Source: a virus. From it: a DNA stretch of 64,000 bases. The stretch is from the IMG/VR virus record IMGVR_UViG_3300047471_000162, positions 1 to 64,000 of that record; one strand, written 5' to 3'. A model generated the notes under the pieces. It did not search any database. It was not told the DNA's origin and worked only from the letters and a program-made list of their open reading frames with translations. Of the stretch, positions 1-64,000 are shown in pieces; within the stretch, counting starts at the first letter, position 1, and each line of letters starts with the position of its first letter. The translations under genes were made by a program, and so were the position numbers.

Positions 1-294
1 GCCGTAGTAGGCAAGATCCTTCAACTCTTCCAGCCACTCAGGACTACCCCACGGGCCGTAGTCCGAAGCGGTATCACCCCAGTACTGTTCGGCGTAGTCG
101 CGCATGCTGGTAATCACCATGTCCTGCGGCTCGCCCGCCCAAATACCGTGACGCGTCTGAGAGCGCTTGATATCCGCGCAACCGATACGGTGGATATTCT
201 CATCGCCGTGAATTCGCAGGACGGTAATGAGGAATTTCTTAGGCTTATTGGTGTTTGCCTGCGTGTCACTGAGCTGGACCTTACGGGTGGTCAT
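1..294 (-). CDS. hypothetical protein, cut by left window edge
   Basis: Leftward frame open from an ATG at 294 to the window edge (98 codons seen, no stop). The visible N-terminal part starts MTTRKVQLSD, is basic at first, then contains a Trp/Gly/Asp-rich stretch (WAGEPQDM, AEQYWGDTA). I do not recognise a family. It is the last visible member of a leftward array of small genes, each preceded by a similar ~90-bp intergenic element. The start is the first ATG in the open frame, with a GAGGGG purine run about 4 nt upstream as ribosome binding site. Confidence 0.7.
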   Translation of the reverse strand, partial: MTTRKVQLSDTQANTNKPKKFLITVLRIHGDENIHRIGCADIKRSQTRHGIWAGEPQDMVITSMRDYAEQYWGDTASDYGPWGSPEWLEELKDLAYYG

Positions 295-399
295 AACGGC
301 CCCTCTAACAAGATCGTTGAGCATGGATGGACTGTCTGTCCAACGCACCGCTAGGAGACGCTTACAGCGCCGCCTAGAAGCACGCAAGACCACAGTACG

Positions 400-705
400 T
401 CAGATCAGCTCTGCCACGCGCTTACCGATCTCATCGAGCCACGCGATTTCCAGCAGCGACCAATTAGCGGGCGTGGCGTCCGAGGAATACAGATCGAATC
501 CGAATTCGGCGCTGGAGATGTCAATGCCCAACTGGATACATCCCTCTCCCCAACTACCGTAAAGCTGCCCCAACAGGCAGTCAGTCAGACAAGACATGCG
601 CAGAGTCTCGGTGTTGACATCCCTCACCCAGCCAATGCCGCCACGATGGGTGTCCAACATGCTGGCACCCTTGGCAACCTTGGCAACGATTGTCGTGAAG
701 TCCAT
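400..705 (-). CDS. hypothetical protein, paralogue of the 811-1119 gene
   Basis: A 101-residue protein of unknown function. It aligns over most of its length with the neighbour at 811-1119: shared blocks are (I/V)xTETLxM, LDC/TDCxLGQ, GSxxEG, GFD(L/V) and LxxIAW(L/I)DEI near the C terminus. The pair therefore look like a tandem duplication. No signal peptide, membrane segment or known catalytic motif is visible. It sits in the leftward array, with the shared upstream element at about 715-805. Coding is supported by conservation between paralogues; function is unknown. Confidence 0.75.
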   Translation of the reverse strand: MDFTTIVAKVAKGASMLDTHRGGIGWVRDVNTETLRMSCLTDCLLGQLYGSWGEGCIQLGIDISSAEFGFDLYSSDATPANWSLLEIAWLDEIGKRVAELI

Positions 706-714
706 AACGACCCC

Positions 715-806
715 TTTCAGCGCCTCACAGAGTGAGGGTGGACTAGTTGTCCAACGGAGGTCTACAGAGCCGTTCTAGGCACCCTGTAGGCCCCACAAGA
801 CCCTAG
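715..806 (-). repeat. repeated intergenic element, left arm (one of three)
   Basis: Intergenic stretches upstream of the leftward genes at 1-294 (about 300-399), 400-705 (about 715-806) and 811-1119 (about 1128-1216) share two blocks. In minus-strand orientation these are GTACTAGGGTCTTG just after the preceding stop, and GTTGGACAACTAGTCCA about 60-70 nt further on, with an internal GGAC/GTCC inverted repeat. The upstream gap at 1457-1506 keeps only part (CCTAGAACGGCTC). They are probably shared promoter or operator elements. Confidence 0.55.
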
Positions 807-810
807 TACG

Positions 811-1119
811 TTATGCAGCGTCAGTGGTAAGGCCACGGCGTGCGTTGATCTCGTCAATCCACGCAATGTCCATCAATGCATAGGTGTTCTCCTCAACATC
901 ATCCCCCCAAACGTCGAATCCGTGCTCCACAATATCGTGCGTGGAAAATCCCAACTCTCCCATTCCCTCCCAGAAAGAACCAAACTTCTGGCCAAGCATG
1001 CAGTCCAGACCGGAAGCCATGTTGAGAGTCTCGGTGTCGATGCTGTTCCACCATCCCCAGCCAAACAGGTTGTCGAACAGCTGAGCGCCGAGCTTGATGT
1101 TAGCAGCGTAGCGGTACAT
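811..1119 (-). CDS. hypothetical protein, paralogue of the 400-705 gene
   Basis: A 102-residue acidic protein with a Trp-rich N-terminal part (FGWGWW), a central LDCMLGQ block and a C-terminal IAWIDEI block, all matching the 400-705 gene in order. The paralogy is the best evidence that both are real. The start at 1119 has an AGGGG purine run just upstream. No family is recognised. A frame overlapping on the same strand (873-1142) is a shadow without this conservation. Confidence 0.75.
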   Translation of the reverse strand: MYRYAANIKLGAQLFDNLFGWGWWNSIDTETLNMASGLDCMLGQKFGSFWEGMGELGFSTHDIVEHGFDVWGDDVEENTYALMDIAWIDEINARRGLTTDAA

Positions 1120-1127
1120 AACAGCCC

Positions 1128-1216
1128 CTTAGAAGCTCGCACAGAGTGCAGATGGACTAGTTGTCCAACGGGTGGCCTAGAGTGGCTTAGACGCCCATCT
1201 AGACCCCCGCAAGACC
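1128..1216 (-). repeat. repeated intergenic element, left arm (second copy)
   Basis: This copy carries GTACTAGGGTCTTGCGGGGG after the stop of the Cys-rich gene and GTTGGACAACTAGTCCA before the 811-1119 gene. The second block is identical to the copy at 715-806; the copy near 300-399 is diverged (GTTGGACAGACAGTCCA). A CACTCTGTG mini-hairpin follows the block in two copies. Confidence 0.55.
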
Positions 1217-1417
1217 CTAGTACTCCCCGTACGCCTCATACAGATCGGACTCGGCACCGTAGTAGTCGGACGTGTCGTAGTCCGAGTTTTCATCCTCGGT
1301 GGAGTAGTCACACTCACACTCATAGTCTCCGTACCCGCAGTCTTTACAGCGGGGACAGTCGCAGTCACTAAAAGCGAAACGGCACCAATCGCACGTCTCG
1401 ATAGCTCCGATGGGCAT
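1217..1417 (-). CDS. small Cys-rich, acidic protein (possible zinc ribbon)
   Basis: A 66-residue protein with seven cysteines near its N terminus in CxxC-type pairs (CDWC, CDCPRCKDC, CEC), then a very acidic Tyr/Ser/Asp tail. This suggests a small metal-binding domain with a disordered tail, but no family is assigned. The ATG at 1417 (MPIGAIE) is chosen over two upstream ATGs because AGGAG lies 8 nt before it. It belongs to the leftward array with repeated intergenic elements. Confidence 0.7.
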   Translation of the reverse strand: MPIGAIETCDWCRFAFSDCDCPRCKDCGYGDYECECDYSTEDENSDYDTSDYYGAESDLYEAYGEY

Positions 1418-1506
1418 AAGGACACTCCTAGCAAGATCGAATGACATGGTTGGCACTGGGAGACTACCGAAGCGTTTGGAGCCGTTCTAGGGGCCTTTAC
1501 AGGCTA

Positions 1507-2103
1507 CTAGAACTCCGCCACGCGCTCATCCAAGCAAAGGTTGCCGCGCATCGTACGAATCCACACCTGATTGGTGTCACCCGAGACGCCCAGCGCCGAA
1601 GCGTCATCCTCGTTGTAGATTCGACGCATTTCCTTCCACGCGTCGTTCTCCGTGCTAAAGGGGAGCTCACGAGAGAAGGTGATTTCCCCCGACGCGTTCA
1701 GGTGCACGATCTTGACGGAGTAATCCATGTCCGCGTGGTCATCGCAGTGCTTGTCATCCGCAGGTGCCACATACAGGCGCCGGATCACCACAACGTCACT
1801 GGTGACGCGCTGCGACCAGTCCGACGCCCCCACGGTAACCCGCGTCTCGTCCCTGAAGTCCTCGGGGTCGGCAGGGGACATGATGCCGTAGCCAGCCCGG
1901 AAGTTCTGGAACTGCTTCGGCTGGGTGAATACCTTCGTCACGTGGCACCACATGCCGTAGAGGAAGACCAAGTCACCCTTGCGCACGTCGCCGTACGTGA
2001 CCGTCATTTCCTCGAACTGGAGATCTCCAGTAGTGCGGTAGGTGTAAAACCAGTTGTTGCCCCGGTGGTTGGTGTCTTTCGCGCCCATCGTGACGAGCTT
2101 CAT
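1507..2103 (-). CDS. hypothetical protein
   Basis: A protein of about 198 residues, the largest gene of the left arm. An alternative ATG lies 6 nt upstream at 2109; the ATG at 2103 (MKLVTMG) is preferred because GGAGGG then sits at normal spacing. The N-terminal half contains YGDVRKGDLVFLYG, resembling a small beta-barrel, but I do not recognise the family. No membrane segment is visible. An inverted repeat and a TTGACA sequence lie upstream (2163-2196), suggesting its own control region. Confidence 0.7.
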   Translation of the reverse strand: MKLVTMGAKDTNHRGNNWFYTYRTTGDLQFEEMTVTYGDVRKGDLVFLYGMWCHVTKVFTQPKQFQNFRAGYGIMSPADPEDFRDETRVTVGASDWSQRVTSDVVVIRRLYVAPADDKHCDDHADMDYSVKIVHLNASGEITFSRELPFSTENDAWKEMRRIYNEDDASALGVSGDTNQVWIRTMRGNLCLDERVAEF

Positions 2104-2162
2104 GATCATGCCCTCCGTCGTGTTTTGCTTGCCGTGCTATGAAGCTCCCGTAAGGTGGCGAC

Positions 2163-2196
2163 CCTGTCAAGACCCCTTTCGGGAAGCTTGACAGGA
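2163..2196 (-). terminator. inverted repeat between left-arm genes
   Basis: CCTGTCAAG and CTTGACAGG are perfect complements flanking a CCC-GAAA-GGG inner hairpin. The stem ends the 2216-2395 gene (leftward) and overlaps a minus-strand TTGACA. It has no T-run, so it could be an attenuator or operator rather than an intrinsic terminator. Confidence 0.4.
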
Positions 2197-2215
2197 TCGT
2201 TACCCGGCGAAGAGA

Positions 2216-2395
2216 TCAGTCAAAGTCCGAGTGCATGCCCATGGCACAAGCACCGCACAGCGAACGCTTCTTACCCATGATCCGGATGGGGACGATCGTG
2301 TGTCGACCCGCACGCTTGTGCTCGTGCATCTCACGCACACAGTCGACCAGCCACTCAGTACCGTCACTCCACACGATCTTCCAGCCCTTGCGCAT
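2216..2395 (-). CDS. small hypothetical protein
   Basis: A 59-residue leftward frame starting MRKGWKIVWSDGTEWLVDCV and ending with a CGAC-containing tail. The opening WKIVWSDGTEW looks like a short beta-hairpin. Function is unknown. A weak purine stretch (CGGAG) lies about 7 nt before the ATG. It sits between the 53-residue gene to its right and a hairpin to its left, within the same leftward series. Confidence 0.6.
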   Translation of the reverse strand: MRKGWKIVWSDGTEWLVDCVREMHEHKRAGRHTIVPIRIMGKKRSLCGACAMGMHSDFD

Positions 2396-2431
2396 GATCT
2401 ACTCCGTTTCGGTGGTTACACCTGGGTGAGG

Positions 2432-2593
2432 CTACGCCTGCCAAGCGTGGAAGTGCTTGGACCACACGTCGTCCATGGCGCTGTGATCGTAGTTCTCCCA
2501 CGGGTCCACAGCGGGGACGCTGACACCAGTGAACAGCTTGTCCAGCGCGTCTCGGCAGAGCTTATAAGCAATAAGCCGGAGCGTACTAGCCAC
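2432..2593 (-). CDS. small hypothetical protein, GTG start
   Basis: A 53-residue leftward frame that starts at a GTG, with GAGGGAGGG 6-8 nt upstream acting as a strong ribosome binding site. The protein has an amphipathic N-terminal half (LRLIAYKLCRDALDKLF) and a Trp/His-rich C-terminal end (VWSKHFHAWQA). No family is recognised. It is the first gene of the leftward array, so its promoter should lie in 2600-2690; a TTGACA on the minus strand there lacks a good -10 box. Confidence 0.6.
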   Translation of the reverse strand: MASTLRLIAYKLCRDALDKLFTGVSVPAVDPWENYDHSAMDDVWSKHFHAWQA

Positions 2594-2599
2594 CGTGTG

Positions 2600-3676
2600 T
2601 CCCTCCCTCGTGTTCGTTCGCTGCTGACAGGGAGAACACTCCTCTTCTCTCGTCCATCTGTCAACTCCGCAGGTCAGAGGGCATTTGATCTAGGTATCTC
2701 CACCCAAGCCAAGGGTCGCAGACCCTCCCCCAACGGGTTTTTCGGCCCGCCGGAGGCATTCCTTACTACTTCTATACCCTAAGAGTCAATACATACTACA
2801 TAGATGGATAGATATTCATTACCTATGGATAGACATACATACAGTCATCTATGGATCTACTACAAACCCATAGCGACCTACCCAGAGCCCTATAGGGACC
2901 TAAAAACGCGCGATACCACATGCCATGCCACTACGTCAAAAAGCCCAAAAACGGCCCTCTAAGGCTCTGCTACACCCTCCTAGGTCCAACCACCCCAGGA
3001 CACTCCTGATAGCCCCGTAGAGACGATCTCACTCTCTGGTGATAGACCACATGAGGACTAGACCACTACTGGTATACCTGTTGACCTGGGGTTATCTGAT
3101 ACATGCACATACATACAAGACCATATGTCCGATATGCCCTAGAACCACCACACATACACCCCAGCACAGAGAGTCAATCAACCCACAGACCTCTTGACGT
3201 CCCTCTAGGCCGTAGGCTAGGGCACATGACCAACTAGGCTGAAAGCCTATATACCCCATTACCAACTAGGCTTTTAGCACATATACCCCATTACCAGGAC
3301 ATGAATACACTCATTCACCAGCCAATTCACCACAGTATCCCATTCAATGCTTCCTAGAATGCCAGAGATGTCTATGCCCGAATGCCCCTATTCATACGGA
3401 GAGTAACCATCATGCCCCTTTTTCCCTAGGGAAAGCATAACGCAGAGTAATAATAGCCCCGAATAGCCCTATTTAGCCTATTGTTTATGTCAATTCGAGA
3501 CCCCCCACCTTTAATAAAGCCATTCAGGGTGATGGCCTGCCTGGTAATTTGAATATGGTTTCAAGAAATACCTGAGGGCAGTACCCTTACTCTGCGGGAG
3601 AGTATTGTAATTTGAATACGATTCTGACTTCTCTCGTAGTACAGTATCCGAGAAAAGAAGATGGTATCCTATACCC
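2600..3676. other. gene-free, repeat-bearing AT-rich region
   Basis: About 1.07 kb with no convincing gene on either strand. It contains three ATGGAT-centred copies (about 2803-2855), a 32-bp tandem repeat at 3229-3292, repeated ATTCA/GAATG words around 3300-3470, and a repeated GTAATTTGAATA word near 3545 and 3608. One leftward frame (3511-3711) overlaps the start of the next gene and has no ribosome binding site. The region separates the GC-richer left arm from the rest and could hold an origin, packaging or terminal-repeat boundary signal; nothing here proves which. Confidence 0.6.
3229..3292. repeat. tandem 32-bp direct repeat
   Basis: Two adjacent 32-bp copies start ACCAACTAGGCT and end ATATACCCCATT, differing by only a few bases in the middle, with ACCA of a third copy following. 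The repeat lies in the gene-free region. Confidence 0.75.
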
Positions 3677-3973
3677 ATGACTAATACATATGCTGATTCA
3701 AGAGATGACAACTACAACTGGCTGTTCGGAGATATGGATATACCCTCTGGTATGTGGCTAGAATTACACAGAGATCTTGACTATCCCCGATACCGTTTAC
3801 TCCTTATGGATGCTTCTGGTCCTCTGGAGGCTATGCTTATATATCCTAGTGAGGAGCGTATGACTGCTAAAGAGATGATAGGTAATCCTATGCCGACTTT
3901 TCTCCTATGGATAGAACAGAAGAAGAAGCTTGAAAAGAGTAGAAGACAGATAGTTGCACAGTTAGGTTTCTAA
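3677..3973 (+). CDS. hypothetical protein
   Basis: A 98-residue protein starting MTNTYADSRD, with a Trp-containing middle and a basic coiled C terminus (EQKKKLEKSRRQ). No family is recognised. It is isolated: gene-free DNA upstream and a perfect hairpin terminator directly downstream that separates it from the convergent leftward operon. The ribosome binding site is weak (AGAAGA about 14 nt upstream), so expression may be low or the start uncertain. Confidence 0.6.
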   Translation: MTNTYADSRDDNYNWLFGDMDIPSGMWLELHRDLDYPRYRLLLMDASGPLEAMLIYPSEERMTAKEMIGNPMPTFLLWIEQKKKLEKSRRQIVAQLGF

Positions 3974-3977
3974 AACA

Positions 3978-4015
3978 AAATCTCCTTAGACCATATTCGC
4001 GGTCTAAGGAGATTT
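3978..4015. terminator. bidirectional intrinsic terminator
   Basis: A perfect 15-bp stem (AAATCTCCTTAGACC with its complement) around an 8-nt loop, with A/T runs on both flanks. It lies between the convergent genes 3677-3973 and 4024-4578, so it can stop transcription from both sides. Confidence 0.9.
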
Positions 4016-4023
4016 CTTCTTAT

Positions 4024-4578
4024 CTATCCTCCCAGGAGTTGGGATGCAGTATACCCACTACCTTGGATGGGAGTCTTTCTCTTCTTTCCGCTATACCAAG
4101 GGAGAGCCAGTCCATCGTTCTCTCTTCTTGGTACTAGGTGTATATGTAGATGGAATACTGATTGGGTCGCCGAAATTCCCTTACTTGTGATGAGATTGAA
4201 ATCTCCACCGATTTCTGCGGCTAGTTCAGAAGCTAGTTCTACTACGTCTCCCGATATAGTTGGATTTTCGGTGAAGTCGGTTATATGTCTCTTTGGAATA
4301 ACGAGTAAATGTCCCTCTACGACAGGATCAAGGGGAACGATTGCTATAGCATTCCACCAGTCTTTTACTACCGTGGCTGGTGAGTTCCCTACCACGATTC
4401 CACAGAATATACAAGGTGGCGCGATTTTTCTCTCCAATTCTTCTAGTAGCTCTTTCTTTGCTTCCAGACGGGATCTGATTACTTCTTTCCCTACGGTATA
4501 GCCCGTAGGGAGATGAGTTATCTTTATATAGACAGATCCGCTGGTATATACATCTATTCGTAGATCTTCTATCTCCAT
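4024..4578 (-). CDS. HIT-family nucleotide hydrolase
   Basis: A 184-residue protein with a histidine-triad domain from about residue 50 onward. A CxxC zinc pair (CIFCGI) is followed by the HIT core and the signature HLHIHLVPR near residue 143-151, which holds the catalytic histidines. HIT proteins cleave nucleoside phosphoramidates or dinucleotide polyphosphates; the substrate here is unknown. The first ~50 residues are a small extra domain not needed by the family. The start overlaps the end of the 4569-4952 gene, so translation is probably coupled. Family assignment is strong; role in infection is inference. Confidence 0.9.
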   Translation of the reverse strand: MEIEDLRIDVYTSGSVYIKITHLPTGYTVGKEVIRSRLEAKKELLEELERKIAPPCIFCGIVVGNSPATVVKDWWNAIAIVPLDPVVEGHLLVIPKRHITDFTENPTISGDVVELASELAAEIGGDFNLITSKGISATQSVFHLHIHLVPRRENDGLALPWYSGKKRKTPIQGSGYTASQLLGG

Positions 4579-4952
4579 TTGTTATAGCGCTCCAGTTCTT
4601 CTGGTAGTAGTTCGTTCTTAAATCGTTCTATCCAGCGGCGCCGGGTATTAGTACCAAAGTAGCTATAAAATTCTTCTGGTATCTTTCCCTTGATTGGTGG
4701 ATAGAGTGGATCGTAGTCCAGATTCTCTAAAAGGGTATTTTCGTCGTTACAACAACAGTAGTAACCTCCCCCAGAATATCCATCTTCTTTCTCATTGATA
4801 CAGCCACTACAACAGGGTCCATCGTGAACTTCACTCCACCAGTACTCTTTTGGATCTTTTACTACTGGTATAGATTTTGGGGTTAGCTCTCCCCAATCTC
4901 TACTTTTTAACTTAGCGATAGCATCGAAAGACTCGAAACTAATTTCTCTCAT
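4569..4952 (-). CDS. hypothetical Cys-rich protein
   Basis: A 127-residue protein with a central cysteine cluster (CCSGCINE, then YYCCCNDE), which could bind zinc, and a charged, Trp/Arg-rich C-terminal end (RRRWIERFKNELLPEELERY). No family is recognised. It overlaps its upstream neighbour (4939-5115) by 14 nt and its downstream neighbour, the HIT gene, by 10 nt, as expected for a tightly coupled operon. Confidence 0.75.
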   Translation of the reverse strand: MREISFESFDAIAKLKSRDWGELTPKSIPVVKDPKEYWWSEVHDGPCCSGCINEKEDGYSGGGYYCCCNDENTLLENLDYDPLYPPIKGKIPEEFYSYFGTNTRRRWIERFKNELLPEELERYNKWR

Positions 4953-5115
4953 TGAGTTTATCCTCCAATTCTTTCTGAGTACTACCCTCTCCTACTACTT
5001 TTGCGTACATATCTACTGCGAAGAAGCGTACTTTGTTCTTCTTTCCTACTTCTTTAACGATTGCGCATTTTCCGAAATTTGAGAAAACCTTGAATTCTAC
5101 AGTAGTTCTTTCCAC
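4939..5115 (-). CDS. small hypothetical protein, GTG start
   Basis: A 58-residue protein starting at GTG with GGAG upstream. Its sequence alternates hydrophobic and charged residues (VEFKVFSNFGK, VRFFAVDMYAKVV), suggesting a small beta-sheet fold. Function unknown. It overlaps the following gene at an AATGAG junction and lies just after a hairpin that probably ends the transcript of the 55-residue gene upstream. Confidence 0.65.
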   Translation of the reverse strand: MERTTVEFKVFSNFGKCAIVKEVGKKNKVRFFAVDMYAKVVGEGSTQKELEDKLNERN

Positions 5116-5134
5116 TAGGTACTCCTTATAAGTA

Positions 5135-5167
5135 AAAACTCCCCCACCTTAGAGATGGAGGAGTTTT
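5135..5167. terminator. hairpin terminator between leftward genes
   Basis: AAAACTCC and GGAGTTTT form the outer stem, with CCA/TGG extending it inward. On the minus strand the stem is followed by a short run of T. It lies between the 5174-5341 and 4939-5115 genes. Confidence 0.65.
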
Positions 5168-5173
5168 AGATTT

Positions 5174-5341
5174 TTAGGACTCAGGAGAATGCTTGGTAGC
5201 GTATTGCTTTACGACAGACTCTTCTACGTTACGAGCTCCTACATGACCCTTGCTATTGACACATTGCCAAGTACCATCTGTAAAGGAAATTCGCCAACCG
5301 TTATAGTCATAGGGCTTAAGAGGAAAGTTTTCGTGTCCCAT
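5174..5341 (-). CDS. small hypothetical protein
   Basis: A 55-residue protein starting MGHENFPLKP with GGAG 6 nt upstream. It contains YNGWRISFTDGTWQC, a likely beta-hairpin with two Trp, and a basic C terminus. No family is recognised. A consensus promoter on the same strand lies 33 nt upstream (5374-5402), so this gene may be transcribed separately from the exonuclease gene to its right. Confidence 0.7.
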   Translation of the reverse strand: MGHENFPLKPYDYNGWRISFTDGTWQCVNSKGHVGARNVEESVVKQYATKHSPES

Positions 5342-5373
5342 TTATACTCCTTCTCTCGTTGGTTGATACGTAG

Positions 5374-5402
5374 AGTCTAGCAATTGTGGTACTACCTGTC
5401 AA
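5374..5402 (-). promoter_or_regulatory. sigma70-type promoter (leftward)
   Basis: Minus strand: TTGACA, 17-nt spacer, TAGACT. It overlaps the last codons of the exonuclease gene and points into the 5174-5341 gene. Confidence 0.7.
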
Positions 5403-5919
5403 GACCCGCTAGATAGGTTCTCATGATGTAATTCCAGCGAGCATCGTGAAGAGCGTTGTGATCACCCTCTAGTTGTGCTGGATAAGCAGGGTTTCCTAGT
5501 CTATGGAGTTCCTGACGTAGATCGTTGGTCCACATTGGCATATCTTCTGGTAGATCCAACATTCTTCCAAAGAGCTGACTCAGAACTACGTGATCGTATG
5601 CCGCATACCATGCCCATAGTTCTGGAATACCTTTTTCAGTACAGAATTCTCTTACTTCCTTGGCAATCTGCTCTCTGGGCTTTACATGCTTCCAGTCAGG
5701 ATGGAAGGTATCCCAGGATACTAATCCATCTGTTATCTTTACTGGGAGATAACGAAGAACATTCTTACGTAGCCAATCATTTTTAGCTGCTCTTACCATT
5801 ACTCCCATGTCATGAACTACTGCATAATACTCTTTACCGTCTTCTCGAACCATACCAATGGAGATTAACTCGATAGTTTCTCCATCATCGATAAATTCGG
5901 TATCGTAATCAATTTTCAT
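5392..5919 (-). CDS. DEDDh 3'-5' exoribonuclease, Rv2179c-like
   Basis: A 175-residue exonuclease of the DnaQ/RNase T fold. Motif ExoI is YDTEFIDDG at the N terminus, ExoII is AAYDHVVLSQL in the middle, and ExoIII is HNALHDAR near the C terminus; the metal-binding Asp/Glu and the catalytic His are all present. The opening TIELISIGMV and the WAWYAAYDHV block closely resemble actinobacterial Rv2179c, a 3'-5' exoribonuclease. The ATG at 5919 is preferred over 5931 because GGAG is correctly placed and the ATGA overlap couples it to the upstream gene. It may trim or degrade RNA during infection; the target is unknown. Confidence 0.9.
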   Translation of the reverse strand: MKIDYDTEFIDDGETIELISIGMVREDGKEYYAVVHDMGVMVRAAKNDWLRKNVLRYLPVKITDGLVSWDTFHPDWKHVKPREQIAKEVREFCTEKGIPELWAWYAAYDHVVLSQLFGRMLDLPEDMPMWTNDLRQELHRLGNPAYPAQLEGDHNALHDARWNYIMRTYLAGLDR

Positions 5920-6095
5920 CTGTTCTCCCAACCCACGGGAATCTTACTGTGATCCTGTACCCAAGTGGAGTATTCCTGCTTGGTCATCTTTATATAGGTA
6001 TACAGGCGATCATTACTGCTCCCGGCATGCCAGGCGTCTATCTTGTCGTCAATAACTTCATTGAGTTCAGCTATACGATTATCGGATCTACTCAC
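5916..6095 (-). CDS. small hypothetical protein, GTG start
   Basis: A 59-residue protein with charged helices (RIAELNEVIDDKIDAW, YTYIKMTKQEYSTWVQDH). Its WHAG segment resembles the WHAS segment of the next gene (6092-6250), so the two may be distant relatives or share a motif. It starts at a GTG overlapping the upstream stop as GTGA, and ends overlapping the exonuclease start as ATGA. Function unknown. Confidence 0.65.
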   Translation of the reverse strand: MSRSDNRIAELNEVIDDKIDAWHAGSSNDRLYTYIKMTKQEYSTWVQDHSKIPVGWENR

Positions 6096-6250
6096 TTCTT
6101 CTCCTTATTCTCCCTTGCGATCATATATGCGTTATGAATTTCTGCCAGTTCCCAGAAGGTCAGACCGAAATAGTCTACAAAATCCCTATCCGAACCGCTG
6201 GCATGCCATTCGGCGTACATTTTATCTGCTTCTTCTACTGTATAGCTCAC
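6092..6250 (-). CDS. small hypothetical protein, GTG start
   Basis: A 52-residue protein (starts VSYTVEEADKMY) predicted to be mostly helical. It is joined to the HAD-like gene upstream and to 5916-6095 downstream by GTGA start/stop overlaps, which is the main evidence that it is translated. No family is recognised. Confidence 0.65.
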   Translation of the reverse strand: MSYTVEEADKMYAEWHASGSDRDFVDYFGLTFWELAEIHNAYMIARENKEKK

Positions 6251-6771
6251 AATTTATCCCTCAAAAAGATTAGATACTCGAAATCGGGCTCGTCTAGTCC
6301 GATTCTGGGGCTTATTGGCATGATTCTAGCTGTGCCTGAGCTATTTTTAGTCAAATAGTCCAAGTCTTTCTTCATAACTTCATCATCAACCCAGATATAT
6401 GGAGTATTGGGTCGATTCTCGTTCATCCATGAAGCGATTCTCTTGGTTTTCCAGTGAAGTTTCTCTGGATTATAGGTATCTTTGTCTATCCAGTCAATGA
6501 CTGGTAACTCTGGGAGACCAATATGTGGACCGATCCACACGTTGGCATCCTCCTCCCATGTGGTAGCCCAGATGACCTCATACCCCAGAGACATGATTCT
6601 CGGCCCGTGAAGGGGGTTTAGCCAGACTTTCAGAGGCTTGGTGGCTACCCAGCCCGTTGGGGTCATCCGATGCGTCTCATAGCCCTCTGGGCGCTTCGTA
6701 GGTTTGGCCGCGTAGGGATTAAGTGGACCGTCTACATCCAATAAAATCACTGGTTTATTAGAAGCTTCCAT
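6247..6771 (-). CDS. HAD-like protein (possible phosphatase)
   Basis: A 174-residue protein whose N terminus holds ILLDVDGPLNP, matching the DxDG motif I of haloacid dehalogenase-type phosphatases. A Thr-containing motif II may lie at VIWATTWEED, and an acidic WVDDE block near residue 125-130 could be the metal-binding motif. This arrangement is seen in many phage and actinobacterial HAD proteins of unknown substrate. The start at 6771 follows GAGGAGAG; a longer frame to 6822 lacks a ribosome binding site and would overlap the HNH gene more. Family is likely; substrate is unknown. Confidence 0.8.
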   Translation of the reverse strand: MEASNKPVILLDVDGPLNPYAAKPTKRPEGYETHRMTPTGWVATKPLKVWLNPLHGPRIMSLGYEVIWATTWEEDANVWIGPHIGLPELPVIDWIDKDTYNPEKLHWKTKRIASWMNENRPNTPYIWVDDEVMKKDLDYLTKNSSGTARIMPISPRIGLDEPDFEYLIFLRDKL

Positions 6772-7162
6772 ACTTAACTCTCTCCTCGTTACACCAAGTA
6801 TGGATGGCCACCAACTTCCCATTTCTTATGGCTTGTGTGACCATCTTCTTGTCTTTTTGCCACTTTTCGATCGACATTGAACAATAAGAGCAGTTATATC
6901 CCTTGGGGATAGTCATTGTGCGCTTTAGTTGCTCTTGCCAGTCGATCGGGTAGAGTGTATCTCCCTTCATGTTATTACAGCGTTTATGTGTCAACTGAAT
7001 ATTTTCCCGGCCGTTTCCCCCACCTTGAGAGCGGGGGATAATATGGTCCCGGGAGGCTTCTTTGAGTTCTACGTATCCTCCGCACAAGGCACAGATACCT
7101 TTGAAGTCTGCGTGTATCCGTGCCAGTGGTTTAGAGTAGTAAGAACTTTGATTTCTACTCAT
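6758..7162 (-). CDS. HNH endonuclease
   Basis: A 134-residue HNH nuclease. CALCGG, then RDHIIPRSQGG and HKRCNNMKGD give the complete zinc-ribbon HNH core within residues 25-70, followed by a second CSYC segment. Such free-standing nucleases often act as homing enzymes in phage genomes. The start at 7162 (MSRNQSSY) is chosen because the neighbouring 56-residue gene ends at 7167, and the longer frame would run through it. Confidence 0.9.
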   Translation of the reverse strand: MSRNQSSYYSKPLARIHADFKGICALCGGYVELKEASRDHIIPRSQGGGNGRENIQLTHKRCNNMKGDTLYPIDWQEQLKRTMTIPKGYNCSYCSMSIEKWQKDKKMVTQAIRNGKLVAIHTWCNEERVKYGSF

Positions 7163-7166
7163 CCGG

Positions 7167-7337
7167 TTACTTTCCCTTGCATTGATCCCGATATTGTGAT
7201 TCTGTACCATTAGGGTTGAAATACAACCAGTTTCTCAGTTTTCCCCAGCATTCTACAGTCAATTCATGCTGCACAGGATGTCCGGGTACCAGACAGTAAC
7301 CCTTCTTACCGATTTCCATTGATCTCTCAAAACTCAT
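7167..7337 (-). CDS. small hypothetical protein
   Basis: A 56-residue protein starting MSFERSMEIG, with GYCLVPGHPVQHE and two further Cys, perhaps a small metal-binding fold. It ends 4 nt before the HNH start, consistent with one operon. An AAGGATAAAG purine stretch precedes the ATG. It is the first gene of the leftward operon. No good consensus promoter was found upstream on the minus strand. Confidence 0.65.
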   Translation of the reverse strand: MSFERSMEIGKKGYCLVPGHPVQHELTVECWGKLRNWLYFNPNGTESQYRDQCKGK

Positions 7338-7412
7338 GTACTTTATCCTTAGTTACTAGTTCCATACCCCTTGAAGACTACTGTACCAGGGAAGCTCTGG
7401 GATTACCAGGGG

Positions 7413-7441
7413 TTGACAGGCTGTACCCCGATCTGTATACT
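7413..7441 (+). promoter_or_regulatory. sigma70-type promoter
   Basis: TTGACA, 17-nt spacer, TATACT: a near-perfect consensus. It points right, toward the ribbon-helix-helix gene and the RNA region, and stands back-to-back with the leftward operon. Confidence 0.85.
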
Positions 7442-7530
7442 TGTCTTTTATATACATAACTAATAATTCTATCTACTCTTAACTAATAATTATTTCTTTT
7501 ACTATTAACTTTATTTATCGGAGGTATATT

Positions 7531-7728
7531 ATGACTAATCCTAGTAAGGCTATGTTATCCAGAAGTGTAAGACTACCTAAGAGTCTTATTGAAGAACTAC
7601 AGAAGCAAGCAGAACTTAAGGATATTGGCATTACCGTACATATTCGAGAGGTACTAGAAGCATATGTGAGTACTTCTAGATTGATTGAAGAAATTTGGAC
7701 TTCTGAGGCACTTTCAGAGAATGTATGA
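7531..7728 (+). CDS. ribbon-helix-helix DNA-binding protein
   Basis: A 65-residue protein with the typical ribbon-helix-helix layout: a short beta strand (SRSVRLP), helix A (KSLIEELQKQAEL), a turn, and helix B (TVHIREVLEAYV). CopG/Arc-type proteins bind operators as dimers. GGAGG lies 7 nt before the ATG and a consensus promoter lies 90 nt upstream. As first gene of the rightward region it is a plausible regulator of this divergent intergenic space. The family is inferred from pattern, not from a search. Confidence 0.75.
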   Translation: MTNPSKAMLSRSVRLPKSLIEELQKQAELKDIGITVHIREVLEAYVSTSRLIEEIWTSEALSENV

Positions 7729-7779
7729 TCTTATTCATACAAGGGTATATCAGTGATTTATTAGAAACTTTGAGGAATA

Positions 7780-7989
7780 ATGTCAGAACTTAGAGATACC
7801 TACCACACCCTCTGGAACCAATTACCTGGTACAGTTCCTACTGCTGGTTTTGCTACAGAGAAGGATGCCAAGTTCTATATAGAAAGAGATCTTGATAGAA
7901 AGATCTCTTTATTGCAGATAGCTGCACTTATTGAAATTGTGGAGAGACTAGGGGAAAAGCATGTTGACACAGGAACAGGAAGTAATTAG
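7780..7989 (+). CDS. small hypothetical protein
   Basis: A 69-residue, mostly helical protein starting MSELRDTYHT, with GAGGAAT before the ATG. No family recognised. Its last codons overlap the start of the 7961-8179 gene and also contain a consensus promoter (7964-7992). Confidence 0.65.
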   Translation: MSELRDTYHTLWNQLPGTVPTAGFATEKDAKFYIERDLDRKISLLQIAALIEIVERLGEKHVDTGTGSN

Positions 7990-8179
7990 ACTACTCGTAG
8001 TTGCTCTGCACAAACTAGGTGGATCCATGGATGTGGATCAGACACTGCTTGACAATCTGGGCTTCCAACAGATAGTGTGGAACCACCACGCAGATATGGC
8101 ATACACTACAGTATCGGTCAAGTCTGGTGAAGTGCTTATAGCATCTATTGACAATGACGTGGTGGAGGTAGTACTGTAG
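7961..8179 (+). CDS. small hypothetical protein
   Basis: A 72-residue protein starting MLTQEQEVIR after AGGGGAAAAGC, overlapping its upstream neighbour by 29 nt. It has a helical N-terminal half and a beta-rich C-terminal half (TTVSVKSGEVLIASI, VVEVVL). No family recognised. Its TAG stop shares a G with the GTG start of the next gene, supporting coupled translation. Confidence 0.65.
   Translation: MLTQEQEVIRLLVVALHKLGGSMDVDQTLLDNLGFQQIVWNHHADMAYTTVSVKSGEVLIASIDNDVVEVVL
7964..7992 (+). promoter_or_regulatory. sigma70-type promoter inside an operon
   Basis: TTGACA, exactly 17 nt, TAGACT, within the overlap of two small genes. The spacing and -10 box match the other promoters seen here, so it may be a real internal promoter feeding the tRNA region; chance within coding DNA is possible. 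Confidence 0.5.
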
Positions 8180-8343
8180 TGGGAACAAATAACGTTTCGG
8201 GGGAAAAGCAATGCTTCTTTAAGACTTGCCGTATTCCGTATACTACTAGTATCGAGTTTCGTGATCAATTTATTCAGGTATGTCCTGAGCACGCACTACG
8301 CTACGGTACATCTTACGAGAAGAAACTTGCATCTAAGAAGTAG
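8179..8343 (+). CDS. small Cys-containing protein, GTG start
   Basis: A 54-residue protein. Its GTG overlaps the previous stop by one base and GGAGG lies 10 nt upstream. CFFKTC and VCPEHA could form a small zinc site. It ends in a basic tail (KKLASKK). Function unknown. Confidence 0.65.
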   Translation: MGTNNVSGEKQCFFKTCRIPYTTSIEFRDQFIQVCPEHALRYGTSYEKKLASKK

Positions 8344-8375
8344 ATATGCAATAATGATTAAGCCTCCTTTCAAAA

Positions 8376-8415
8376 CTCTAGAGACACCGAATCGTGAGAT
8401 TGTCGATCTCTAGAG
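8376..8415 (+). other. hairpin upstream of the first tRNA
   Basis: CTCTAGAGA and TCTCTAGAG form a perfect 9-bp stem, with an inner ATCG/CGAT pairing. It lies between the last small gene and tRNA-Pro and could be a processing signal or a weak terminator (no T-run). Confidence 0.5.
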
Positions 8416-8418
8416 CCC

Positions 8419-8490
8419 CGGGCACGGGGAAGATGGTAATCCGCCTGCTTTGGGAGCAGGATGAACTCGGTTCGATTCCGGGGTGCCCGA
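8419..8490 (+). tRNA. tRNA-Pro (TGG)
   Basis: Acceptor CGGGCAC/GTGCCCG, anticodon stem CCTGC/GCAGG with loop TTTGGGA, T-arm with TTCGATT. First tRNA of the cluster; position 8 is G, not the usual T. Confidence 0.9.
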
Positions 8491-8495
8491 CGTGT

Positions 8496-8582
8496 TAATA
8501 TGTGCCGTTGCATGTGGCAACGCAACTCCCTCGCAAGGGGACTGGGGTCATGTCCGGATGGGTTCGAATCCCTGCATATTAG
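8496..8582 (+). tRNA. atypical long-variable-arm tRNA, anticodon uncertain
   Basis: Acceptor TAATATG/CATATTA and a standard T-arm with TTCGAAT are clear, and the variable arm is long. The D region forms an unusual CGTTGC/GCAACG hairpin. Two registers of the anticodon stem are possible, giving CGC (with U33) or GCA (with C33). Neither fits the usual identity of long-arm tRNAs (Leu, Ser, Tyr). Confidence 0.65.
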
Positions 8583-8641
8583 CTTTAACTTGAGTTATAA
8601 ATCACGTATAGACATCACTAAACACACAGTAAGTAGGTTCA

Positions 8642-8827
8642 ATGTTTACCTGCAAGAATTGTGGTGAAGATATCAGAAACGGCAGTTCTACTGTTTATAT
8701 GAATGGAAATCATCCAATACTCTGGGTACATGACCTTGGTGGCTCTTCCATATGCGATCCGCAATGGAAGTATAGTCCTAGAGCAGAACCTCAAAACACA
8801 ACAGATACGATGCTAAATACAAATTAA
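8642..8827 (+). CDS. small zinc-ribbon-like protein
   Basis: A 61-residue protein opening MFTCKNCGEDI, a CxxC knuckle, with a later SSICDP cysteine. This resembles small phage proteins with one treble-clef-like fold. No strong ribosome binding site is seen (GTAGGT 7 nt upstream). It lies between two tRNAs and is probably translated from the tRNA transcript. Function unknown. Confidence 0.6.
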   Translation: MFTCKNCGEDIRNGSSTVYMNGNHPILWVHDLGGSSICDPQWKYSPRAEPQNTTDTMLNTN

Positions 8828-8838
8828 TAACTCTATAT

Positions 8839-8910
8839 GGGCATGTAGCTTAGTTGGTAAAGCGGTGGGTTGAAGCCCCGCAGTCGTCGGTTCAATTCCG
8901 AACTTGCCCA
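8839..8910 (+). tRNA. tRNA-Phe (GAA)
   Basis: Acceptor GGGCATG with CTTGCCC (one T-T mismatch), anticodon loop TTGAAGC, T-arm TTCAATT. The loop has C at position 38. Confidence 0.88.
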
Positions 8911-8930
8911 CATTAAACTTTGGAGAGATT

Positions 8931-9095
8931 ATGGCAAAGAAGAATGATACACCCAAGGATCTTCCGGTCCTTATGCCTACTGGCAAGCGTCCTTCTTTGA
9001 AGGAACTGGCAGATACCGCTAAGATTGATCCAGTAGTAGATCGTCTTATCACCGATAAGAATATTTCAGTATCCGCGTTTAACTCCTCAATTTAA
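8931..9095 (+). CDS. small hypothetical protein
   Basis: A 54-residue protein starting MAKKNDTPKDLP with GGAGAG at good spacing. An earlier in-frame ATG at 8904 would begin inside tRNA-Phe and is rejected. Basic N terminus, then a helical C-terminal part. Function unknown; it sits between tRNA-Phe and tRNA-Met. Confidence 0.65.
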   Translation: MAKKNDTPKDLPVLMPTGKRPSLKELADTAKIDPVVDRLITDKNISVSAFNSSI

Positions 9096-9102
9096 TAGTT
9101 TT

Positions 9103-9175
9103 GCCTGATTAGCTCAGCGGTCAGAGCGCGGGACTCATAAGCCCGTGGTCATCGGTTCGAATCCGATATCAGGTA
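9103..9175 (+). tRNA. tRNA-Met (CAT)
   Basis: Acceptor GCCTGAT/ATCAGGT, anticodon loop CTCATAA, T-arm TTCGAAT. The anticodon stem has three G-C pairs (GGG/CCC), as in initiator tRNAs, but also an A-G mismatch next to the loop; whether it is initiator or elongator is unclear. Confidence 0.88.
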
Positions 9176-9177
9176 CT

Positions 9178-9251
9178 GCGCGGATAGAGAAACGGTGTCT
9201 CGCGAGCCTCATAAGCTCGAAAGTAGTGTGGGTTCGACTCCCCCCTGCGCC
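9178..9251 (+). tRNA. tRNA with CAT anticodon (Met or Ile2)
   Basis: Acceptor GCGCGG/CTGCGC, anticodon stem CGAGC/GCTCG with loop CTCATAA, T-arm with one mismatch. It begins 2 nt after tRNA-Met. It could be a second Met tRNA or an AUA-reading Ile tRNA if lysidine-modified; tRNA-Ile(TAT) elsewhere makes the second less needed. Confidence 0.8.
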
Positions 9252-9435
9252 ACCACTTATCCTTAGGGATTAGTAGATATATCGAAAGATAGAAGGTTAC
9301 TGTACACCCTTATACGAGTACAGTACTCTGGGGACTAAGCAGATTACTAAGATCTGGCTGACTAGGAGTATAAACTAGGAGGCCCACTAAAACTTTATCG
9401 TCCTCCGGAGGCACGACGTTAAACTACCTCCACCT
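9252..9435 (+). other. structured non-coding stretch between tRNAs
   Basis: No gene. Several hairpins are visible: ATCC/GGAT near 9260, a perfect 8-bp TACTGTAC/GTACAGTA, CAGAT/ATCTG, a repeated ACTAGGAG word and a CCTCCGGAGG palindrome near 9410. It is probably transcribed with the tRNAs; function unknown. Confidence 0.4.
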
Positions 9436-9506
9436 GCGGATATTGCATAATGGTAGTGCCCAACTCTTCCAAAGTTGAGGCGCGGGTCCGATTCCCGCTA
9501 TCCGCT
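9436..9506 (+). tRNA. tRNA-Gly (TCC)
   Basis: Acceptor GCGGATA/TATCCGC, anticodon stem CAACT/AGTTG with loop CTTCCAA. The genome continues CCA after the discriminator base, so the 3' CCA may be encoded. Confidence 0.95.
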
Positions 9507-9510
9507 CCAA

Positions 9511-9581
9511 TCCCGATTCGTATAAAGGCATTACGCTGCTCTCTGGAAGCAGTCATCGAAGTTCGAATCTTTGATCGGGAG
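9511..9581 (+). tRNA. tRNA-Gln (CTG)
   Basis: Acceptor TCCCGAT/ATCGGGA, anticodon stem CTGCT/AGCAG with loop CTCTGGA, T-arm TTCGAAT. Confidence 0.93.
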
Positions 9582-9584
9582 CTT

Positions 9585-9711
9585 TAGTACGTGGAGCAAC
9601 TGCATTCCGTCTGGTTCACAGCTTTGGCAGACAGGTAGATGCATAGCGTTGACACAATACCTTAGCGGGTATAGGCTATCAAGGACATAAGCTGAGAGAT
9701 AGCGCGTACTA
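9585..9711 (+). ncRNA. cloverleaf-like structured RNA, not a tRNA
   Basis: TAGTACG at 9585 pairs with CGTACTA at 9705 and encloses three hairpins: TGCAT..GTCTG/CAGAC..ATGCA, ATACC/GGTAT, and GCTATC/GATAGC. There is no T-loop signature. It lies between two tRNA-Gln genes. A promoter-like TTGACA-N17-TAGGCT overlaps it. Confidence 0.45.
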
Positions 9712-9718
9712 TTTAGTT

Positions 9719-9797
9719 TTAGTAGGTCTGGGTAGTCTGCTAGCGACTGTAATCGGAGCCACCCTTTAATATGCGAGGAACGAGCTTTCCCTACTAA
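9719..9797 (+). ncRNA. possible second structured RNA
   Basis: TTAGTAGG and CCTACTAA form an 8-bp closing stem around about 60 nt that hold a small AGTC/GACT hairpin within a GGGT/ACCC pairing. The closing stem is acceptor-like but no T-arm is present. Weaker case than its neighbour. Confidence 0.3.
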
Positions 9798-9802
9798 TTT
9801 AA

Positions 9803-9873
9803 TCCCCTGTGGTGTAAAGGTAGCACCGGAGCCTTTGGATCTCCTAGTCTTGGTTCGAATCCCGGCAGGGGAG
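9803..9873 (+). tRNA. tRNA-Gln (TTG)
   Basis: Acceptor TCCCCTG/CAGGGGA, anticodon loop CTTTGGA, T-arm TTCGAAT. One mismatch closes the anticodon stem. Confidence 0.9.
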
Positions 9874-9877
9874 CTTT

Positions 9878-9969
9878 TCGTATGTATGAGCAATTGGAAG
9901 ACGCGACCATCTAGAATGGTGCACCCGCCTGGGTATTAACGGATGTGGGTTCAAATCCCACCTTACGAA
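9878..9969 (+). tRNA. long-variable-arm tRNA, probably Leu (TAG)
   Basis: Acceptor TCGTATG/CTTACGA with one mismatch, T-arm GTGGG/CCCAC, long variable arm. The anticodon hairpin ACCA-TCTAGAA-TGGT gives TAG if symmetric, but then position 33 is C; an AGA reading (Ser) is the alternative. Another Leu(TAG) exists at 12756. Confidence 0.7.
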
Positions 9970-10002
9970 AACTTTACTAACTTAATCTTATGAGGTACTA
10001 TC

Positions 10003-10176
10003 ATGGCAGAAAAGAAGAAAGCCGTTAAACATGTAGGTTTTAAGAATGCTGAGAAGAAAGTAGAATCTGAGGGCTATTCAAAGAAATCCGCAGGTGCTAT
10101 TATCGCATCAGCTTCTCGTAATGCTTCTTCTGCTGAAAAGAAAAAGAACCATAAGCTTAATAAAGTAAAAGGCTAA
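10003..10176 (+). CDS. small basic protein
   Basis: A 57-residue Lys-rich protein starting MAEKKKAVKHVGFKNAEKKV and ending KLNKVKG. The central SKKSAGAIIASASRNAS block resembles small basic proteins that recur in large actinobacterial phages, whose function I do not know. GAGG lies about 10 nt before the ATG. Its composition suggests nucleic-acid binding (inference). Confidence 0.75.
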   Translation: MAEKKKAVKHVGFKNAEKKVESEGYSKKSAGAIIASASRNASSAEKKKNHKLNKVKG

Positions 10177-10193
10177 ACTATAGGAGGCAAACT

Positions 10194-10502
10194 ATGGGGT
10201 ATTACTCAACATTTGAAGTTATTGATACTGATATTCAGGATATTGTCGATATTCTAAATGATGTATTAGAGGACACTGCGCACCCCGGATGGGTTACTTA
10301 TAGTAACGAGGAAGTTCACGGTTGCGGCTCCACTAAATGGTACGACTGGATAGAGGATTTGGCACTCTTCGCTACCAAATATCCTGACAACTTTCTTGTC
10401 ATCGAGCGTTGTGGTGAAGAGTCTCCAGATATGTCTAGAGCAATTGTCCGTCATGGTACTGTGCGGGAAGTTGAGCCCGAGATAGTATGGCCTGAATATT
10501 GA
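10194..10502 (+). CDS. conserved-type phage protein, unknown function
   Basis: A 102-residue protein opening MGYYSTFEV, with KWYDWIEDL and later VIERCGEES, a pattern (KWYDW, GEES/GD) I recognise from a widespread family of small phage proteins of unknown function. AGGAGG lies 7 nt upstream. It follows the small basic gene by 17 nt and is likely co-transcribed. Confidence 0.8.
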   Translation: MGYYSTFEVIDTDIQDIVDILNDVLEDTAHPGWVTYSNEEVHGCGSTKWYDWIEDLALFATKYPDNFLVIERCGEESPDMSRAIVRHGTVREVEPEIVWPEY

Positions 10503-10550
10503 TGGTATTCTCCTATTAAGATATGTGACACTTAATAGGAGAATATTTTT

Positions 10551-10982
10551 ATGCCAAAGCAAACAAAGTCTGAGCAGATTGATATGCTTCAAACAGAGTT
10601 AAAAGAAGCTCAAGCTATCATTCGTACTAAGACTAATAGAATAGACGAACTTCATAGTCAAGCTGACGATTTCATGGGTATAATTAGCGATCTAAATGCT
10701 GAGATTGCTAAACTTATTCATACTCCTGAGTTCGCTGCTGATACAGAGTCTGCATTTGACAGAGGACGTCAGGATGGAGTACGCTCTCTCGTATACTCGG
10801 CACAAGGCAAGCTAGTAGATATGCAGAAGGAGATTGAGGTACTTGTGCAATCCCTGGTTCGCAAGTATAGTAGAGACATGAGTTGGGATCTGTTCCATGG
10901 CGGTTATCCTTCTAGCGAGGAAGTAAAGCTACCAGATACAGACTTCACCAGAAAGCTACTAGACAACGCTGAGAAGTTGTAG
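10551..10982 (+). CDS. coiled-coil hypothetical protein
   Basis: A 143-residue protein whose first ~60 residues form a clear heptad-rich coiled coil (EQIDMLQTELKEAQAIIRTK), followed by further helices and a C-terminal region with WDLFHGGYP. TAGGAG precedes the ATG at good spacing. No family is recognised; it could be a structural or scaffolding partner of unknown process. Confidence 0.8.
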   Translation: MPKQTKSEQIDMLQTELKEAQAIIRTKTNRIDELHSQADDFMGIISDLNAEIAKLIHTPEFAADTESAFDRGRQDGVRSLVYSAQGKLVDMQKEIEVLVQSLVRKYSRDMSWDLFHGGYPSSEEVKLPDTDFTRKLLDNAEKL

Positions 10983-11015
10983 TACAGTAGTTAATACGAG
11001 CCCGCAAGGGCTTAT

Positions 11016-11088
11016 CCTCTCGTAGTGTATTGGTGTAGCACGGCACCCTGTCACGGTGTAAGGGCCGGTTCAATTCCGGTCGGGAGGA
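11016..11088 (+). tRNA. tRNA-Asp (GTC)
   Basis: Acceptor CCTCTCG/CGGGAGG, anticodon stem GCACC/GGTGT with loop CTGTCAC, T-arm TTCAATT. Confidence 0.93.
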
Positions 11089-11092
11089 CGTA

Positions 11093-11229
11093 TCCGGTTA
11101 GTGGAATAGTCATCCGGACACATGCGAAAAGCTATGAATTGCATGTCGGCATAGAAGTGGCGCAGACAAGGGAAGGGCCACCAGCGAGGAGAACCAGTCG
11201 AAAGGCTGGGCACAAGGGATGAGACTCGC
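11093..11229 (+). other. structured non-coding stretch between tRNAs
   Basis: No gene. Hairpins TCCGG/CCGGA, CATGC/GCATG, GTGGC/GCCAC and GCGAG/CTCGC (the last enclosing CCAG-TCGAAAGG-CTGG) occur in series. This density suggests a structured RNA rather than spacer; no tRNA T-arm is present. Confidence 0.4.
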
Positions 11230-11244
11230 ACTAAACTTAATAAT

Positions 11245-11317
11245 GCTCGATTGGACTAGCGGTTATGTCGCTTCCCTCTCAAGGAAGAGATCACGGGTTC
11301 AAATCCCGTATCGAGTA
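11245..11317 (+). tRNA. tRNA-Glu (CTC)
   Basis: Acceptor GCTCGAT/ATCGAGT, anticodon stem CTTCC/GGAAG with loop CTCTCAA, T-arm TTCAAAT. Confidence 0.93.
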
Positions 11318-11381
11318 CAAGGCTATAGGTTCAGAACCTTAATTGGTGCCGGAATTCTGAATAGGCATCCTATGGCTTCAT

Positions 11382-11459
11382 GCCGCTGTTACTCTGTTGG
11401 TAGGGGTGCCCTGGTTTTCACCCAGGATGTCAGCGCCGGTTCGATTCCGGTCAGCGGTA
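11382..11459 (+). tRNA. tRNA-Glu (TTC)
   Basis: Acceptor GCCGCTG/CAGCGGT, anticodon stem CCTGG/CCAGG with loop TTTTCAC, T-arm TTCGATT. The 64 nt before it hold only small hairpins. Confidence 0.93.
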
Positions 11460-11539
11460 CTTCATTAATTTAATAACTTTCCTATACAATAGACTTATGC
11501 TATAGCGAGCATTTCTATTTTCCTAGGAAAGGTATTCCC

Positions 11540-11839
11540 ATGGCTTTTACTTATACTATTGTTAAGGCTGATGCACTAGCCGTTAACGATCAGGTTCGTG
11601 CGGCAGTTATGCAGGACGGTCACTGCTACGTATTTCCAGTCCCTACAACTTCTGGGGCAACATTTCCCACCACTGTACGTTCTATCACTAATCTAGCTGC
11701 CGGTACTCCTGGTGCTGGTGGAACTGATGGACTATACAGTGTGCAGCTAAATAACGCTTCTGTATTTGCTCTACCAGTTGATTTCGTTATTAACGATAAT
11801 AACGACTTCATCGTTAAGGCAACAGGTACTGCTCCGTAA
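11540..11839 (+). CDS. hypothetical, beta-rich protein
   Basis: A 99-residue protein, low in charge, rich in Val, Thr and Gly, starting MAFTYTIVKADALAVNDQVR. The pattern looks like a small beta-barrel or virion-associated protein, but no family is recognised. AGGAAAGG lies upstream of the ATG. It has its own leader of ~80 nt after tRNA-Glu, including a TATACAAT word near 11483 that could be part of a promoter. Confidence 0.75.
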   Translation: MAFTYTIVKADALAVNDQVRAAVMQDGHCYVFPVPTTSGATFPTTVRSITNLAAGTPGAGGTDGLYSVQLNNASVFALPVDFVINDNNDFIVKATGTAP

Positions 11840-11878
11840 GTCTTGAAGGTTGGCCACTAACCTGATATAGTGGCACTT

Positions 11879-11952
11879 GCCCCTATAGCTCATGTAGGCA
11901 GAGCAGGACTCTTGTAAAGTTCAGGCGGAGGGTGCAAGTCCTTCTGGGGGCT
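11879..11952 (+). tRNA. tRNA-Thr (TGT)
   Basis: Acceptor GCCCCTA/TGGGGGC, anticodon stem GGACT/AGTTC with loop CTTGTAA. The T-loop is TGCAAGT instead of TTCRANN, a slight oddity. Confidence 0.88.
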
Positions 11953-11990
11953 CTTGATTTAAAATCAACTGGTCTGCTACACTAATATCT

Positions 11991-12395
11991 ATGAACACTT
12001 GTAAATACTGTAATTTAGATATAGATAGCAGATCAGTTAAAATCTACTGTAATAATATTTGTCAGCAGAAATTTCAACAGGCTGAGAAAATAAAACTATG
12101 GTTAGAAACTGGTAAAGCTTACGCAGGTTCACATAAGAATCATTATGTTCGTAATTATGTAGCAGATGAGCAACAGCATCTTTGTGATATTTGTAGTTTT
12201 CCAGATTCATGGAATAATATGGACCTAGTTTTTGTATTAGATCATATTGACGGGGACTCTAGTAATAACTGGAGAACTAATCTTAGATTAGTTTGTCCTA
12301 ACTGCGATAGTCAGTTGTCAACGTATAAAGCTAAAAATAAAGGAAATGGACGACATTCTAGGCGGGAACGTTACGCAGAGGGTAAGTCCTATTAG
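11991..12395 (+). CDS. HNH endonuclease
   Basis: A 134-residue protein with an N-terminal CKYC / YCNNICQQKF zinc finger and a C-terminal HNH domain: LCDICS, VLDHIDGDSSNN, then LRLVCPNCDSQL and a basic tail. Composition is AT-rich relative to the tRNA genes. Free-standing HNH genes of this form are typical mobile genes in phage tRNA clusters. There is no good ribosome binding site close to the ATG. Confidence 0.92.
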   Translation: MNTCKYCNLDIDSRSVKIYCNNICQQKFQQAEKIKLWLETGKAYAGSHKNHYVRNYVADEQQHLCDICSFPDSWNNMDLVFVLDHIDGDSSNNWRTNLRLVCPNCDSQLSTYKAKNKGNGRHSRRERYAEGKSY

Positions 12396-12404
12396 ATTTA
12401 GGTT

Positions 12405-12541
12405 ATGCACAGTAACACCTGGCACGGTGGTCTTGAAACCAAAGGTACTTCCGGGGTATCGTTGAAGGGTCAAGAGATAATCCGATTAAACGCTGAAGAC
12501 CTGTGTATCGAGACCGGTGTATGAACCGTCATCTCGATTAT
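12405..12541 (+). other. non-coding stretch with hairpins
   Basis: No gene. GGTCTT (about 12429) can pair with AAGACC (about 12498), and TCGAGA..CGGT/ACCG..TCTCGA forms a strong hairpin at about 12507-12538 directly before the next tRNA. Confidence 0.35.
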
Positions 12542-12615
12542 GCTCCAATATCCCAGCGGCTAGAGGACGCAAGCTCAAACCTTGTGTGTCGTGGGTTCGA
12601 ATCCCACTTGGAGTA
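12542..12615 (+). tRNA. tRNA with CAA anticodon (Leu by code), short variable loop
   Basis: Acceptor GCTCCAA/TTGGAGT, anticodon stem GCAAG/CTTGT with loop CTCAAAC, T-arm TTCGAAT. The variable loop is short, unlike normal bacterial Leu tRNAs, so charging identity is uncertain. Confidence 0.82.
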
Positions 12616-12628
12616 CGTAATATTTAAT

Positions 12629-12711
12629 GCCCGCATGGTGAAATCAGGCAGCCACGATTGACTTAAAATCAATTGTCTTCGGACGTGTCGGTTCGAGTCC
12701 GACTGTGGGCA
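12629..12711 (+). tRNA. tRNA-Leu (TAA)
   Basis: Acceptor GCCCGCA/TGTGGGC, anticodon stem ATTGA/TCAAT with loop CTTAAAA, long variable arm, T-arm TTCGAGT. Confidence 0.93.
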
Positions 12712-12729
12712 CGAGCTTTAAGGAAACCG

Positions 12730-12755
12730 TTGGGCATGACAACGGAACCAATTTT
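12730..12755 (+). terminator. weak hairpin between Leu tRNAs
   Basis: CCGTTG/CAACGG stem followed after 6 nt by ATTTT. It may be a processing hairpin rather than a terminator, since tRNA genes continue. Confidence 0.3.
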
Positions 12756-12836
12756 GCCCGTGTGGCGGAACTAGGCAGACGCGCCTGACTTAGGATCAGG
12801 TTCTTCGGAGTGCAGGTTCGATTCCTGTCACGGGTA
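12756..12836 (+). tRNA. tRNA-Leu (TAG)
   Basis: Acceptor GCCCGTG/CACGGGT, anticodon stem CCTGA/TCAGG with loop CTTAGGA, long variable arm, T-arm TTCGATT. Confidence 0.93.
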
Positions 12837-12866
12837 CGTTAATAAATCCTACAAGGAGGCAACCTT

Positions 12867-13079
12867 ATGGATATCTTGGGGACTCTTGGTCCTTGGCTTC
12901 TTCTTATTATCATTGGTGGTTTTACTATCTTTATGACTCAGAAGAAGGGTTGGAAGTGGCAGCAGATTATCGCTGGAGTTTTACTTCTAGCAGCACTCTA
13001 CGGTAACTTTCCTTCATTACCTCAAAGTATCAATACTGGACTGAACAGTATCGTTACATCCTTTGAGAAAGGTAAGTAA
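12867..13079 (+). CDS. small membrane protein, candidate holin
   Basis: A 70-residue protein with two predicted membrane segments: PWLLLIIIGGFTIFM near residues 9-23 and IIAGVLLLAALYG near 34-46, joined by a basic KKGWKW turn. AGGAGG lies upstream. It is the closest membrane protein to the endolysin gene, which follows after one tRNA; the size and topology fit a holin. This is inference from position and shape only. The 22110-22466 gene is a rival candidate. Confidence 0.75.
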   Translation: MDILGTLGPWLLLIIIGGFTIFMTQKKGWKWQQIIAGVLLLAALYGNFPSLPQSINTGLNSIVTSFEKGK

Positions 13080-13093
13080 AGCCTTCGGGCTAT

Positions 13094-13161
13094 AGGGAGC
13101 GCACTGGGTGCGGGACACTCTCCAAAAGTATCCTTGCGGGGTTCGATCCCCCGGCTCCCTG
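13094..13161 (+). tRNA. tRNA-Trp (CCA), truncated D-arm
   Basis: Acceptor AGGGAGC/GCTCCCT, anticodon loop CTCCAAA, T-arm TTCGATC. The D-arm is GCAC-TGG-GTGC with only a 3-nt loop, making the RNA 68 nt long. Confidence 0.85.
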
Positions 13162-13213
13162 CTTTTCCTGTAGAATAGCTAAAGAATTAGTTATTCTACT
13201 ATAAGGAGCACAA

Positions 13214-13990
13214 ATGGCACTTATGCCAAATGCAACTTGGATCGGCCCAACTCCTAACCGTTACATTGGTGGGATGACAGCCTATCACGTTGTAGTACTA
13301 CACATTGAAGAAGGAACTGACGCGGGTTCCCGCGCATGGTTCACAAATCCAGAATCTCAGGCTTCCGCCCATTTCTTAAATCCCAAGAGTGGTCCTCTTG
13401 AGCAGTTAATCGACTCAGATGACGCATCTTGGGCTCAGATGGCTGGAAATCATATTGCTATCTCTGTTGAGCATGCAGGAAATGCAGGAGATGACCTAAC
13501 ACCTTCTCAGCTTGAGAACGACGCACAGCTTCTAGCTTGGGCTCATTTCACTCATGGTATTCCACTTCAGTCCACTGATGATCCTAACGGATTTGGGTTG
13601 GGTTGGCATGGAATGGGTGGAGACGCTTGGGGTGGACATTTCGGATGCCCTGGAGAGCCTATAAAGGCTCGTAGAGACGCTATCGTAGCCAGAGCGGCAC
13701 AGATCCTAGGACAGGCTCCAACAGGCGCTCCCAGCCCCTCTCCAGCCCCTCAGGGACCCGGTTTCCCGGGTGAGTACCTATCTGTACAGTCTCCTATGCT
13801 TCACGACAACAATGTTAGAGTGTGGCAGCAGAAGATGCACGACAGAGGCTGGACAATCAGCGTTGATGGATGGTATGGTAATGCTTCAGCAAGTGTTTGC
13901 CGTCAGTTCCAGTCTGAAAAGGGATTGACAGCGGATGGTATTGTTGGACCTAAGACATGGTTCACGACCTGGAATTCTCCAGTAACGTAA
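13214..13990 (+). CDS. endolysin: N-acetylmuramoyl-L-alanine amidase with peptidoglycan-binding domain
   Basis: A 258-residue lysin. Residues ~15-165 form an Amidase_2/PGRP-type domain. Likely zinc ligands are the His of VVVLHIEEG and the His and Cys of HFGCPG; a conserved GWHGMGG lies between. A Pro/Ser/Ala-rich linker (residues ~172-188) leads to a C-terminal PG_binding_1 domain (YLSVQSPMLHDNN.. DGWYG.. VGPKTW). It cleaves the bond between muramic acid and the stem peptide to release progeny. AAGGAG precedes the ATG. No signal peptide is seen, so a holin is needed for export. Confidence 0.95.
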   Translation: MALMPNATWIGPTPNRYIGGMTAYHVVVLHIEEGTDAGSRAWFTNPESQASAHFLNPKSGPLEQLIDSDDASWAQMAGNHIAISVEHAGNAGDDLTPSQLENDAQLLAWAHFTHGIPLQSTDDPNGFGLGWHGMGGDAWGGHFGCPGEPIKARRDAIVARAAQILGQAPTGAPSPSPAPQGPGFPGEYLSVQSPMLHDNNVRVWQQKMHDRGWTISVDGWYGNASASVCRQFQSEKGLTADGIVGPKTWFTTWNSPVT

Positions 13991-13993
13991 GAC

Positions 13994-14022
13994 TTGACAC
14001 TACTCCCGCCTAGTGCTACAGT
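13994..14022 (+). promoter_or_regulatory. sigma70-type promoter with inverted repeat
   Basis: TTGACA, 17-nt spacer, TACAGT, just after the endolysin stop. CACTACT (13998-14004) and AGTAGTG (14020-14026) form an inverted repeat spanning spacer and -10, a possible operator. It would drive the Asn tRNA, Y RNA and TROVE region. Confidence 0.75.
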
Positions 14023-14081
14023 AGTGAATACGCCGAACGGAAGTATAAACAAAGATTTAGAACACTCCTAGTAGGCTTTAA

Positions 14082-14118
14082 TCCCGCATAGCTCAATGGC
14101 AGAGCACGTTATGTTAAA
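14082..14118 (+). pseudogene. 5' half of a tRNA (Asn-like), interrupted
   Basis: TCCCGCA, TA, then a perfect D-arm (GCTC..GAGC) and the anticodon region ending ATGTTAAA, which would give anticodon GTT. No matching 3' half (acceptor TGCGGGA) follows; an HNH gene begins 8 nt later. It is a tRNA remnant, probably broken by the HNH insertion. Confidence 0.7.
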
Positions 14119-14126
14119 CTATAGTT

Positions 14127-14543
14127 ATGAATAATGACTATATGAAAGTTTATATGCAACAGCGTAGGAATAATCGACGTGCTACACTAACAGAGCTTGC
14201 AGGAGCTATGTGTCAACTCTGCCCTTCAGTTGAAGGGTTAGAGTTTGACCATATAGACAAAGCTACTAAGCTATTCACTCTAAGTGGAGCTGGGCTGGAT
14301 AAGGCTTGGCAAAAAATACTTGACGAACTTGCCAAGTGTCAGCTACTATGTAGTGAGTGCCACAAAATTAAAACTAGTATTATGGTAGATCACATAGGTG
14401 GTCATAATAAAATTCTAGAACAAGATCTACTGCATGGTACTGCACGAATGTATACCCTTAAAGGGTGTAGATGTAGTATGTGCAGATTGGCTAAGAAACG
14501 CTATCGTAATAAGGAAATTCTTATTAATGAATTAGCATCTTAG
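14127..14543 (+). CDS. HNH endonuclease beside a broken tRNA
   Basis: A 138-residue protein with an HNH core: CQLCPSVEG, LEFDHID, then KCQLLCSECHKIKT, followed by a second CxCxxC cluster (CRCSMC) near the C terminus. It lies between a tRNA 5' half that stops at the anticodon loop and an intact tRNA-Asn(GTT) 6 nt downstream. The position suggests a homing nuclease that targets the tRNA-Asn anticodon region. There is no clear ribosome binding site at the ATG. Confidence 0.92.
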   Translation: MNNDYMKVYMQQRRNNRRATLTELAGAMCQLCPSVEGLEFDHIDKATKLFTLSGAGLDKAWQKILDELAKCQLLCSECHKIKTSIMVDHIGGHNKILEQDLLHGTARMYTLKGCRCSMCRLAKKRYRNKEILINELAS

Positions 14544-14549
14544 CGGTAT

Positions 14550-14625
14550 TCTCACGGGGCAGCTATTGGCAGCTGCAACGGTCTGTTAAACCGTCACCCT
14601 ACTGGTTCGATTCCAGTCGTGAGAG
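14550..14625 (+). tRNA. tRNA-Asn (GTT)
   Basis: Acceptor TCTCACG/CGTGAGA, anticodon stem ACGGT/ACCGT with loop CTGTTAA, T-arm TTCGATT. Intact copy next to the broken Asn-like half. Confidence 0.93.
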
Positions 14626-14630
14626 CTTGT

Positions 14631-14727
14631 AGGAAGTCTTAGACATGGGCTACGGTTCAATTCCGTAACAATGCTGGTGGGTGGTTGATCGCCACATGCC
14701 TTCTAGGTGCGAAACCTAGAGCTTCCT
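14631..14727 (+). ncRNA. cloverleaf-like RNA with a T-arm, not a normal tRNA
   Basis: AGGAAG/CTTCCT closes three hairpins: a tRNA-type T-arm TACGG-TTCAATT-CCGTA (14651-14667), TGGTG/CGCCA (14675-14694), and TCTAGG/CCTAGA with loop TGCGAAA (14702-14720). The arm order (T-arm first) is wrong for a tRNA. It lies just upstream of the Y-RNA array and may belong with it. Confidence 0.45.
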
Positions 14728-14736
14728 CATTGACTT

Positions 14737-14877
14737 GACAGCGATGCGTAGATAAGAGATACTTCAAGGGAACCCTTAGTCGTAGGTTCGAATCCTACCC
14801 GGCCGAACACTTCGGTTGGTAGCTCAGCGGTAGAGCAGGGGTAAGTAAAATTCTTTTATCGCTTCTTTCTAGCTGTC
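14737..14877 (+). ncRNA. Y-RNA-like element 1, with tRNA-like domain (YrlA type)
   Basis: Outer stem GACAGC/GCTGTC, internal loop GATGCGTA opposite GCTTCTTTCTA, upper stem GATAAGAG/CTTTTATC. Beyond the upper stem is a tRNA-like domain: T-arm GTAGG-TTCGAAT-CCTAC (14782-14798), acceptor-like CCGGCCGAA/TTCGGTTGG closed by a 3-nt loop, then a D-arm GCTC-AGCGGTA-GAGC. This permuted tRNA mimic is the hallmark of bacterial YrlA Y RNAs, which bind Ro60. The TROVE/Ro60 gene begins 420 nt downstream. Confidence 0.8.
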
Positions 14878-14886
14878 TTATAACTT

Positions 14887-14980
14887 AAGAGCCGATGCGT
14901 AGATCAGGGGTTACTTCCTCACTAATTCAAATGGTTGGGCCATAGCGCCCGTCTCCTCAGATCGCTTTTTCTAGGCCCTT
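14887..14980 (+). ncRNA. Y-RNA-like element 2
   Basis: Outer stem AAGAGCC/GGCCCTT (one mismatch), internal loop GATGCGTA opposite GCTTTTTCTA, upper stem starting GATC/GATC and extended by GG/CC pairs, then TTACTTCC as in elements 3 and 4. No tRNA-like domain. Confidence 0.75.
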
Positions 14981-14996
14981 ACGCTAACTTAATTTT

Positions 14997-15069
14997 TCTA
15001 CCCGATGCGCAGTTAACAGTTACTTCCTTCCAAAATATAAGCACTGTTAACGACTTTTTCTAGGGTGGA
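14997..15069 (+). ncRNA. Y-RNA-like element 3
   Basis: Outer stem TCTACCC/GGGTGGA, internal loop GATGCGCA opposite GACTTTTTCTA, upper stem GTTAACAGT/ACTGTTAAC (perfect 9 bp), loop with TACTTCC. The shortest element, 73 nt. Confidence 0.75.
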
Positions 15070-15080
15070 TCTCAAATTTC

Positions 15081-15208
15081 AGTTCCGATGCGAAGGTATA
15101 CTGGTTACTTCCCACTTGAAATGAGAACGGGAGGGTTTGAATCCCTCAAGGTCCACTCAGGGCCTGCATGACGCCAGTTAACACCAGAAGCCGCTATTTC
15201 TAGGAACT
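15081..15208 (+). ncRNA. Y-RNA-like element 4, partial tRNA-like domain
   Basis: Outer stem AGTTCC/GGAACT, internal loop GATGCGAAG opposite GCTATTTCTA, upper stem around CTGGTT/AACACCAG. The distal part carries a T-arm GAGGG-TTTGAAT-CCCTC (15131-15147) and an acceptor-like AGGTCC/GGGCCT, but no clear D-arm. It ends 91 nt before the TROVE start codon. Confidence 0.72.
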
Positions 15209-15298
15209 TATTTTTAATCCTCCCCATTGTCCGAGTTTTCTCGCACTAATGGGGTTTATTTTTCTCTAACCATGTACCACGATAAAGGAGGCAATACA

Positions 15299-16876
15299 AT
15301 GGCTAAGTTCAATCAGGTAGTTAAGACAGGTGTACAGTCCCCTATTAAGACTACAGTTAAGACTGTAAACGCTGATGGTTTCGCAGCATTTCAGAGGGAT
15401 ACCAAGTCAGAGCTGTTCCTCCTGGCAGTATCCAACTTTGTTGGGCAGGATATGTTCTATGAGAATGCAAAGAACCGTGATGACCGTTTTGCCAAGCTCT
15501 GCCAGGCAGTAGCTGTGCAGGATTCCGACTGGTTCCGCAAGTTCGTGGGTTGGCTCCGTAATGGTGCTCAGATGCGTTCTGCGTCCATCGTAGCGGCTGC
15601 TGAGGGTGCTAAGGCACTTCTAGACGCTGGCGCGGTGAATGGCTCTCCTAGGGCCCTTGTAGCGGCTTCTATGGCACGTGCTGATGAGCCTGGTGAGTTC
15701 CTGGCATACTGGACTTCTAAGTATGGTAAGAATCTGCCTCAGTCGATTAAGAAGGGTGTTGCTGATGCGGCTAACCGTCTCTACAACGAGTACTCTCTTC
15801 TTAAGTACGATACGGATTCCAAGGGGTTCCGTTTTGCTGATGTTCTTCAGCTTAGCCACGCTAAGGCAAAGGATGCAAAGCAGAACGACCTTTTCCACTA
15901 TGCACTGAACCGTCGTTATGGTAAGGAGCACGTTATTTGGCATCACAATGCGCAAATTCCATTGAATCTTCCTATGATTGACATTCGACGTTTTATTATG
16001 GATCTTCCAGTTAATAAGCGCCGTGACTACCTGTCAAAGGCTCCTGAAGCCTTTAAGAGTGCGGGTATGACTTGGGAGGCTCTTGCAGGATGGCTTCAGG
16101 GTCCTATGGATGCTCAGGCTTGGCAGTCAGTTATTCCCAACATGGGTTATATGGCACTGCTTCGTAACCTTCGTAACTTCCAGGAAGCGGGCGTGGATAC
16201 TAAGGTATTCAAGTCTGTGCTGACTAAGCTATCCAATAAGGATGAGGTTGCAAAGTCTCGTCAGTTCCCTTTCCGATTCCTGTCTGCCTACCAGGCAAAT
16301 CTGGGTAACCTCAAGATTGCTGCGGCTCTCGAAGAGGCACTAGAGTCTTCTCTTATTAACGTTCCGGCGCTATCTGGTAAGACTTTGATCCTGGTTGACC
16401 GCTCTGGTAGCATGTTCTGGAGCAATGATGACAAGATGAACCTGACGCTTGCCGATCAGGCAGCGATCTTCGGATCCTCTTTGGCACTGCGTGCTGAGAG
16501 TGCTACACTGGTCCAGTTCGGCTCTAGCTCCTCTGAGATCAACTTCCGCAAGGGAGATTCTGTTCTCAAGTTGGTCAAGGACAGTTTCATTGGGATGGGT
16601 GGCACAGCTACAGATCGTGCTATCAAGGCGCACTTCAAGGATCATGATCGTGTTATTCTCATCACTGATGAGCAGTACAACTCTGGTCATGCTCCTTCTG
16701 TACCTAAGGGCACTCCGATGTACACGTGGAACCTTGGTGGATACCCGGCTGCTCAGGCAGAGTCCGGTAGCAACAAGAAGCACACATTCGGTGGCTTGAC
16801 TGACAAGGCATTCAGTATGATCCCTATGCTTGAGTCTGGTCAGTCTGGCGTTTGGCCTTGGGATCTGGTAGAGTAG
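15299..16876 (+). CDS. Ro60 (TROVE domain) RNA-binding protein
   Basis: A 525-residue Ro60 orthologue. Residues ~25-350 are the TROVE region of helical repeats that form the RNA-binding ring. The C-terminal part is a von Willebrand A domain with an intact MIDAS: LVDRSGSM, the Thr of GGTATD, and the Asp of ITDEQ. Ro60 binds Y RNAs and misfolded RNAs; in Deinococcus a Y RNA tethers it to PNPase. The ATG at 15299 follows AAAGGAGG; an upstream in-frame start at 15227 lacks one. Four Y-RNA-like elements lie immediately upstream, so protein and RNA partners are encoded together. Effect on host or phage RNA is inference. Confidence 0.95.
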   Translation: MAKFNQVVKTGVQSPIKTTVKTVNADGFAAFQRDTKSELFLLAVSNFVGQDMFYENAKNRDDRFAKLCQAVAVQDSDWFRKFVGWLRNGAQMRSASIVAAAEGAKALLDAGAVNGSPRALVAASMARADEPGEFLAYWTSKYGKNLPQSIKKGVADAANRLYNEYSLLKYDTDSKGFRFADVLQLSHAKAKDAKQNDLFHYALNRRYGKEHVIWHHNAQIPLNLPMIDIRRFIMDLPVNKRRDYLSKAPEAFKSAGMTWEALAGWLQGPMDAQAWQSVIPNMGYMALLRNLRNFQEAGVDTKVFKSVLTKLSNKDEVAKSRQFPFRFLSAYQANLGNLKIAAALEEALESSLINVPALSGKTLILVDRSGSMFWSNDDKMNLTLADQAAIFGSSLALRAESATLVQFGSSSSEINFRKGDSVLKLVKDSFIGMGGTATDRAIKAHFKDHDRVILITDEQYNSGHAPSVPKGTPMYTWNLGGYPAAQAESGSNKKHTFGGLTDKAFSMIPMLESGQSGVWPWDLVE

Positions 16877-16903
16877 TTTTTACAAGATAAGGGTAAGTCT
16901 TTT

Positions 16904-16998
16904 CTAGAGGGAACCCTTGGGTACAAGATATGCTGAGTACAGATAGGCAAATGCTTGTAAACTGATCCTCCACCATCTGATTTGGGGGATGCCTCTAG
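16904..16998 (+). ncRNA. structured RNA candidate after TROVE
   Basis: CTAGAGG and CCTCTAG form a perfect closing stem enclosing GGG-AA-CCC, TACAAG/CTTGTA and ATCCTCC/GGGGGAT hairpins. It precedes tRNA-Ala. It contains CTTTTCTAG just upstream, similar to the Y-RNA 3' block, but no GATGCG partner, so it is not called a Y RNA. Confidence 0.4.
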
Positions 16999-17005
16999 GA
17001 GTCTT

Positions 17006-17079
17006 GGGCTTGTAGCTCCAATTGGAAGAGCAACTGATTTGCACTCAGTAGGTTGTCGGTTCGAGTCCGACCTGGTCCA
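17006..17079 (+). tRNA. tRNA-Ala (TGC)
   Basis: Anticodon stem ACTGA/TCAGT with loop TTTGCAC, T-arm GTCGG/CCGAC. The acceptor GGGCTTG/CTGGTCC has a G3-U70 wobble, the AlaRS identity element, and one T-T mismatch. Confidence 0.9.
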
Positions 17080-17112
17080 CTCCTGTACAGAAAACTACAA
17101 GGAGGCAAAATA

Positions 17113-17343
17113 ATGGCTAAGAACTACGTTAAGATTAATGGTATTAAGATTGGTCCTCCAGCACCCGGTGGCTGGACTGCTGAGGATGTTGCTTCTTGGA
17201 ATTTTGATGAGAACGGTACTCCGCGCAACCATAATCCTACGCGTTGTCAGTATGTAGGTGGACTTCTCACCAAGAGTCGTTGTACTCGCGATGCTGAATC
17301 TGGAAATGCCTACTGTTCTCGGCACATTGGCAAGGGTGCCTAA
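17113..17343 (+). CDS. small hypothetical protein with Cys/His cluster
   Basis: A 76-residue protein starting MAKNYVKING after AAGGAGG. The C-terminal half holds TRCQYVG, SRCTRD, AYCSRHIG, a likely zinc-binding Cys/His set. A longer frame from 17053 starts inside tRNA-Ala and is rejected. Function unknown. A GC-rich hairpin follows the stop. Confidence 0.75.
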   Translation: MAKNYVKINGIKIGPPAPGGWTAEDVASWNFDENGTPRNHNPTRCQYVGGLLTKSRCTRDAESGNAYCSRHIGKGA

Positions 17344-17350
17344 GTTAAAC

Positions 17351-17367
17351 AGGCGCGAAAGCGCCTT
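17351..17367 (+). terminator. hairpin after small gene
   Basis: AGGCGC-GAAA-GCGCCT: strong 6-bp stem with a GAAA loop, between the 17113-17343 gene and tRNA-Lys(CTT). There is only a weak T-run, so it may be an RNA-processing hairpin. Confidence 0.45.
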
Positions 17368-17369
17368 AT

Positions 17370-17440
17370 GCTCCGCAAGCATTAAGGTGATGTAACTGGC
17401 TCTTACCCAGTGGAACACGGTTCGATACCGTGGCGGAGTA
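17370..17440 (+). tRNA. tRNA-Lys (CTT)
   Basis: Acceptor GCTCCGC/GCGGAGT, anticodon stem ACTGG/CCAGT with loop CTCTTAC, T-arm CACGG/CCGTG. Confidence 0.93.
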
Positions 17441-17444
17441 CAAC

Positions 17445-17504
17445 ACGTAGTTGCAACTACGTATAGGTGTGTTGGGGTTCAACTCCCAGTGGTAAACAAC
17501 ACAC
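17445..17504 (+). other. two hairpins between Lys tRNAs
   Basis: A perfect 18-bp palindrome (ACGTAGTTG with its complement, 17445-17462), then GTGTGTTG/CAACACAC around a T-loop-like GGGGTTCAACTCCC. Possibly a degenerate tRNA or a structured RNA. Confidence 0.45.
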
Positions 17505-17510
17505 TGATTT

Positions 17511-17583
17511 GCCCCCTTAGCTCAATGGTAGAGTACCGGACTTTTAATCCGTGGAGTTGTCGGTTCGAGTCCGACAGGGGGCA
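17511..17583 (+). tRNA. tRNA-Lys (TTT)
   Basis: Acceptor GCCCCCT/AGGGGGC, anticodon stem CGGA/TCCG with loop CTTTTAA, T-arm GTCGG/CCGAC. Its 3' acceptor strand also supplies the AGGGGG before the next start codon. Confidence 0.94.
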
Positions 17584-17584
17584 C

Positions 17585-17722
17585 ATGGATGAAATATATG
17601 AATTTGGCAGTAAGGTCGCCTTTAGGTGTTCTGGTTGTGGTAAGACTGAAGGTGGCTTTATGGATAGAGTAGCAGCCCAGGTAGCTCTACGCTTACATAA
17701 GATTGGATGTAAGAAAAGTTGA
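17585..17722 (+). CDS. small zinc-ribbon-like protein, starts 2 nt after a tRNA
   Basis: A 45-residue protein (MDEIYEFGSKV..) with a CSGCGK knuckle and a late Cys, a possible zinc finger. The only ribosome-binding-like sequence is AGGGGG within the acceptor strand of tRNA-Lys, 4 nt before the ATG. Translation from the unprocessed transcript, or a leaderless message after tRNA cleavage, are both possible. The stop overlaps the TTG start of the next gene. Confidence 0.65.
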   Translation: MDEIYEFGSKVAFRCSGCGKTEGGFMDRVAAQVALRLHKIGCKKS

Positions 17723-18210
17723 CAGTACCCATTGCTGGTGATTTTGGATTAGTACCAATTAAGGGAACTACAGGTTTTCTTATACGAGTTGGTCAATGGC
17801 TCAATGGTGATGGCTTTAAGAACTATGAGCATGCTTTTGTATATATTGGTGACGATAAGATAGTAGAAGCTGAACCAGGCGGAGCTAGAGTAGCAGACCT
17901 TAGTGAGTACGATGGTCGTAGTGTCCTCTGGAGTACTGACAAGGTACAGTTGACCGATGAGCAGAGAACGGCCGTCGTAGGAGCGGCACAGGGCTTTGTA
18001 GGGGTACCCTACAGCTTCCTTGACTACCTACTCCTGGCTCTTAAGCGACTGCACATCTCAGTACCGATTTTGAACAAGCGTGTGCTAGAGTCCAAGCATC
18101 TTATCTGTAGTCAGCTAGTAGCTGAAGCTGAGGCAGTGGGAGGTATATTGCTAACGAGCAAGCCAGCGTATACAGTAACCCCAGCAGATCTAGCCAATAT
18201 AATCGCGTAA
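17719..18210 (+). CDS. NlpC/P60-like (permuted papain-type) hydrolase, TTG start
   Basis: A 163-residue protein resembling YiiX-type permuted papain-fold enzymes: GTTGFLIRVGQWL, then NYEHAFVYIGDD with the candidate catalytic His near residue 36, and later KHLICSQLVAEA with the candidate catalytic Cys near residue 130. His before Cys is the permuted order. Such enzymes cleave amide or ester bonds in peptidoglycan or lipids; the substrate is unknown. The TTG start overlaps the stop of the previous gene (TTGA). No signal peptide is seen. Confidence 0.8.
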   Translation: MTVPIAGDFGLVPIKGTTGFLIRVGQWLNGDGFKNYEHAFVYIGDDKIVEAEPGGARVADLSEYDGRSVLWSTDKVQLTDEQRTAVVGAAQGFVGVPYSFLDYLLLALKRLHISVPILNKRVLESKHLICSQLVAEAEAVGGILLTSKPAYTVTPADLANIIA

Positions 18211-18227
18211 TAAACAAGGAGGCAACC

Positions 18228-19136
18228 ATGTTTAATAAGCTTTTCAAGTCCAATACAATCCGAACCACTACCACAACTGTTATTGCATCTGGCAATGGTG
18301 CAGTAGCTGCTGGTGGGAGTATCACTGTTATTGGCAGCGGTAATCAGGTTGTAGGATCCGGCGCATATGGTAATGTGTTTACTACAGCTTTTAGTAACAA
18401 GGCTCTTCGTAGTGTGACTCTTCGATTTGGAGATACTACTAAGGCAGCTGTGAGTCTCAATAAGTCTGCTAGTGTGTCTCTGACTAAGAAGGTTGCCGAT
18501 TCTGTGGCATCCCTCAGTCGTGGAAAGATTATGGGTATCCGTATGGATGTTCTTGCTTTTATTGATGCATCAGGTTCTATGAACTATCTTTACAATAACA
18601 ACACTGTAGATGATGTCACTGAGCAGGGTTTGGCGCTAGCTATGACTATTGATGAGGACGGTGTTATTCCTACTGGTACCTTTGGCTCTAACTTCTCTTG
18701 GCGAGCTGATGTTACTCAGAATAACTACCAGGGTGTAGTTACCCGGGAGAATTTCTTTACAGGAGGTTCTACTAATCTTTCCGCTGCTCTCGCCTCTTTG
18801 GAGGAGGCAGCCAAGAAGGCTACTAATCCTATTTATGCCATGATCGTTACTGATGGCGCTCCGAATGATCGTGTGGATGTTGTAAAGCGCATTCGCCGCC
18901 TGTCTCAGTATCCTGTCTTTATCAAGTTCCTTGTTGTGGGCAATGATGCTCGTGCTTGGAAGTTTGTTGAGGATGACTTGAATAATATGGATAGTAGTCT
19001 GCGACTGGTGGATAATGTAAACTCCCGTAGGATCCTTAATCTTAACGAGTTGACTTCTGAGAAGTTTGCAGATCTTCTTACCGAAGAGTTGCCCGAGTGG
19101 GTTGATGCAGCTAAGGCTGCTGGTCTGCTTGTATAG
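18228..19136 (+). CDS. von Willebrand A domain protein (TerF-like)
   Basis: A 302-residue protein. The first ~75 residues are Gly/Ser/Thr/Ala-rich (VIASGNGAVAAGGSITV), perhaps an assembly or beta-repeat segment. From ~100 a vWA domain has a complete MIDAS: AFIDASGSM, the Thr of GGSTN, and the Asp of VTDGAP. The vWA is closest to those of tellurium-resistance-type proteins (inference from pattern). It follows the NlpC/P60-like gene by 17 nt with AAGGAGG, forming a two-gene unit. It is distinct from the vWA in the TROVE protein. Confidence 0.9.
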   Translation: MFNKLFKSNTIRTTTTTVIASGNGAVAAGGSITVIGSGNQVVGSGAYGNVFTTAFSNKALRSVTLRFGDTTKAAVSLNKSASVSLTKKVADSVASLSRGKIMGIRMDVLAFIDASGSMNYLYNNNTVDDVTEQGLALAMTIDEDGVIPTGTFGSNFSWRADVTQNNYQGVVTRENFFTGGSTNLSAALASLEEAAKKATNPIYAMIVTDGAPNDRVDVVKRIRRLSQYPVFIKFLVVGNDARAWKFVEDDLNNMDSSLRLVDNVNSRRILNLNELTSEKFADLLTEELPEWVDAAKAAGLLV

Positions 19137-19142
19137 TATTAA

Positions 19143-19160
19143 GTAGCCCTTTGGGGCTAT
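19143..19160 (+). terminator. short hairpin after the vWA gene
   Basis: TAGCCC-TTTG-GGGCTA stem followed by TATATG. It separates the vWA gene from tRNA-Arg. Confidence 0.4.
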
Positions 19161-19162
19161 AT

Positions 19163-19235
19163 GTCACCGTAGCTCAGGGGATAGAGCACTTCGCTACGAA
19201 CGAAGGGGTCGGGGGTTCAAATCCCTCCGGTGACA
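19163..19235 (+). tRNA. tRNA-Arg (ACG)
   Basis: Acceptor GTCACCG/CGGTGAC, anticodon stem CTTCG/CGAAG with loop CTACGAA, T-arm TTCAAAT. A34 would need conversion to inosine by the host enzyme. Confidence 0.93.
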
Positions 19236-19343
19236 CAGGGATACCTAAACCATGTTGAGACGCACCCTAGAAAGCCTTAATATATGGTGGCTCCGCCAGA
19301 GGCCATAATGATCTGGTTTTATACTTCAAGCACGGAGGTTTAC

Positions 19344-19844
19344 TTGTCTCGTACTTATAGCCATCGTCCTCATTGGGTTAAGCTAAACGATCCTAAAACA
19401 CCTACTAAAGAACGTCATCAGCACTACGTAGTAAAGAAGGAAAAAGTAGGAGAAGAATTAGTAGAGACGTATGCATGGCGCCGAGATTTGGATATGCCAA
19501 AGCATACATATACAAGAGCTATCTACTATCGATGGACTGAGCAAGTTCCCTGTACTATTGACATTCCAGAGCATAGCTGGCAAGATCGCAGTAAGTATCC
19601 TGATAAGCTGTGCGATAAACGACTACTATTTACTGTAGGCTGTCCTTGCTGCTCTCGCCGCTACACGAAGCGCTTGACCAACGGAGCTAGACGTAGTAAG
19701 GTTAACCAAGCAATGAATAGTGCAGTACGGGATCTGGGCAAGTGGATACTTCTACCAGATGATGTTATTGCGTATGATGAAGCTTGGGATGATGTTGACA
19801 TCAATCCTGTTAGCAAGTACGATAGTCCTTATTGGTGGGACTAG
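19344..19844 (+). CDS. hypothetical protein with CPCC zinc motif
   Basis: A 166-residue basic protein, Trp/Tyr/His-rich, with CDKRLLFTVGCPCCSRRY near the middle as a possible zinc site. I do not recognise the family. The TTG at 19344 is preferred because GGAGG lies 6 nt before it; the frame stays open upstream to an ATG at 19284 that has no ribosome binding site. It stands between two Arg tRNAs. Confidence 0.7.
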   Translation: MSRTYSHRPHWVKLNDPKTPTKERHQHYVVKKEKVGEELVETYAWRRDLDMPKHTYTRAIYYRWTEQVPCTIDIPEHSWQDRSKYPDKLCDKRLLFTVGCPCCSRRYTKRLTNGARRSKVNQAMNSAVRDLGKWILLPDDVIAYDEAWDDVDINPVSKYDSPYWWD

Positions 19845-19858
19845 CCCGAAAGGGTATC

Positions 19859-19931
19859 GCCTCTGTAGCTCAAGGGATAGAGCAAGCGGTTTCTACCCGC
19901 TAGGTTGGGAGTTCGAATCTCTCCAGGGGCA
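19859..19931 (+). tRNA. tRNA-Arg (TCT)
   Basis: Acceptor GCCTCTG/CAGGGGC, anticodon stem AGCGG/CCGCT with loop TTTCTAC, T-arm TTCGAAT. Confidence 0.94.
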
Positions 19932-19970
19932 CGTAAGAACCATATCGATATAATAATCTGGAGGCTATAA

Positions 19971-20183
19971 ATGGGTATCTTCAATCGTGGTGGTGGACCT
20001 TCGGGTACTCCTGCGGAAGAGGATGACACAGTTATCGGTGTTCGTGGTTCGGCCGCTAATAAGGGTCGTGGTAAGGTAACAGCAGAGCGTACTAGATTTG
20101 GTGACTCTACTGTGGATGTAACTTGGGAGAATGGTACTAAGGGAACTTATGCCCAGTGGGAAGTTGCTGGTACTAACATCTAA
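19971..20183 (+). CDS. small hypothetical protein
   Basis: A 70-residue protein starting MGIFNRGGGPSG after GGAGG. A flexible Gly/Pro/acidic N-terminal part is followed by a basic, beta-like half (KVTAERTRFGDSTVDVTWENG). No family recognised. It is followed by a GGGGCGAAAGCCC hairpin before tRNA-Val. Confidence 0.7.
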   Translation: MGIFNRGGGPSGTPAEEDDTVIGVRGSAANKGRGKVTAERTRFGDSTVDVTWENGTKGTYAQWEVAGTNI

Positions 20184-20207
20184 GTAAAACGGGGCGAAAG
20201 CCCTTAT

Positions 20208-20278
20208 GCCCGCTTAGTTCAATGGGAGAACAACGGTTTTACACACCGTTTACGGGGGTTCGATTCCCTCAGTGGGTA
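20208..20278 (+). tRNA. tRNA-Val (TAC)
   Basis: Acceptor GCCCGCT/AGTGGGT, anticodon stem ACGGT/ACCGT with loop TTTACAC, T-arm TTCGATT. Confidence 0.93.
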
Positions 20279-20287
20279 CGCTTTAAT

Positions 20288-20366
20288 GGGGATCATCTGG
20301 ATTCGACTAGCTTTAAAGCCGCATGTCGGACAGGCTAGGAAGGGGGTTCAAATCCCCCGATCTCCA
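20288..20366 (+). ncRNA. ssrA: very short tmRNA-like RNA
   Basis: The 5' end GGGGATCATCTGGATTCGAC matches the conserved tmRNA start and D-loop. Acceptor GGGGATC/GATCTCC includes the G3-U70 alanine identity pair (20290/20363). The T-arm is GGGGG-TTCAAAT-CCCCC. In place of the usual ~250-nt tag and pseudoknot domain, a CTAGC/GCTAG stem (20307-20311/20334-20338), corresponding to tmRNA helix 2, closes over a 22-nt loop with a CCG/CGG mini-hairpin. There is no anticodon arm. It is either a reduced tmRNA or a decayed one; the intact pairing favours the first. Confidence 0.75.
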
Positions 20367-20370
20367 CTTT

Positions 20371-20447
20371 GCTACCAGACCTAAATCACAAGGCGTGGTA
20401 ACGCTCTGCAAAAGCGTTGGTTCGGAGTTCGACTCTCCCTGGTAGCT
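20371..20447 (+). tRNA. tRNA-Cys (GCA)
   Basis: Acceptor GCTACCA/TGGTAGC, anticodon stem ACGCT/AGCGT with loop CTGCAAA, T-arm TTCGACT. It starts 4 nt after the tmRNA-like RNA. Confidence 0.93.
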
Positions 20448-20451
20448 CTTT

Positions 20452-20540
20452 GGAGATGTGGCTGAGTCTGGTCTAAGGCGCTTCACTGCTAATGAAGAGA
20501 CTCCGAAAGGGGTCCGCAGGTTCAAATCCTGTCATCTCCG
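20452..20540 (+). tRNA. tRNA-Ser (GCT)
   Basis: Acceptor GGAGATG/CATCTCC, anticodon stem CTTCA/TGAAG with loop CTGCTAA, long variable arm. Confidence 0.94.
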
Positions 20541-20555
20541 CATTAAGGAGGAAAT

Positions 20556-20708
20556 ATGATGCAAGTAACAAGAGACGTAGAAATTATGTGTCTATGTGGT
20601 AGAAAGAAGACAGTAACTCTCACTTATAGAGATACTACTGATTCTTACTACAGAGAATTAGAGCATGCAAAGCAAACGTTTGCTAGAGCACATAATTGTC
20701 GAGCATAA
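20556..20708 (+). CDS. small hypothetical protein
   Basis: A 50-residue protein starting MMQVTRDVEI after AAGGAGGAAAT; a second ATG follows directly. MCLCGRKK and a late NC could bind a metal. No family recognised. Strong ribosome binding site and position between tRNAs support it. Confidence 0.65.
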   Translation: MMQVTRDVEIMCLCGRKKTVTLTYRDTTDSYYRELEHAKQTFARAHNCRA

Positions 20709-20725
20709 TAACTAGAAGGGCTATA

Positions 20726-20890
20726 ATGGCTAAGCAGTTCAAGCAGGATCAGGAAGTCAAGGTTGCCAGTGCCTATAGGGGTAAGATCCTGGGTAAGGAT
20801 TGGAATAATGACAGTCTGTATCGTGTAGAGCTTTTGGAAGGTCCACAAAAGGGTAAGGTCATTAGCTATACGGTAGATATGCTAAAGTAA
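20726..20890 (+). CDS. small SH3/Tudor-like protein
   Basis: A 54-residue protein (MAKQFKQDQEVKVASAYRGK..). The pattern of a basic turn and short strands (YRVELLEGPQKGKVISYT) resembles small SH3-like barrels; this is a visual guess. GAAGGG lies 9 nt before the ATG. A frame starting at 20696 is longer but lacks that site. Confidence 0.65.
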   Translation: MAKQFKQDQEVKVASAYRGKILGKDWNNDSLYRVELLEGPQKGKVISYTVDMLK

Positions 20891-20914
20891 GTAGTAAGGG
20901 GCTTCGGCCCACCT

Positions 20915-21001
20915 GGAAGCGTCGCATAGTGGTCTAGTGCAGCGTCTTGGAAAGGCGCCAGGGTATCCACTCCCTCATGGGTTCGACTCCCATCGTTTCC
21001 G
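20915..21001 (+). tRNA. tRNA-Ser (GGA)
   Basis: Acceptor GGAAGCG/CGTTTCC, anticodon stem GCGTC/GGCGC with loop TTGGAAA, long variable arm, T-arm TTCGACT. Confidence 0.93.
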
Positions 21002-21010
21002 CTTTACAAT

Positions 21011-21094
21011 GGAGGATCTAACACCGGTGGCGTGGCAGGGTCTTGAAAACCCTACGGTGTAAAAGCCGTGAGCGTTCGAATCGCTCATCCTCCG
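21011..21094 (+). tRNA. tRNA-Ser (TGA)
   Basis: Acceptor GGAGGAT/ATCCTCC, anticodon stem AGGGT/ACCCT with loop CTTGAAA, long variable arm. Confidence 0.93.
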
Positions 21095-21100
21095 CTTTAT

Positions 21101-21187
21101 GGATAGGGTCGTACTAAGGCCAAGTACAGGGGTGCGGTAAGCATCTTGTCCGACGGGACAATGGAGGTTCGAATCCTTCTCTATCCA
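21101..21187 (+). tRNA. tRNA-Tyr (GTA)
   Basis: Acceptor GGATAGG/TCTATCC, anticodon hairpin GGGTG/CATCT with loop CGGTAAG, long variable arm as expected for bacterial Tyr tRNA. Position 33 is G instead of U, which is unusual. Confidence 0.85.
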
Positions 21188-21191
21188 CTTT

Positions 21192-21267
21192 CCTCCTATG
21201 GCCAAGTTTGGTAACGGCGCCCGTCTTATAAGCGGGAGATGCGCAGGTTCAAATCCTGCTGGGAGGA
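21192..21267 (+). tRNA. tRNA-Ile (TAT)
   Basis: Acceptor CCTCCTA/TGGGAGG, anticodon stem CCCGT/GCGGG with loop CTTATAA, T-arm GCAGG/CCTGC. Confidence 0.92.
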
Positions 21268-21283
21268 CTTTATAACTAAATAC

Positions 21284-21355
21284 CCGGAGATCATATAACG
21301 GTTATTATGGCGCTCTGATAAAGCGCTCACGGGAGTTCGACTCTCCCTCCCCGGA
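21284..21355 (+). tRNA. tRNA-Ile (GAT)
   Basis: Acceptor CCGGAGA/TCCCCGG (one mismatch), anticodon stem GCGCT/AGCGC with loop CTGATAA, T-arm GGGAG/CTCCC. Confidence 0.9.
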
Positions 21356-21357
21356 CT

Positions 21358-21428
21358 GTGACTATAGCTCAATGGTAGAGCGCCGCGTTGTGGTCGCGGT
21401 CATGAGGGTTCGATTCCCTCTAGTCACC
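21358..21428 (+). tRNA. tRNA-His (GTG)
   Basis: Acceptor GTGACTA/TAGTCAC, anticodon stem CCGCG/CGCGG with loop TTGTGGT, T-arm TTCGATT. The base before position 1 is T, not the G usually encoded at -1. Confidence 0.92.
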
Positions 21429-21430
21429 CC

Positions 21431-21499
21431 TGCCGTAAGCACAGGGTGCAGGCGGGCCTGTAAAGCCCTTCCATGTGGGTTCGATTCCTACTACGGCAA
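21431..21499 (+). tRNA. tRNA with GTA anticodon, truncated D-arm
   Basis: Acceptor TGCCGTA/TACGGCA, T-arm TTCGATT, anticodon loop CTGTAAA on a GGGC/GCCC stem. The D-arm is GCAC-AGG-GTGC with a 3-nt loop, the same reduction as tRNA-Trp. GTA means Tyr by code but the variable loop is short, so identity is uncertain. Confidence 0.8.
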
Positions 21500-21503
21500 C
21501 TTT

Positions 21504-21534
21504 AAGCTCTATCTATTGATAGAGCTTTTCTTTT
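21504..21534 (+). terminator. strong intrinsic terminator ending the RNA region
   Basis: AAGCTCTATC-TATT-GATAGAGCTT, a perfect 10-bp stem with a 4-nt loop, followed by TTCTTTT. Confidence 0.93.
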
Positions 21535-21564
21535 ACCCTAAACTCGTACCACGAAGGAGTATGC

Positions 21565-21693
21565 ATGATAGATCGAAAGTGCGACGCTGGAGGATATTGT
21601 AAGTGGAAGATTATAAGAGCTATAGATCCTTTTAGTAAGGAAGAGTTTATAGAGGTTGTCTGTAGTAAGTGCGGAGTCACTGGAGAGAAGTGA
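21565..21693 (+). CDS. small zinc-ribbon-like protein
   Basis: A 42-residue protein starting MIDRKCDAGGYC, with CSKCG at its end: two Cys pairs, a likely zinc ribbon. GAAGGAG lies 6 nt upstream. Function unknown. Confidence 0.65.
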   Translation: MIDRKCDAGGYCKWKIIRAIDPFSKEEFIEVVCSKCGVTGEK

Positions 21694-21776
21694 GGATAGT
21701 ATGACGGAAGACAGAGAACCTAACACTACTCGGTGCACTCCATACTTCTAGCGGCTGCACACGGGCCGCTAAGGCT

Positions 21777-21917
21777 GTGTCAGAGGGGCAGGGACCTAAG
21801 ACCATCACCCACCCCGTTACAACGCTCTCAGGGGCCCTTGCAGCCCCTCCTAGGGATAACGCTGAAGGTTACGTAGTCTACTTCCCCGACCTGGACTACC
21901 GTGTCAAGATCAAGTAG
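21777..21917 (+). CDS. possible small protein, GTG start
   Basis: A 46-residue frame beginning at GTG after AAGG and ending VVYFPDLDYRVKIK. The end looks protein-like and the DNA is clearly GC-richer than its surroundings, but the ribosome binding site is weak and the frame is open far upstream. Low certainty. Confidence 0.35.
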   Translation: MSEGQGPKTITHPVTTLSGALAAPPRDNAEGYVVYFPDLDYRVKIK

Positions 21918-22109
21918 GGTGGGCCCCGATGATGTAACTACCATGGGTAACTAACACTAATGGCGGTCTAGCTGCTATTATCTAATCAGAAATAGCACTA
22001 GACCACTATTCTAAACTTATCTGTGACACTCACTTGGAAAACTTATGGGCCTTTTGGTTATAGGCTATTTTTCCATTTATACATAATCTAGACCATAAGT
22101 GAGTCGCAG
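21918..22109. other. intergenic control region with inverted repeats
   Basis: No gene. GGTCTAG/CTAGACC with TGCTATT/AATAGCA inside forms a long hairpin at about 21965-22003. CTGTGACACTCACTT (22020) can pair with AAGTGAGTCGCAG (22097). A TTGGTT-N17-TTATAC or similar weak promoter lies at about 22055-22085. Confidence 0.45.
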
Positions 22110-22466
22110 ATGACTATGCAGCCAGACCAGACCACATCTGAGAGATGGTCATGGGCTGTCCAGAGAGAGCTGGATGGCTTTCAGCGCACTGTGGATAATA
22201 AGTTCGCAGAATTGGCCAATCGAGTAGATAAGAGTGTAAGCACTGTTGAATATGTCGCTGATAAGCGAGCAGTAGATATTCAACGTGATAATATACTTCA
22301 ACATATAGCCGATATAAAAAAAGATTTAGAAGACGAAATAAGAGAGCGTAAGCACGCTCATGAAGAGTATGTGAAATCCAGACAGTCTCAATTCCGCTGG
22401 TTTGTGTCGATGATCATAATCCCGGTAGTGCTAGGTGTCGTACAGCTGGTGATGTCCTCTAAGTAA
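22110..22466 (+). CDS. coiled-coil protein with C-terminal membrane anchor
   Basis: A 118-residue protein: N-terminal coiled coil (VDNKFAELANRVDKSVS.. DIKKDLEDEIRERKHAHEEY) and a single C-terminal membrane segment (FVSMIIIPVVLGVVQLVM) with a short SSK tail. This architecture occurs in XhlA-type holin-like proteins and other phage membrane anchors. A role in lysis is possible but unproven, as it is 8 kb from the endolysin. A second ATG 6 nt in (MQPDQT) is an equal start candidate. Confidence 0.8.
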   Translation: MTMQPDQTTSERWSWAVQRELDGFQRTVDNKFAELANRVDKSVSTVEYVADKRAVDIQRDNILQHIADIKKDLEDEIRERKHAHEEYVKSRQSQFRWFVSMIIIPVVLGVVQLVMSSK

Positions 22467-22469
22467 GTC

Positions 22470-22498
22470 TTGACACAAAGATCTCCGTGGTATATTAT
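22470..22498 (+). promoter_or_regulatory. sigma70-type promoter within an inverted repeat
   Basis: TTGACA, 17-nt spacer, TATTAT. The spacer holds AAGATCTCCGTGG (22478-22490) and its exact complement follows at 22509-22521, so the -10 and start site lie in the loop. This could be an operator, or a hairpin in read-through RNA. It drives the phosphoesterase gene. Confidence 0.85.
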
Positions 22499-22540
22499 CT
22501 TAAATGTGCCACGGAGATCTTATTTATAGAGAGAGGTAAT

Positions 22541-23611
22541 ATGCATATCCAGAGTTACGAGATGTTGGTTGATCTCGCAGATGGCTTTCCATATATCGCG
22601 GCGTATTTGGAAGACACAACCAAGGGTCGTAGAGCTGTAGTTACCCAACTCGATAACTGGGGATATACAGTATCGGAGAAGCTAGTAAGAAAGTATCGAG
22701 ATAATCGTCTCAATGAAAACAATGTCATTCATATGACCGATTATGTAATTGAGCCGCTTACTACAGAGAAGCTTGAAACTTATAAGCCTTTGTTCTCTGA
22801 TGGTACTGAGATGAAGATTACACAAGGCTCAGCTCGTGGATCTAGAACTATTGTGATCATGCCAGATGTACAAGCTCCATTGCACGATCAGAGTCTGGTG
22901 AATAAGTTTGTAGATTTCATCTATGACTTCCAGCCTAACGAAATTGCACAGGTTGGTGATTTCACCGACTCTACAGAGATCAGTCGTTGGGTTCGTGGAA
23001 AGAGGCCAGAGTTTGCAGGAGATCTGCGTAAGGGTTTCCTTGCCGGTCAGGATATTATTGATGATATCCGTGAGGTATTTGATGGTCGATTCCGTATTGT
23101 CAGATCTAACCACGATGACCGCCTAGAGCTGTATATCCAGAACTGTGCTCCTGGCCTTGCTTCTTTCGGAGATTATGAGCTAAGTTTCGAATCCTTGATG
23201 CGATTCAACGATTACGATGTAGAATTTATTCGCGACGGAATGGTTGAACTAATTAAGGATGAATGGATTATGGGACATGGCGATGAGGGATCCCTTTCTC
23301 CTCAGGCTGGTAAGACTGCATTCGGATTGGCAAAGAATAAGTTTGGTGTCAATGTTGTCTGTGGTCACACTCATCGCGCTGGTATGACTAGTGAGTCTTA
23401 TGGCTATAATGGAGAGATTCGTCGTACTTTGACAGGTCTTGAGGTTGGTCACTTCATGGATATACGTCAGGCCAACTATCTGGATAAGAAGGGTGGAACT
23501 GCTAACTGGCAGCAAGCCTTTGGGATCCTGGAGACAATCAACGGAAAGACCTTCCCACATCTGATCACAGTTAATGATGGTAACTTCTCTTTTGAAAGCG
23601 TAATGTACTAA
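22541..23611 (+). CDS. calcineurin-type metallophosphoesterase
   Basis: A 356-residue protein. The first ~100 residues contain a helix-turn-helix-like stretch (AVVTQLDNWGYTVSEKLVRKY). The phosphoesterase core follows with the metal motifs in order: MPDVQAPLHD, VGDFTD, SNHDDR, GHGDEG and VCGHTHRAG. Enzymes of this class hydrolyse phosphomono- or diesters, including in nucleic acids or nucleotides; the substrate is unknown. The ATG at 22541 follows AGAGAGG, and the frame upstream to 22487 overlaps the promoter. It ends next to the start of a small membrane gene. Confidence 0.92.
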   Translation: MHIQSYEMLVDLADGFPYIAAYLEDTTKGRRAVVTQLDNWGYTVSEKLVRKYRDNRLNENNVIHMTDYVIEPLTTEKLETYKPLFSDGTEMKITQGSARGSRTIVIMPDVQAPLHDQSLVNKFVDFIYDFQPNEIAQVGDFTDSTEISRWVRGKRPEFAGDLRKGFLAGQDIIDDIREVFDGRFRIVRSNHDDRLELYIQNCAPGLASFGDYELSFESLMRFNDYDVEFIRDGMVELIKDEWIMGHGDEGSLSPQAGKTAFGLAKNKFGVNVVCGHTHRAGMTSESYGYNGEIRRTLTGLEVGHFMDIRQANYLDKKGGTANWQQAFGILETINGKTFPHLITVNDGNFSFESVMY

Positions 23612-23782
23612 ATGATTGCTCTCGGCTGCGCGTTTATAGTATTGATCGTCTTGGCCGTGAGTGCTGGGATGGCAGGTCTGACTATGGTAGCTCTAGGAGC
23701 TGTTGGTGTTCACGTATCTTTTTGGGTAGCTTGGGCTATCTATATCGTTCTTAGTGCAATATTTAGAGGAGCTACAAAGTAA
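23612..23782 (+). CDS. small membrane protein
   Basis: A 56-residue very hydrophobic protein with two membrane segments (ALGCAFIVLIVLAVSAG and VSFWVAWAIYIVLSAI). It starts at an ATG overlapping the previous stop and ends directly before the ATG of the MazG-like gene. Function unknown. Confidence 0.7.
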   Translation: MIALGCAFIVLIVLAVSAGMAGLTMVALGAVGVHVSFWVAWAIYIVLSAIFRGATK

Positions 23783-24226
23783 ATGAACTATACCCCGATG
23801 AACAATGTCACTGAGTTTCATGACAAGTTTCATAGGGACGGAAAGGGCCGCCATGAGCGGCCTATTTCTGTTTCTATACTCACATCCCGTCTACGTCTTA
23901 TCGTAGAAGAATTTGAAGAAGTGGTTGACGCTATGGAAGGCTATACATTAGTTCTTAAGGAAAAGAATATAGAATCTAAAACTTCTCTACTAATGCATAG
24001 AGCCACTAAGGCACATCTAGCAAAAGAACTGGCAGATCTTCTTTATGTGGTTTACGGAACTGCCGAGGAACTGGGAATCCCCTTGGAGGAGATATTTATA
24101 AAGGTACACCAAAATAATATGGATAAAGTGTGGGATGATGGTACCGTGCACTACAATGACTTTGGTAAAATTATTAAACCACCTACCTACTCACCACCAG
24201 ATATAGAAAGTATCCTCTATGCCTAA
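23783..24226 (+). CDS. MazG-like nucleotide pyrophosphohydrolase
   Basis: A 147-residue all-helical protein of the MazG/phosphoribosyl-ATP pyrophosphohydrolase type. RLIVEEFEEVVDA and LAKELADLLYVVYG give the Glu/Asp metal set (ExxE and ExxD), followed by the typical IKVHQNNMDKV and a KIIKPPTYSPPDI tail seen in phage MazG-like proteins. The enzyme hydrolyses NTPs or dNTPs to monophosphates; in phages it may tune the nucleotide or alarmone pool. It follows the membrane gene without spacing and overlaps the next gene by 8 nt. Confidence 0.9.
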   Translation: MNYTPMNNVTEFHDKFHRDGKGRHERPISVSILTSRLRLIVEEFEEVVDAMEGYTLVLKEKNIESKTSLLMHRATKAHLAKELADLLYVVYGTAEELGIPLEEIFIKVHQNNMDKVWDDGTVHYNDFGKIIKPPTYSPPDIESILYA

Positions 24227-24443
24227 AGAAGAAATTCCGCCACATCTTCAAGCATGGCAAGAGGAGAGTTGGACATATCATGGAGGAACTTACCATGAGG
24301 ATGCCCTTCCAATCTATACTGATTACTGTGTATTTCATGAGGGTAATCATTATCCAGGAGAAGATTGTCCTCATTTTGATCTAGAAGATGAACTGGGTAT
24401 TATTCACGCACCAGGATGGACTGTCCTGGATAATAGAAACTAA
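24219..24443 (+). CDS. hypothetical protein
   Basis: A 74-residue acidic protein rich in His, Trp and Tyr (WTYHGGTYHED, YCVFHEGNHYPGEDCPHF), possibly metal-binding. It overlaps the MazG-like gene by 8 nt. No family recognised. Confidence 0.7.
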   Translation: MPKEEIPPHLQAWQEESWTYHGGTYHEDALPIYTDYCVFHEGNHYPGEDCPHFDLEDELGIIHAPGWTVLDNRN

Positions 24444-24451
24444 GGACTAAC

Positions 24452-24826
24452 ATGACAGATCTATCCACTAATATTGGCTGGACAGCTCAGCATCCTACAT
24501 TATTCGTTCATGATGAGGGTGAGCCGGGTCAAACATTCACAGAGGACCAGTTGCCTCACCCCGATGTACAGCGCGCATCAGGAATCGATCCTGTGCTTTA
24601 TCGCTCTGCTCATGGTCTTATAGTGACTCCTGCTGAAGGACCAATGCCAACCTTCGTAGGTACTGAGACAGGCGTAGCGCCCCATGAGGCCATCCGTGTG
24701 AACGGTAACGTGGAATCCTTCATCAGTGTGCCAGCAGAGTCTGTAGCAGCCTCTGTAGAGCCCTCTGTGGACCTTACTGAGGTACCTGTAGAAGAGGTAG
24801 TTACTCAGTCTGTACCTGCTGAATAA
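24452..24826 (+). CDS. hypothetical acidic protein
   Basis: A 124-residue protein with a low-complexity Val/Glu/Pro/Ser C-terminal third (SVAASVEPSVDLTEVPVEE). The Cys-free, acidic composition suggests a soluble or disordered protein. No family recognised. A good terminator follows immediately, so it closes the phosphoesterase-MazG operon. Confidence 0.75.
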   Translation: MTDLSTNIGWTAQHPTLFVHDEGEPGQTFTEDQLPHPDVQRASGIDPVLYRSAHGLIVTPAEGPMPTFVGTETGVAPHEAIRVNGNVESFISVPAESVAASVEPSVDLTEVPVEEVVTQSVPAE

Positions 24827-24835
24827 TTGCTCCAC

Positions 24836-24880
24836 ATATCCCGGCCGGTATCATAATAGGTACTGGTCGGGATATTTTTA
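24836..24880 (+). terminator. intrinsic terminator
   Basis: ATATCCCGGCC.. pairs with ..GGTCGGGATAT, including GTATC/GGTAC inner pairs, followed by TTTTTATT. Confidence 0.88.
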
Positions 24881-24893
24881 TTGAGGAGAGAGA

Positions 24894-25373
24894 ATGGCGA
24901 GACAAAAAGTAACTAATAGAGTTCCACCAATCACATCTACTAGAAGAGCAGGCTCTGCGTGGGATAGAGAATTCTTAGGGCAGACAACTTATGGTAGACA
25001 AGAACAAACGCCTGTCAACTCCATAATCCCTAATAGAGGATCGTTTGGAGATGCACAGGCGCTACAAAATAATGTAAGACAGAGTCAGGATATTCTTACT
25101 GCTCAAGAAATACAAATGGCGCTGATAGGAAATGACAGACCACTTCTTCCCTATCAACCCACACCAACTATTAATCCAGGAAGACCTAGAACTCTGGCAG
25201 CTGGGTATGATGAAAGAACTCAGACTCTACGAATTAAGTTTCGTGATGGAGAGATCTATGAGTATTACCAAGTACCTCCTTCCGTTTGGTGGAAGTTTCA
25301 AAGAGCACAATCTCCCGGAAGATATATTAATACAGCACTCAATCGATATCCATACTCTCGTGGTCTACTATAA
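24894..25373 (+). CDS. KTSC-domain protein
   Basis: A 159-residue protein. The basic N-terminal ~100 residues look disordered. The C-terminal ~55 residues match a KTSC domain: GYDERTQTLRIKFRDG, YEYYQVPPSVWWKF, and GRYINTALNRYPY. KTSC domains are small, found in phage and bacterial proteins of poorly known, possibly RNA-related function. GAGGAGAGAG precedes the ATG. First gene after the terminator. Confidence 0.85.
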   Translation: MARQKVTNRVPPITSTRRAGSAWDREFLGQTTYGRQEQTPVNSIIPNRGSFGDAQALQNNVRQSQDILTAQEIQMALIGNDRPLLPYQPTPTINPGRPRTLAAGYDERTQTLRIKFRDGEIYEYYQVPPSVWWKFQRAQSPGRYINTALNRYPYSRGLL

Positions 25374-25382
25374 GGAATACTC

Positions 25383-25694
25383 TTGTCGCTAACTAGCACT
25401 ACCCACGATCTAGGAAATTTCTTTTGGCACAGTATCCGGCTAAAGAAAGATTCTCCACTTATCCATAGATTTCCATCCCATGAACCAGAATCTCCTTTTC
25501 GTTGGTCCAAGTCTTGGATATTCAAACTACCCTTTAGTAATCGAGGAATAGTTATGGGTAGGTGGAGAAGTATTAAACGAACAGAAGAAGAAGCTCTCCT
25601 GGCAGCTCTAGCGGGTCGTGATATGGACCTACAAGAATTACCAGAAGAGCAACAGAATAATATTCGACATAACTCACTTTTGGAAACTAAATGA
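25383..25694 (+). CDS. hypothetical protein, TTG start
   Basis: A 103-residue protein starting at TTG with AAGGAAT upstream. Trp/Ser-rich N-terminal half, acidic helical C-terminal half (EEEALLAALAGRDMDLQELPEEQQ). An internal ATG at 25554, also with AGGAAT before it, could give a 46-residue product instead. Ends in an ATGA overlap with the next gene. Confidence 0.65.
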   Translation: MSLTSTTHDLGNFFWHSIRLKKDSPLIHRFPSHEPESPFRWSKSWIFKLPFSNRGIVMGRWRSIKRTEEEALLAALAGRDMDLQELPEEQQNNIRHNSLLETK

Positions 25695-25948
25695 AACTAT
25701 TGAGGCGTAAGGATTCTACTAGTAGTATCCAAAGTGACGCTACTAGAAAACTTCGAAGAGTAGCAGATATTGAGATACTAAGATGGGTTGATAATATCCA
25801 CAGTGGTTTGGGAATGAACGTTCAAGAGCTACGAAAGTCTCTTGGTAATGCTGACCAATCCTTGATCTACTTAGAAGATATTCGTAGAGGAGCTTACTCC
25901 TTATTAGCCGCTATAGAGGTCATGGAAGAAAGAAGACAGATCAATTAG
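25691..25948 (+). CDS. hypothetical helical protein
   Basis: An 85-residue basic then helical protein (MKLLRRKDSTSS.., LEDIRRGAYSLLAAIEVMEE). Coupled to the previous gene by an ATGA overlap. Its end overlaps the end of a leftward gene by 8 nt. No family recognised. Confidence 0.7.
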   Translation: MKLLRRKDSTSSIQSDATRKLRRVADIEILRWVDNIHSGLGMNVQELRKSLGNADQSLIYLEDIRRGAYSLLAAIEVMEERRQIN

Positions 25949-26147
25949 ATAGTTGGGCTATTACTAATACAATAAAATACCCCAGTAGACCTATACCTGT
26001 AAGCAGTATCCCTATTATGAGACTACGCCAGATACGGTCGATAGTACGATTATTATTGAACCAGATCCCAAACCGGGTCTGGTCAATTTTTTGTCCTAGC
26101 CAATAACCTACAAAGGTGGCTAGTGCACTTTTCTCAAAGTCGTTCAT
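25941..26147 (-). CDS. small membrane protein on the opposite strand
   Basis: A 68-residue protein: a charged N terminus, GYWLGQKIDQTRFG, and one C-terminal membrane segment (SLIIGILLTGIGLLGYFIVLVI). AGGGA lies 8 nt before the ATG. It is the only leftward gene in the window after 7.4 kb, sitting between two rightward operons just before the terminase gene. Codon pattern and composition look like its neighbours. Function unknown. Confidence 0.65.
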   Translation of the reverse strand: MNDFEKSALATFVGYWLGQKIDQTRFGIWFNNNRTIDRIWRSLIIGILLTGIGLLGYFIVLVIAQLSN

Positions 26148-26199
26148 GATATATCCCTATAGTAGAATGGCAGTATGTGAAATTATTTAGGAGAATAAT

Positions 26200-27789
26200 A
26201 TGGTTGATCAACTGGAAGACTATGAAGACCCATACGCTGAATTAGATGAAGAAGAAAAGGAAGCTTATAGAACTACTCAGGTAGAACTCGATCCCACCTC
26301 TCAGGCTTTTGTTGATGCACTTGTAGAACGTTTACTAAGATTCGCCGATGAACTATCTGGCCACCCTCTCTACGGGTACCAGAGACCTTTCGCAGCCAGG
26401 TTTATGGAATCTGTCATAATTAATGACGGGGCAACTATTACTGCACTATTTGCCAGACAGAGCGGTAAGACTGAGACAGTAGCAACGTCTATCGCTACTA
26501 TGATGATTATGCTCCCCCGGCTGGCTAAGGTAGAGCCCTTTAACGAGTGGCTAGATCCTTTTAAAGAAGGAGTATGGGTAGGTGCCTTTGCTCCAGTAGA
26601 TGACATGGCTAAGACACTATTTTCTCGTATCGTATCCATGCTTACTTCTGAGAAGGCTCAGGCCATTATGCTTGACCCAGCCATTGACGAAAGAATAAGG
26701 GGTCGCGGTTCAGAAATCAAGTTAGAGAGATGTGGATCTATAGTCCGTCGACAGACTGCACACCCTCGCGCTAGTATCGAAGGTAAGACTTACCATATCG
26801 CCCTTATTGATGAGTCTCAGGTTGCTGATCAGAAGGTAGTGGACAAGTCAATCAGCCCCATGCTTGCTTCTACTAATGGCACCTTGGTAATGACCGGTAC
26901 CCCATCATACGAGAAGGGTGTCTTCTATAGAAATATCCAGCAGAATAAAAGAGAGTCATTAAGACGAGGTAAGAGAGTTAATCATTTTGAGGCTGACTGG
27001 AGAGAAGTAAGTAAGTGGAACACTAAGTATGAGAAGGCTGTAAAGCGTGACATGCTTAAGATGGGGTATGATTCTGATGAGTTCAAACTTTCTTATAGAC
27101 TAATGTGGCTTCTAGAACAAGGAATGTTCACAACCTCCGAGCGTCTAGAGGAGCTAGGAGATAAGTCTATGGAAACAGTAAAGGCTTATTACAAGACACC
27201 TATTATTATAGGTATCGATCCTGGACGAAAAATTGACAGTACCATTGTTACTGCACTATTTGTTGACTGGACTAGACCAGATGAATTTGGCTATTATAAT
27301 TGCCGAGTTATAAATTGGCTTGACCTTCAAGGGCAGGATTGGGAAACTCAATATCACAGAATTGTAGAATTCGTTTCGAAGTATAATGTATGGGCAATAG
27401 GTGTAGACGTTGGTGGAATGGGAGATCTCTTTATTTCCAGGCTACGAGTGCTTCTACCCCATGTGTCTGTTATCGATGTGTCTTCACAGAGACCTGCTCA
27501 ATCCGAGCGTTGGAAGTATTTGAGAGATATGCTGGACCGAGGAAAGATCGGTTGGCCAGCCCACGCTAGAACTAAGCAACTAAAGACATATAAGAATTTT
27601 ATTCAACAGATGGGCGATCTACAGGTAAAGTTTGAAGGACCTTATATGCTCGCTGAAGCTCCAAAGGAAGTCAATGCTCATGACGATTACTGTGATTCCC
27701 TTGCTATAGCATTGAGTGTTATTCCTGAAGGAGTTATGGAGTCAGTAGAGGTCAGTAATAATCCCTTCTACGATCGTAGAAGAAGCTAA
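26200..27789 (+). CDS. terL: terminase large subunit
   Basis: A 529-residue DNA-packaging motor. The ATPase domain has Walker A FARQSGKTET near residue 87, Walker B HIALIDESQ near residue 201, and the coupling motif TGTPS. The RNase-H-like nuclease domain has acidic metal ligands in GIDPGRKID, VDVGGMGD and NAHDDYCDS. It translocates DNA into the prohead and cuts concatemers. AGGAG precedes the ATG. No small terminase subunit is obvious next to it; one of the small upstream genes could fill that role. Length is normal for the family. Confidence 0.95.
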   Translation: MVDQLEDYEDPYAELDEEEKEAYRTTQVELDPTSQAFVDALVERLLRFADELSGHPLYGYQRPFAARFMESVIINDGATITALFARQSGKTETVATSIATMMIMLPRLAKVEPFNEWLDPFKEGVWVGAFAPVDDMAKTLFSRIVSMLTSEKAQAIMLDPAIDERIRGRGSEIKLERCGSIVRRQTAHPRASIEGKTYHIALIDESQVADQKVVDKSISPMLASTNGTLVMTGTPSYEKGVFYRNIQQNKRESLRRGKRVNHFEADWREVSKWNTKYEKAVKRDMLKMGYDSDEFKLSYRLMWLLEQGMFTTSERLEELGDKSMETVKAYYKTPIIIGIDPGRKIDSTIVTALFVDWTRPDEFGYYNCRVINWLDLQGQDWETQYHRIVEFVSKYNVWAIGVDVGGMGDLFISRLRVLLPHVSVIDVSSQRPAQSERWKYLRDMLDRGKIGWPAHARTKQLKTYKNFIQQMGDLQVKFEGPYMLAEAPKEVNAHDDYCDSLAIALSVIPEGVMESVEVSNNPFYDRRRS

Positions 27790-27836
27790 ATGGGATATCA
27801 TAATATAAAGACCGGTCTTTAATTTAAGGAATTAAT

Positions 27837-28277
27837 ATGGCAGATTACGGATACAGTGAGGCAGGCAGCTCAGTTAATCTTGCTCCTACCCCTCGCTTCC
27901 CAGAAAGAGATCGTGGAGCGGTCAACTACGAAGACAAGATGGCTTCCAACCCATCCCGTCGTGGTCCCCTGCGCTTTGAGGAAGGTCTGGCAACTGATAC
28001 CGATGTTCCAGATGACTTTACTCTTGGAGTAATGCAGGGTTATAGAACTGCTCCAGGTCGTCCAAATCACAATGCTAATGTATTTGAGAAGCCAGCAGCT
28101 GAGACAATGAAGGAAAGAGCCCATGTTGGTTCTGCTGCATGGATTGATTCTGCTGACATGCTTGGTGATTTCATGCACGGTATGAATGTAAACGCTAATG
28201 CTTCTCGTAGATTCGAGCAAGTAAATAGGGGTGAAGGTCGTAAGGAGCGTCTACATGGCGCTATTGTTAGTGACTAA
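27837..28277 (+). CDS. hypothetical protein after terminase
   Basis: A 146-residue hydrophilic protein rich in Arg, Asn and Pro (TPRFPERDRG, NPSRRGPLRF), probably partly disordered. No family recognised. AAGGAAT lies before the ATG. A short palindrome (AAAGACCGGTCTTT, 27807-27820) lies between terL and this gene. Confidence 0.75.
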   Translation: MADYGYSEAGSSVNLAPTPRFPERDRGAVNYEDKMASNPSRRGPLRFEEGLATDTDVPDDFTLGVMQGYRTAPGRPNHNANVFEKPAAETMKERAHVGSAAWIDSADMLGDFMHGMNVNANASRRFEQVNRGEGRKERLHGAIVSD

Positions 28278-28299
28278 CTAAACTACTAAGGAATACTAA

Positions 28300-28512
28300 A
28301 TGGCTAATTCTGATTTAACTAATCGTTTCACTTTTCATCCAGTCTCAGGACCAGCTCAGGCAGCTCTGTACGAAGAGGTTCGTGCCAAGGCATTAGAGCT
28401 AGCCCTGTGGCTGGATAGTATTGCTCCAGATAGCCGCGAGCTTTCTACAGCTATTACGAAGCTTGATGAAGTTGTCTTCCACACTAACGCAGCTATTGCT
28501 CGACACACCTAA
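28300..28512 (+). CDS. acb2: Acb2-like cyclic-nucleotide sponge (anti-CBASS)
   Basis: A 70-residue helical protein. The pattern NRFTFHPVSGPAQ, LYEEVRAKALELA, APDSRELSTAITKLDE and a final helix with NAAIAR closely matches the small helical-hairpin family that includes Acb2 (T4 Vs.4 and relatives), which forms oligomers that trap cyclic di- and trinucleotides and so block CBASS defence. The identification is by recognised pattern, not by search. It sits between a terminase-adjacent gene and a tail-spike gene, transcribed with late genes. AAGGAAT precedes the ATG. Confidence 0.8.
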   Translation: MANSDLTNRFTFHPVSGPAQAALYEEVRAKALELALWLDSIAPDSRELSTAITKLDEVVFHTNAAIARHT

Positions 28513-28533
28513 GAGGAAGAATAGAAAAATACT

Positions 28534-29922
28534 ATGACAGTCGTATTACCCATTACGGGATCCCCTAACTGGGATGTGCCGCTCGATAGTGCGTTGTTGG
28601 ACTTACAGTCTCAGGCACAGGCAGCACAGACCACAGCCAATAGCGGTATAACATCCTTGTCTACTAAGGTGACCAAGGATGCGTTGGTTTACAATGTAAA
28701 AGATCATGGTGCTGTAGGAAATGGGGCTACTGATGATACAACGGCTATTCAGACTACTATCAATCTGGCAAGCGCTAGCGGCGGTATAGTATTTTTCCCC
28801 GTAGGTACCTACAACCTTTCAGCTTCTTTGACCCTCGCTAATAACATAATTTTGGCCGGATCAGGGCATACCACAACTATTCTTAAGCAGAATTCTACTT
28901 CTTCTGATGGATTTGTATTAGCAGACGCTGTAGGTATTCGTATTGAGAATATACGTCTTACTGGACCAGGATCGGGTACAGGTAGAGGAGTTCACTTTAC
29001 AACGTCCATCTCTACCTCTACATCTTTTATATCTATGCAGGATGTAGTAGTGACGGCATTTGGTGGAGATGGTATCAATATCTCCCTACCGGTGTCTAGC
29101 CAGTTCAATAAGGTAATAACTACAAACTGTGGCGGCTATGGTTTTAATCTATTTGGTACATCCGTACCTACTAGCTATGGAAATACTCTAGACTCTTGTT
29201 ATTCCTTTGGATGTACAACAGGTGGCTTTAGATTATTTAATGTGGCGTATACAACTCTTAATAGCTGTCTAAGTCTTTCCACTCTTACAGGCTATACAGT
29301 AGATACCTGTAAGGGTGTAGTTCTTAATGGTTGTGGGGCTCAGTCCTGCACAACTGGTATTAAGGTAAATGCGGGTACAGGTAATTCAATTATTAGTCAT
29401 TTAAACTATGACAATAAAGGAATTGGTATCCAGGTTACTAGCAATGCAGTCACCATTGGAATATTCCAAGCTGTAGAAATTACTCCGCATGCTGGCGCTA
29501 CTCACTTTATTCAGGTAGATGCTGGAAGCTTTGCCACTATTATTGGTATGAACTTTGTTACCGCGAATCTATTTACTGGAACTACTCAGATATTGGATGA
29601 TGGTACTACTGGCGCTGCTACTATAAATGGCACTGCTCTTATCAATAACAACTTAAAGATAAATACTGTGGGTAATGGTCTTTTCGTAAAGGAAGGGACT
29701 AATGCAAAAATGGGAGTGGCCACATTAGTGGCTGGCACTGTAGTAGTATCTACGACAGCAGTTACAGCTAATAGTAGAATCATGTTAACTGGACAAAATA
29801 CCAGCGGTACACCCGGATCTCTCGGAGTATCCGCCAGAACAGCTGGAACTTCTTTTACAGTGCTTTCTACGTCAGGTACAGACACACGTCAGGTAGCTTG
29901 GTTTATAATTGAACCAGCTTAA
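28534..29922 (+). CDS. tail spike/fibre with pectate-lyase-like beta-helix
   Basis: A 462-residue protein. The N-terminal ~50 residues (SPNWDVPLDSALLDLQ) resemble the opening of the 41977-45135 fibre (NWGPPLNAALETLD), likely a shared attachment segment. YNVKDHGAVGNGATDDTTAIQ begins a right-handed beta-helix of the Pectate_lyase_3 type, rich in short Gly/Asn/Ser repeats to about residue 390. The C-terminal ~80 residues form a trimerisation or knob-like domain. Likely role: host polysaccharide binding or cleavage. No catalytic residues are assigned. Confidence 0.88.
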   Translation: MTVVLPITGSPNWDVPLDSALLDLQSQAQAAQTTANSGITSLSTKVTKDALVYNVKDHGAVGNGATDDTTAIQTTINLASASGGIVFFPVGTYNLSASLTLANNIILAGSGHTTTILKQNSTSSDGFVLADAVGIRIENIRLTGPGSGTGRGVHFTTSISTSTSFISMQDVVVTAFGGDGINISLPVSSQFNKVITTNCGGYGFNLFGTSVPTSYGNTLDSCYSFGCTTGGFRLFNVAYTTLNSCLSLSTLTGYTVDTCKGVVLNGCGAQSCTTGIKVNAGTGNSIISHLNYDNKGIGIQVTSNAVTIGIFQAVEITPHAGATHFIQVDAGSFATIIGMNFVTANLFTGTTQILDDGTTGAATINGTALINNNLKINTVGNGLFVKEGTNAKMGVATLVAGTVVVSTTAVTANSRIMLTGQNTSGTPGSLGVSARTAGTSFTVLSTSGTDTRQVAWFIIEPA

Positions 29923-29956
29923 GGAATAAATAATCAAGTCTAATAAGGAGAACTAA

Positions 29957-30235
29957 ATGAGTGTTGTAGCCAATTTTGAAGCAAAGCTTAAGGCTGTAAA
30001 GGGTAAGGTAGAAGGAGATATGAAGGATCTAGTTCTTTATATCGAATCTGTATTTCATCATATCCAAGCTTCTCATGTAGAAGATGTAGTAAAGAATGCA
30101 GTAGTATCTGATCTACATGCTGCTACTGTAAAGATTGACAATGTAGCCAACACTATCCGTATTGAATCGGATTTGGCAGATAAGGCCGTTGATGCTGCTG
30201 ACGCCGCAGTTACAAAGGCTGTAAAGAAGAAGTAA
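29957..30235 (+). CDS. small helical protein
   Basis: A 92-residue protein made of heptad-like helices (FEAKLKAVKGKVEGDMKDL, VDAADAAVTKAVKKK), Ala/Lys/Val-rich. AAGGAG precedes the ATG. It lies in the fibre cluster; it could be a virion-associated coiled coil or chaperone. No family recognised. Confidence 0.75.
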   Translation: MSVVANFEAKLKAVKGKVEGDMKDLVLYIESVFHHIQASHVEDVVKNAVVSDLHAATVKIDNVANTIRIESDLADKAVDAADAAVTKAVKKK

Positions 30236-30261
30236 TTAATCCTATTAATTGGAAGTGAATA

Positions 30262-30639
30262 ATGGCCGTACACTCATTCAACGGTACTCTAGTTGTTAGC
30301 ACTGTTTCTGCAACAACTCTTACATCTTGGCAACCATTTGTTGCTGTCACTGTAGCTGCTTCTCCAGCCGGTACAGTTTGGGTAACAACTGATGGTTCTA
30401 CCCCTACTGTTGGTGGAGCTGACTGTGAGGCAGTAGCTTCTGGTACAACAGTCGTTCTTAAGAACCTTCTACCTCGTCCAGAGCTTACAACTCTTGCGGA
30501 CACCACTGGTGGAACCCAGCCAGGGAACACAGTGACATTCCCAGCTGCCGCTACTAAGGTCAATATGATCTCTTCAGTAGCTGCTGTATTCTCTGTATCC
30601 CTTTCTCAGAACGCCGGTTCTGCTACAGTTCTTTCCTAA
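30262..30639 (+). CDS. small beta protein of the W-TDG family (member 1)
   Basis: A 125-residue Thr/Val/Ala-rich protein. TVWVTTDGSTPTVGGADCE matches a block shared with the next three beta proteins (W-RTDG--P----DD). These probably form a small virion beta-sandwich. No catalytic motif. Function unknown; likely capsid or fibre decoration. Confidence 0.8.
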   Translation: MAVHSFNGTLVVSTVSATTLTSWQPFVAVTVAASPAGTVWVTTDGSTPTVGGADCEAVASGTTVVLKNLLPRPELTTLADTTGGTQPGNTVTFPAAATKVNMISSVAAVFSVSLSQNAGSATVLS

Positions 30640-30650
30640 TCGGGGTAGCA

Positions 30651-30818
30651 GTGACTCTTTTCAATGACAGACGTGTCGCTGCACTTAAAGAATTATCAGA
30701 TACGGCCAACGGCATCAGACAAGACAGTGTTAAGTCTGTTGTCGTTGGTCTTCCTGATGAACCTCTAGTTACAGGCGAACCCGCAACACAGACTACTTCT
30801 GTGGTTAATATGAGATAG
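30651..30818 (+). CDS. small hypothetical protein, GTG start
   Basis: A 55-residue protein from a GTG with GGGG upstream, starting VTLFNDRRVA and ending VVNMR. A helical first half is followed by a flexible second half. It sits between beta proteins in the late operon. Confidence 0.65.
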   Translation: MTLFNDRRVAALKELSDTANGIRQDSVKSVVVGLPDEPLVTGEPATQTTSVVNMR

Positions 30819-30826
30819 GACTTTTT

Positions 30827-31492
30827 ATGTCACGAACAACAAATGGAAGTACTGGTGTAAATACGGCTACTGCTGCTGGGCAGGCTCAGTGGTATGGCTC
30901 TGTTGCTATTAGTAATAGAAGTAATGTAACTACTCAAACAGTTTCATATCTATCTCCTCCATCCGGTTTAACTGCAACACCTACAGGTACTGGAGCTACA
31001 GTATACGGATACAGAGTATCCGCGCTTAATGCTAATGGTGAAACTTTAGCCTCTGCCGAAGTCACCTGTACTAACGCTGCGGTACTAGTTACTTCTACGG
31101 TATATAACACTATCGCTTGGAGTGCTGTATCCGGTGCAACGGGTTATAATTTATATGGGAGAACGCCTAGTGGTGAGTTAAGAATACTTACTAACTTTAC
31201 ATTCCTTAGCTATCAGGATGATGGTTCTGTTACTCCTTCTGGGGCATTACCTACATCTAATACTGCTGAAGTTGTTACAAATACCACAGCTGCACCCGTG
31301 GAACTTTGGACACGTCTAGATGGCCAGACAGCCATAGTAGCTACAACAGATAATTATCTAATAGCCCCTGGCCAGACTCGTACATTTTCTAATCCCACAC
31401 AGCCAACAGAAGCTGCTATAGGGTTTATAGGCTCTACCTCTATAAGTCTTATTTCGGCAACTGCTTGCCCCTACGAGATTGAGTTCAGATAA
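30827..31492 (+). CDS. FN3-like plus W-TDG domain virion protein
   Basis: A 221-residue protein. Residues ~45-135 resemble a fibronectin-III-like fold (PPSGLTATPTG.. YGYRVSALNANGET.. ISWS-like WSAVSGATGYNLYG), very like the segment inside the tail sheath. The C-terminal third carries the W-TDG block (ELWTRLDGQTAIVATTDN) shared with neighbours. Probably a surface-exposed virion protein. Its stop overlaps the next start. Confidence 0.82.
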   Translation: MSRTTNGSTGVNTATAAGQAQWYGSVAISNRSNVTTQTVSYLSPPSGLTATPTGTGATVYGYRVSALNANGETLASAEVTCTNAAVLVTSTVYNTIAWSAVSGATGYNLYGRTPSGELRILTNFTFLSYQDDGSVTPSGALPTSNTAEVVTNTTAAPVELWTRLDGQTAIVATTDNYLIAPGQTRTFSNPTQPTEAAIGFIGSTSISLISATACPYEIEFR

Positions 31493-31794
31493 TGGCTGCA
31501 CAGAGAGCTTCCTCTACTACGTTAGTTATTAATACCCCTGCCACTATTATTTTTCCTCAGTACTTTGCGACTATTACAGTAATAAATAGAAGCTCTACTG
31601 GAACTCTATGGGTTCGTACTGATGGACAAACACCAGCTGTCGCTGGAGATGATAATTATCCAGTGCTTCCTCTGCAAGCTCAATCTTTTCCAAATGGAAT
31701 ACTAACTCAAGAACCTATAACTCGGACAATATCTGGAACATCTGTTTCTATAATTTCCGATACTGCCTGCCCGTTAACGGTGTATGGCACTTAA
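31492..31794 (+). CDS. small beta protein of the W-TDG family (member 3)
   Basis: A 100-residue protein (MAAQRASSTT..) with TLWVRTDGQTPAVAGDDN and an ending SIISDTACPLTVYG, which parallels the ends of the other family members. Start overlaps the previous stop (TAATG). Function unknown. Confidence 0.8.
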   Translation: MAAQRASSTTLVINTPATIIFPQYFATITVINRSSTGTLWVRTDGQTPAVAGDDNYPVLPLQAQSFPNGILTQEPITRTISGTSVSIISDTACPLTVYGT

Positions 31795-31809
31795 TGATTG
31801 GTGTTCGCT

Positions 31810-32097
31810 ATGGCCCAGCGAATAAAGAGTGGCGTCACTGTAGCTAGTACAGTGACTACCGTAACGTTTTCTACTTGGTACAACGCTATTGAGGTATTAA
31901 ATTCTGGGGGATTCGATATATGGATGCGTACAGATGGTATAGATCCCACCATCTCTGGAGATGATTGTATTCTTATTCCGTCACAAACTTGGAAGGATAC
32001 AATACCTAATGATCAAATACCTGCATCCAACACTATTGTAAAAATGATTTCTGCTACAGCTACCAACTACACTGTGGAAGGTAGAACACATGTCTAA
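31810..32097 (+). CDS. small beta protein of the W-TDG family (member 4)
   Basis: A 95-residue protein with DIWMRTDGIDPTISGDDC and KMISATATNYTVEG. The ATG at 31810 aligns with the starts of its paralogues (MAQR, MAAQR, MAVH), so it is preferred over a TTG at 31798. It overlaps the start of the fibre gene by 8 nt. Confidence 0.8.
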   Translation: MAQRIKSGVTVASTVTTVTFSTWYNAIEVLNSGGFDIWMRTDGIDPTISGDDCILIPSQTWKDTIPNDQIPASNTIVKMISATATNYTVEGRTHV

Positions 32098-34993
32098 TCG
32101 CGGTGGTTTAAAGCAACTCGGTGCGGGAGTTCCACCCAACGGAACTGCTAGTGGAGACCTATCCGGAACCTATCCTGCACCTTCAGTAACTACCACACAC
32201 TTAACAGCACCACTACCTGTTCTTCAAGGAGGGACAGGAAGTACTGTTACAAACTTTGTGGATCTTACAACTGATCAAACTATAGCTGGTACAAAAACTT
32301 TTACTACAAGAGTTATAGTTCCAATTCCTTCTAATACAACTGATGCTGCAACTAAGGGATATGCTGATGGTATCTCCGCAGGTATTTCTGTAAAGGCATC
32401 AGTAGCTGCGGGAACTACTACAGTACTACCAACTAATACCTACAATAATGGAACTATTGGGGTAGGTGCCACACTTACCGCCACTACTGCGGGTGTTCTA
32501 GTTATAGACGGCTATACAGTATTACTAAACGACAGAGTAATAGTAAAGAACGAAGTAGCACCTGTTAATAATGGAATCTACACAGTAACCACTTTAGGTA
32601 CTGTAAGCGTTCCTTACATATTAACTAGATCCACAGATATGAATACTCCAGCAAGTATCAATGGGGCAGCCACCTTTATAAATAATGGTTCAGTTAATAG
32701 AGGCTCTGGTTGGGTGGTCATAGCGGGTGGAACTTATGTTATTGGTACCACCGATATTAATTGGACTCAATTTACATCTCCAGGATTAATAAATGTAGGG
32801 ACAGGACTTACGCAAACGGGTAATACTATTAGCTTGGTCACTCCAGTTAATATTGGAAATCTACCAAACGCTACTACTTCTACCTCAGGGATAATAGAAC
32901 TAGCCGGGGATCTTTCTGGTATTAGTACTTTACCAACAGTAGTGAGTACTCATCTAGCTTCACCACTACCCTTGGCCCAAGGGGGGTTAGGTGCTATTAC
33001 CTCAGCTGGAGGTAGAACTACTCTTGGCTTAGGTTCATCAGCTATAGAGGACGTAAATACTACTAATATAAATATCGCAGCATTAGGTACACAATCCGCT
33101 GGAGCTGTAGGTCAAGTAGCCGACGCAGGTCATATTCATGCAATGCCTTCACTCGATCAGGTAAATGTACCAACTACAAATGTGTCAATGAATAGCCATA
33201 AGCTAACAAATTTGGCTAATGGTACAGCTTCTACAGATGCCGTAGCCTTCGGTCAACTTCCTACAACACTTCCACCGAATGGTGCCGCTGGCGGTGATTT
33301 AACAGGAACTTATCCAAATCCCACGCTAAGTGGAACTGCTAATGTTGAATCCATAATTCGAGCCAATAGATTAGACCAGTTAGCAGTACCTACTGTATCT
33401 GTCAGTATGAATAGTCAGAAACTTACTAATGTGGCTAACGGTACTTTAAGTACTGACGTCGCCACCTTTGGTCAGGTACCTACAACCCTCCCACCATCCG
33501 GTAGTGCTGGTGGGGATCTAGCAGGCACTTATCCTAACCCCACGCTGGCCAATACCTCTAACGTTCAAACAGTGGTGAGAACTAACCGTCTTGACCAAAT
33601 GGCAACACCTACAGCCGCTGTAAGTATGGGAAGTCAGAAACTTACTAGTTTAGCTAATGGGACAATAGCTACTGATGCTGCAACCTTTGGCCAAGTTCCT
33701 ACCACTCTTCCACCGAATGGCACAGCTGGTGGAGATCTCTCTGGAACTTACCCAGGGCCTACATTAGCTAATACAGCTAATGTGCAGACTATAGTAAGAA
33801 CTAATAGACTAGACCAAATGGCTATACCAACAGCATCAGTGAATCTAAATAGTCAAAAAATTACTTCATTAGCTAATGGTTCAGCGAACACTGATGCTGC
33901 CGCGTTTGGGCAGATTCCTACTACATTACCGCCCAACGGCTCAGCGGGCGGGGACCTTTCTGGAACGTACCCTAATCCCACCGTATCCAAGGTAACTGGT
34001 GTTGCTGTAACGGGTACTCCTGCTTATGGTGGAACTATACGAGCCACTAGTAGTTCAGCCGCTTCATGGATGGTTCTTCCATTATTTGCTAGCACTGGAA
34101 CGTTAACTGGTGGAGTGATGACCGTTAATGGTGGTAATCCTGCTGCCTTTGATATCACAGCAACCACCGCATTTATAGTGGACTACGTAACTACTCCAGC
34201 CACTCCAACTATTACCCCAGTAACTATAAATGCTCAAACAGTAACTCTGGGGGGATCACAAACTACGCAGATAGTTAACTGGTGGGTAGCCAATAGCTCT
34301 GGAGTAATTAGCTCTCTTACTGCACCACCTACACCAGTACAGCAGAGAACAATGGTTCGCCTTGGTGTAACTTTCTCAGCTACAGGAACTGGAAATATAT
34401 TCAGTATTATGACCGCTCCAGTAGTTCTTAATCAACCAACAGATTCTGTACATGGGCTAGCTTATGCCATAGGGACTCTAACTCTGGCTGGGAATCTAGT
34501 AACAGCTAATGGTGCTAATCTTAATATTAATAAGAGTTCGGGAACACTTCATGCATTTGGCTTTGGCTATGCGGCTAACGGAGCAAATAACCCTAATCTA
34601 GTTACTTCCCCAGCAGAAACTGCTGCAACTTTCCGACAGCTTACCCAAATAACTAATTCAGAATCATCAGCTACAACAACTTTTGATGCAAGCCATTGGG
34701 ATAATGCTGGAGTACTTACAACGATCTCAGGAGGGACTGCTTCTATCCATAGAGTATTTCTTATGCCTTCGGGTATAGCAGGATCCCAGATCTATATTCA
34801 ATATGGTCAGGCAACTTATGGAAACTTGGCAAATGCACTATCTGGAATACAAACTGAGGTCTTTACAGTTAATCCAGATCTTGGAGTCTATGGATGTTTA
34901 ATTGGCTATATAATTTCCACAGCTAATGCCACCACATTAAATAATGCTGGGCAGGCTACATTCGTACCTGCTGGTAAGTTTGCATTCCCATAA
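32090..34993 (+). CDS. tail fibre with ~67-residue repeats
   Basis: A 967-residue fibre. From about residue 390 to 630 a unit of roughly 67 residues recurs: TLPPNG-AGGDL-GTYPNPTL, RANRLDQ-A-PT, V-MNSQKLT-LANG, TDA-FGQ-P. Residues ~80-230 (TTKGYADGISAG, KASVAAGTTT) are a second fibre module. The C-terminal ~300 residues are a distinct globular domain. The same repeat occurs in the 41977-45135 fibre. Likely role: host-surface recognition. Confidence 0.88.
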   Translation: MSNRGGLKQLGAGVPPNGTASGDLSGTYPAPSVTTTHLTAPLPVLQGGTGSTVTNFVDLTTDQTIAGTKTFTTRVIVPIPSNTTDAATKGYADGISAGISVKASVAAGTTTVLPTNTYNNGTIGVGATLTATTAGVLVIDGYTVLLNDRVIVKNEVAPVNNGIYTVTTLGTVSVPYILTRSTDMNTPASINGAATFINNGSVNRGSGWVVIAGGTYVIGTTDINWTQFTSPGLINVGTGLTQTGNTISLVTPVNIGNLPNATTSTSGIIELAGDLSGISTLPTVVSTHLASPLPLAQGGLGAITSAGGRTTLGLGSSAIEDVNTTNINIAALGTQSAGAVGQVADAGHIHAMPSLDQVNVPTTNVSMNSHKLTNLANGTASTDAVAFGQLPTTLPPNGAAGGDLTGTYPNPTLSGTANVESIIRANRLDQLAVPTVSVSMNSQKLTNVANGTLSTDVATFGQVPTTLPPSGSAGGDLAGTYPNPTLANTSNVQTVVRTNRLDQMATPTAAVSMGSQKLTSLANGTIATDAATFGQVPTTLPPNGTAGGDLSGTYPGPTLANTANVQTIVRTNRLDQMAIPTASVNLNSQKITSLANGSANTDAAAFGQIPTTLPPNGSAGGDLSGTYPNPTVSKVTGVAVTGTPAYGGTIRATSSSAASWMVLPLFASTGTLTGGVMTVNGGNPAAFDITATTAFIVDYVTTPATPTITPVTINAQTVTLGGSQTTQIVNWWVANSSGVISSLTAPPTPVQQRTMVRLGVTFSATGTGNIFSIMTAPVVLNQPTDSVHGLAYAIGTLTLAGNLVTANGANLNINKSSGTLHAFGFGYAANGANNPNLVTSPAETAATFRQLTQITNSESSATTTFDASHWDNAGVLTTISGGTASIHRVFLMPSGIAGSQIYIQYGQATYGNLANALSGIQTEVFTVNPDLGVYGCLIGYIISTANATTLNNAGQATFVPAGKFAFP

Positions 34994-35007
34994 AAAGGAG
35001 ACACATC

Positions 35008-35340
35008 ATGGCTTTTGATTTTTTTGTAGAAGATGAATCTGGTAATCTAACAACCAATCCGATGTTAGTGCACACCACAGCCACTACAAACTCTAGTGGT
35101 ATTTTTAATGTGGATATTACTGGTGCCGGATTGACACATGTTTATAGTGTCCACGCTACGGTAGTAGCCTCTAATAGCTCTCTATCTAATGCAGTAGGTA
35201 CTTCGATCTATACCTTTAACACAACTACTATTACTGGAATTGCTTATTCACCTACAGCGGCAGTCCTGGGTCTACTTGGAATTACTGCTGTAGGTTCTGG
35301 TCATATTGTCTATATAACTATTATCGGAGACCAGGTTTAA
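35008..35340 (+). CDS. fibre-associated beta protein
   Basis: A 110-residue Thr/Val/Gly-rich protein starting MAFDFFVEDESGN, preceded by AAAAGGAG. Beta-rich and uncharged, it follows the fibre gene by 14 nt and may cap or decorate the fibre. No family recognised. Confidence 0.75.
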   Translation: MAFDFFVEDESGNLTTNPMLVHTTATTNSSGIFNVDITGAGLTHVYSVHATVVASNSSLSNAVGTSIYTFNTTTITGIAYSPTAAVLGLLGITAVGSGHIVYITIIGDQV

Positions 35341-35400
35341 CTTATAATGTGGTAATCTTTATCCAGTGATATTAATTCGGCGAAATAGAAATGGACCAAT

Positions 35401-37122
35401 ATGTCAGCAATGACTTTCTACTCTCCATCAATGAGAGCCGCAGCATCAGACCTAGCAATTGCTATTAGCCCGCTAGGTCTAGTTGAGCTATCCGATGAAG
35501 AGTTTGAAATGCACGGTCCAAGATTAAATCGTTATGCCGAATACTGGGCTTGGTACTTAGGCCATCACTGGGGAACTCGTAGAGAGTTCGGAGACCCACA
35601 ACTTACCTTCAATTACATAAAGGCTTTTGCCGATTACATTAATAACTTCTGCTTCTCCAGAGGCATCGCTTTCGATACTGTCAAAGAATTCGACCACATC
35701 ATCCCTGCTCTCCTGAAGCGTATTTGGCAACAGGATAATAATATGAAGGCAGTAACGTGGGAGATGGGACAGCAAGGCGGTGTCTCTGGAGATTGTTTTA
35801 TTAAGGTTGCTTATGAACCCGCCTATCAAGATGAAGCAGAGAATTGGCACGCGGGAAGAGTAAGAATTCTTCCCCTTAATTCAGCCTTCTGTTTTCCTAC
35901 TTGGCATCCACACGACCGTGACAGACTATTAGAGTTCAAACTAAAGTATAGATTTTGGGGAACTAATACAGAAGGAACTAGATCTGTATATACCTATACA
36001 GAACTTATTCGATCTGATAGTATCCGCGAGTTTGTCAATGATGAACTAATTGATGAGCGACCTAATGTGTTAGGTGAAATTCCTATAGTACATATCGCTA
36101 ATCACCCAGCTTCTGGTTCCCCTTGGGGAATGTCAGATGTACAAGATCTTATTTCCCTGAATAGACAGTACAATGAAACTGCAACAGATATTGCAGATAT
36201 TGTTAATTACCACGCAGCTCCTATTACAGTTATTACTGGTGCCAAGCCAAGTCAGCTTGAAAAGGGAACCAACCGTGTATGGTCTATTGGAAATAAGGAT
36301 GTAGAAGTAAAGAACCTTGAGAACGGGGTGGATCTAGAAGGTCCACTCGAAGTTCTTAATACTCTCAAGGTCGCTATGCACGAGATGACTGGAGTTCCCG
36401 AGTCTGCACTTGGGCAGTCCCAGCCTATTTCTAATACCTCGGGTGTGGCCCTTTCTATTCAATTCTTCCCGCTTATGCAAAAGTTTGAGTTAAAGAAGAT
36501 ACAATATGGTAAGGGACTACAAAAAGTAAATGAGTTGGCTTTACGCACACTATTTATCTTTGAACCAGATGCAACACTTTATAATCCAGACACTGAAGGT
36601 ATTATCCAACCAGGTCAACCTTTCGCAATTAATGCAACAGATCCATTAGTTTACTTCAGCGATATAGACTGGCCTTCTCCACTACCCGTGGATAGACTAG
36701 TAAAGCTGAATGAAATTGCAGCAATGATGAATATGAATATGGAAAGTCGTAGAGGCGCGCTCAAGGACTTGGGAGAACAGTTCCCAGATGAGAAGCTTCA
36801 GGAAATCTATGATGAGCTACATGATGACGCCGTACGTGATGGTGCTCTACGTCTAACCAGAACTCAGATTGATTCAGTAATTCTCGCACTAACAGGTATG
36901 GTTCCAACTCCAGACGGTTCAGAACCTAATCCTAATGAGGTTCCACAGAGCGACGCAGAAGGTAATCCAAAGCCTACGCAAGCTGGTCCAGGAAATATGA
37001 GCATGGGTGATTTTAACCCTGAGCAGATGGATGGAGCAGGATCTATGCAGGCCCTACAGAACGCAGTCGTTCAGGCATACGGAACTAAGTTAGGTTCTCG
37101 CCAACTTCCTACGGATGACTAG
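35401..37122 (+). CDS. portal protein
   Basis: A 573-residue protein of the SPP1 gp6-like portal type. Supporting features are the opening helices with YWAWYLGHHWGTRRE, DPQLTFNYIKAFADYIN, the central VNYHAAPITVITGA block, MHEMTGVPESALGQ followed by SNTSGVALSIQF (typical of portals), long helices of the stem and crown, and a Pro/Asn-rich C terminus. Twelve copies form the DNA entry vertex and anchor the terminase and neck. It is 7.6 kb from terL because the spike and fibre genes intervene. Confidence 0.92.
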   Translation: MSAMTFYSPSMRAAASDLAIAISPLGLVELSDEEFEMHGPRLNRYAEYWAWYLGHHWGTRREFGDPQLTFNYIKAFADYINNFCFSRGIAFDTVKEFDHIIPALLKRIWQQDNNMKAVTWEMGQQGGVSGDCFIKVAYEPAYQDEAENWHAGRVRILPLNSAFCFPTWHPHDRDRLLEFKLKYRFWGTNTEGTRSVYTYTELIRSDSIREFVNDELIDERPNVLGEIPIVHIANHPASGSPWGMSDVQDLISLNRQYNETATDIADIVNYHAAPITVITGAKPSQLEKGTNRVWSIGNKDVEVKNLENGVDLEGPLEVLNTLKVAMHEMTGVPESALGQSQPISNTSGVALSIQFFPLMQKFELKKIQYGKGLQKVNELALRTLFIFEPDATLYNPDTEGIIQPGQPFAINATDPLVYFSDIDWPSPLPVDRLVKLNEIAAMMNMNMESRRGALKDLGEQFPDEKLQEIYDELHDDAVRDGALRLTRTQIDSVILALTGMVPTPDGSEPNPNEVPQSDAEGNPKPTQAGPGNMSMGDFNPEQMDGAGSMQALQNAVVQAYGTKLGSRQLPTDD

Positions 37123-37199
37123 TAAAATAGTAAACACTTAAGTAAATCGTATTCGGGACATATTCGGAAAACAACGAGCGAAATTTCTAGGAGATATAA

Positions 37200-38009
37200 A
37201 TGTCAGTTCCAGCGCAGCCGGGTATTATGCATACAGCAGATACTAATGGCGCACAGAGTTCGGCTCCCTCTCCAGCATCTTTTACACATGGTGCTAACGG
37301 CGAGAGAACTTTCACAGAAGCAGATATTGCTAATGCCAGAAAGCAGGAGAAGGACAAACTGTACTCTGAGATCGACGGTCTGAAGACTCAATGGGCACAG
37401 GCTCAGAAGTCCTTGGACTTAATCCAGGAGCAGCGTGATCAGGAAGCAGCTGAAAAGGTACGTATTCAGCAGGAGAAGGATGAAGCTCTTCAGGCCAAGA
37501 AGGATGATGAGATGTCTGCAAAGCAATTGCTTGAGACAAAGTTACGCGAGACTAATGACACATGGGAAGAGCGTTTTAGTAAGTTACAGGCAGAGCGCGA
37601 TCAAGAGAGAGCATTGGCTGATAAGGAGCGCGCTTACAATGAACTTGTTGACTATCGCAATGGGCGACTAGCCGAGAGTTTTGAACTGAAGGAAATTGCT
37701 CCACAATTCCAGAACTTCATTACGGGCGATAGTAAGGAACAGATTGATGCGGCAATTGAGCAGGCAAAGATTGCTACAGCATCTATCGAAGCAGAACTTG
37801 CACAGGCAGCTCAGAATAGAGCCCAGCAGGTTCGTGGTGTATCTCCTACAGGTTACGCTGCACTTGGTCCATTAGAGGGTGCCATGGGGCAGAAGTCCTA
37901 TACACCTGAAGAGATCAATAACATGTCCATGAAGGAATATGCAGAATTCCGCCAGAAGACTGGACTGGCCTCTTCAGAGGCTCGTAGAAGTCAAGGGTTA
38001 TTTGGTTAA
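37200..38009 (+). CDS. capsid scaffolding protein
   Basis: A 269-residue protein between portal and capsid genes. A flexible N terminus is followed by a long charged coiled coil (residues ~40-150, QEKDKLYSEIDGLKTQ..) and a helical C terminus, the expected architecture of a scaffold. No protease domain is seen. AGGAG precedes the ATG. Assignment rests on position and shape. Confidence 0.85.
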   Translation: MSVPAQPGIMHTADTNGAQSSAPSPASFTHGANGERTFTEADIANARKQEKDKLYSEIDGLKTQWAQAQKSLDLIQEQRDQEAAEKVRIQQEKDEALQAKKDDEMSAKQLLETKLRETNDTWEERFSKLQAERDQERALADKERAYNELVDYRNGRLAESFELKEIAPQFQNFITGDSKEQIDAAIEQAKIATASIEAELAQAAQNRAQQVRGVSPTGYAALGPLEGAMGQKSYTPEEINNMSMKEYAEFRQKTGLASSEARRSQGLFG

Positions 38010-38443
38010 TGGATACTTTACAATGTAGTAGTTGTAAAGAATATAAAGATCTAAAAGGCTTTCATAGTAGTTCTAATAACAGGGGCTATGACTATCGCTG
38101 TAAGGACTGCAAAGAGTCTAAAAGAAAACAAAGATTACTAGACGACCCCGAAAATATTCGAGAACGTCTAAAATTAAATACTAGAAGATGGCGCCTTGCC
38201 AATGAGTACGGTATTTCAGAGGTAGAGTGGTTCGCCATATTTACTCAGCAAGATGGTCAGTGTGCTATATGTTTTAAACAGTTTGATCATCCCGAACAAA
38301 TGCGAGTGGACCACAATCACGCCACAGGCGCTATACGTGAGCTACTTTGTAACAACTGTAATGCAGGTATCGGAATGCTTGCAGAGGATACGGATAGGCT
38401 ACTAAGCGCCGTACAATATCTTATAAAACACTCTATACATTGA
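38009..38443 (+). CDS. HNH / recombination endonuclease VII-like protein
   Basis: A 144-residue nuclease. LQCSSCKEYKDL and YRCKDCKESKR form an N-terminal zinc ribbon. CAICFKQF, MRVDHNHATGAIRELLCNNCNAGIG and the LLSAVQYL tail match the endonuclease VII family (T4 gp49-like). It starts in a TAATGG overlap with the scaffold stop and sits directly before the capsid gene, a common site for mobile nucleases in phages. It may be a homing enzyme or a Holliday-junction resolvase. Confidence 0.92.
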   Translation: MDTLQCSSCKEYKDLKGFHSSSNNRGYDYRCKDCKESKRKQRLLDDPENIRERLKLNTRRWRLANEYGISEVEWFAIFTQQDGQCAICFKQFDHPEQMRVDHNHATGAIRELLCNNCNAGIGMLAEDTDRLLSAVQYLIKHSIH

Positions 38444-38452
38444 GAGGTTCAC

Positions 38453-39490
38453 ATGGCAGGTTCAGCCATTACTGGGACACCGAATATCACCGGTTCCCCA
38501 ACATCTTATCCAGGTGGAGCAACAGCTCTTTCCCCAGCAATTCAAACAATCTGGTCAAAAGAAATTTTGTTTCAGGCAATGCCGATTTTGCGTTTTGAAC
38601 AATTCGCTGTAAAGAAGACAGAGCTCGGAGTTACACCCGGTCTTACAATTAACTTCATGCGTTACAACAACTTGGGTCGCGCAACTCAGCTTGTTGAAGG
38701 TATCCGCATGCAGACTAACTCCCTAACAGCTTCTCAGTTCTCTATTACTGTAGCTGAGCAGGGATATGCTGTAGCTGTTTCTGAGCTACTTCTAAACGCA
38801 GCCTTCGATGATGTTATGGCCTCTGCTTCTCGTCTACTTGGACGTAACATGGCCACCTACCTGGACGAGTCTGCACGAAACACTCTACTTCAGGCATCTT
38901 CACAGATCTATGGTTACCAGAAGGATTCCGGTCCTCTTAATAACCAGATGTACTACAACATTGGTACACCAGGTACAAGCAATGCATCTATGACAGGTGA
39001 CTTCAATCTTACAAGTCAGACCGTATACGATGCCGTAGAAACTTTGGCCACCAAGAATGTACCCCGTTTGGGAGAGACATATGTATGTTTCGTACACCCA
39101 CACCAGTCAAGATGGTTGAGAAATGATCCTCAATTTATTGAGATGACAAAGTATGCTTCGCCTGGTAACTTTATGTTAGGTGAAATTGGCCGACTAAACG
39201 ATGTAGTATTTATAGAAACTACTCAAGTTAGAAATGTCCAGAATGGTGCTGGAGCTGGTTGGACAACAGATACTACAACCGGTGGAGTAACAACTGGTAA
39301 TGGTTCTGCTAGCCGTTATGATTCTATTTTCATTGGTGACAATGCATTCGGTCATGCTATTTCTCTACCCGTTGAATTACGCGATGGCGGAATCCTAGAC
39401 TTCGGACGCGAACATGCTTTGGCGTGGTACGCAATTTGGGGATTTGGTCTAATTACTGATATCTCTGTAGTAATTGCATCTACTAACTAA
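38453..39490 (+). CDS. major capsid protein, N4-gp56 family
   Basis: A 345-residue HK97-fold capsid protein of the N4-gp56 type. Features include LSPAIQTIWSKEILFQAMPILRF, TINFMRYNNLG, the alternating VAVSELLLNAAFDD block, YVCFVHPHQSRWLR, and VIETTQ-like VVFIETTQVRN followed by FGHAISLPVELRDGG. AGAGG precedes the ATG. A strong terminator follows, as is common after capsid genes. Confidence 0.93.
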   Translation: MAGSAITGTPNITGSPTSYPGGATALSPAIQTIWSKEILFQAMPILRFEQFAVKKTELGVTPGLTINFMRYNNLGRATQLVEGIRMQTNSLTASQFSITVAEQGYAVAVSELLLNAAFDDVMASASRLLGRNMATYLDESARNTLLQASSQIYGYQKDSGPLNNQMYYNIGTPGTSNASMTGDFNLTSQTVYDAVETLATKNVPRLGETYVCFVHPHQSRWLRNDPQFIEMTKYASPGNFMLGEIGRLNDVVFIETTQVRNVQNGAGAGWTTDTTTGGVTTGNGSASRYDSIFIGDNAFGHAISLPVELRDGGILDFGREHALAWYAIWGFGLITDISVVIASTN

Positions 39491-39504
39491 TTAGCTTTAT
39501 TAAT

Positions 39505-39546
39505 ACTCCCTCCTTGGTGCTCCCCTCACCGGGAGGGAGTTTTTAT
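39505..39546 (+). terminator. intrinsic terminator after capsid gene
   Basis: ACTCCCTCC/GGGAGGGAGT stem with a loop containing GGTG/CACC, followed by TTTTTATT. Confidence 0.93.
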
Positions 39547-39581
39547 TAATACATATACGAGACATAATTTTGGAGAATAGA

Positions 39582-39956
39582 ATGCCACCAGCACGTAAGA
39601 GAGCAGGAGACCTAACGGGTATTGAGCAGCAGCGTTTGCTCAAGGAGAATGCTGAAGAGCTTAAGAAGCGTCAGCATGAGATTGCCCTGATGGCTGAGCT
39701 TGAAGAGGAAATGAATGAAGTTCCGATTGACTATACTGAGGGTCCAACTCCAGTAGTTCAGAATGATGTAGAGGATACAGAGATTCTTCTTGAGTCTCCT
39801 ACTCGTGTAATCATTCCAAATACAACACTAGAGCAAATGACTTTCGGCGCGGGTAAGCACTACACCTTTGAAGAAGGAAAGAAGTACACTGTTCCTGTAG
39901 AACTTGCACGTCATCTATCATCGAAGGGCCTTCTTTGGGAAGGCGGATACCGCTAA
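39582..39956 (+). CDS. hypothetical virion-region protein
   Basis: A 124-residue acidic protein starting MPPARKRAGD after GGAG; an in-frame TTG upstream at 39570 overlaps that site and is rejected. A helical N-terminal half (EELKKRQHEIALMAELEEEMNE) precedes a C-terminal beta part (GKHYTFEEGKKYTVPVELARHLSSKGLLW) that resembles small capsid-adjacent domains. Function unknown. Confidence 0.8.
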   Translation: MPPARKRAGDLTGIEQQRLLKENAEELKKRQHEIALMAELEEEMNEVPIDYTEGPTPVVQNDVEDTEILLESPTRVIIPNTTLEQMTFGAGKHYTFEEGKKYTVPVELARHLSSKGLLWEGGYR

Positions 39957-39970
39957 GAAAGGCTTTATAA

Positions 39971-40423
39971 ATGTCTAGTAGCTTTACAGATACTACGGAT
40001 AGAGCCCTGTTGAACTACTTGACAGGAACTTCTCTAGGTGGTTGGACTCCACCAACGACTACATACGTTATGCTGCTGACTGCCAATCCAGCGCTTACTG
40101 CATCTATTCCTACTGATCCAACACTAGCTGAACTACCAGAGTTAAGCGCTGCGGGATACAGCAGACAGATTGCAACATGGTCTTCCTCCACTACACCTAC
40201 TGGTGGGATTAGCCAGATTAAGAATAATAACTTATTGACCTTCGGACCCTTTACAGCTCCTTCGGGTTCTGGTACCGCTACAACATATGGTGCTTTAGTA
40301 AATGTAGCCTCAGGAACTTCTGGTGAAGTATTTTCAATATGGTCTTGGGACAATCCAGTGCTAGCTCCACAGAACCAATCTATTACTATCCCGATTGGTA
40401 ATCTAGTCTTCACACAACAATAG
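39971..40423 (+). CDS. structural protein, unknown role
   Basis: A 150-residue beta-rich protein. ALLNYLTGTSLGGWTPPTTTYVMLLTA resembles the opening of small phage fibre or decoration proteins ('LTG-Y-LLT'). It lies between the capsid-linked gene and the neck genes. AAAGG precedes the ATG. Could be a head decoration protein. Confidence 0.78.
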   Translation: MSSSFTDTTDRALLNYLTGTSLGGWTPPTTTYVMLLTANPALTASIPTDPTLAELPELSAAGYSRQIATWSSSTTPTGGISQIKNNNLLTFGPFTAPSGSGTATTYGALVNVASGTSGEVFSIWSWDNPVLAPQNQSITIPIGNLVFTQQ

Positions 40424-40431
40424 GAATGCCA

Positions 40432-41256
40432 ATGACACTAACTACTCAAGATGTTATTTCTCGTGTGCGAGTAGAGCTAGGAGATACTGGAGCACCTTTC
40501 TCTGATATGTTCTTGGGAACTGGGTTAGTGTCTCAGTACGACTTAACTGATTTCAATATCTGGAATGTGACAGTGACTTGGATTAAGAACCAAGTCCCTG
40601 TCCTTCTAGTAGAACACACAGATTATAATCTTAATAGACAGGAAGGTAGAATCTTCCTACAAGGAGCACCAGCGCCTCTTCCACAAGGAGATACCTTAAT
40701 AATCTCCGGTCAAGCTGGTGGAATGTTCTCTGATGATGAACTAACTATGTTTATTAATGACGCAGTTACTCAGCACACTTTGGGAAGAACAGCAAAGACT
40801 CGCTTCAAAGATTCATATGGTTTCGTTCGCTATATAGACGTTCCAATGGATCTAGCTAATCTTCCTCAAGTAGAGGGAGTACTTATAGCTATGCGTGCGT
40901 CAATAGAAGCGTTGTGGGCATTGGCTACAGATGCTAGCACTGATATCGATATCTCCAGCGCAGACGGAACTACCGTTCCTCGCTCTGAAAGATATAGACA
41001 GTTACGCCAACAGATCGATGGTATGACTGATAGATATAATCAGCTTTGTAATATGCTTAATGTGGGACTTAACCGCATTGAGATGTCTAAGATTCGTAGA
41101 GTATCTAGAACTACTAATCGTCTTGTTCCTATCTTCAAGGATAGAGAGTACGACGACTACGCACTACCGCAGCGTCAACTACCTCCAATTGACGCACAGA
41201 ATCCAGACACTTCCAATATTCCTTCACCGATTTTTGGTGGTATGTGGGGTCTATAA
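40432..41256 (+). CDS. head-tail connector / adaptor protein
   Basis: A 274-residue protein. DVISRVRVELGD and later DDELTMFINDAVTQHTLG resemble helical adaptor proteins that dock under the portal; a middle beta section (EHTDYNLNRQEGRIFL) separates them. The ATG at 40432 gives proper spacing from TAGGA; the ATG at 40426 is too close. Position after the capsid genes supports a neck role. Identity is moderate. Confidence 0.75.
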   Translation: MTLTTQDVISRVRVELGDTGAPFSDMFLGTGLVSQYDLTDFNIWNVTVTWIKNQVPVLLVEHTDYNLNRQEGRIFLQGAPAPLPQGDTLIISGQAGGMFSDDELTMFINDAVTQHTLGRTAKTRFKDSYGFVRYIDVPMDLANLPQVEGVLIAMRASIEALWALATDASTDIDISSADGTTVPRSERYRQLRQQIDGMTDRYNQLCNMLNVGLNRIEMSKIRRVSRTTNRLVPIFKDREYDDYALPQRQLPPIDAQNPDTSNIPSPIFGGMWGL

Positions 41257-41271
41257 ACCAAGGAGATTTAC

Positions 41272-41946
41272 ATGGGACGTATCGGTTGGAAGGGTGGCCG
41301 CTTCAATGTGGACTACGAAACCTCCGAAATCTACAGAGGACTACGCGATTGGCAGCGATGGACTGGCGACAAAGTCAACTACTATCGCTTTGCTTACGAG
41401 CAGTCCTCTGTAGATCCCACGTATAAAGAACCAATGGCTCCTAGTGGAAGAGTTTACTTCGGACCAAACTTGGTTCCAGCCTTACACGTTATTCATGTGG
41501 AAGGTGATAATCAGAATGGCACTCAGGGTTTCTATTACAATGATGAAGCCCATATCACAATGTCATTCGATCAGATTAATCGCCTAGGTATTGGTGCTCC
41601 CAATATAACTACACAGACTCAGAATTATCTTAAGGATAGATTTGAGTATCGTGGAAAAATTTATAGAGTCACCAATATTCAGATACTTGGGCAGATACAA
41701 AGAAAGCCCATCATCATTACGATTGACGGGTCTCAGGTGAAGCCAGAAGAAATGGTTAATGATATTCAGTTTGCGCAGTATGCTCAGGATGCGGTATTCC
41801 CACTGGGTTACGTGCCCAATAACACATTACCTGCCCCTATGTCTAAGGAAATTAAGCAGGTATTCCCGGTACTCCACGGACCACAGCCAAATATCCAGGA
41901 GCCTTATGGAGATGGTCCTTACAGTTCTGGTCCTTACGGTGGATAA
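41272..41946 (+). CDS. neck / head-closure protein
   Basis: A 224-residue protein starting MGRIGWKGGRFNVD after AAGGAG. It has a beta core with FEYRGKIYRVTNIQILGQI and a flexible Pro/Gly/Tyr C-terminal tail (DGPYSSGPYGG). The order adaptor, this gene, fibre, terminator, sheath fits a head-closure or stopper protein. No clear family signature. Confidence 0.7.
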   Translation: MGRIGWKGGRFNVDYETSEIYRGLRDWQRWTGDKVNYYRFAYEQSSVDPTYKEPMAPSGRVYFGPNLVPALHVIHVEGDNQNGTQGFYYNDEAHITMSFDQINRLGIGAPNITTQTQNYLKDRFEYRGKIYRVTNIQILGQIQRKPIIITIDGSQVKPEEMVNDIQFAQYAQDAVFPLGYVPNNTLPAPMSKEIKQVFPVLHGPQPNIQEPYGDGPYSSGPYGG

Positions 41947-41976
41947 CTACATCAAAGAATACGGTGGTGCTAAGTA

Positions 41977-44900
41977 ATGCCAATTACTCCTCCAACAATT
42001 GGACAGCTAAATTGGGGCCCTCCCCTTAATGCAGCTCTAGAAACTTTAGATACTGAAGCCACAGGGGCTGTAACAATTGCAAATGCCTATACAGATAGTT
42101 CTATTCTCACTGAGATAACCAGAGCTAACACAGCGTACTTGGCCAAGACATCTAATTTGTCAGATCTTAGTAACGTTGCTAGTGCTCGAAGTAACTTGGG
42201 GTTGGGAAATTCGGCCACTAGAAATGTAGGAACTACTGCGGGCACTGTAGCTGCTGGAGATGACTCACGTCTTACTGGAACTCTTCTAGCTGCTAATAAT
42301 TTAAGTGATTTAAATAACGCTACAACTGCCAGAACTAACTTGGGCTTAGGTAATGCTTCCACGCAAAATGTAGGCACTACATCTGGAACTGTTGCAGCCG
42401 GAGATGATTCCAGAATCACAGGAGCTGAGCAGGCAGCAAATAAGGGAGCGGCCAGTGGCTACGCTCCCTTGGACTCTGGATCTCTACTACCTACTGCTAA
42501 TCTTCCTTCAGTACCCTATGCGAAGCTTCCTGTCGGTACTGCGGTAAACACTGTGGCCGCTGGCAATGATTCTCGTATTACTGGCGCGCTACAATCAGGT
42601 GCAGCAGCAGGCGGAGACTTAACAGGAACTCTCCCTAATCCAACCTTGACTGCTTCTTCAAATGTAGAATCAATTATCAGAGCTAATCGACTTGATCAGT
42701 TTGCAGCACCCACTGCTAACATCTCTATGAATAGCAATAAGATTACTAGCCTAACTAACGGTAGTTCCTCTAGCGATGCTGCGGCGTTCGGTCAAATACC
42801 TACTACTCTACCACCCAACGGTTCTGCTGGCGGTGACCTTTCAGGTACTTACCCCAACCCCACCGTAGCGAAGCTTAACGGGGTCTCTGCGGCTGGAACT
42901 CCGACCAGTGGTCAGGTTCTTACTGCTACCTCCGGATCGGCCGCTACGTGGCAATCTCCGGCTTCTACGCTACCTCCTAGCGGAGCTGCAGGTGGAGATT
43001 TGACAGGTACTTACCCTAACCCAACATTATCCGCTACAACGAATGTAAATAATATCGTCAGAGCCAATAGGCTAGATCAAATGGCTGCCCCAACTGCTGC
43101 GGTATCTCTTAACAGTCAGAAGATTACAGGACTAGCCAACGGGACTGTATCTACAGACGCGGCAGCATTCGGCCAGATACCTACTACTCTTCCACCATCG
43201 GGTTCAGCAGGAGGGGACTTAATAGGTACGTATCCAAATCCTACATTAAGTGCTACATCTAATGTTGAAACAATAATTCGCGCTAATAGTCTAGATCAAT
43301 TTGCTGTACCAGCTGCGGATATCTCTTTGAACTCCCATAAGATAACTAATCTAACAGCGGGAGTTGCAGGAACTGATGCAGCTAATGTAGGTCAATTACC
43401 AACTACCCTGCCACCGAATGGTTCGGCAGGTGGAGATCTTACAGGAACTTATCCTAACCCTACACTTGCTGCCACCTCCAATGTTGAAACTATTATTCGC
43501 GCCAATAGATTAGATCAGTTTGCGGCACCTAATGTTGATGTACCATTTAATGCTAAGAAGATAACTAATCTAGCTAATGGTATTGCCGGAACTGATGCGG
43601 CAACAGTAGGACAGCTTCCTACTACTCTTCCACCGAATGGCACAGCTGGTGGAGATTTAATAGGTACATACCCAAATCCAACACTGAATGCTACGTCTAA
43701 CGTCAACACAATTATTCGTGCTAATAGACTTGATCAAATGGCAGTACCCACTGCGTCAGTTAGTGTGAATAGCCAGAAGATAACTAGCTTGGCCAATGGC
43801 ACAGTAAGTACAGACGCTGCTGCCTTTGGACAAATTCCAACCACACTTCCTCCTACAGGAACCGCTGGAGGAGATCTATCTGGGACATATCCTAATCCTA
43901 CTGTGGCAAAGATCAATGGTATTACCCCTTCTGGAACCCCTGCTGTAGGTCAGGTTCTTACTGCCACTGGTCCTGCTACCGCTTCCTGGCAAACACCACC
44001 TACAGCACAGTTCTATACGCCACACAAGTTAGCTATTTTCTATGGTGTTCCTCAGGGTGTTAACAGCATCTTTGATGATAATCAAGCGGCGCAGATATTC
44101 AGCAAGTATGACTATGTAGTATTTGGGGCTGGACTAGAAGACCCTGGTAATGCGTATCATGCCTCAACAATTAACATCATAAATATTATGAAGGGTCTCA
44201 ACCCTATTGTTAAGGTATTCGGTTATATAGATATTGGAGTAACCACAGGAAACTACACTATTCCACAAATGGAAACCTTTGTGGATCAATGGGTAGCTAC
44301 GGGTATCGATGGAATCTTCTTTGACGTTGCTGGCTATGACTTTCAAGTTCCACGTTCTCGTCTGAATACTATGGTTGACTATGTGCATACTAAGAATATG
44401 GGTGCCTTTGTTAATGCATTCAATCCCGATGATGTAATGAGTTCTGCTGTAGATCCAACCTATAATCCCTCAGGTACTCCCACAAAGATGGACTTTAGAG
44501 ATTTCTATCTTCTAGAATCCTGGGTATGTAATACTGACGCGTATACTGGTAATAATGGCTTCGCCATTATGTTTGATATCAAGACTAGAGCAGATAAGGC
44601 TAGAGCCTATAGAAATACTCTAGGTGTTCGTATTATGTCTACGAATATTGTTAATGTAACTTCTACATCCCGAGTTGATACTGAGCGATTCTTTAAGATG
44701 GTTGAAGGTATGGCTATTATATTCGGGATAGACGGATATGGAATAGCCCCTTCTAGCTATGGTTCTTTTGGGCCTGATGCACAGAAGTGGAATCTAACTC
44801 CACAGTACTCTACTAACTTTCCTAGACTATTCTCACCTTATGCACCCTATACAATAAATGGTTCATTCACTGAAGTAACTAGATGGGATACAGGAGTCAC

Positions 44901-45135
44901 TGTCCACCTGGATTATCTAACCTCAACATACTTCTATCTATTCCCGGAGAATGTGCACGGAGATATTTCGATAGATGGTCAGTTGGCGCATACTGGAAAT
45001 ACTGTAGGATTCTATAATGCAGCACCTGTAGTCAAGCCAACAATTACAGGGGCTAAGGGTGGTAATGCTGCTCTTGCTTCATTGCTTACTCAATTAGTAA
45101 CTCTTGGTCTAATCGTAGACACTACTACTGCCTAA
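41977..45135 (+). CDS. large tail fibre with C-terminal TIM-barrel glycosidase-like domain
   Basis: A 1052-residue protein. N-terminal NWGPPLNAALETLD attachment segment, then SNLSDLSNVASARSNLGLGN motifs, then about five copies of the ~67-residue fibre repeat (TLPPNG-AGGDL-GTYPNPTL) to about residue 670. The C-terminal ~370 residues look like a TIM-barrel glycoside hydrolase (YDYVVFGAGLED, KVFGYIDIGV, GIDGIFFDVAGYD, YLLESWVC), resembling GH114-type endo-galactosaminidases. Asp residues of IFFD are candidate catalytic groups. Likely degrades or binds a host surface glycan. Confidence 0.87.
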   Translation: MPITPPTIGQLNWGPPLNAALETLDTEATGAVTIANAYTDSSILTEITRANTAYLAKTSNLSDLSNVASARSNLGLGNSATRNVGTTAGTVAAGDDSRLTGTLLAANNLSDLNNATTARTNLGLGNASTQNVGTTSGTVAAGDDSRITGAEQAANKGAASGYAPLDSGSLLPTANLPSVPYAKLPVGTAVNTVAAGNDSRITGALQSGAAAGGDLTGTLPNPTLTASSNVESIIRANRLDQFAAPTANISMNSNKITSLTNGSSSSDAAAFGQIPTTLPPNGSAGGDLSGTYPNPTVAKLNGVSAAGTPTSGQVLTATSGSAATWQSPASTLPPSGAAGGDLTGTYPNPTLSATTNVNNIVRANRLDQMAAPTAAVSLNSQKITGLANGTVSTDAAAFGQIPTTLPPSGSAGGDLIGTYPNPTLSATSNVETIIRANSLDQFAVPAADISLNSHKITNLTAGVAGTDAANVGQLPTTLPPNGSAGGDLTGTYPNPTLAATSNVETIIRANRLDQFAAPNVDVPFNAKKITNLANGIAGTDAATVGQLPTTLPPNGTAGGDLIGTYPNPTLNATSNVNTIIRANRLDQMAVPTASVSVNSQKITSLANGTVSTDAAAFGQIPTTLPPTGTAGGDLSGTYPNPTVAKINGITPSGTPAVGQVLTATGPATASWQTPPTAQFYTPHKLAIFYGVPQGVNSIFDDNQAAQIFSKYDYVVFGAGLEDPGNAYHASTINIINIMKGLNPIVKVFGYIDIGVTTGNYTIPQMETFVDQWVATGIDGIFFDVAGYDFQVPRSRLNTMVDYVHTKNMGAFVNAFNPDDVMSSAVDPTYNPSGTPTKMDFRDFYLLESWVCNTDAYTGNNGFAIMFDIKTRADKARAYRNTLGVRIMSTNIVNVTSTSRVDTERFFKMVEGMAIIFGIDGYGIAPSSYGSFGPDAQKWNLTPQYSTNFPRLFSPYAPYTINGSFTEVTRWDTGVTVHLDYLTSTYFYLFPENVHGDISIDGQLAHTGNTVGFYNAAPVVKPTITGAKGGNAALASLLTQLVTLGLIVDTTTA

Positions 45136-45153
45136 TTTGAAAGGAGGCACCAT

Positions 45154-45771
45154 ATGTTTATCTTCAACGAAGATAGAGCCATGATGGATAAATTTCAGAA
45201 CCTGGTAGTACAAGATGTTAATGCACCTGATACTGGTAGACCAGTAGAAGTTTTATGGTTGGATGCAGATGTTGAATTGGCTAACCTTACTTTCCCCAGC
45301 ATAGTAATTTCTAATACTGGAATTACCTATGCCGGGGAAAGAGCACACGCAGGCTGGTTCCAATTACAGTATGCTCCTGAAGGATTTAATAGATGGGGTA
45401 CTGACATGACTGATGTTACACAGTCCCCATACTACGCACAAACACCTATCCCATATAATATTAATTATCAGATAGAAGTTTTAGCAAGAAATAATAAGCA
45501 CGCAACATTTCTCACTTCAGTATTATCAGGTCCAGATTTTCTACATGCACGTTATGGATATCTATCTATTCCAGAAGACGGAACTGTTAGACGAATGGAT
45601 CTAACGTCTGGTCCGGAACGCCAGAGTATTCATGATGGTGATGGTAAGAGATTGTTCCATTCGGTGTATTCTATAAACGTATCCACTGAGCTTCTACCTC
45701 CTGAGATAGAGTCTTACAGTAAGGTTCACACTGTTGTTAAAGATATATCTCTACTTCCTCCAACCATCTAA
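45154..45771 (+). CDS. tail terminator / completion protein
   Basis: A 205-residue protein just before the sheath gene. The mixed alpha/beta pattern (RPVEVLWLDADVELANLTFPSIVIS, YNINYQIEVLARNNKHATFLTSVL) fits tail-terminator or completion proteins of contractile phages. Preceded by AAAGGAGG. A second ATG 27 nt downstream is possible. Assignment by position and pattern. Confidence 0.75.
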   Translation: MFIFNEDRAMMDKFQNLVVQDVNAPDTGRPVEVLWLDADVELANLTFPSIVISNTGITYAGERAHAGWFQLQYAPEGFNRWGTDMTDVTQSPYYAQTPIPYNINYQIEVLARNNKHATFLTSVLSGPDFLHARYGYLSIPEDGTVRRMDLTSGPERQSIHDGDGKRLFHSVYSINVSTELLPPEIESYSKVHTVVKDISLLPPTI

Positions 45772-45793
45772 CTATTCATCCAGGAGATAATAA

Positions 45794-47698
45794 ATGGTTT
45801 ACCAGAGACCTGGCGTATATGTTAATACGTCATTGACTCCGCTGACTACTGGGACAACAAGTCCTGGTCAGTCCACAGCGGCATTTGTAGGTGTGCACAC
45901 ACAGGGACCTACTATTCCTACGCTAATCACTAGCTGGAATCAATTTAATACTTTATATGGTGGCTTCGGTAACGGCCAGAATCTATTACCGTTTGCTGTA
46001 TGGCAGTACTTTGCCAATAATGGTAATCAATGTTATGTAGTAAGAGCCACAGGCTCTGACGCTGTAGCCGCTGTAGAGACTGTCAACGACAGAGAAGTTG
46101 GTGCTGGAGGTATTCTTCCACCTACTAACGTAGCTGCCACTCCTGGTGGATCTACAACCCCTTCCCAGCTATATGGGTATACCGTTACAGCAGTTAACGT
46201 CAATGGTGAGACTAATGGTGGAATCGAAGCTACAGTTACTGCTAACTCCACACTTACTTCTGTAAATAACGTAGTAATTACATGGACTCCAGTAACGGGT
46301 GCAACTGGCTATCGCATCTACCGTAGAAATCTAACCCTCTCCGGTCCTCAGCCTACTCCTTTACTATTAACTTCTGTAGTGGGGCAGTCCACAGCTACAT
46401 TCACTGACACTGGTGCATTCACTCCTGTTGGCCCTATTCCTCTTTACAACAGCACAGGTGCTCCTGTTCCTATCCTTAAGCTGACAGCTTCTGCTGTAGG
46501 AGTTTGGGGTAATCAAATCTATGTGGACATCACTGATAGCACTCTAGGCGCCGGACGCGTATCACTAACCGTTCGTTACGGTGGTACCTCAGATTCAAAT
46601 ATCGTAGAACGCTTTGTCGATGTAACTATGAATAGAACAGATCCACGCTACTTAGTAGCTATGATTAACTCTTCTATACTAGGTTCGAAGTACATTCGTG
46701 CTACTGATCTAGGAACATATGTAACATGGACTACTGCGCAGACTCCACAGACCCAATCCGGCGTAGCACTAACCGGTGGTTCTGATGGTGTTGCAACTCC
46801 TAACCTTGTTAGTGCAGTGCAGACACTATCTACGGTCCAGGGAAATATAGACCTGAACCTTCCAGGTATTACTAGCTCTACAACTCTGAATCAAATAATT
46901 ACATTTGTTACAGCTAATCCAAGTCTATTCTTAGTAGTCGACACACCGCCTGCCATCATAGGTTCTGATGGTGTAACACCTAATGAATCCGCAACCGTTA
47001 ATAGTTACCTATCCATGGTTATCGGAAATACTCAGTTGACACCGAATGCTCAGACTGCAATCTATGGCCCATGGCTACAGGTGGCTGATCCTATTTCGAC
47101 AGTGCCAGGAGCTACTAGAACTCTTCCCCCTGGTGGAGCAGTACTAGGTCTTTACTCTCAGACAGACGCTAGAGTTGGAGTACAGAAGGCCCCTGCTGGG
47201 GTTAATATTCCTCTACAGCGTGTAGTTAATGTTGAGCTTCCATTCCAGAATAGTAACTTGGATGTACTAAACACTAACTCTATTAATGTCAATAGATCTG
47301 TTCCAGGTTATGGTTTCTGTGTTATGGGGACTAGAACTCTTCTAACAAGCCTGCCAAGTCGTTATGTAAATATTCAGAGAACACTGAGAAGCATTCAGTT
47401 CAATCTAACAGGACTTACTCAGTTCGCAGTATTCGAGAACAACAATGAGAATCTTTGGTCCCGCTTGACCGCAGTAGTTAAGCAGTATCTACAAGGTATC
47501 TGGCAGCAGGGTGTTCTACAGGGCGACACAGCAGATCAGGCTTTCTTTGTGCAGTGTGACGGTCAGAATAATACCGCTACAACTATTGCTGCTGGTGAAG
47601 TACATGTCAAGGTTGGTCTTGCCTTAAATACTCCTGCCGAATTTGTTGTTATCGACATTAATCAAATGTCCAGCAACTCTACAACAGTAACCGCGTAA
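45794..47698 (+). CDS. tail sheath protein with an inserted FN3-like domain
   Basis: A 634-residue contractile sheath subunit. The N terminus YQRPGVYVNTSLTP and AAFVGVHTQGP and the C-terminal PSRYVNIQRTLRSIQ..FAVFENNNENLWSRL.. are typical sheath signatures. Residues ~115-215 form an insertion that reads as an FN3-like domain (PPTNVAATPGG.. YGYTVTAVNVNGET.. TWTPVTGATGYRIYRR). The insertion likely points outward and may bind glycans. The sheath contracts to drive the tube into the cell. Confidence 0.95.
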   Translation: MVYQRPGVYVNTSLTPLTTGTTSPGQSTAAFVGVHTQGPTIPTLITSWNQFNTLYGGFGNGQNLLPFAVWQYFANNGNQCYVVRATGSDAVAAVETVNDREVGAGGILPPTNVAATPGGSTTPSQLYGYTVTAVNVNGETNGGIEATVTANSTLTSVNNVVITWTPVTGATGYRIYRRNLTLSGPQPTPLLLTSVVGQSTATFTDTGAFTPVGPIPLYNSTGAPVPILKLTASAVGVWGNQIYVDITDSTLGAGRVSLTVRYGGTSDSNIVERFVDVTMNRTDPRYLVAMINSSILGSKYIRATDLGTYVTWTTAQTPQTQSGVALTGGSDGVATPNLVSAVQTLSTVQGNIDLNLPGITSSTTLNQIITFVTANPSLFLVVDTPPAIIGSDGVTPNESATVNSYLSMVIGNTQLTPNAQTAIYGPWLQVADPISTVPGATRTLPPGGAVLGLYSQTDARVGVQKAPAGVNIPLQRVVNVELPFQNSNLDVLNTNSINVNRSVPGYGFCVMGTRTLLTSLPSRYVNIQRTLRSIQFNLTGLTQFAVFENNNENLWSRLTAVVKQYLQGIWQQGVLQGDTADQAFFVQCDGQNNTATTIAAGEVHVKVGLALNTPAEFVVIDINQMSSNSTTVTA

Positions 47699-47711
47699 GG
47701 GGTAAGAAAAC

Positions 47712-48290
47712 ATGGCGACTACTATTGCAGCTCCAATCGCTAAGGCGAGTCCATCTATTGCCCACTTGGCAACAGATCCTCTACGAAATTTTAAATTCAA
47801 TGTAAATATTGTTCATCCACATATCCAGGGCTTTGCTACTATGGGCTTTATGACAGTCTCTGGATTAAACATCACTACGGAAGTTATTCCATACCGTGAA
47901 GGTGGAATGAACACGACAACTCAGAAGATGCCTGGGCAGAGTGACTTCGCACCCATCACCCTATCACAAGGAGTGGCTGTAGGAGAAGGACCAATGTGGG
48001 CATGGGTACAGGAACTCTTCACCGTTCAGCAGGGAACAGGAACAGGAAGTCCTGGTCAGGACTTCCGAGCAACTGTTGACATCATGGTTTTGGATCACCC
48101 AGTCACTACTTCACAGGTTCCAGTCAAGGCTATCTACCGTGTGTACAACGCATGGATTACTTCCATGGCTTTCTCTGACCTAGATGCCGGAGCTAATGCA
48201 GTTCTTATGCAGCAGATTTCTCTAGCTCATGAGGGCTTTGATTATAAGCTAGCAACGTCTACAGGTCTTAGTGGTGTAAACTTTAGCTAA
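47712..48290 (+). CDS. tail tube protein
   Basis: A 192-residue protein directly after the sheath gene. DPLRNFKFNVNIVHPHIQGFATMGFMTVSGLNITTEVIPYREGGMN is the conserved tube opening of contractile tails; the C-terminal KAIYRVYNAWITSMAFSDLDAGANAVLMQQISLAHEG is also typical. It polymerises into the inner tube through which DNA passes. Length is normal. Confidence 0.94.
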   Translation: MATTIAAPIAKASPSIAHLATDPLRNFKFNVNIVHPHIQGFATMGFMTVSGLNITTEVIPYREGGMNTTTQKMPGQSDFAPITLSQGVAVGEGPMWAWVQELFTVQQGTGTGSPGQDFRATVDIMVLDHPVTTSQVPVKAIYRVYNAWITSMAFSDLDAGANAVLMQQISLAHEGFDYKLATSTGLSGVNFS

Positions 48291-48321
48291 TAGTCCGCAA
48301 TAATAAACTGGAGAATTAATC

Positions 48322-49188
48322 GTGCAATATGAGAAGCCTCAATACACCATGAGCTTTGACGATGACGAAACGGGTAATGTAGTAAAGGGCACGGAGGATC
48401 AGCTTAATGAACTGACTAAGCAAGTCCTCCGTGCTATGAACCCTGCCCCAGTCATTGATGAAATGCCGGATACATATATAAAGCTACCTGCTGGATTAAT
48501 TGTAAATGGTGAAGTCGTACAAGAAGCTGAGGTACAGGAATTAACCGGTGAACATGAAGAGCGCTTGGCTAAGGCCAAGGCTTCTAATAACGCAGCCAAG
48601 TATGTCAATACCCTTCTCCAGTGTGGAGTAGTTTCTATCGGTGAGACAAAGGTTACCCAAAAGATTCTTGACTCCCTTATCCAAGGGGATCTAGATACTC
48701 TTCTCATGGGAATTCGTAGAGCCACCTTTGGTGAAGACTTTCAGGTTGATGGAGTTCCCTGCCCACAGTGTGGGGAATTCAATGACCTTGTTCTGAATCT
48801 ATCTGATATTCCTATAAAGGAACTAGAAGATCCGGAAGAGAGAGAATTCTTTGTTCCCCTGCGTAGAAACCGTAAGGCTAAGGTTCAATTCCCTACCGGT
48901 GATGTGCAGAATGAAATCTTTAAGAAGCAGTTAAGTGTTCCAGAGATGAACTCTGTTACTCTAGCCTATTGTGTTATCTCCTTCATTGACTCCAATGGTA
49001 AGGAGAAGATGAGCTCAGGATTAGCAGATGTAAAGAAGTTAGGTCTCGCGGATAGAAAAACTATCCAAGATTTTATATATGAGAACCAACCTGGACCAAG
49101 ATATGACCAGGTAACCGCAGGATGTTATTCCTGCGAAGGTGAGGTTCCTGTCCCATTAAGCGTGGGCATCCTGTTTCGAGAACTGTAA
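48322..49188 (+). CDS. tail assembly chaperone / baseplate-type protein, pre-frameshift product
   Basis: A 288-residue protein from a GTG start with GGAG upstream, located between tube and tape measure. A helical middle (KVTQKILDSLIQGDLDTLLMGIRRATFG) is followed by CPQCGEFNDLVLNLSDI and a final CYSCEGEVPVP, giving a four-Cys zinc pattern like T4 gp26/gp51-type baseplate and chaperone proteins. The TTT-CGA near its end appears to be a +1 frameshift site leading to a longer product (next entry). Confidence 0.85.
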   Translation: MQYEKPQYTMSFDDDETGNVVKGTEDQLNELTKQVLRAMNPAPVIDEMPDTYIKLPAGLIVNGEVVQEAEVQELTGEHEERLAKAKASNNAAKYVNTLLQCGVVSIGETKVTQKILDSLIQGDLDTLLMGIRRATFGEDFQVDGVPCPQCGEFNDLVLNLSDIPIKELEDPEEREFFVPLRRNRKAKVQFPTGDVQNEIFKKQLSVPEMNSVTLAYCVISFIDSNGKEKMSSGLADVKKLGLADRKTIQDFIYENQPGPRYDQVTAGCYSCEGEVPVPLSVGILFREL

Positions 49189-49414
49189 TTACTATAATCT
49201 TTATAATGAGTATGAACAGCTAGTAGATTCATTCGGTTGGAGTCTTAATGAATGTCGTAAGTTATCCCATAGAGAACGTAAACACTGGATAAAGCGAATT
49301 CTATTTAAGCTCGAACTAGAATATGAAAGAATGCATATAGCTAATAATTCAAATCAAGTCATCAATAGATCTGTCGGTCAGGGTGTTACTTTCAACGGAG
49401 TTCCGTATAGGTAA
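49178..49414 (+). CDS. +1 frameshift extension of the tail chaperone gene
   Basis: A 78-codon frame, +1 relative to 48322-49188, with no ATG, GTG or TTG before codon 52. It reads as a convincing protein (YNLYNEYEQLVDSFGWSLNEC, HRERKHWIKRILFKLELEYE). Slippage at CTG-TTT-CGA (49171-49179), with tRNA-Phe moving from TTT to TTC ahead of a rare CGA codon, would fuse it after residue 285 for a 363-residue protein. Many long-tailed phages make their tail assembly chaperone pair by frameshift in exactly this position before the tape measure gene. Confidence 0.75.
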   Translation, partial: ENCNYYNLYNEYEQLVDSFGWSLNECRKLSHRERKHWIKRILFKLELEYERMHIANNSNQVINRSVGQGVTFNGVPYR

Positions 49415-49450
49415 TATAATGAAGAGTAACGATCTAATCTAGGAGAGCTG

Positions 49451-52432
49451 ATGGCTGAGGAAAGCAATATCGGAGCCAGCCGCTTGCTAGGGACCAACGG
49501 TCTACAGCAGGCGGTTGATTCTTTAAGTACGCAAGTTACTAAACTCACAGAAACTGTTGGTAAAGCTGCCAACAGTTTTTCAAACATGTCCGGAGCTTCT
49601 GGTAGATCTTCCGGTGGAAGCACTACAGGTAATAATTGGAATACTACTTCCAATAGAAATAACTATTCTTCCAACGGTGGTGGGGGTTCTTTCAGCAGTA
49701 AGGTTATGAGTCTTGCTAGTACCAACGGCGGAGGAGGTAATGGTGGTGGTGGACGTTTCTCTATGTCAGGTGGTAGTGCTGCTGGGGGATCTAAGTTTGC
49801 TGGGGCTGTAGCTGTTGGTGCTGGTGTAGCTGCTGGCTTGACTAATTATGGTAATCAGAATATGTCTACCAATATGCAGATGGATATGTTTAATGCATAC
49901 TCCAATGTGGCTGGTGGTGGTAATAGTATGACCGCCAGACATATGGTATTCGATAACAATAATCTAGCCCTTGATGTCAATGATGCGGCACAGGCGGCAT
50001 ATACAAATGCCTTCACTTTTGGTAATGCGCAATTCGGTGGACAAGCTAATCCTGCTTTTCAAAGAGGTATGGCACAGACACAAGGATTTGGATACGCTAG
50101 TCCTACCTTAGGTGCCAATGCTGCTGCTCAAGCTGCACAGCAAACTTATTCCCCGCGCTCTCAGGTGATGTCTCAGGTTCTAGGACTTCGTGCACCTATC
50201 GGTCCTGGAGGAGTAAAGAACTCTATGAGCAGTATTGCTCAGTCTATTTATACTCAGACGTTTGGAAATAAGGCAGTAAGTCAAAAGGGCTTTAATGCTT
50301 CTATTTCTCAGGGTGGCTCCCTAGCTGTAAATCTACAGTATATGGGACAGCAGATGGGATGGAATCAGACAACCATTCAGGAGTATCAAAACTACCTCCA
50401 AGGGATGAACGCTGCTCAGAATAATGGTATGTCAGTTAGTCAGTATGACACTCTTAGTCAGCAGGCTTCTCAAGGAAATAAGAATGCTATCAATAAGCTA
50501 TCTCAGACTACTAGTCTTGGATCTTCTATGTTTGAGAATCAAAGAAATCTTAGTGCCTCTCGTGTAACTAGACAGAGCGATATCTTGGATACCTTAGCTC
50601 CAGCATTTGATAATGCTACGCAGAAAGTTAATGACTTCAGTAATGCACTTACCAACTTTCTAAAGACTACACATTTGGATAGCGCCGTAGGATCCGGGGG
50701 TGGTTGGGGTAGTGCCCTCTCTGGGGGCATGGGAGGGCTCTCTAGCGGCTTCGGAATGGGCTCAGGTCTCCTAACTGCTGCGCGCTTATTTAAGGGTGGT
50801 GGGGGTGGCGTTATGGGTCTTCTAGGCCGTGGCGGTGGCGGGGGTGCACTGAGTGCCGCACGCGGTATATCAGGTTTAGGCGCTGCTGGTGGGGGTGGCT
50901 TATTAGGTGGCAGCGCTATTGGTTTAGGTGCCGTGGGTACAGCCTTAGCTGGATACTTTGGATGGCAAAGCGCTACACAAAGCGGTGGAGTTGCTGATTT
51001 TATGGCCAAGCATGCTTCTGCCTTTGGAGTTTTTGGGCAAGCAGCTGGTCTAGGTCAAGGTGCACACAGATGGTATGACAAGCTAATAACTGGTAAGGAT
51101 AAGGAAAGTTTCTGGGATCTATTTGCTCCTGGCCAAGAAAAAAGAACTACAACCACTGATGGTAGAAATGGTGGAGGATCTAATGCCACCCCTGGTGGCG
51201 GAGGAGTAGGAACTTCTTCAAGTGGTGGTTCAGCTAATACAGGTACCAATGCCGCACAGATTATTAAATTTGCTGAGTCACAATTAGGTGTTCCCTATCT
51301 ATGGGGTGGAGAATCCCCCGGCAAGGGAATGGACTGTTCTGGATTAGTGCAGTGGGCTTTCGGTAAGGCTGGAGTAAAGTTACCTAGAACTTCTGAAGAG
51401 CAGCAAAAGGTAGGATCATCTGTAGCGATTAATAATACTCAGCCAGGAGATCTACTATTCGCGGGTAATCCTGCTCACCACGTAGCTATTGCTCTTGGTA
51501 ATGGGCAGCTTATTGAGGCTCCGCATTCTGGTGCTAATGTTCGTATTAGATCTTATGGTGCTTCTGAGTTTACTTCTGCATCTCGTGTGGTAAACACTAT
51601 AGGTAACACTGGTGATCTACTCAATAACAATAGCTCAGGTAATACAAATACTTTGAATAATCAGCAGAGAACATCTGGCGGTAATATTGGTGCCTATGCT
51701 GGAACTAGTGAAGCCGCTGCTATTGCTTCTGCTCTTGCGGGATCTATTGCAAGTATGCCTATCTCTTCAGGATCTAAGTCAGCTGGTGGAACTAGTGGAA
51801 CAACTCCAGTAGGCTCTAATCCACAGGGTAATGGTCAGAATGATCAAGCATCATTGCAAGCATATGCCAAGCAGTTACTATCACAGTATGGCTGGGGAGA
51901 TCAGTGGAATTCTTTTAATGCTCTTGTTATGTCTGAGTCCAGCTGGGATGTTCATGCAAAGAATTCTTCGTCTGGAGCTTATGGTTTAGCTCAAGCACTT
52001 CCTGCAAGTAAGTATGGTTCTGCTGGCAGTGACTGGCAGTCCAATGGAGATACACAGCTTCAATGGATGATGGGATATATCAAGGAACGTTATACCAATC
52101 CTAATAACGCCTGGTCATTCCACCAGAAGAATAACTGGTATGACACAGGCGCTTGGAGTATTGATAAGGATCAGAAGGCTGTAGTCCACCAGGGAGAAAT
52201 GATTATTCCGGCGCAGCAGGCAGAGACTATCCGTCAAGTGCTTTTGAATAATTCATTCAACCCAAATAATAATAAGAGTAATTCTGGGCATGGACTTGTT
52301 ATTAGTAATATATCTGTACAGATGCCTAATGGATATTCTGGCTCCGCACAAGAAGCGAAGATGACTGGTAAGATGGTCGTTGACGCTATTGTTAGTGATA
52401 CTCGAATCAAGAATTTGCAGAAGGGACAGTAA
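49451..52432 (+). CDS. tape measure protein with NlpC/P60 and lytic transglycosylase domains
   Basis: A 993-residue tape measure. A Gly/Asn/Ser-rich N-terminal region (to ~130) precedes a long Ala/Gln-rich helical section and several Gly-rich runs (~400-500). Residues ~600-720 are an NlpC/P60 peptidase with catalytic Cys in KGMDCSGLVQWAF, His in AHHVAIALG, and a third polar His in EAPHSG. Residues ~800-890 are a soluble lytic transglycosylase-like domain (LVMSESSWDVHAKNSSSGAYGLAQ). These enzymes open the peptidoglycan during injection. AGGAG precedes the ATG; the stop overlaps the next start. Confidence 0.93.
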   Translation: MAEESNIGASRLLGTNGLQQAVDSLSTQVTKLTETVGKAANSFSNMSGASGRSSGGSTTGNNWNTTSNRNNYSSNGGGGSFSSKVMSLASTNGGGGNGGGGRFSMSGGSAAGGSKFAGAVAVGAGVAAGLTNYGNQNMSTNMQMDMFNAYSNVAGGGNSMTARHMVFDNNNLALDVNDAAQAAYTNAFTFGNAQFGGQANPAFQRGMAQTQGFGYASPTLGANAAAQAAQQTYSPRSQVMSQVLGLRAPIGPGGVKNSMSSIAQSIYTQTFGNKAVSQKGFNASISQGGSLAVNLQYMGQQMGWNQTTIQEYQNYLQGMNAAQNNGMSVSQYDTLSQQASQGNKNAINKLSQTTSLGSSMFENQRNLSASRVTRQSDILDTLAPAFDNATQKVNDFSNALTNFLKTTHLDSAVGSGGGWGSALSGGMGGLSSGFGMGSGLLTAARLFKGGGGGVMGLLGRGGGGGALSAARGISGLGAAGGGGLLGGSAIGLGAVGTALAGYFGWQSATQSGGVADFMAKHASAFGVFGQAAGLGQGAHRWYDKLITGKDKESFWDLFAPGQEKRTTTTDGRNGGGSNATPGGGGVGTSSSGGSANTGTNAAQIIKFAESQLGVPYLWGGESPGKGMDCSGLVQWAFGKAGVKLPRTSEEQQKVGSSVAINNTQPGDLLFAGNPAHHVAIALGNGQLIEAPHSGANVRIRSYGASEFTSASRVVNTIGNTGDLLNNNSSGNTNTLNNQQRTSGGNIGAYAGTSEAAAIASALAGSIASMPISSGSKSAGGTSGTTPVGSNPQGNGQNDQASLQAYAKQLLSQYGWGDQWNSFNALVMSESSWDVHAKNSSSGAYGLAQALPASKYGSAGSDWQSNGDTQLQWMMGYIKERYTNPNNAWSFHQKNNWYDTGAWSIDKDQKAVVHQGEMIIPAQQAETIRQVLLNNSFNPNNNKSNSGHGLVISNISVQMPNGYSGSAQEAKMTGKMVVDAIVSDTRIKNLQKGQ

Positions 52433-53172
52433 TGGGAACTACCGAACCAATCTCTGGTACATACCAGACAATCTCTGGACAGCCAGGATATGGTATTGTG
52501 CAGAACCCCCCGTTCCATCCTAATATTCTTAATATTCCACTACGACAGTTATCTACGAATTCCCCAGGTAGTTATGACTATTCCCTGTACAGAGGCTTAA
52601 TGTCCACAAGAGCTATACAGGGACCGGGTCTTCCAGCTAATCAGTACAAGGTTAATTTTCTCTATAATCCTTCTACTATTGCAGAGTCTAGATCTTTAGA
52701 TCTTAATAATCAGATCTATCCTTCCTACGCTAGAAATCCAGATGATCCTGGTCAACACAAGACAGGACTAAATGCAACAGTTTCATTTAGTCTACTGTTC
52801 GATAGAACGTATGAGCTTTGGGATAGTTCTTATGTAGGAACTGATGCAGGAACATATGGAGTCATGGTAGATGTTAATGCTTTCTATAATCTATTAAATA
52901 TTAATCAGGTTAATGTAAATTCTCCAGTCTCTTTGGCAACTAGTGAGTTTGCTGCGCAGAATAAATTCGCCTTAATAGTACAAGGAACTATGTCCGCCAT
53001 TCCTATAGATCTTTATTTTGGTTATCAGTCTGCTGGTGCTCTTAAGTACTTTGGCTACGTAACTGAATTCGATATCACATATACTCACTTCACTCAGAAG
53101 ATGGTGCCACAGAGATGTGCTATTAACGTAGGCTTCCAGGTAATGTCTGAGACATTTAACAACGTAAGTTAA
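52432..53172 (+). CDS. contractile-tail tube-initiator / baseplate protein
   Basis: A 246-residue protein. YKVNFLYNPSTIAESRSLDLNN is the hallmark of contractile injection system tube-linked proteins, followed by a beta-rich core with KYFGYVTEFDITYTHFTQKMVPQRC. In related systems it sits next to the LysM-like protein and joins the tube to the hub. It starts in a TAATG overlap with the tape measure. Confidence 0.83.
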   Translation: MGTTEPISGTYQTISGQPGYGIVQNPPFHPNILNIPLRQLSTNSPGSYDYSLYRGLMSTRAIQGPGLPANQYKVNFLYNPSTIAESRSLDLNNQIYPSYARNPDDPGQHKTGLNATVSFSLLFDRTYELWDSSYVGTDAGTYGVMVDVNAFYNLLNINQVNVNSPVSLATSEFAAQNKFALIVQGTMSAIPIDLYFGYQSAGALKYFGYVTEFDITYTHFTQKMVPQRCAINVGFQVMSETFNNVS

Positions 53173-53181
53173 GGAGGAATA

Positions 53182-53460
53182 ATGCCAATAAGTCCATACA
53201 GTAGATATGCTGATAACACTGTGGTCTCTCTTGTAGACCACAACGGAATAACTCGTCCAACTATTATTATCGAAACCCCTAACGAACGTAAGGTAAGTTT
53301 TAGTACCTACACTTGGAAGCTGGGGGATCAGATAGAATACTTGGCCTTCTCCGCTTATGGTGATGAATTAGCCTGGTGGATTATAGCGAATGCTAATCCA
53401 GAGATTCTATTTTGGGATAGCTTAACTCCCGGAGTTACCGTGAGGGTGCCTAATGCTTAG
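53182..53460 (+). CDS. LysM-like baseplate protein (gpX type)
   Basis: A 92-residue protein whose second half (YTWKLGDQIEYLAFSAYGDELAWWIIANANPE..PGVTVRVP) reads as a LysM-type fold, as in P2 gpX and baseplate gp53-like proteins. It overlaps the hub gene start by 8 nt. Likely binds peptidoglycan or joins hub and tube. Confidence 0.87.
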   Translation: MPISPYSRYADNTVVSLVDHNGITRPTIIIETPNERKVSFSTYTWKLGDQIEYLAFSAYGDELAWWIIANANPEILFWDSLTPGVTVRVPNA

Positions 53461-54700
53461 TACTATTCCTGCCTTACCGTATTTTGAGGTGATAGTGGAT
53501 GGAATATATCTAAAGCAATACGCTTCCAAGGTACAGATTATTCAGGAGACTAACTCTCACCCCGTAGCCTTACTAGACGTACAGTATATTGGAAAGAAGT
53601 CTGTACAGGGTGCACCCGGAGTTAGAGGATCTTGGGCATATATAAAGGAACAGACTCCAATAACAATTAACTATGGTTTTAAGCCAGGACGTATTGCTCA
53701 GTTCCTTGGCTATGTGGCATCGTACACGTTGATCAAGTCTGGTTCAGATCTGGCGCAGAATGGACTAATCACTACCACTGTTCAGTACACATTGGTAGGT
53801 GCCTCTCAAATTATGCAGACTACAAAGAATAGAGCATGGAAGCACATCAGTCCTTCTGCTATTGCTGCTTCCATAGCTACTGAGAATGGTTTTAGATCTG
53901 TTATTCATCCATACCAAGCGGCTGTAGACTATCGCTTACAAAATGTAAGTGACTTCCAGTTTCTAAACCAGTTGGCTAATGAAATAGGTTATCGCTTCTA
54001 TGTGGATAATACTGATCTATACTTTATTAATCCTAAGTTAATTCTGGATAGATCTAATATAAGAAATATTCCACAGTTCTGGTTCTACAATAATCCTGGA
54101 CTCTACGACACTCTTAGAAATTTTCAACCTATCGTAGGAACTATTACTCCTGATGGTGGTATTGTTGCCAATAGAACTATCACAGGTATTAATCCTCAGA
54201 CTAAGAATTTAGTTAATGCTTCGGATCAACTGAAGCTTACTACTTCTGCTACCTCATTAATGTCTCCACCGGCTACGCCAACTATTACTAAATATTACAA
54301 TGCATTTCCTGCTGATTCTTTCTTTGAAGCTCAGCAAAAAATTGTGGCTGATACTAATAGAAATCTTTACTGGATTACAGCAGATTGTGAACTGCGTGGA
54401 GACTTCAGAGTTAAGCCAAATGTTCTAGTAGAGCTTGTAGGTTCGGCACTTCCATTATCCGAAGCGGGTTTTTGGTTAGTACAGTGTTCAACACATTGTC
54501 TAACGATGCCAGCACCCACGGGTAATAAGGTAGATGCTACATACAATATCTATTCTCAGTTGGTAAGAGATCAAGTCTATGCGGCTACAACTGTAGTTTC
54601 TCCTTCGGATACTTCTTCAGTTGTACAGAAAGTACCAGCGGCTTTAGTCGGTGGCGTATGGAGATCATCTAATATAGGGGCGCAGATTCATGCAAGCTAG
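53453..54700 (+). CDS. baseplate hub protein (late control D / gp27-like)
   Basis: A 415-residue protein with gpD-like features: an opening beta domain (PYFEVIVDGIYLKQYASKVQIIQ), ITINYGF followed by FLGYVASYTLIKSG, HPYQAAVDYRLQNVSDFQFLNQLANEIGYRFYVD (very typical), and a C-terminal beta part. It forms the trimeric hub under the tube. It overlaps the next gene by 11 nt. Confidence 0.9.
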   Translation: MLSTIPALPYFEVIVDGIYLKQYASKVQIIQETNSHPVALLDVQYIGKKSVQGAPGVRGSWAYIKEQTPITINYGFKPGRIAQFLGYVASYTLIKSGSDLAQNGLITTTVQYTLVGASQIMQTTKNRAWKHISPSAIAASIATENGFRSVIHPYQAAVDYRLQNVSDFQFLNQLANEIGYRFYVDNTDLYFINPKLILDRSNIRNIPQFWFYNNPGLYDTLRNFQPIVGTITPDGGIVANRTITGINPQTKNLVNASDQLKLTTSATSLMSPPATPTITKYYNAFPADSFFEAQQKIVADTNRNLYWITADCELRGDFRVKPNVLVELVGSALPLSEAGFWLVQCSTHCLTMPAPTGNKVDATYNIYSQLVRDQVYAATTVVSPSDTSSVVQKVPAALVGGVWRSSNIGAQIHAS

Positions 54701-55265
54701 TTTCTTAGGAACGTATAGAGCTATCGTCACTGCTATCTCTGATCCGCTAGGTACTAGAAGAGTACGTGTTCAGTGCCCACAGATATCTGGTTTGGCTGAA
54801 CTAAACTGGGCAGAACCTGCTAGAGTCTATGATCCTATTCCTAATATAGGAGATATCGTATGGATCTACTTCAATGGCGGAGAAACTAATAAGCCTATCT
54901 ATGCCATCTCTTCTAATCCATATTTTTGGCACACGCCTTCTCTTTCCTCTGGTTGGGCTTTAGGGCCTGGCGGTGGATCAGCTCAACCCCTGGAGTTTAG
55001 AAAAGATACACAAGATAATATTTTTATTACTGGGGTAATTCATACCACTTCGATTACTCCGTCTAATCCTATCTTTACTTTGCCCCCTGGTTTTACTCCG
55101 AAGATAGAGCAGAGATTCCCAGCGATATATAATAATGGTGGCTCTATATCTGCGCTGCTGATGTCAGTAACTATTGGCGGGGCTGTAACAGTATCTCCTT
55201 TTCCATCAGCTTCTGGGGCAGATGTACAGACCAGCATATTCTTTCCTCTAGGCAATATAGCCTAA
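54690..55265 (+). CDS. baseplate spike / gpV-gp5-like OB-fold protein
   Basis: A 191-residue protein. FLGTYRAIVTAISDPLGTRRVRVQCPQISG and NIGDIVWIYFNGGETNKPIYAI match the OB-fold of gpV/gp5-type spike proteins. The C-terminal half is Pro/Gly/Ser-rich and resembles a fibre-type beta structure rather than a long needle helix. It completes the hub-spike that first touches the cell. Confidence 0.87.
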   Translation: MQASFLGTYRAIVTAISDPLGTRRVRVQCPQISGLAELNWAEPARVYDPIPNIGDIVWIYFNGGETNKPIYAISSNPYFWHTPSLSSGWALGPGGGSAQPLEFRKDTQDNIFITGVIHTTSITPSNPIFTLPPGFTPKIEQRFPAIYNNGGSISALLMSVTIGGAVTVSPFPSASGADVQTSIFFPLGNIA

Positions 55266-55289
55266 CTACTATTATGGGATAATGACTTT

Positions 55290-55709
55290 ATGGGTATTCA
55301 AATGACTATCCCATTTACAGTTCTCTCCAATGGAGCTGTATCTGTGGAAACAAATAATGATATACAGGTAGGCCAAAGAGTCCACGCATTAGTCTCTACT
55401 GAAATAGGTCAGAGACCAATGCGCGCTGCCTTAGGACTGCCGCTATCCAGATTACTATTTGGTGTCGCAGATAATTTAGTAACAGCAGAACTAAGAGATC
55501 AAGTCACACAGCAGTTAAATAGTTATGAACCTGGTATTAATGTACTATCAGTTGTTCCTATTACAAAGCATTCAAAGGATGGTCAAGCAGAAATCAAGGT
55601 TAACTATCAGCCTGTTCTTCAAGGTTCTTCTGCTAAGGCAATTTCAGACACTGTAGTTATCGAAGTTGGCGGAACAGTAAAGGAAGTAACACTTAATGGC
55701 AACGGTTAA
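55290..55709 (+). CDS. baseplate wedge protein, gp25/gpW family
   Basis: A 139-residue protein with the gp25 signature: ALVSTEIGQRPMRAALGLPLSRLLFG then LRDQVTQQLNSYEPGINVLSV. It is the conserved wedge component linking sheath and baseplate. Overlaps the gpJ-like gene by 14 nt. Confidence 0.93.
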   Translation: MGIQMTIPFTVLSNGAVSVETNNDIQVGQRVHALVSTEIGQRPMRAALGLPLSRLLFGVADNLVTAELRDQVTQQLNSYEPGINVLSVVPITKHSKDGQAEIKVNYQPVLQGSSAKAISDTVVIEVGGTVKEVTLNGNG

Positions 55710-57231
55710 TGCTGGAGTACCAGCGATTGATTATACTTCTAAGGATTATGCGGGATTCATATCCTCCATGTTTGCGTACGCTACTACAGCGTTCCCTGAA
55801 TGGACTAATCAGAATCCGGGCAGTTTGGAAGTTATGCTCTTGGAGTCTTTTGCCAGAGAGCTAGATGTTCTTTCCTACTATGGAGATCGTATTGTTGCTG
55901 AGTCGTATATCGGTACAGCCACGCAACTATCCTCTGTTATTCAATTGGCTGCGCTACTTGGGTATACTCCTGGGCAGTCTGTAGCAGCGGTTGGTAACGT
56001 TACTTTTCAAACACCACCAAGCGGTGGAGCTGTAGTTATTCCGACAGGAACTCAGGTAACAACTAACTATGTAGCATCTCTTAATGCGCCAATTATCTTT
56101 GAGACACAAGCTGCTACAACTGTTCCGGCTAATGGTGGAAACTCTACAGTTAATATTGCTCAGGGTCGAACACAAGGCACAGCAGTATTTACTATAGGTA
56201 ATAACACAGTTGCACCTTTTAATGTCACCGTAGAATTACTAGGTACTTCAGATGGTAGTATTCTTCAGCAATTCAACTTGGCTAATAACCCAGTTATCAG
56301 TCAATCAGTAACTGTATATCTTCAGAACCCGTTGTATAACCCCAGTGCTCCAAGTGGTATAGATCCTATAGTTCCTTGGACTCAGGTAGCTTCTCTACAG
56401 CTAGCCAACTCAGCTAATACTGCTTGGTCAGAAACTGTAGCCGCTAATGGTGTGGTGACCGTTAATTTTGGAGACAATGTTAATGGGGCAGTTCCAGCAG
56501 CTGGTTTGAATATCTATGCCAACTATCGTGTTGGTGGAGGAATAGTTGGTAATCTTTCAGCTAACCAAGTAGTAGATATTGCTGCACCCATTACCGGAGT
56601 ATCCATTGTAGGCTCGTCAGCTACCACTGGAGGCATGGACGCAGAGACTATAGACCAGATACGTGTCAACGCTCCTAGAGCCTTTACAACGCAGCAGAGA
56701 GCCGTGACGCTGGCTGACTACGGAAGTTTGGCCATGACGCTACCAGCAGTATCCCAAGCATCAGCAGTAGCTAATAGCTATAACAACGTGACAGTCTATA
56801 TTGCCGCTTCTGGTAATACTGTCCCAACACAGGCAGTACTTGATCAGGTTATTACTTATCTTCAGCCATTGGTAATGGCGGGCACAACTGTTAGTGCTTT
56901 ACCTGCAAATTTTATTCCAGTCAATATCGGAGCTATTAGCACTCCTGTAATTGTAGGGGTTAGTGCTAGATATAGCCCCACTTCTGTGCAGATAATTGCA
57001 ATTCAGACTGTACAGAATCTATTCGCCCCGGCCAATGCAGCGTTGGGACAGAGAGTAACAGTCAGCTCAGTGTATTCTGCTTTAGCTGCTATTCCAGGTG
57101 TTACCTATGTAAGCATTCCCCTTATGGCTAGAAACGATGCGACACAATCTGGTGCCAATGATATTTTATTGCGCCCATTTGAACTCCCAGTTGCTGGTAA
57201 CATAACTATTATCGCTAACCCATCAAGCTAA
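55696..57231 (+). CDS. baseplate J-like protein (wedge)
   Basis: A 511-residue protein of the baseplate J/gp6 family: IDYTSKDYAGFISSMFAYATTAFPEWTNQNPGSLEVMLLESFARELDVLSYYGDR is the typical opening, and the middle holds AETIDQIRVNAPRAFTTQQRAVTLADYGSLAM, the conserved J block. It forms the baseplate ring with gp25 and gpI. Length is typical. Confidence 0.93.
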   Translation: MATVNAGVPAIDYTSKDYAGFISSMFAYATTAFPEWTNQNPGSLEVMLLESFARELDVLSYYGDRIVAESYIGTATQLSSVIQLAALLGYTPGQSVAAVGNVTFQTPPSGGAVVIPTGTQVTTNYVASLNAPIIFETQAATTVPANGGNSTVNIAQGRTQGTAVFTIGNNTVAPFNVTVELLGTSDGSILQQFNLANNPVISQSVTVYLQNPLYNPSAPSGIDPIVPWTQVASLQLANSANTAWSETVAANGVVTVNFGDNVNGAVPAAGLNIYANYRVGGGIVGNLSANQVVDIAAPITGVSIVGSSATTGGMDAETIDQIRVNAPRAFTTQQRAVTLADYGSLAMTLPAVSQASAVANSYNNVTVYIAASGNTVPTQAVLDQVITYLQPLVMAGTTVSALPANFIPVNIGAISTPVIVGVSARYSPTSVQIIAIQTVQNLFAPANAALGQRVTVSSVYSALAAIPGVTYVSIPLMARNDATQSGANDILLRPFELPVAGNITIIANPSS

Positions 57232-57240
57232 GGAGAACAC

Positions 57241-57933
57241 ATGGTTGCGATTTATCCCACTGCATTAAAGTCTTTTGCATACCGTCAAGACTTTACCGAA
57301 TTAGTAGAAGCGGCAGATATTAATGTCGCGTATGATGAAATAGGTGCGGTAGAAAGTACACTTGGTGTTCTTCCTAATTCAGATACATTAGATGGTTCAA
57401 CAGTTACTTGGCCAACAGTTAAGGCTAATATATCTGCTGCCAGAAACGGTGTTACAAAGCCTATATGTAAGCTACGTACTGTAGACACACTAGTTCCTTA
57501 TGGTGGACCTAGTGGAACAGGTATCTATGCAGCTTTTAATAGTGCAATATGGGATACTCATGGTATGTGGCAGGGAGGTTCTACTATTATCTGCCCACGC
57601 ACAGGATGGTATAACTTCCAATTCTATGCAGAGTGGCAGTATGCCGCTTTTCCATTTGATAATAGCGTTCCACAGTATGAGCATTCTGGGTACGCTTCAG
57701 TAGGTTTACAGCAACTACCTAATAGCTTGTATATTACTGGCTCTAATCACTTTGTTTCCCAGGGGGCTCAGTTTGCTATTAGAAGCTCAGGATCTATATC
57801 TGCTCCGTGGTTCAAGGGCACTTCCCTATCTGCTCAACTGGCACAAACAGTAAGAAGCAGTAGCTCTCAACCATGCAATCTATATCTATCGATAACTTAT
57901 GAACGTGATGCTCCAACAACGAATAATATGTAA
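57241..57933 (+). CDS. minor tail protein with jelly-roll-like C terminus
   Basis: A 230-residue protein. A short helical N terminus is followed by a C1q/TNF-like beta pattern (ICPRTGWYNFQFYAEW.. SGYASVGLQQLPNSLYITGSN.. PCNLYLSITYERD). Such domains often form trimeric receptor-binding heads. It sits between gpJ-like and gpI-like genes. GGAG precedes the ATG. Confidence 0.8.
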   Translation: MVAIYPTALKSFAYRQDFTELVEAADINVAYDEIGAVESTLGVLPNSDTLDGSTVTWPTVKANISAARNGVTKPICKLRTVDTLVPYGGPSGTGIYAAFNSAIWDTHGMWQGGSTIICPRTGWYNFQFYAEWQYAAFPFDNSVPQYEHSGYASVGLQQLPNSLYITGSNHFVSQGAQFAIRSSGSISAPWFKGTSLSAQLAQTVRSSSSQPCNLYLSITYERDAPTTNNM

Positions 57934-57945
57934 GAGAGGCTAAGT

Positions 57946-60336
57946 ATGAGTAACGGCTACGGTGTTGATTTCTTTGGAGTAGCTACCTATGGCTATTCCC
58001 AGCCATCTGATTACAGCGTAGCTCCATTCAATGCATATCAAACAGACTATTTAAAAATTACACTGAAGTGGCTATCTCCTAATAAGACATTATGGAAGTC
58101 TCTTCAATTAGTACGAAGTGTATATGGCTATCCTTCTTCACCTGCTGATGGTGTGCAGCTACTAACAGTAGTACCATCTGCTATGACAAATACATATGAT
58201 GATACTAATCTAACCGCTGGAAAAATTTACTATTACACCATGTTCTTGAGCCTGGAAGCCCCTACATGGTCCAATGCAAATACCTATGGTGTTGGTCAAG
58301 TAGTTCTTTACAATAATCAGTATTGGTCCAGTCTTACTGTTGGAAATATTAATAACACTCCAGTAGTCGGATCCTCATTTTGGCAGAGCACTGTATACCA
58401 GCCTATTTGGTATCCCGCTGGCTATACTGCTAGCTTAGCCCTGAAGAACTATGGATATACCTCTCTTCTATACAACAGAACTCCTCAGCCCTATAAGGTT
58501 TCTAATTCTGATCTATTTGCTAACACTGTTGTAGATAATCCAGCGCTGTTCCACTACCTATCTTTGTTCGGTTTCCACCTGGATATGACCAAGACGGAAT
58601 ATGATCTCTATCTTCAGGGAAATAATCCAGATATTATCTCGGCAGTATCCTTGGATGTATTAGGACAGCAACTTGGTTTTACTACTGACTATATTTCTTC
58701 TCCCCAGTTACGTCGTCAACGAGTTAAGAATACGACTGTCAACTATCGTTTAAAGGGAACTGCTCAGAGTATTCATAACGCTATAGCTGCTATAACTGGT
58801 TGGGATAGCGTTGTTACCGATAGCATTAATATGCTACAAGACGGAGATCAAGCAGCTTTTGCACACCCTAGATACGATTTATGGAATCCGGCTACTACTT
58901 ATTTTGTTAATCAACTAGTGCAATTCAACGGGTTTAATTACAAGAATCTACTTCAGTCATATGGCCAAGCTCAGGCTCCTTCAGGTACCAGCTCAGCCAA
59001 TACTTGGTGGCAAGCTCAGATCTCAGGAACTTCTTCTCAGCTGACGGATACAACAGTTCTAAAGAACCCCACCAACTATGTCTCTGGCGGACCAGACGGT
59101 ACTGGTGGATTCTCTACATGGTATCCAACTCCTACAGGTGGGTACTCCGGAACTATTCAACAGAATGGTATTGTCACTGGGCTACCACATCCTACAGATA
59201 ACACTATTAATAACTGGAATGCTCTAGCTTATGTAGATACACAGACTGCTTTATCTGTATCTCTTGCCAATTCTAGTGCTGGTATTCCTGTAGCACCTAA
59301 CTGGAGTAATTCTACTAACTATGTAATTAATAACTGGGTCACTTCTAACTCGGTTACCTATATAGCTAAAAGACCCTCCGGCCCTGGAACTCCCTATGGT
59401 TTCATAACACCTGGAACTAACGATACTTTTTGGTACGCTACATTCATTCCTATTTCTCCATCTCCAAATAGAGTGCAGTATCTGACGGATGGTGTTCCCC
59501 TAATTCAGTACCGTCAGTGGGATTCATCTATTACCTATCAAATAGGGACACAGATTCTATACTTCGGTATTGTGTACCAGGCGATTAATATTAATAAGAA
59601 TAGTAAGCCTTCTGGGTACTACTATTCAAATAAGGACTGGATTTATATACAACCTGCCGAGAATATTTATACAGCCTCCGCTTATCAGACTCGATTGACA
59701 ACGAATACAACTGCTAAGCCATCTTTTATGGATGTAGAAATTTATGACAGTCTAAATAATTCTCAAGACTTCTTTAATAATGCTACTAACTCTTTCTTAG
59801 CCAGATTCGACGGAGACTATTCAGATCTCAATGGAATTAATGACAATACTTTGGCTAGTCTAGGTCGTCCATGGACAGCCACACCGTCTACAGCCAAGCT
59901 ATGGAGATCCAATTATGGAATGGCTACTGTAGACCAGTCACTATTCGGGACTACTACATATGTATATCTAACAATCGCTTCAGGTATCTCTGATATTCTT
60001 TCTGGAATAACCTTTGTTACCGACTATACTGACGCTGCTCATATTGGTCATGGAATAATCTTTAGATTCCAAGATGCCAATAATTTCTGGTACACAACTA
60101 GAAAGACTTTGTATAAGGTTGTTGGTGGAGTAGAAACATCTATGGCTACATGGACTCGTCTATTGGATGGGGATAGAATGCTAGTGGTGACCAACGGATC
60201 AGCTATTTTGGTATACAAATATGTTCGCGATGGTACTAATACCAATGTATCGCTAGCAAATATCACTGATGCAGCGCTACAGACTGCCACCGTTCACGGA
60301 TTAATACAGAAATACTCACCATCAGGAGCTGTGTAA
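57946..60336 (+). CDS. baseplate gpI-like protein fused to carbohydrate-binding repeats
   Basis: A 796-residue protein. FHYLSLFGFHLDMTKTEYDLYLQGNNPDII and SPQLRRQRVKNTTVNYRLKGTAQSIHNAIAA match the gpI wedge core near residues 200-290. About four segments of CBM5/12 style (W--NT-Y--GQ-V-YN-QYW) occur: TWSNANTYGVGQVVLYNNQYW, LWNPATTYFVNQLVQFNGFNY, NWSNSTNYVINNW, QWDSSITYQIGTQILYFGIVY. The C terminus is a separate beta domain. It likely links baseplate and chitin- or glycan-like host polymers. Confidence 0.87.
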   Translation: MSNGYGVDFFGVATYGYSQPSDYSVAPFNAYQTDYLKITLKWLSPNKTLWKSLQLVRSVYGYPSSPADGVQLLTVVPSAMTNTYDDTNLTAGKIYYYTMFLSLEAPTWSNANTYGVGQVVLYNNQYWSSLTVGNINNTPVVGSSFWQSTVYQPIWYPAGYTASLALKNYGYTSLLYNRTPQPYKVSNSDLFANTVVDNPALFHYLSLFGFHLDMTKTEYDLYLQGNNPDIISAVSLDVLGQQLGFTTDYISSPQLRRQRVKNTTVNYRLKGTAQSIHNAIAAITGWDSVVTDSINMLQDGDQAAFAHPRYDLWNPATTYFVNQLVQFNGFNYKNLLQSYGQAQAPSGTSSANTWWQAQISGTSSQLTDTTVLKNPTNYVSGGPDGTGGFSTWYPTPTGGYSGTIQQNGIVTGLPHPTDNTINNWNALAYVDTQTALSVSLANSSAGIPVAPNWSNSTNYVINNWVTSNSVTYIAKRPSGPGTPYGFITPGTNDTFWYATFIPISPSPNRVQYLTDGVPLIQYRQWDSSITYQIGTQILYFGIVYQAININKNSKPSGYYYSNKDWIYIQPAENIYTASAYQTRLTTNTTAKPSFMDVEIYDSLNNSQDFFNNATNSFLARFDGDYSDLNGINDNTLASLGRPWTATPSTAKLWRSNYGMATVDQSLFGTTTYVYLTIASGISDILSGITFVTDYTDAAHIGHGIIFRFQDANNFWYTTRKTLYKVVGGVETSMATWTRLLDGDRMLVVTNGSAILVYKYVRDGTNTNVSLANITDAALQTATVHGLIQKYSPSGAV

Positions 60337-62756
60337 TGCCATTGCCAAAAATAAGCACACTTAATAATGTCTACATCAATGGTGTACTTAATAAACAATG
60401 GAACGCCAATGGTGGAACTTTTGGGTTAGTAAATCCTGTCGACTTTATCACCTCAACATATGGTGCTAATGGCTATGGGCAGAATTACTATGGTGGAGTT
60501 ATTCCTAACTCTGCTACACCGTATGTTCAAGCTACATCTGTACCTAGCTTTTTCGGTGCGTCACTATATGACGCATCTAATAGTAGTTTCTCAGCACAGA
60601 TCACAGCAGCGCCTAATGGTAGTGGCTCGGTACAAACTTCTATTGTAATGAAGCAGGATGAGCATAACTATGTAGAAATGTATGTAGGTCCTGATGGTAA
60701 GTTTGGTGGGTATTCTTCTAATGGGGGAATACCTGCTATCCCTACTCAGCTATTTCCTGCGTATAACCCTATAGCTCACGCTTACTGGAGAATAAGAAAT
60801 GATACTTTCTTATTCTTCTTCGAAGCTTCTCCTGATGGAGCCACTTGGACTACTCTAGCTAGTATTAATTACAGTTGGGATATTACTTCTGTAACTCTCA
60901 TGTTCTTTGCCGGATATTCTGGTAAAGAGGATCAAGGTTTACGCGCGTTTATAAACCATGTAAATCAAAACACTGTTTCTACAGTCCTATCTGCTAAAGT
61001 ACAGAATTCTTCGTTTATTCATGGTGCTGTAGTAGTAACAAATCCCAACGCACTATCCGGAACGGCTTCGGGCTTCAGTGGAAGAAATTCCACCTTCCAT
61101 GCGGTCAGTGGAATAGGTCAGGGTGGTCTTACCGACTTTGGTGTTGTACAAATTGGTCATGATGATCCGGCTACCGCCAGAATAATCTCTTATATACCAG
61201 TAAATATCAGTGGTGGAGCCTCTGTTGCTTGGGCTCGCAGCTATAACACTATGGTTCCTGCGGCACCTTATCGTGATGGAAGTTATTGGCAACCAGGAAA
61301 GACAGCTATTCTTAACGTTGGTGCACAGTCAGTAAACGATACATTCCAGCAAGCTATGACTAGCGTTCAATTCGAGAAGACTCCAGGATCATTCAATAGA
61401 CTGAATCCTAATGTAGCTTTTTACACCGACACCTGCGAATTCGCGGCTCAAAAGTCTCTATCAGGTAATGGTGTAGGTTCTCAGAATGTCACCCGCAGCA
61501 AAGACATAGCCTATGCTGGAAACTTCTCCGGGAAGATGGTGTTTGGTGGCTCTCCAGCTACTGATGGATCCGGACATACAGCTTACTGGCCTTATCCAAC
61601 GCGCAAAGCGTTAACACCAATCATTAACAATACTTTAGGGCAGGAAACAGTAAGAGGATCAGTAGCCTTAAATACAACAAGAGCTGGAACCCAATGGTAT
61701 CCAGCCCTGGCTATCTATGATGCTAACTTCAACCTGCTTTCGCAAAGCACATTCCTTTCTGCATCAGTACCCACGTTAGTTACACACCCTGGTGGAGGAA
61801 ACTGGCAAGTGGCTTCTGTTCTTCTACCAACAGGTATAACTGCGGCTCGATGGATAAGTGTAGTACCTGTAGTTATCGTCCCTGGAACTACACCAGAGAC
61901 TGTCTATATGAGTGATCATACGATTGTGGGTATTACTCCTACAATCTCGTCATATCCGTCTACTTATGTAGATCCTCAGCAATATACTATTTCACTGAAA
62001 CCAGATCGTCTGAACTATGCAGCTAATTCTGGATTCCCCGCCAATATAGACGGATGGAACATAGCATCTGATGGAACCTCTGGTAGCCCCGATTCTTTGT
62101 CTCTGAGTTGGGACAGCACTATTGGATTTAATTCATTAGGATCTTTGAAAGCGCACTTAGCAGCACCTTCTGGTACCTACACAGGTACTGCTAATGCAAG
62201 AACTGGACCAGCTAGTTATCTAGTAAGTACTACATCTTCTATGTTCCCAATAATCCAAGGTTTGAAGGTAGGTCACACATATACCTTCTCTGCTTGGATC
62301 AAGCAAGGTGTTGGTTGTCCAGATATCCAGATGCATATTCTTGATCCTAACTACACTGGTCTTTATAACACTAGTTTGAGTCATATTCAGAATACTGATC
62401 CCAGTGCTAGCCAAGGAGGATGGCATAGAATGTATGCCACCTTTACTATTCCACCCGACGGGGGTTCTGATTACCGACTATGGTTTACCGTGCAGTATAC
62501 CGACATAGTAGCTTTGGCTCCCTTCGATTTCTGGATTGATTCTATTCTGGTAGAAGAGACTTCACTGGTAGGTACTTATTTTGATGGTGGTTTTGCTTCT
62601 CCTGAATACCAGTATGAAATGCAAGGTGGACCTGACAATAGATCTTATTACTACAAGGACTACACCAATAAGCTGGCTAGAATTAATGCAATAATTCCTC
62701 AGTATGCTCCTATAGCCTCTTCATATAAGTTATTAACTGCACAACCTCCTACATAA
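60336..62756 (+). CDS. minor tail protein with carbohydrate-binding-like domain
   Basis: An 806-residue protein, last of the structural operon. The N-terminal ~220 residues resemble a laminin-G/concanavalin fold (TSIVMKQDEHNYVEMYVG.. AYWRIRNDTFLFFFEASPDGATW). A region with KTPGSFNRLNPNVAFYTDT and a C-terminal CBM-like jelly roll (LKVGHTYTFSAWIKQG.. GGWHRMYATFTIPPDGG.. FWIDSILVEE) follows. Probable host-surface binding protein. Starts in a TAATG overlap. Confidence 0.87.
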   Translation: MPLPKISTLNNVYINGVLNKQWNANGGTFGLVNPVDFITSTYGANGYGQNYYGGVIPNSATPYVQATSVPSFFGASLYDASNSSFSAQITAAPNGSGSVQTSIVMKQDEHNYVEMYVGPDGKFGGYSSNGGIPAIPTQLFPAYNPIAHAYWRIRNDTFLFFFEASPDGATWTTLASINYSWDITSVTLMFFAGYSGKEDQGLRAFINHVNQNTVSTVLSAKVQNSSFIHGAVVVTNPNALSGTASGFSGRNSTFHAVSGIGQGGLTDFGVVQIGHDDPATARIISYIPVNISGGASVAWARSYNTMVPAAPYRDGSYWQPGKTAILNVGAQSVNDTFQQAMTSVQFEKTPGSFNRLNPNVAFYTDTCEFAAQKSLSGNGVGSQNVTRSKDIAYAGNFSGKMVFGGSPATDGSGHTAYWPYPTRKALTPIINNTLGQETVRGSVALNTTRAGTQWYPALAIYDANFNLLSQSTFLSASVPTLVTHPGGGNWQVASVLLPTGITAARWISVVPVVIVPGTTPETVYMSDHTIVGITPTISSYPSTYVDPQQYTISLKPDRLNYAANSGFPANIDGWNIASDGTSGSPDSLSLSWDSTIGFNSLGSLKAHLAAPSGTYTGTANARTGPASYLVSTTSSMFPIIQGLKVGHTYTFSAWIKQGVGCPDIQMHILDPNYTGLYNTSLSHIQNTDPSASQGGWHRMYATFTIPPDGGSDYRLWFTVQYTDIVALAPFDFWIDSILVEETSLVGTYFDGGFASPEYQYEMQGGPDNRSYYYKDYTNKLARINAIIPQYAPIASSYKLLTAQPPT

Positions 62757-62777
62757 TTAAATAGTAAATACATATTT

Positions 62778-62822
62778 AAAGGGTATATCTAGTAGTAATT
62801 ATTACTATTAGATATACCCTTT
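62778..62822 (+). terminator. long terminator of the structural operon
   Basis: AAAGGGTATATCTA and TAGATATACCCTTT form a perfect 14-bp stem, with AGTAGTAAT/ATTACTATT continuing the pairing inward. It lies 20 nt after the last tail gene. Confidence 0.85.
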
Positions 62823-62913
62823 AGTTGTGTATAAAGACAAGTGTAGTACCGTCTGGGGTGTCTGTCAAGGTGTGCTAGGCTGTAGCCATCACACACTTCA
62901 AGAGGAGATATAC

Positions 62914-63180
62914 ATGATCATCGCAGCAGTAGCTCTAGCAACCTTCTGGGCATGGCAATTTATCTTTGCCTATGTCCCTTGGTTACCTGATTATGTTGCG
63001 CATTTCTTAGTACCTCTTATGGCATTCGGATTCTTCTTTTTACCTCAGATATTCTTATTACCCTTAGCAGTAGCTGCCATTGTTGGGTTGCTTCATAGAC
63101 TAGCTAACTCTATGCTGAGAACAAATACTCAGGTGACTCTGCCTAAGCGTAGATCAAATATTCCGCCTCCACCACGTTGA
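62914..63180 (+). CDS. small membrane protein
   Basis: An 88-residue protein with two or three hydrophobic segments (AAVALATFWAWQFIFAYVPW and FLVPLMAFGFFFLPQIFLLPLAVAAIVGLL), then a basic Pro-rich tail. The ATG at 62914 follows AGAGGAG; the longer frame from 62827 has no such site. Function unknown. Confidence 0.75.
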   Translation: MIIAAVALATFWAWQFIFAYVPWLPDYVAHFLVPLMAFGFFFLPQIFLLPLAVAAIVGLLHRLANSMLRTNTQVTLPKRRSNIPPPPR

Positions 63181-63205
63181 CATCCCCGCCCTTCTGGACT
63201 AGAGT
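63177..63205 (+). promoter_or_regulatory. sigma70-type promoter
   Basis: TTGACA, 17-nt spacer, TAGAGT, overlapping the stop of the membrane protein gene and 43 nt before the next start. Confidence 0.7.
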
Positions 63206-63247
63206 TCTTCTCATCAGCCCAGCAGGGCAAACTTTTTGAGAGGAGCT

Positions 63248-64000
63248 ATGATGCAGGACTACACCAAGGATCTGACTATTCTTGTGGCGGGTACTGGCAG
63301 GACCAGTGTCAAGAATCTTGAAGCGAACATGCTTGATTTTATCTTTGGTCCTGCACCCTCTGAGGGTGAGGAGGAGCTTGAGCGTGATGTTGTAATTATT
63401 GTGCCTGAGTCATCTGATATTCCTGCTGGTATTTCTACACTCCTTCAGTGGGGTGAGGAGCATGGTATGGAGTTCTCCCTTATTCAGGGAGAGGACGATC
63501 GAGAAGCTATGGAAAAGGCATTCGAAGAGATTGCCATTGCTCATGGTTCTGGTCGTGAGACTGCTATGGTTATGCTCTATGATCCCAGTAGCAAGTATGA
63601 GAAGGGTAGCAATGATCTTTCTGACCGAGAGATCATTGGGGATGCTAAAAACCATGCTTGGCTCAAGACGTATAATCTCTGCGAAGGACTCATTGATTCC
63701 TTTGATGGTTTCGAGACCACTGATGAGCGGCTGAAGCGTGAGCGCCTTCAGAAAGAGTACGATGCTGAGTTGAAGCGCAAGGAAGCAGAGGACAAGCCTG
63801 TCAAGAAGGCAGTAGCTAAGAAGGCTACAGTGCCCCGTAAGCAGGCTGCCAGCAAGGCAGTGGCAGCAGTAGACAAGCCTCTCACGGAAGAGGCTCAGAA
63901 GCCCCTTGTAGCCCCTCTAGAGACTGCTTGTGTTCATTACTTCTTGCGGGGAGATGAGCAGAAGGATACTGATCCGCTAATCTGTAAGAACTGTGGAGAA
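63248..64000 (+). CDS. hypothetical protein, cut by right window edge
   Basis: Open for 251 codons to the window edge with no stop. It starts MMQDYTKDLTILVAGTG (an ATG at 63251 is equally possible) after AGGAG. The N-terminal ~150 residues look like a Rossmann-type fold (LTILVAGTGRTSVKNL.. DVVIIVPESSDIP). A long Lys/Ala/Glu linker (~175-215) is followed by the beginning of a zinc ribbon (KNCGE at the edge). Preceded by a good promoter. No family assigned. Confidence 0.8.
   Translation, partial: MMQDYTKDLTILVAGTGRTSVKNLEANMLDFIFGPAPSEGEEELERDVVIIVPESSDIPAGISTLLQWGEEHGMEFSLIQGEDDREAMEKAFEEIAIAHGSGRETAMVMLYDPSSKYEKGSNDLSDREIIGDAKNHAWLKTYNLCEGLIDSFDGFETTDERLKRERLQKEYDAELKRKEAEDKPVKKAVAKKATVPRKQAASKAVAAVDKPLTEEAQKPLVAPLETACVHYFLRGDEQKDTDPLICKNCGE

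Follow-up and report, generated by a model that had tools for sequence, protein, structure and literature searches.

The 64,000-nt stretch of DNA analysed here (the window) comes from a virus record of 112,903 bases (IMGVR_UViG_3300047471_000162) and carries a tRNA array with 30 genes called by ARAGORN between 8.4 and 21.5 kb. Within this array lies a 79-nt element that resembles the two ends of a tmRNA joined to each other. This raises the question of whether such an RNA is the leftover of a deletion, a tmRNA with a very short tag, or a molecule with a function of its own. As judged from its sequence and that of its relatives, the element is a tag-less tmRNA made up of the tRNA-like domain (TLD) and a helix 2 that ends in a small hairpin, and it belongs to a large family of phage RNAs. 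Its parts and immediate neighbours are listed in Table 1.

Table 1. Features of the short RNA and of the adjoining tRNA genes; positions refer to the window.
Feature	Position	Strand	Basis or remark
tRNA-Val(TAC), upstream, 8 nt away	20208..20279	+	ARAGORN and Rfam
Tag-less (TLD-only) tmRNA gene, 79 nt	20288..20366	+	G1 to discriminator A73; Rfam RF00023, family model R1, synteny
Acceptor stem, 5' strand GGGGATC	20288..20294	+	G3 = 20290, half of G3:U70
tmRNA-type D-loop region ATCTGGATTCGA, without D-stem	20295..20306	+	Matches Rfam tmRNA consensus AucuGGaUUCGAC
Helix 2, 5' strand CTAGCTT	20307..20313	+	MFE fold; helix 2 positions covary family-wide
A-rich bulge TAAAG (family nAAAG/A)	20314..20318	+	Conserved in alignments
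Capping hairpin CCG-CATGT-CGG	20319..20329	+	MFE fold; replaces tag/pseudoknot domain
Helix 2, 3' strand AGGCTAG	20332..20338	+	MFE fold, family covariation
Remainder of GGAA linker, helix 2 to T-arm	20339..20341	+	In the family GGAC in 56/66 representatives
T-arm GGGGG-TTCAAAT-CCCCC	20342..20358	+	Rfam alignment, sequence reading
Acceptor stem, 3' strand GATCTCC	20359..20365	+	U70 = 20363
tRNA-Cys(GCA)-like gene, downstream	20371..20447	+	Read from sequence; unannotated

The acceptor, D-region, helix 2 and T-arm described in an earlier note on this locus are all located where that note had placed them. The D-region reads ATCTGGATTCGAC (consensus of the short RNAs in the family alignments: GGTTTCGAC), and the proposed alanine identity pair G3:U70 is indeed present in the 7-bp acceptor stem. 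The discriminator A is followed by an encoded C at 20367, the remaining CCA not being encoded; since CCA is likewise not encoded in the tRNAs of the surrounding array, the 3' end of the short RNA follows the convention of its neighbours. The loop between CTAGC and GCTAG has the size of 22 nt given by the earlier note, but is itself structured by the bulge and the hairpin. The 79-nt RNA has neither a tag frame, with its resume codon and stop, nor the pseudoknots PK1-PK4, for which there is no room in so short a gene and in whose place only the 3-bp hairpin is found.

That the tag and pseudoknot domain is missing is confirmed by the Rfam tmRNA model. The alignment to RF00023 (59.2 bits, E 1.2e-20 in the 64-kb window; gathering score 47) covers model positions 1-374 with the middle deleted, both model ends being matched within 82 nt, and it is the sole match above cut-off in the entire 112.9-kb record. 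ARAGORN called neither a tRNA nor a tmRNA at 20288-20366, all of its 30 tRNAs lying elsewhere in the window. We also considered a tRNA-Ala, which shares G3:U70, A73 and the T-arm with the short RNA. This identity was rejected, as D-stem and anticodon arm are lacking, ARAGORN made no call and tmRNA wins the Rfam clan competition; a separate tRNA-Ala(TGC) is present in the same phage at 17006-17080.

A covariance model (R1), built from 32 short forms of other phages, none of which belonged to the Streptomyces group, recovered the window RNA with 49 bits (E 2e-9), most of its relatives with 77-88 bits and the copy of phage Alone3 with 58 bits; the best tRNA in the same search reached 32 bits. The window copy, with GGATTCGAC, a GGAA linker and C7:G66, is divergent compared to most relatives and may therefore be a weaker family member. 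In a second sequence set, the best other match to R1 was found in Microbacterium phage Skylord (37.7 bits). Skylord carries, at 1938-2026, an 89-nt tmRNA-like element with G3:U70 and a divergent D-region, for which BLAST matches exist at the corresponding position in seven further records of related Microbacterium phages.

The nearest named relatives of the window phage are the Streptomyces phages LuckySocke, GiJojo, pSt2308, Alone3 and BRock. As proposed by the earlier note, related phages were searched for the same short form, and it is present at the same place in all five. It is degraded in Alone3 and intact in the other four, where a 77-nt version occupies the same interval, either unannotated or under 'hypothetical protein'. 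Four IMG/VR relatives (L243, L244, L246 and L247), located via the neighbouring phosphoesterase gene, also carry the short form, and in L245 its 3' end lies at the contig edge. All complete relatives examined hence keep the tag-less form at this locus. The opposite case raised by the earlier note, with full-length tmRNAs in the relatives and this isolate alone being short, proved false. For the helicase-related actinophages Manuel, Romero and Abafar, no short RNA was found in the region read.

These data bear on the simple deletion remnant that the earlier note had offered as an alternative. Full-length tmRNAs exist in other phages, so that a source for such a remnant existed, and the Alone3 copy, with a damaged D-motif and mismatched stems, shows decay. 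However, the short form is found in all relatives, with hundreds of tag-domain bases uniformly missing and with strong compensatory change (see below). Furthermore, the LuckySocke and GiJojo copies are 100% identical amid neighbouring tRNAs, coding genes and immediate flanks that have diverged to 68-87%, 73-77% and 43-50% identity, respectively. Synteny and family-wide covariation thus rule against a remnant, and we consider this explanation virtually untenable. LuckySocke (11514-11590) and Alone3 (3603-3678) are near-identical over ~4 kb, with 100% identity in both 60-nt flanks and 81% in the short RNA itself. The simplest reading of this pattern would be that an intact copy replaced a degraded one by gene-sized recombination. 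As the Alone3 copy looks degraded, the short RNA appears not to be indispensable in every host setting.

A fragment of the host ssrA gene used as attachment site (attP) was rejected as well. Both halves of the RNA are present and co-evolve, and the RNA lies within a tRNA array, where the annotations of the relatives show no adjoining integrase. In Streptococcus phage phi30c, by contrast, a full-length tmRNA adjoins the integrase.

As to the surroundings, the short RNA is co-directional with its tRNA array, and this setting is conserved in the relatives, with an annotated tRNA-Val at the corresponding position of BRock, LuckySocke, GiJojo, pSt2308 and Alone3. The tRNA-Cys-like gene downstream has an unusual D-arm, was not called by ARAGORN and scores below the Rfam tRNA gathering score; in L243 and BRock, too, a GCA-loop tRNA-Cys comes after the short RNA. 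In LuckySocke (~11385-11510) and Alone3 (3470-3595), an unannotated tRNA-like sequence with a long insertion separates tRNA-Val from the short tmRNA. The corresponding site of BRock (11402-11480) holds CAGAGG...CCTCTG, which resembles a hairpin and includes a T-loop-like GGTTCGACTCC; this is possibly a Y-RNA or a permuted tRNA-like element. The tRNA region of the window further encodes a Ro-like RNA-binding protein (phrog_850; 15227-16876, plus strand), and both a Ro-like protein and an RNA ligase are also present in BRock and LuckySocke.

Beyond this group, a pattern scan of IMG/VR revealed at least 122 loci. Full pairing of acceptor and T-stem was not demanded by the scan pattern; among the matches listed, 121 of 122 have complete 7-bp acceptor and T-stem pairing. 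After adding an earlier, looser scan, we obtained at least 87 unique sequences, mostly 76-79 nt in length; all family counts derive from sequence patterns and represent lower bounds. The script that selected the 87 sequences required acceptor and T-stem pairing, a 5' GGG and the D-motif; helix 2, the cap hairpin, U70 and A73 played no part in the selection. U70 and A73 are found in 87 of 87 sequences, all of which start with GGG, so that G3:U70 is invariant, while adjacent pairs in the same stem vary freely. Helix 2 was not selected for either, and its pair 1 is formed in 66 of 66 representatives versus 26 in shuffles, with positions 1-6 paired in 80-100% of the representatives versus about 40-50% after shuffling.

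Owing to the variable length of the D-loop, the 5' acceptor was placed wrongly when all members were aligned with MAFFT. Pair counts were for this reason based on landmarks and on a subset of fixed length. An alignment of 32 sequences contains 96.4% standard pairs (69.3% when shuffled) and gives a covariation score of 0.672, compared to 0.136 for shuffled and at most 0.137 for slid controls. Acceptor, helix 2 and capping hairpin covary strongly across the family. In the 32-sequence alignment all five helix 2 pairs show changes on both sides, and both-side compensatory changes are seen in three of the three hairpin pairs, with 89.6% of cells paired in the family. Three tmRNA-like RNAs of 62-64 nt (L053:2366-2427, L059:4080-4142 and L103:10530-10593) have a helix 2 with a bare loop; without the cap hairpin, these may be of another origin.

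The earlier note had also suggested a very short tag, encoded by the frame GCC GCA TGT CGG ACA GGC TAG. This frame is present and stop-terminated in the window sequence, and tags of two residues exist in some bacteria (PMC11915505), but its conservation in relatives is absent. An in-frame stop within the loop or helix 2 is found in 14 of 57 relatives with the motif, close to the shuffled level of 10.6, and in 40 of the 57 there is no stop anywhere in frame. In addition, the frame overlaps the hairpin with its compensating base changes. A tmRNA with a very short tag is thus unsupported by the relatives, and we regard it as exceedingly improbable.

When the identical pattern scan was applied to 84,980 genomes of bacteria and archaea (257 billion bases), four matches emerged, of which two, both in Microvirga, turned out to be ordinary permuted tmRNAs. 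The two genuine short forms lie in metagenome-assembled genomes: one contig carries phage head genes, and for the other a single neighbour matched anything, namely a phage family of unknown function. According to these scans the short RNA family is essentially viral, and its near absence from cellular genomes fits a host-directed function rather than housekeeping. No SmpB gene was found in 51 records (50 related ones plus the window's own), so that SmpB of the host would be needed.

Searching the isolates with whole short RNAs by blastn mostly returned only the 3' T-arm and acceptor shared with full-length tmRNAs, and the matches were for this reason re-checked with covariance models. S-CRM01, SM1, Rb1, QDWS359 and X1 were thereby rejected as short forms, being permuted full-length tmRNAs, and so were GMA2, MrMagoo and phi30c, which have full-length tmRNAs. 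Gordonia phage GMA2 carries a Pistol ribozyme within its tRNA array (2354-2410), and in Mycobacterium phage MrMagoo a GOLLD RNA (2131-2548) adjoins the full-length tmRNA.

The genomic settings of the short RNA are diverse. At 31 of 142 loci (a redundant set that includes several overlapping copies of the window locus), tRNAs are found no more than 1 kb away and almost always share the strand of the short RNA; the remainder have none nearby. Of 12 long contigs (31-112 kb) with the short RNA, 10 lack any tRNA match. At ~15 loci the RNA is placed between prohead protease and major capsid genes, as it is in the isolate Pontimonas phage phiPsal1. About ten loci adjoin a DnaB-like helicase and ten to thirteen others HNH/replication genes; in Stenotrophomonas virus Jojan60 the RNA adjoins four tRNAs. 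Judging by these contexts and hosts, unrelated actinobacterial phages and at least one gammaproteobacterial phage keep the short RNA. A genome of 123.6 kb (IMGVR_UViG_3300025362_000004) has both a short (46486-46567) and a full-length, 392-nt tmRNA (77588-77979), which argues against the short form being simply a substitute. In this genome, about 38 tRNAs are present in the 18 kb read, and ARAGORN reported no confident tag for the 392-nt tmRNA.

One might envisage a role away from the stalled ribosome, e.g. as processing punctuation, as a ligand of the Ro-like or another protein, or as bait for host nucleases. At the ~15 structural loci a tRNA-like cut site could separate the messages of prohead protease and major capsid protein, and the window phage does encode a Ro-like RNA-binding protein. 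On the other hand, the contexts vary widely, from tRNA arrays to structural, replication and HNH modules, and the retention of the tmRNA-specific D-loop, GGAC linker and alanine identity over any tRNA would be left unexplained. We therefore think such a role quite improbable.

RNAs of this kind are already known from one phage: Mycobacterium phage DS6A (tmID 11587) has a 'TLD only' tmRNA (PMC4131195, PMC11915505), likewise reduced to little beyond the TLD, with host tmRNA inhibition as the proposed role. PMC4131195, citing Mao 2009, describes a similar TLD-only molecule that strongly inhibits tmRNA whether or not it can be charged, perhaps via titration of SmpB; PMC11915505 gives a slightly different account, in which the DS6A form itself is inhibitory. 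DS6A is another phage with another host, likened here by its published description. That description covers one phage, whereas the family found here comprises at least 87 distinct sequences, has a covarying cap hairpin and occurs in several genome contexts.

With canonical one-piece ssrA, including that of phages GMA2 and MrMagoo, the short RNA shares the acceptor with G3:U70, A73, the D-loop GGNTTCGAC, helix 2, the GGA linker and the T-arm. It differs by the absence of tag frame, resume codon and pseudoknots, by a hairpin-closed helix 2 and by its size (77-79 nt versus about 350-390 nt). Mitochondrial and about 65-bp plastid tmRNAs (PMC11915505) are tmRNA-derived and tag-frame-less too, but organellar; the plastid forms are shorter and closer in size to the RNAs of L053, L059 and L103 than to the window RNA. 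Nearly the same architecture, a TLD with a short capped helix 2, is seen in the SmpB-binding fragment of structure 2CZJ (PMC3929946), in which 5' 25 and 3' 34 residues are joined by UUCG. This fragment was engineered from Thermus tmRNA; the phage RNAs are its counterpart in nature, their cap being longer and structured.

What could such a molecule do in the infected cell? The TLD has binding partners in AlaRS, EF-Tu and SmpB, and together with SmpB it mimics a whole tRNA; SmpB also binds a TLD fragment, and TLD-SmpB is active on ribosomes in vitro (PMC3929946). The explanation we favour, with confidence barely above even, is that of an alanyl-charged, SmpB-dependent decoy of host ribosome rescue. 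In the window phage, the short RNA would be cut from the transcript of the tRNA array by host tRNA processing enzymes and receive its CCA, whereupon AlaRS would charge it with alanine and host SmpB and EF-Tu would bind. The resulting complex of alanyl-RNA and SmpB would compete with host tmRNA for SmpB and stalled ribosomes. As there is no reading frame, nascent proteins would not be tagged and no stop codon would be provided, so that trans-translation would be dampened or blocked during infection, and unfinished phage proteins as well as non-stop phage mRNAs would be spared destruction. The decoy idea fits a virus-restricted family that retains the alanine identity and the TLD consensus amid strong covariation, and by analogy also the tmRNA inhibition by a similar tag-less molecule reported in PMC4131195.

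Since that molecule, according to the same paper, worked chargeable or not, a pure titration decoy would need no invariant G3:U70. The invariance of this pair suggests a role at the ribosome for which charging matters, and makes untagged release or alanine addition on captured stalled ribosomes a serious rival to the decoy. The charged RNA, with host SmpB and EF-Tu, would enter stalled ribosomes, take over the nascent chain and add at least one alanine, and the complex would dissociate without a degradation tag, which would amount to a rescue pathway of the phage and not to an inhibitor. Invariant G3:U70 and A73 would be expected if charging matters, but not for SmpB titration alone. In vitro, SmpB and a TLD fragment gave rise to polyalanine without template mRNA (Shimizu and Ueda 2006, as summarised in PMC3929946), and a mitochondrial tmRNA without tag frame persists together with a targeted SmpB (PMC11915505). 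However, no release step without a stop codon is known, so that peptidyl-tRNA hydrolase or drop-off would be needed, and in PMC4131195 it is as an inhibitor that a similar RNA is presented. Serious as this rival is, we hold it to be unlikely.

In the open-access literature we found no description of how large the family is, of its near restriction to viruses, of its occurrence on its own or within structural operons, of the covariation of the cap hairpin or of the invariant alanine identity. None of the copies checked in named isolates is annotated as tmRNA. A census of phage tmRNAs used ARAGORN (PMC9004378); the short family is recognised by the Rfam tmRNA model and missed by ARAGORN, and hence by the caller of this census.

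With cultured members at hand (LuckySocke, GiJojo, BRock, Jojan60 and phiPsal1), the question can already be addressed by experiment, and G3:U70, being invariant, offers a one-base test of whether charging matters. In a wider and more tentative proposal, which we rate as possible though rather doubtful, tag-less tmRNAs would constitute a widespread virus-specific class by which unrelated phages take over host rescue, with SmpB-captured ribosomes, untagged alanine ends or extensions, and the cap hairpin as a dedicated functional part. Ribosome rescue is a near-universal quality-control pathway of bacteria and a drug target. A compact natural RNA that apparently serves to engage SmpB while adding no tag would give viruses a counter-measure to this pathway and provide a ready scaffold for inhibitors.
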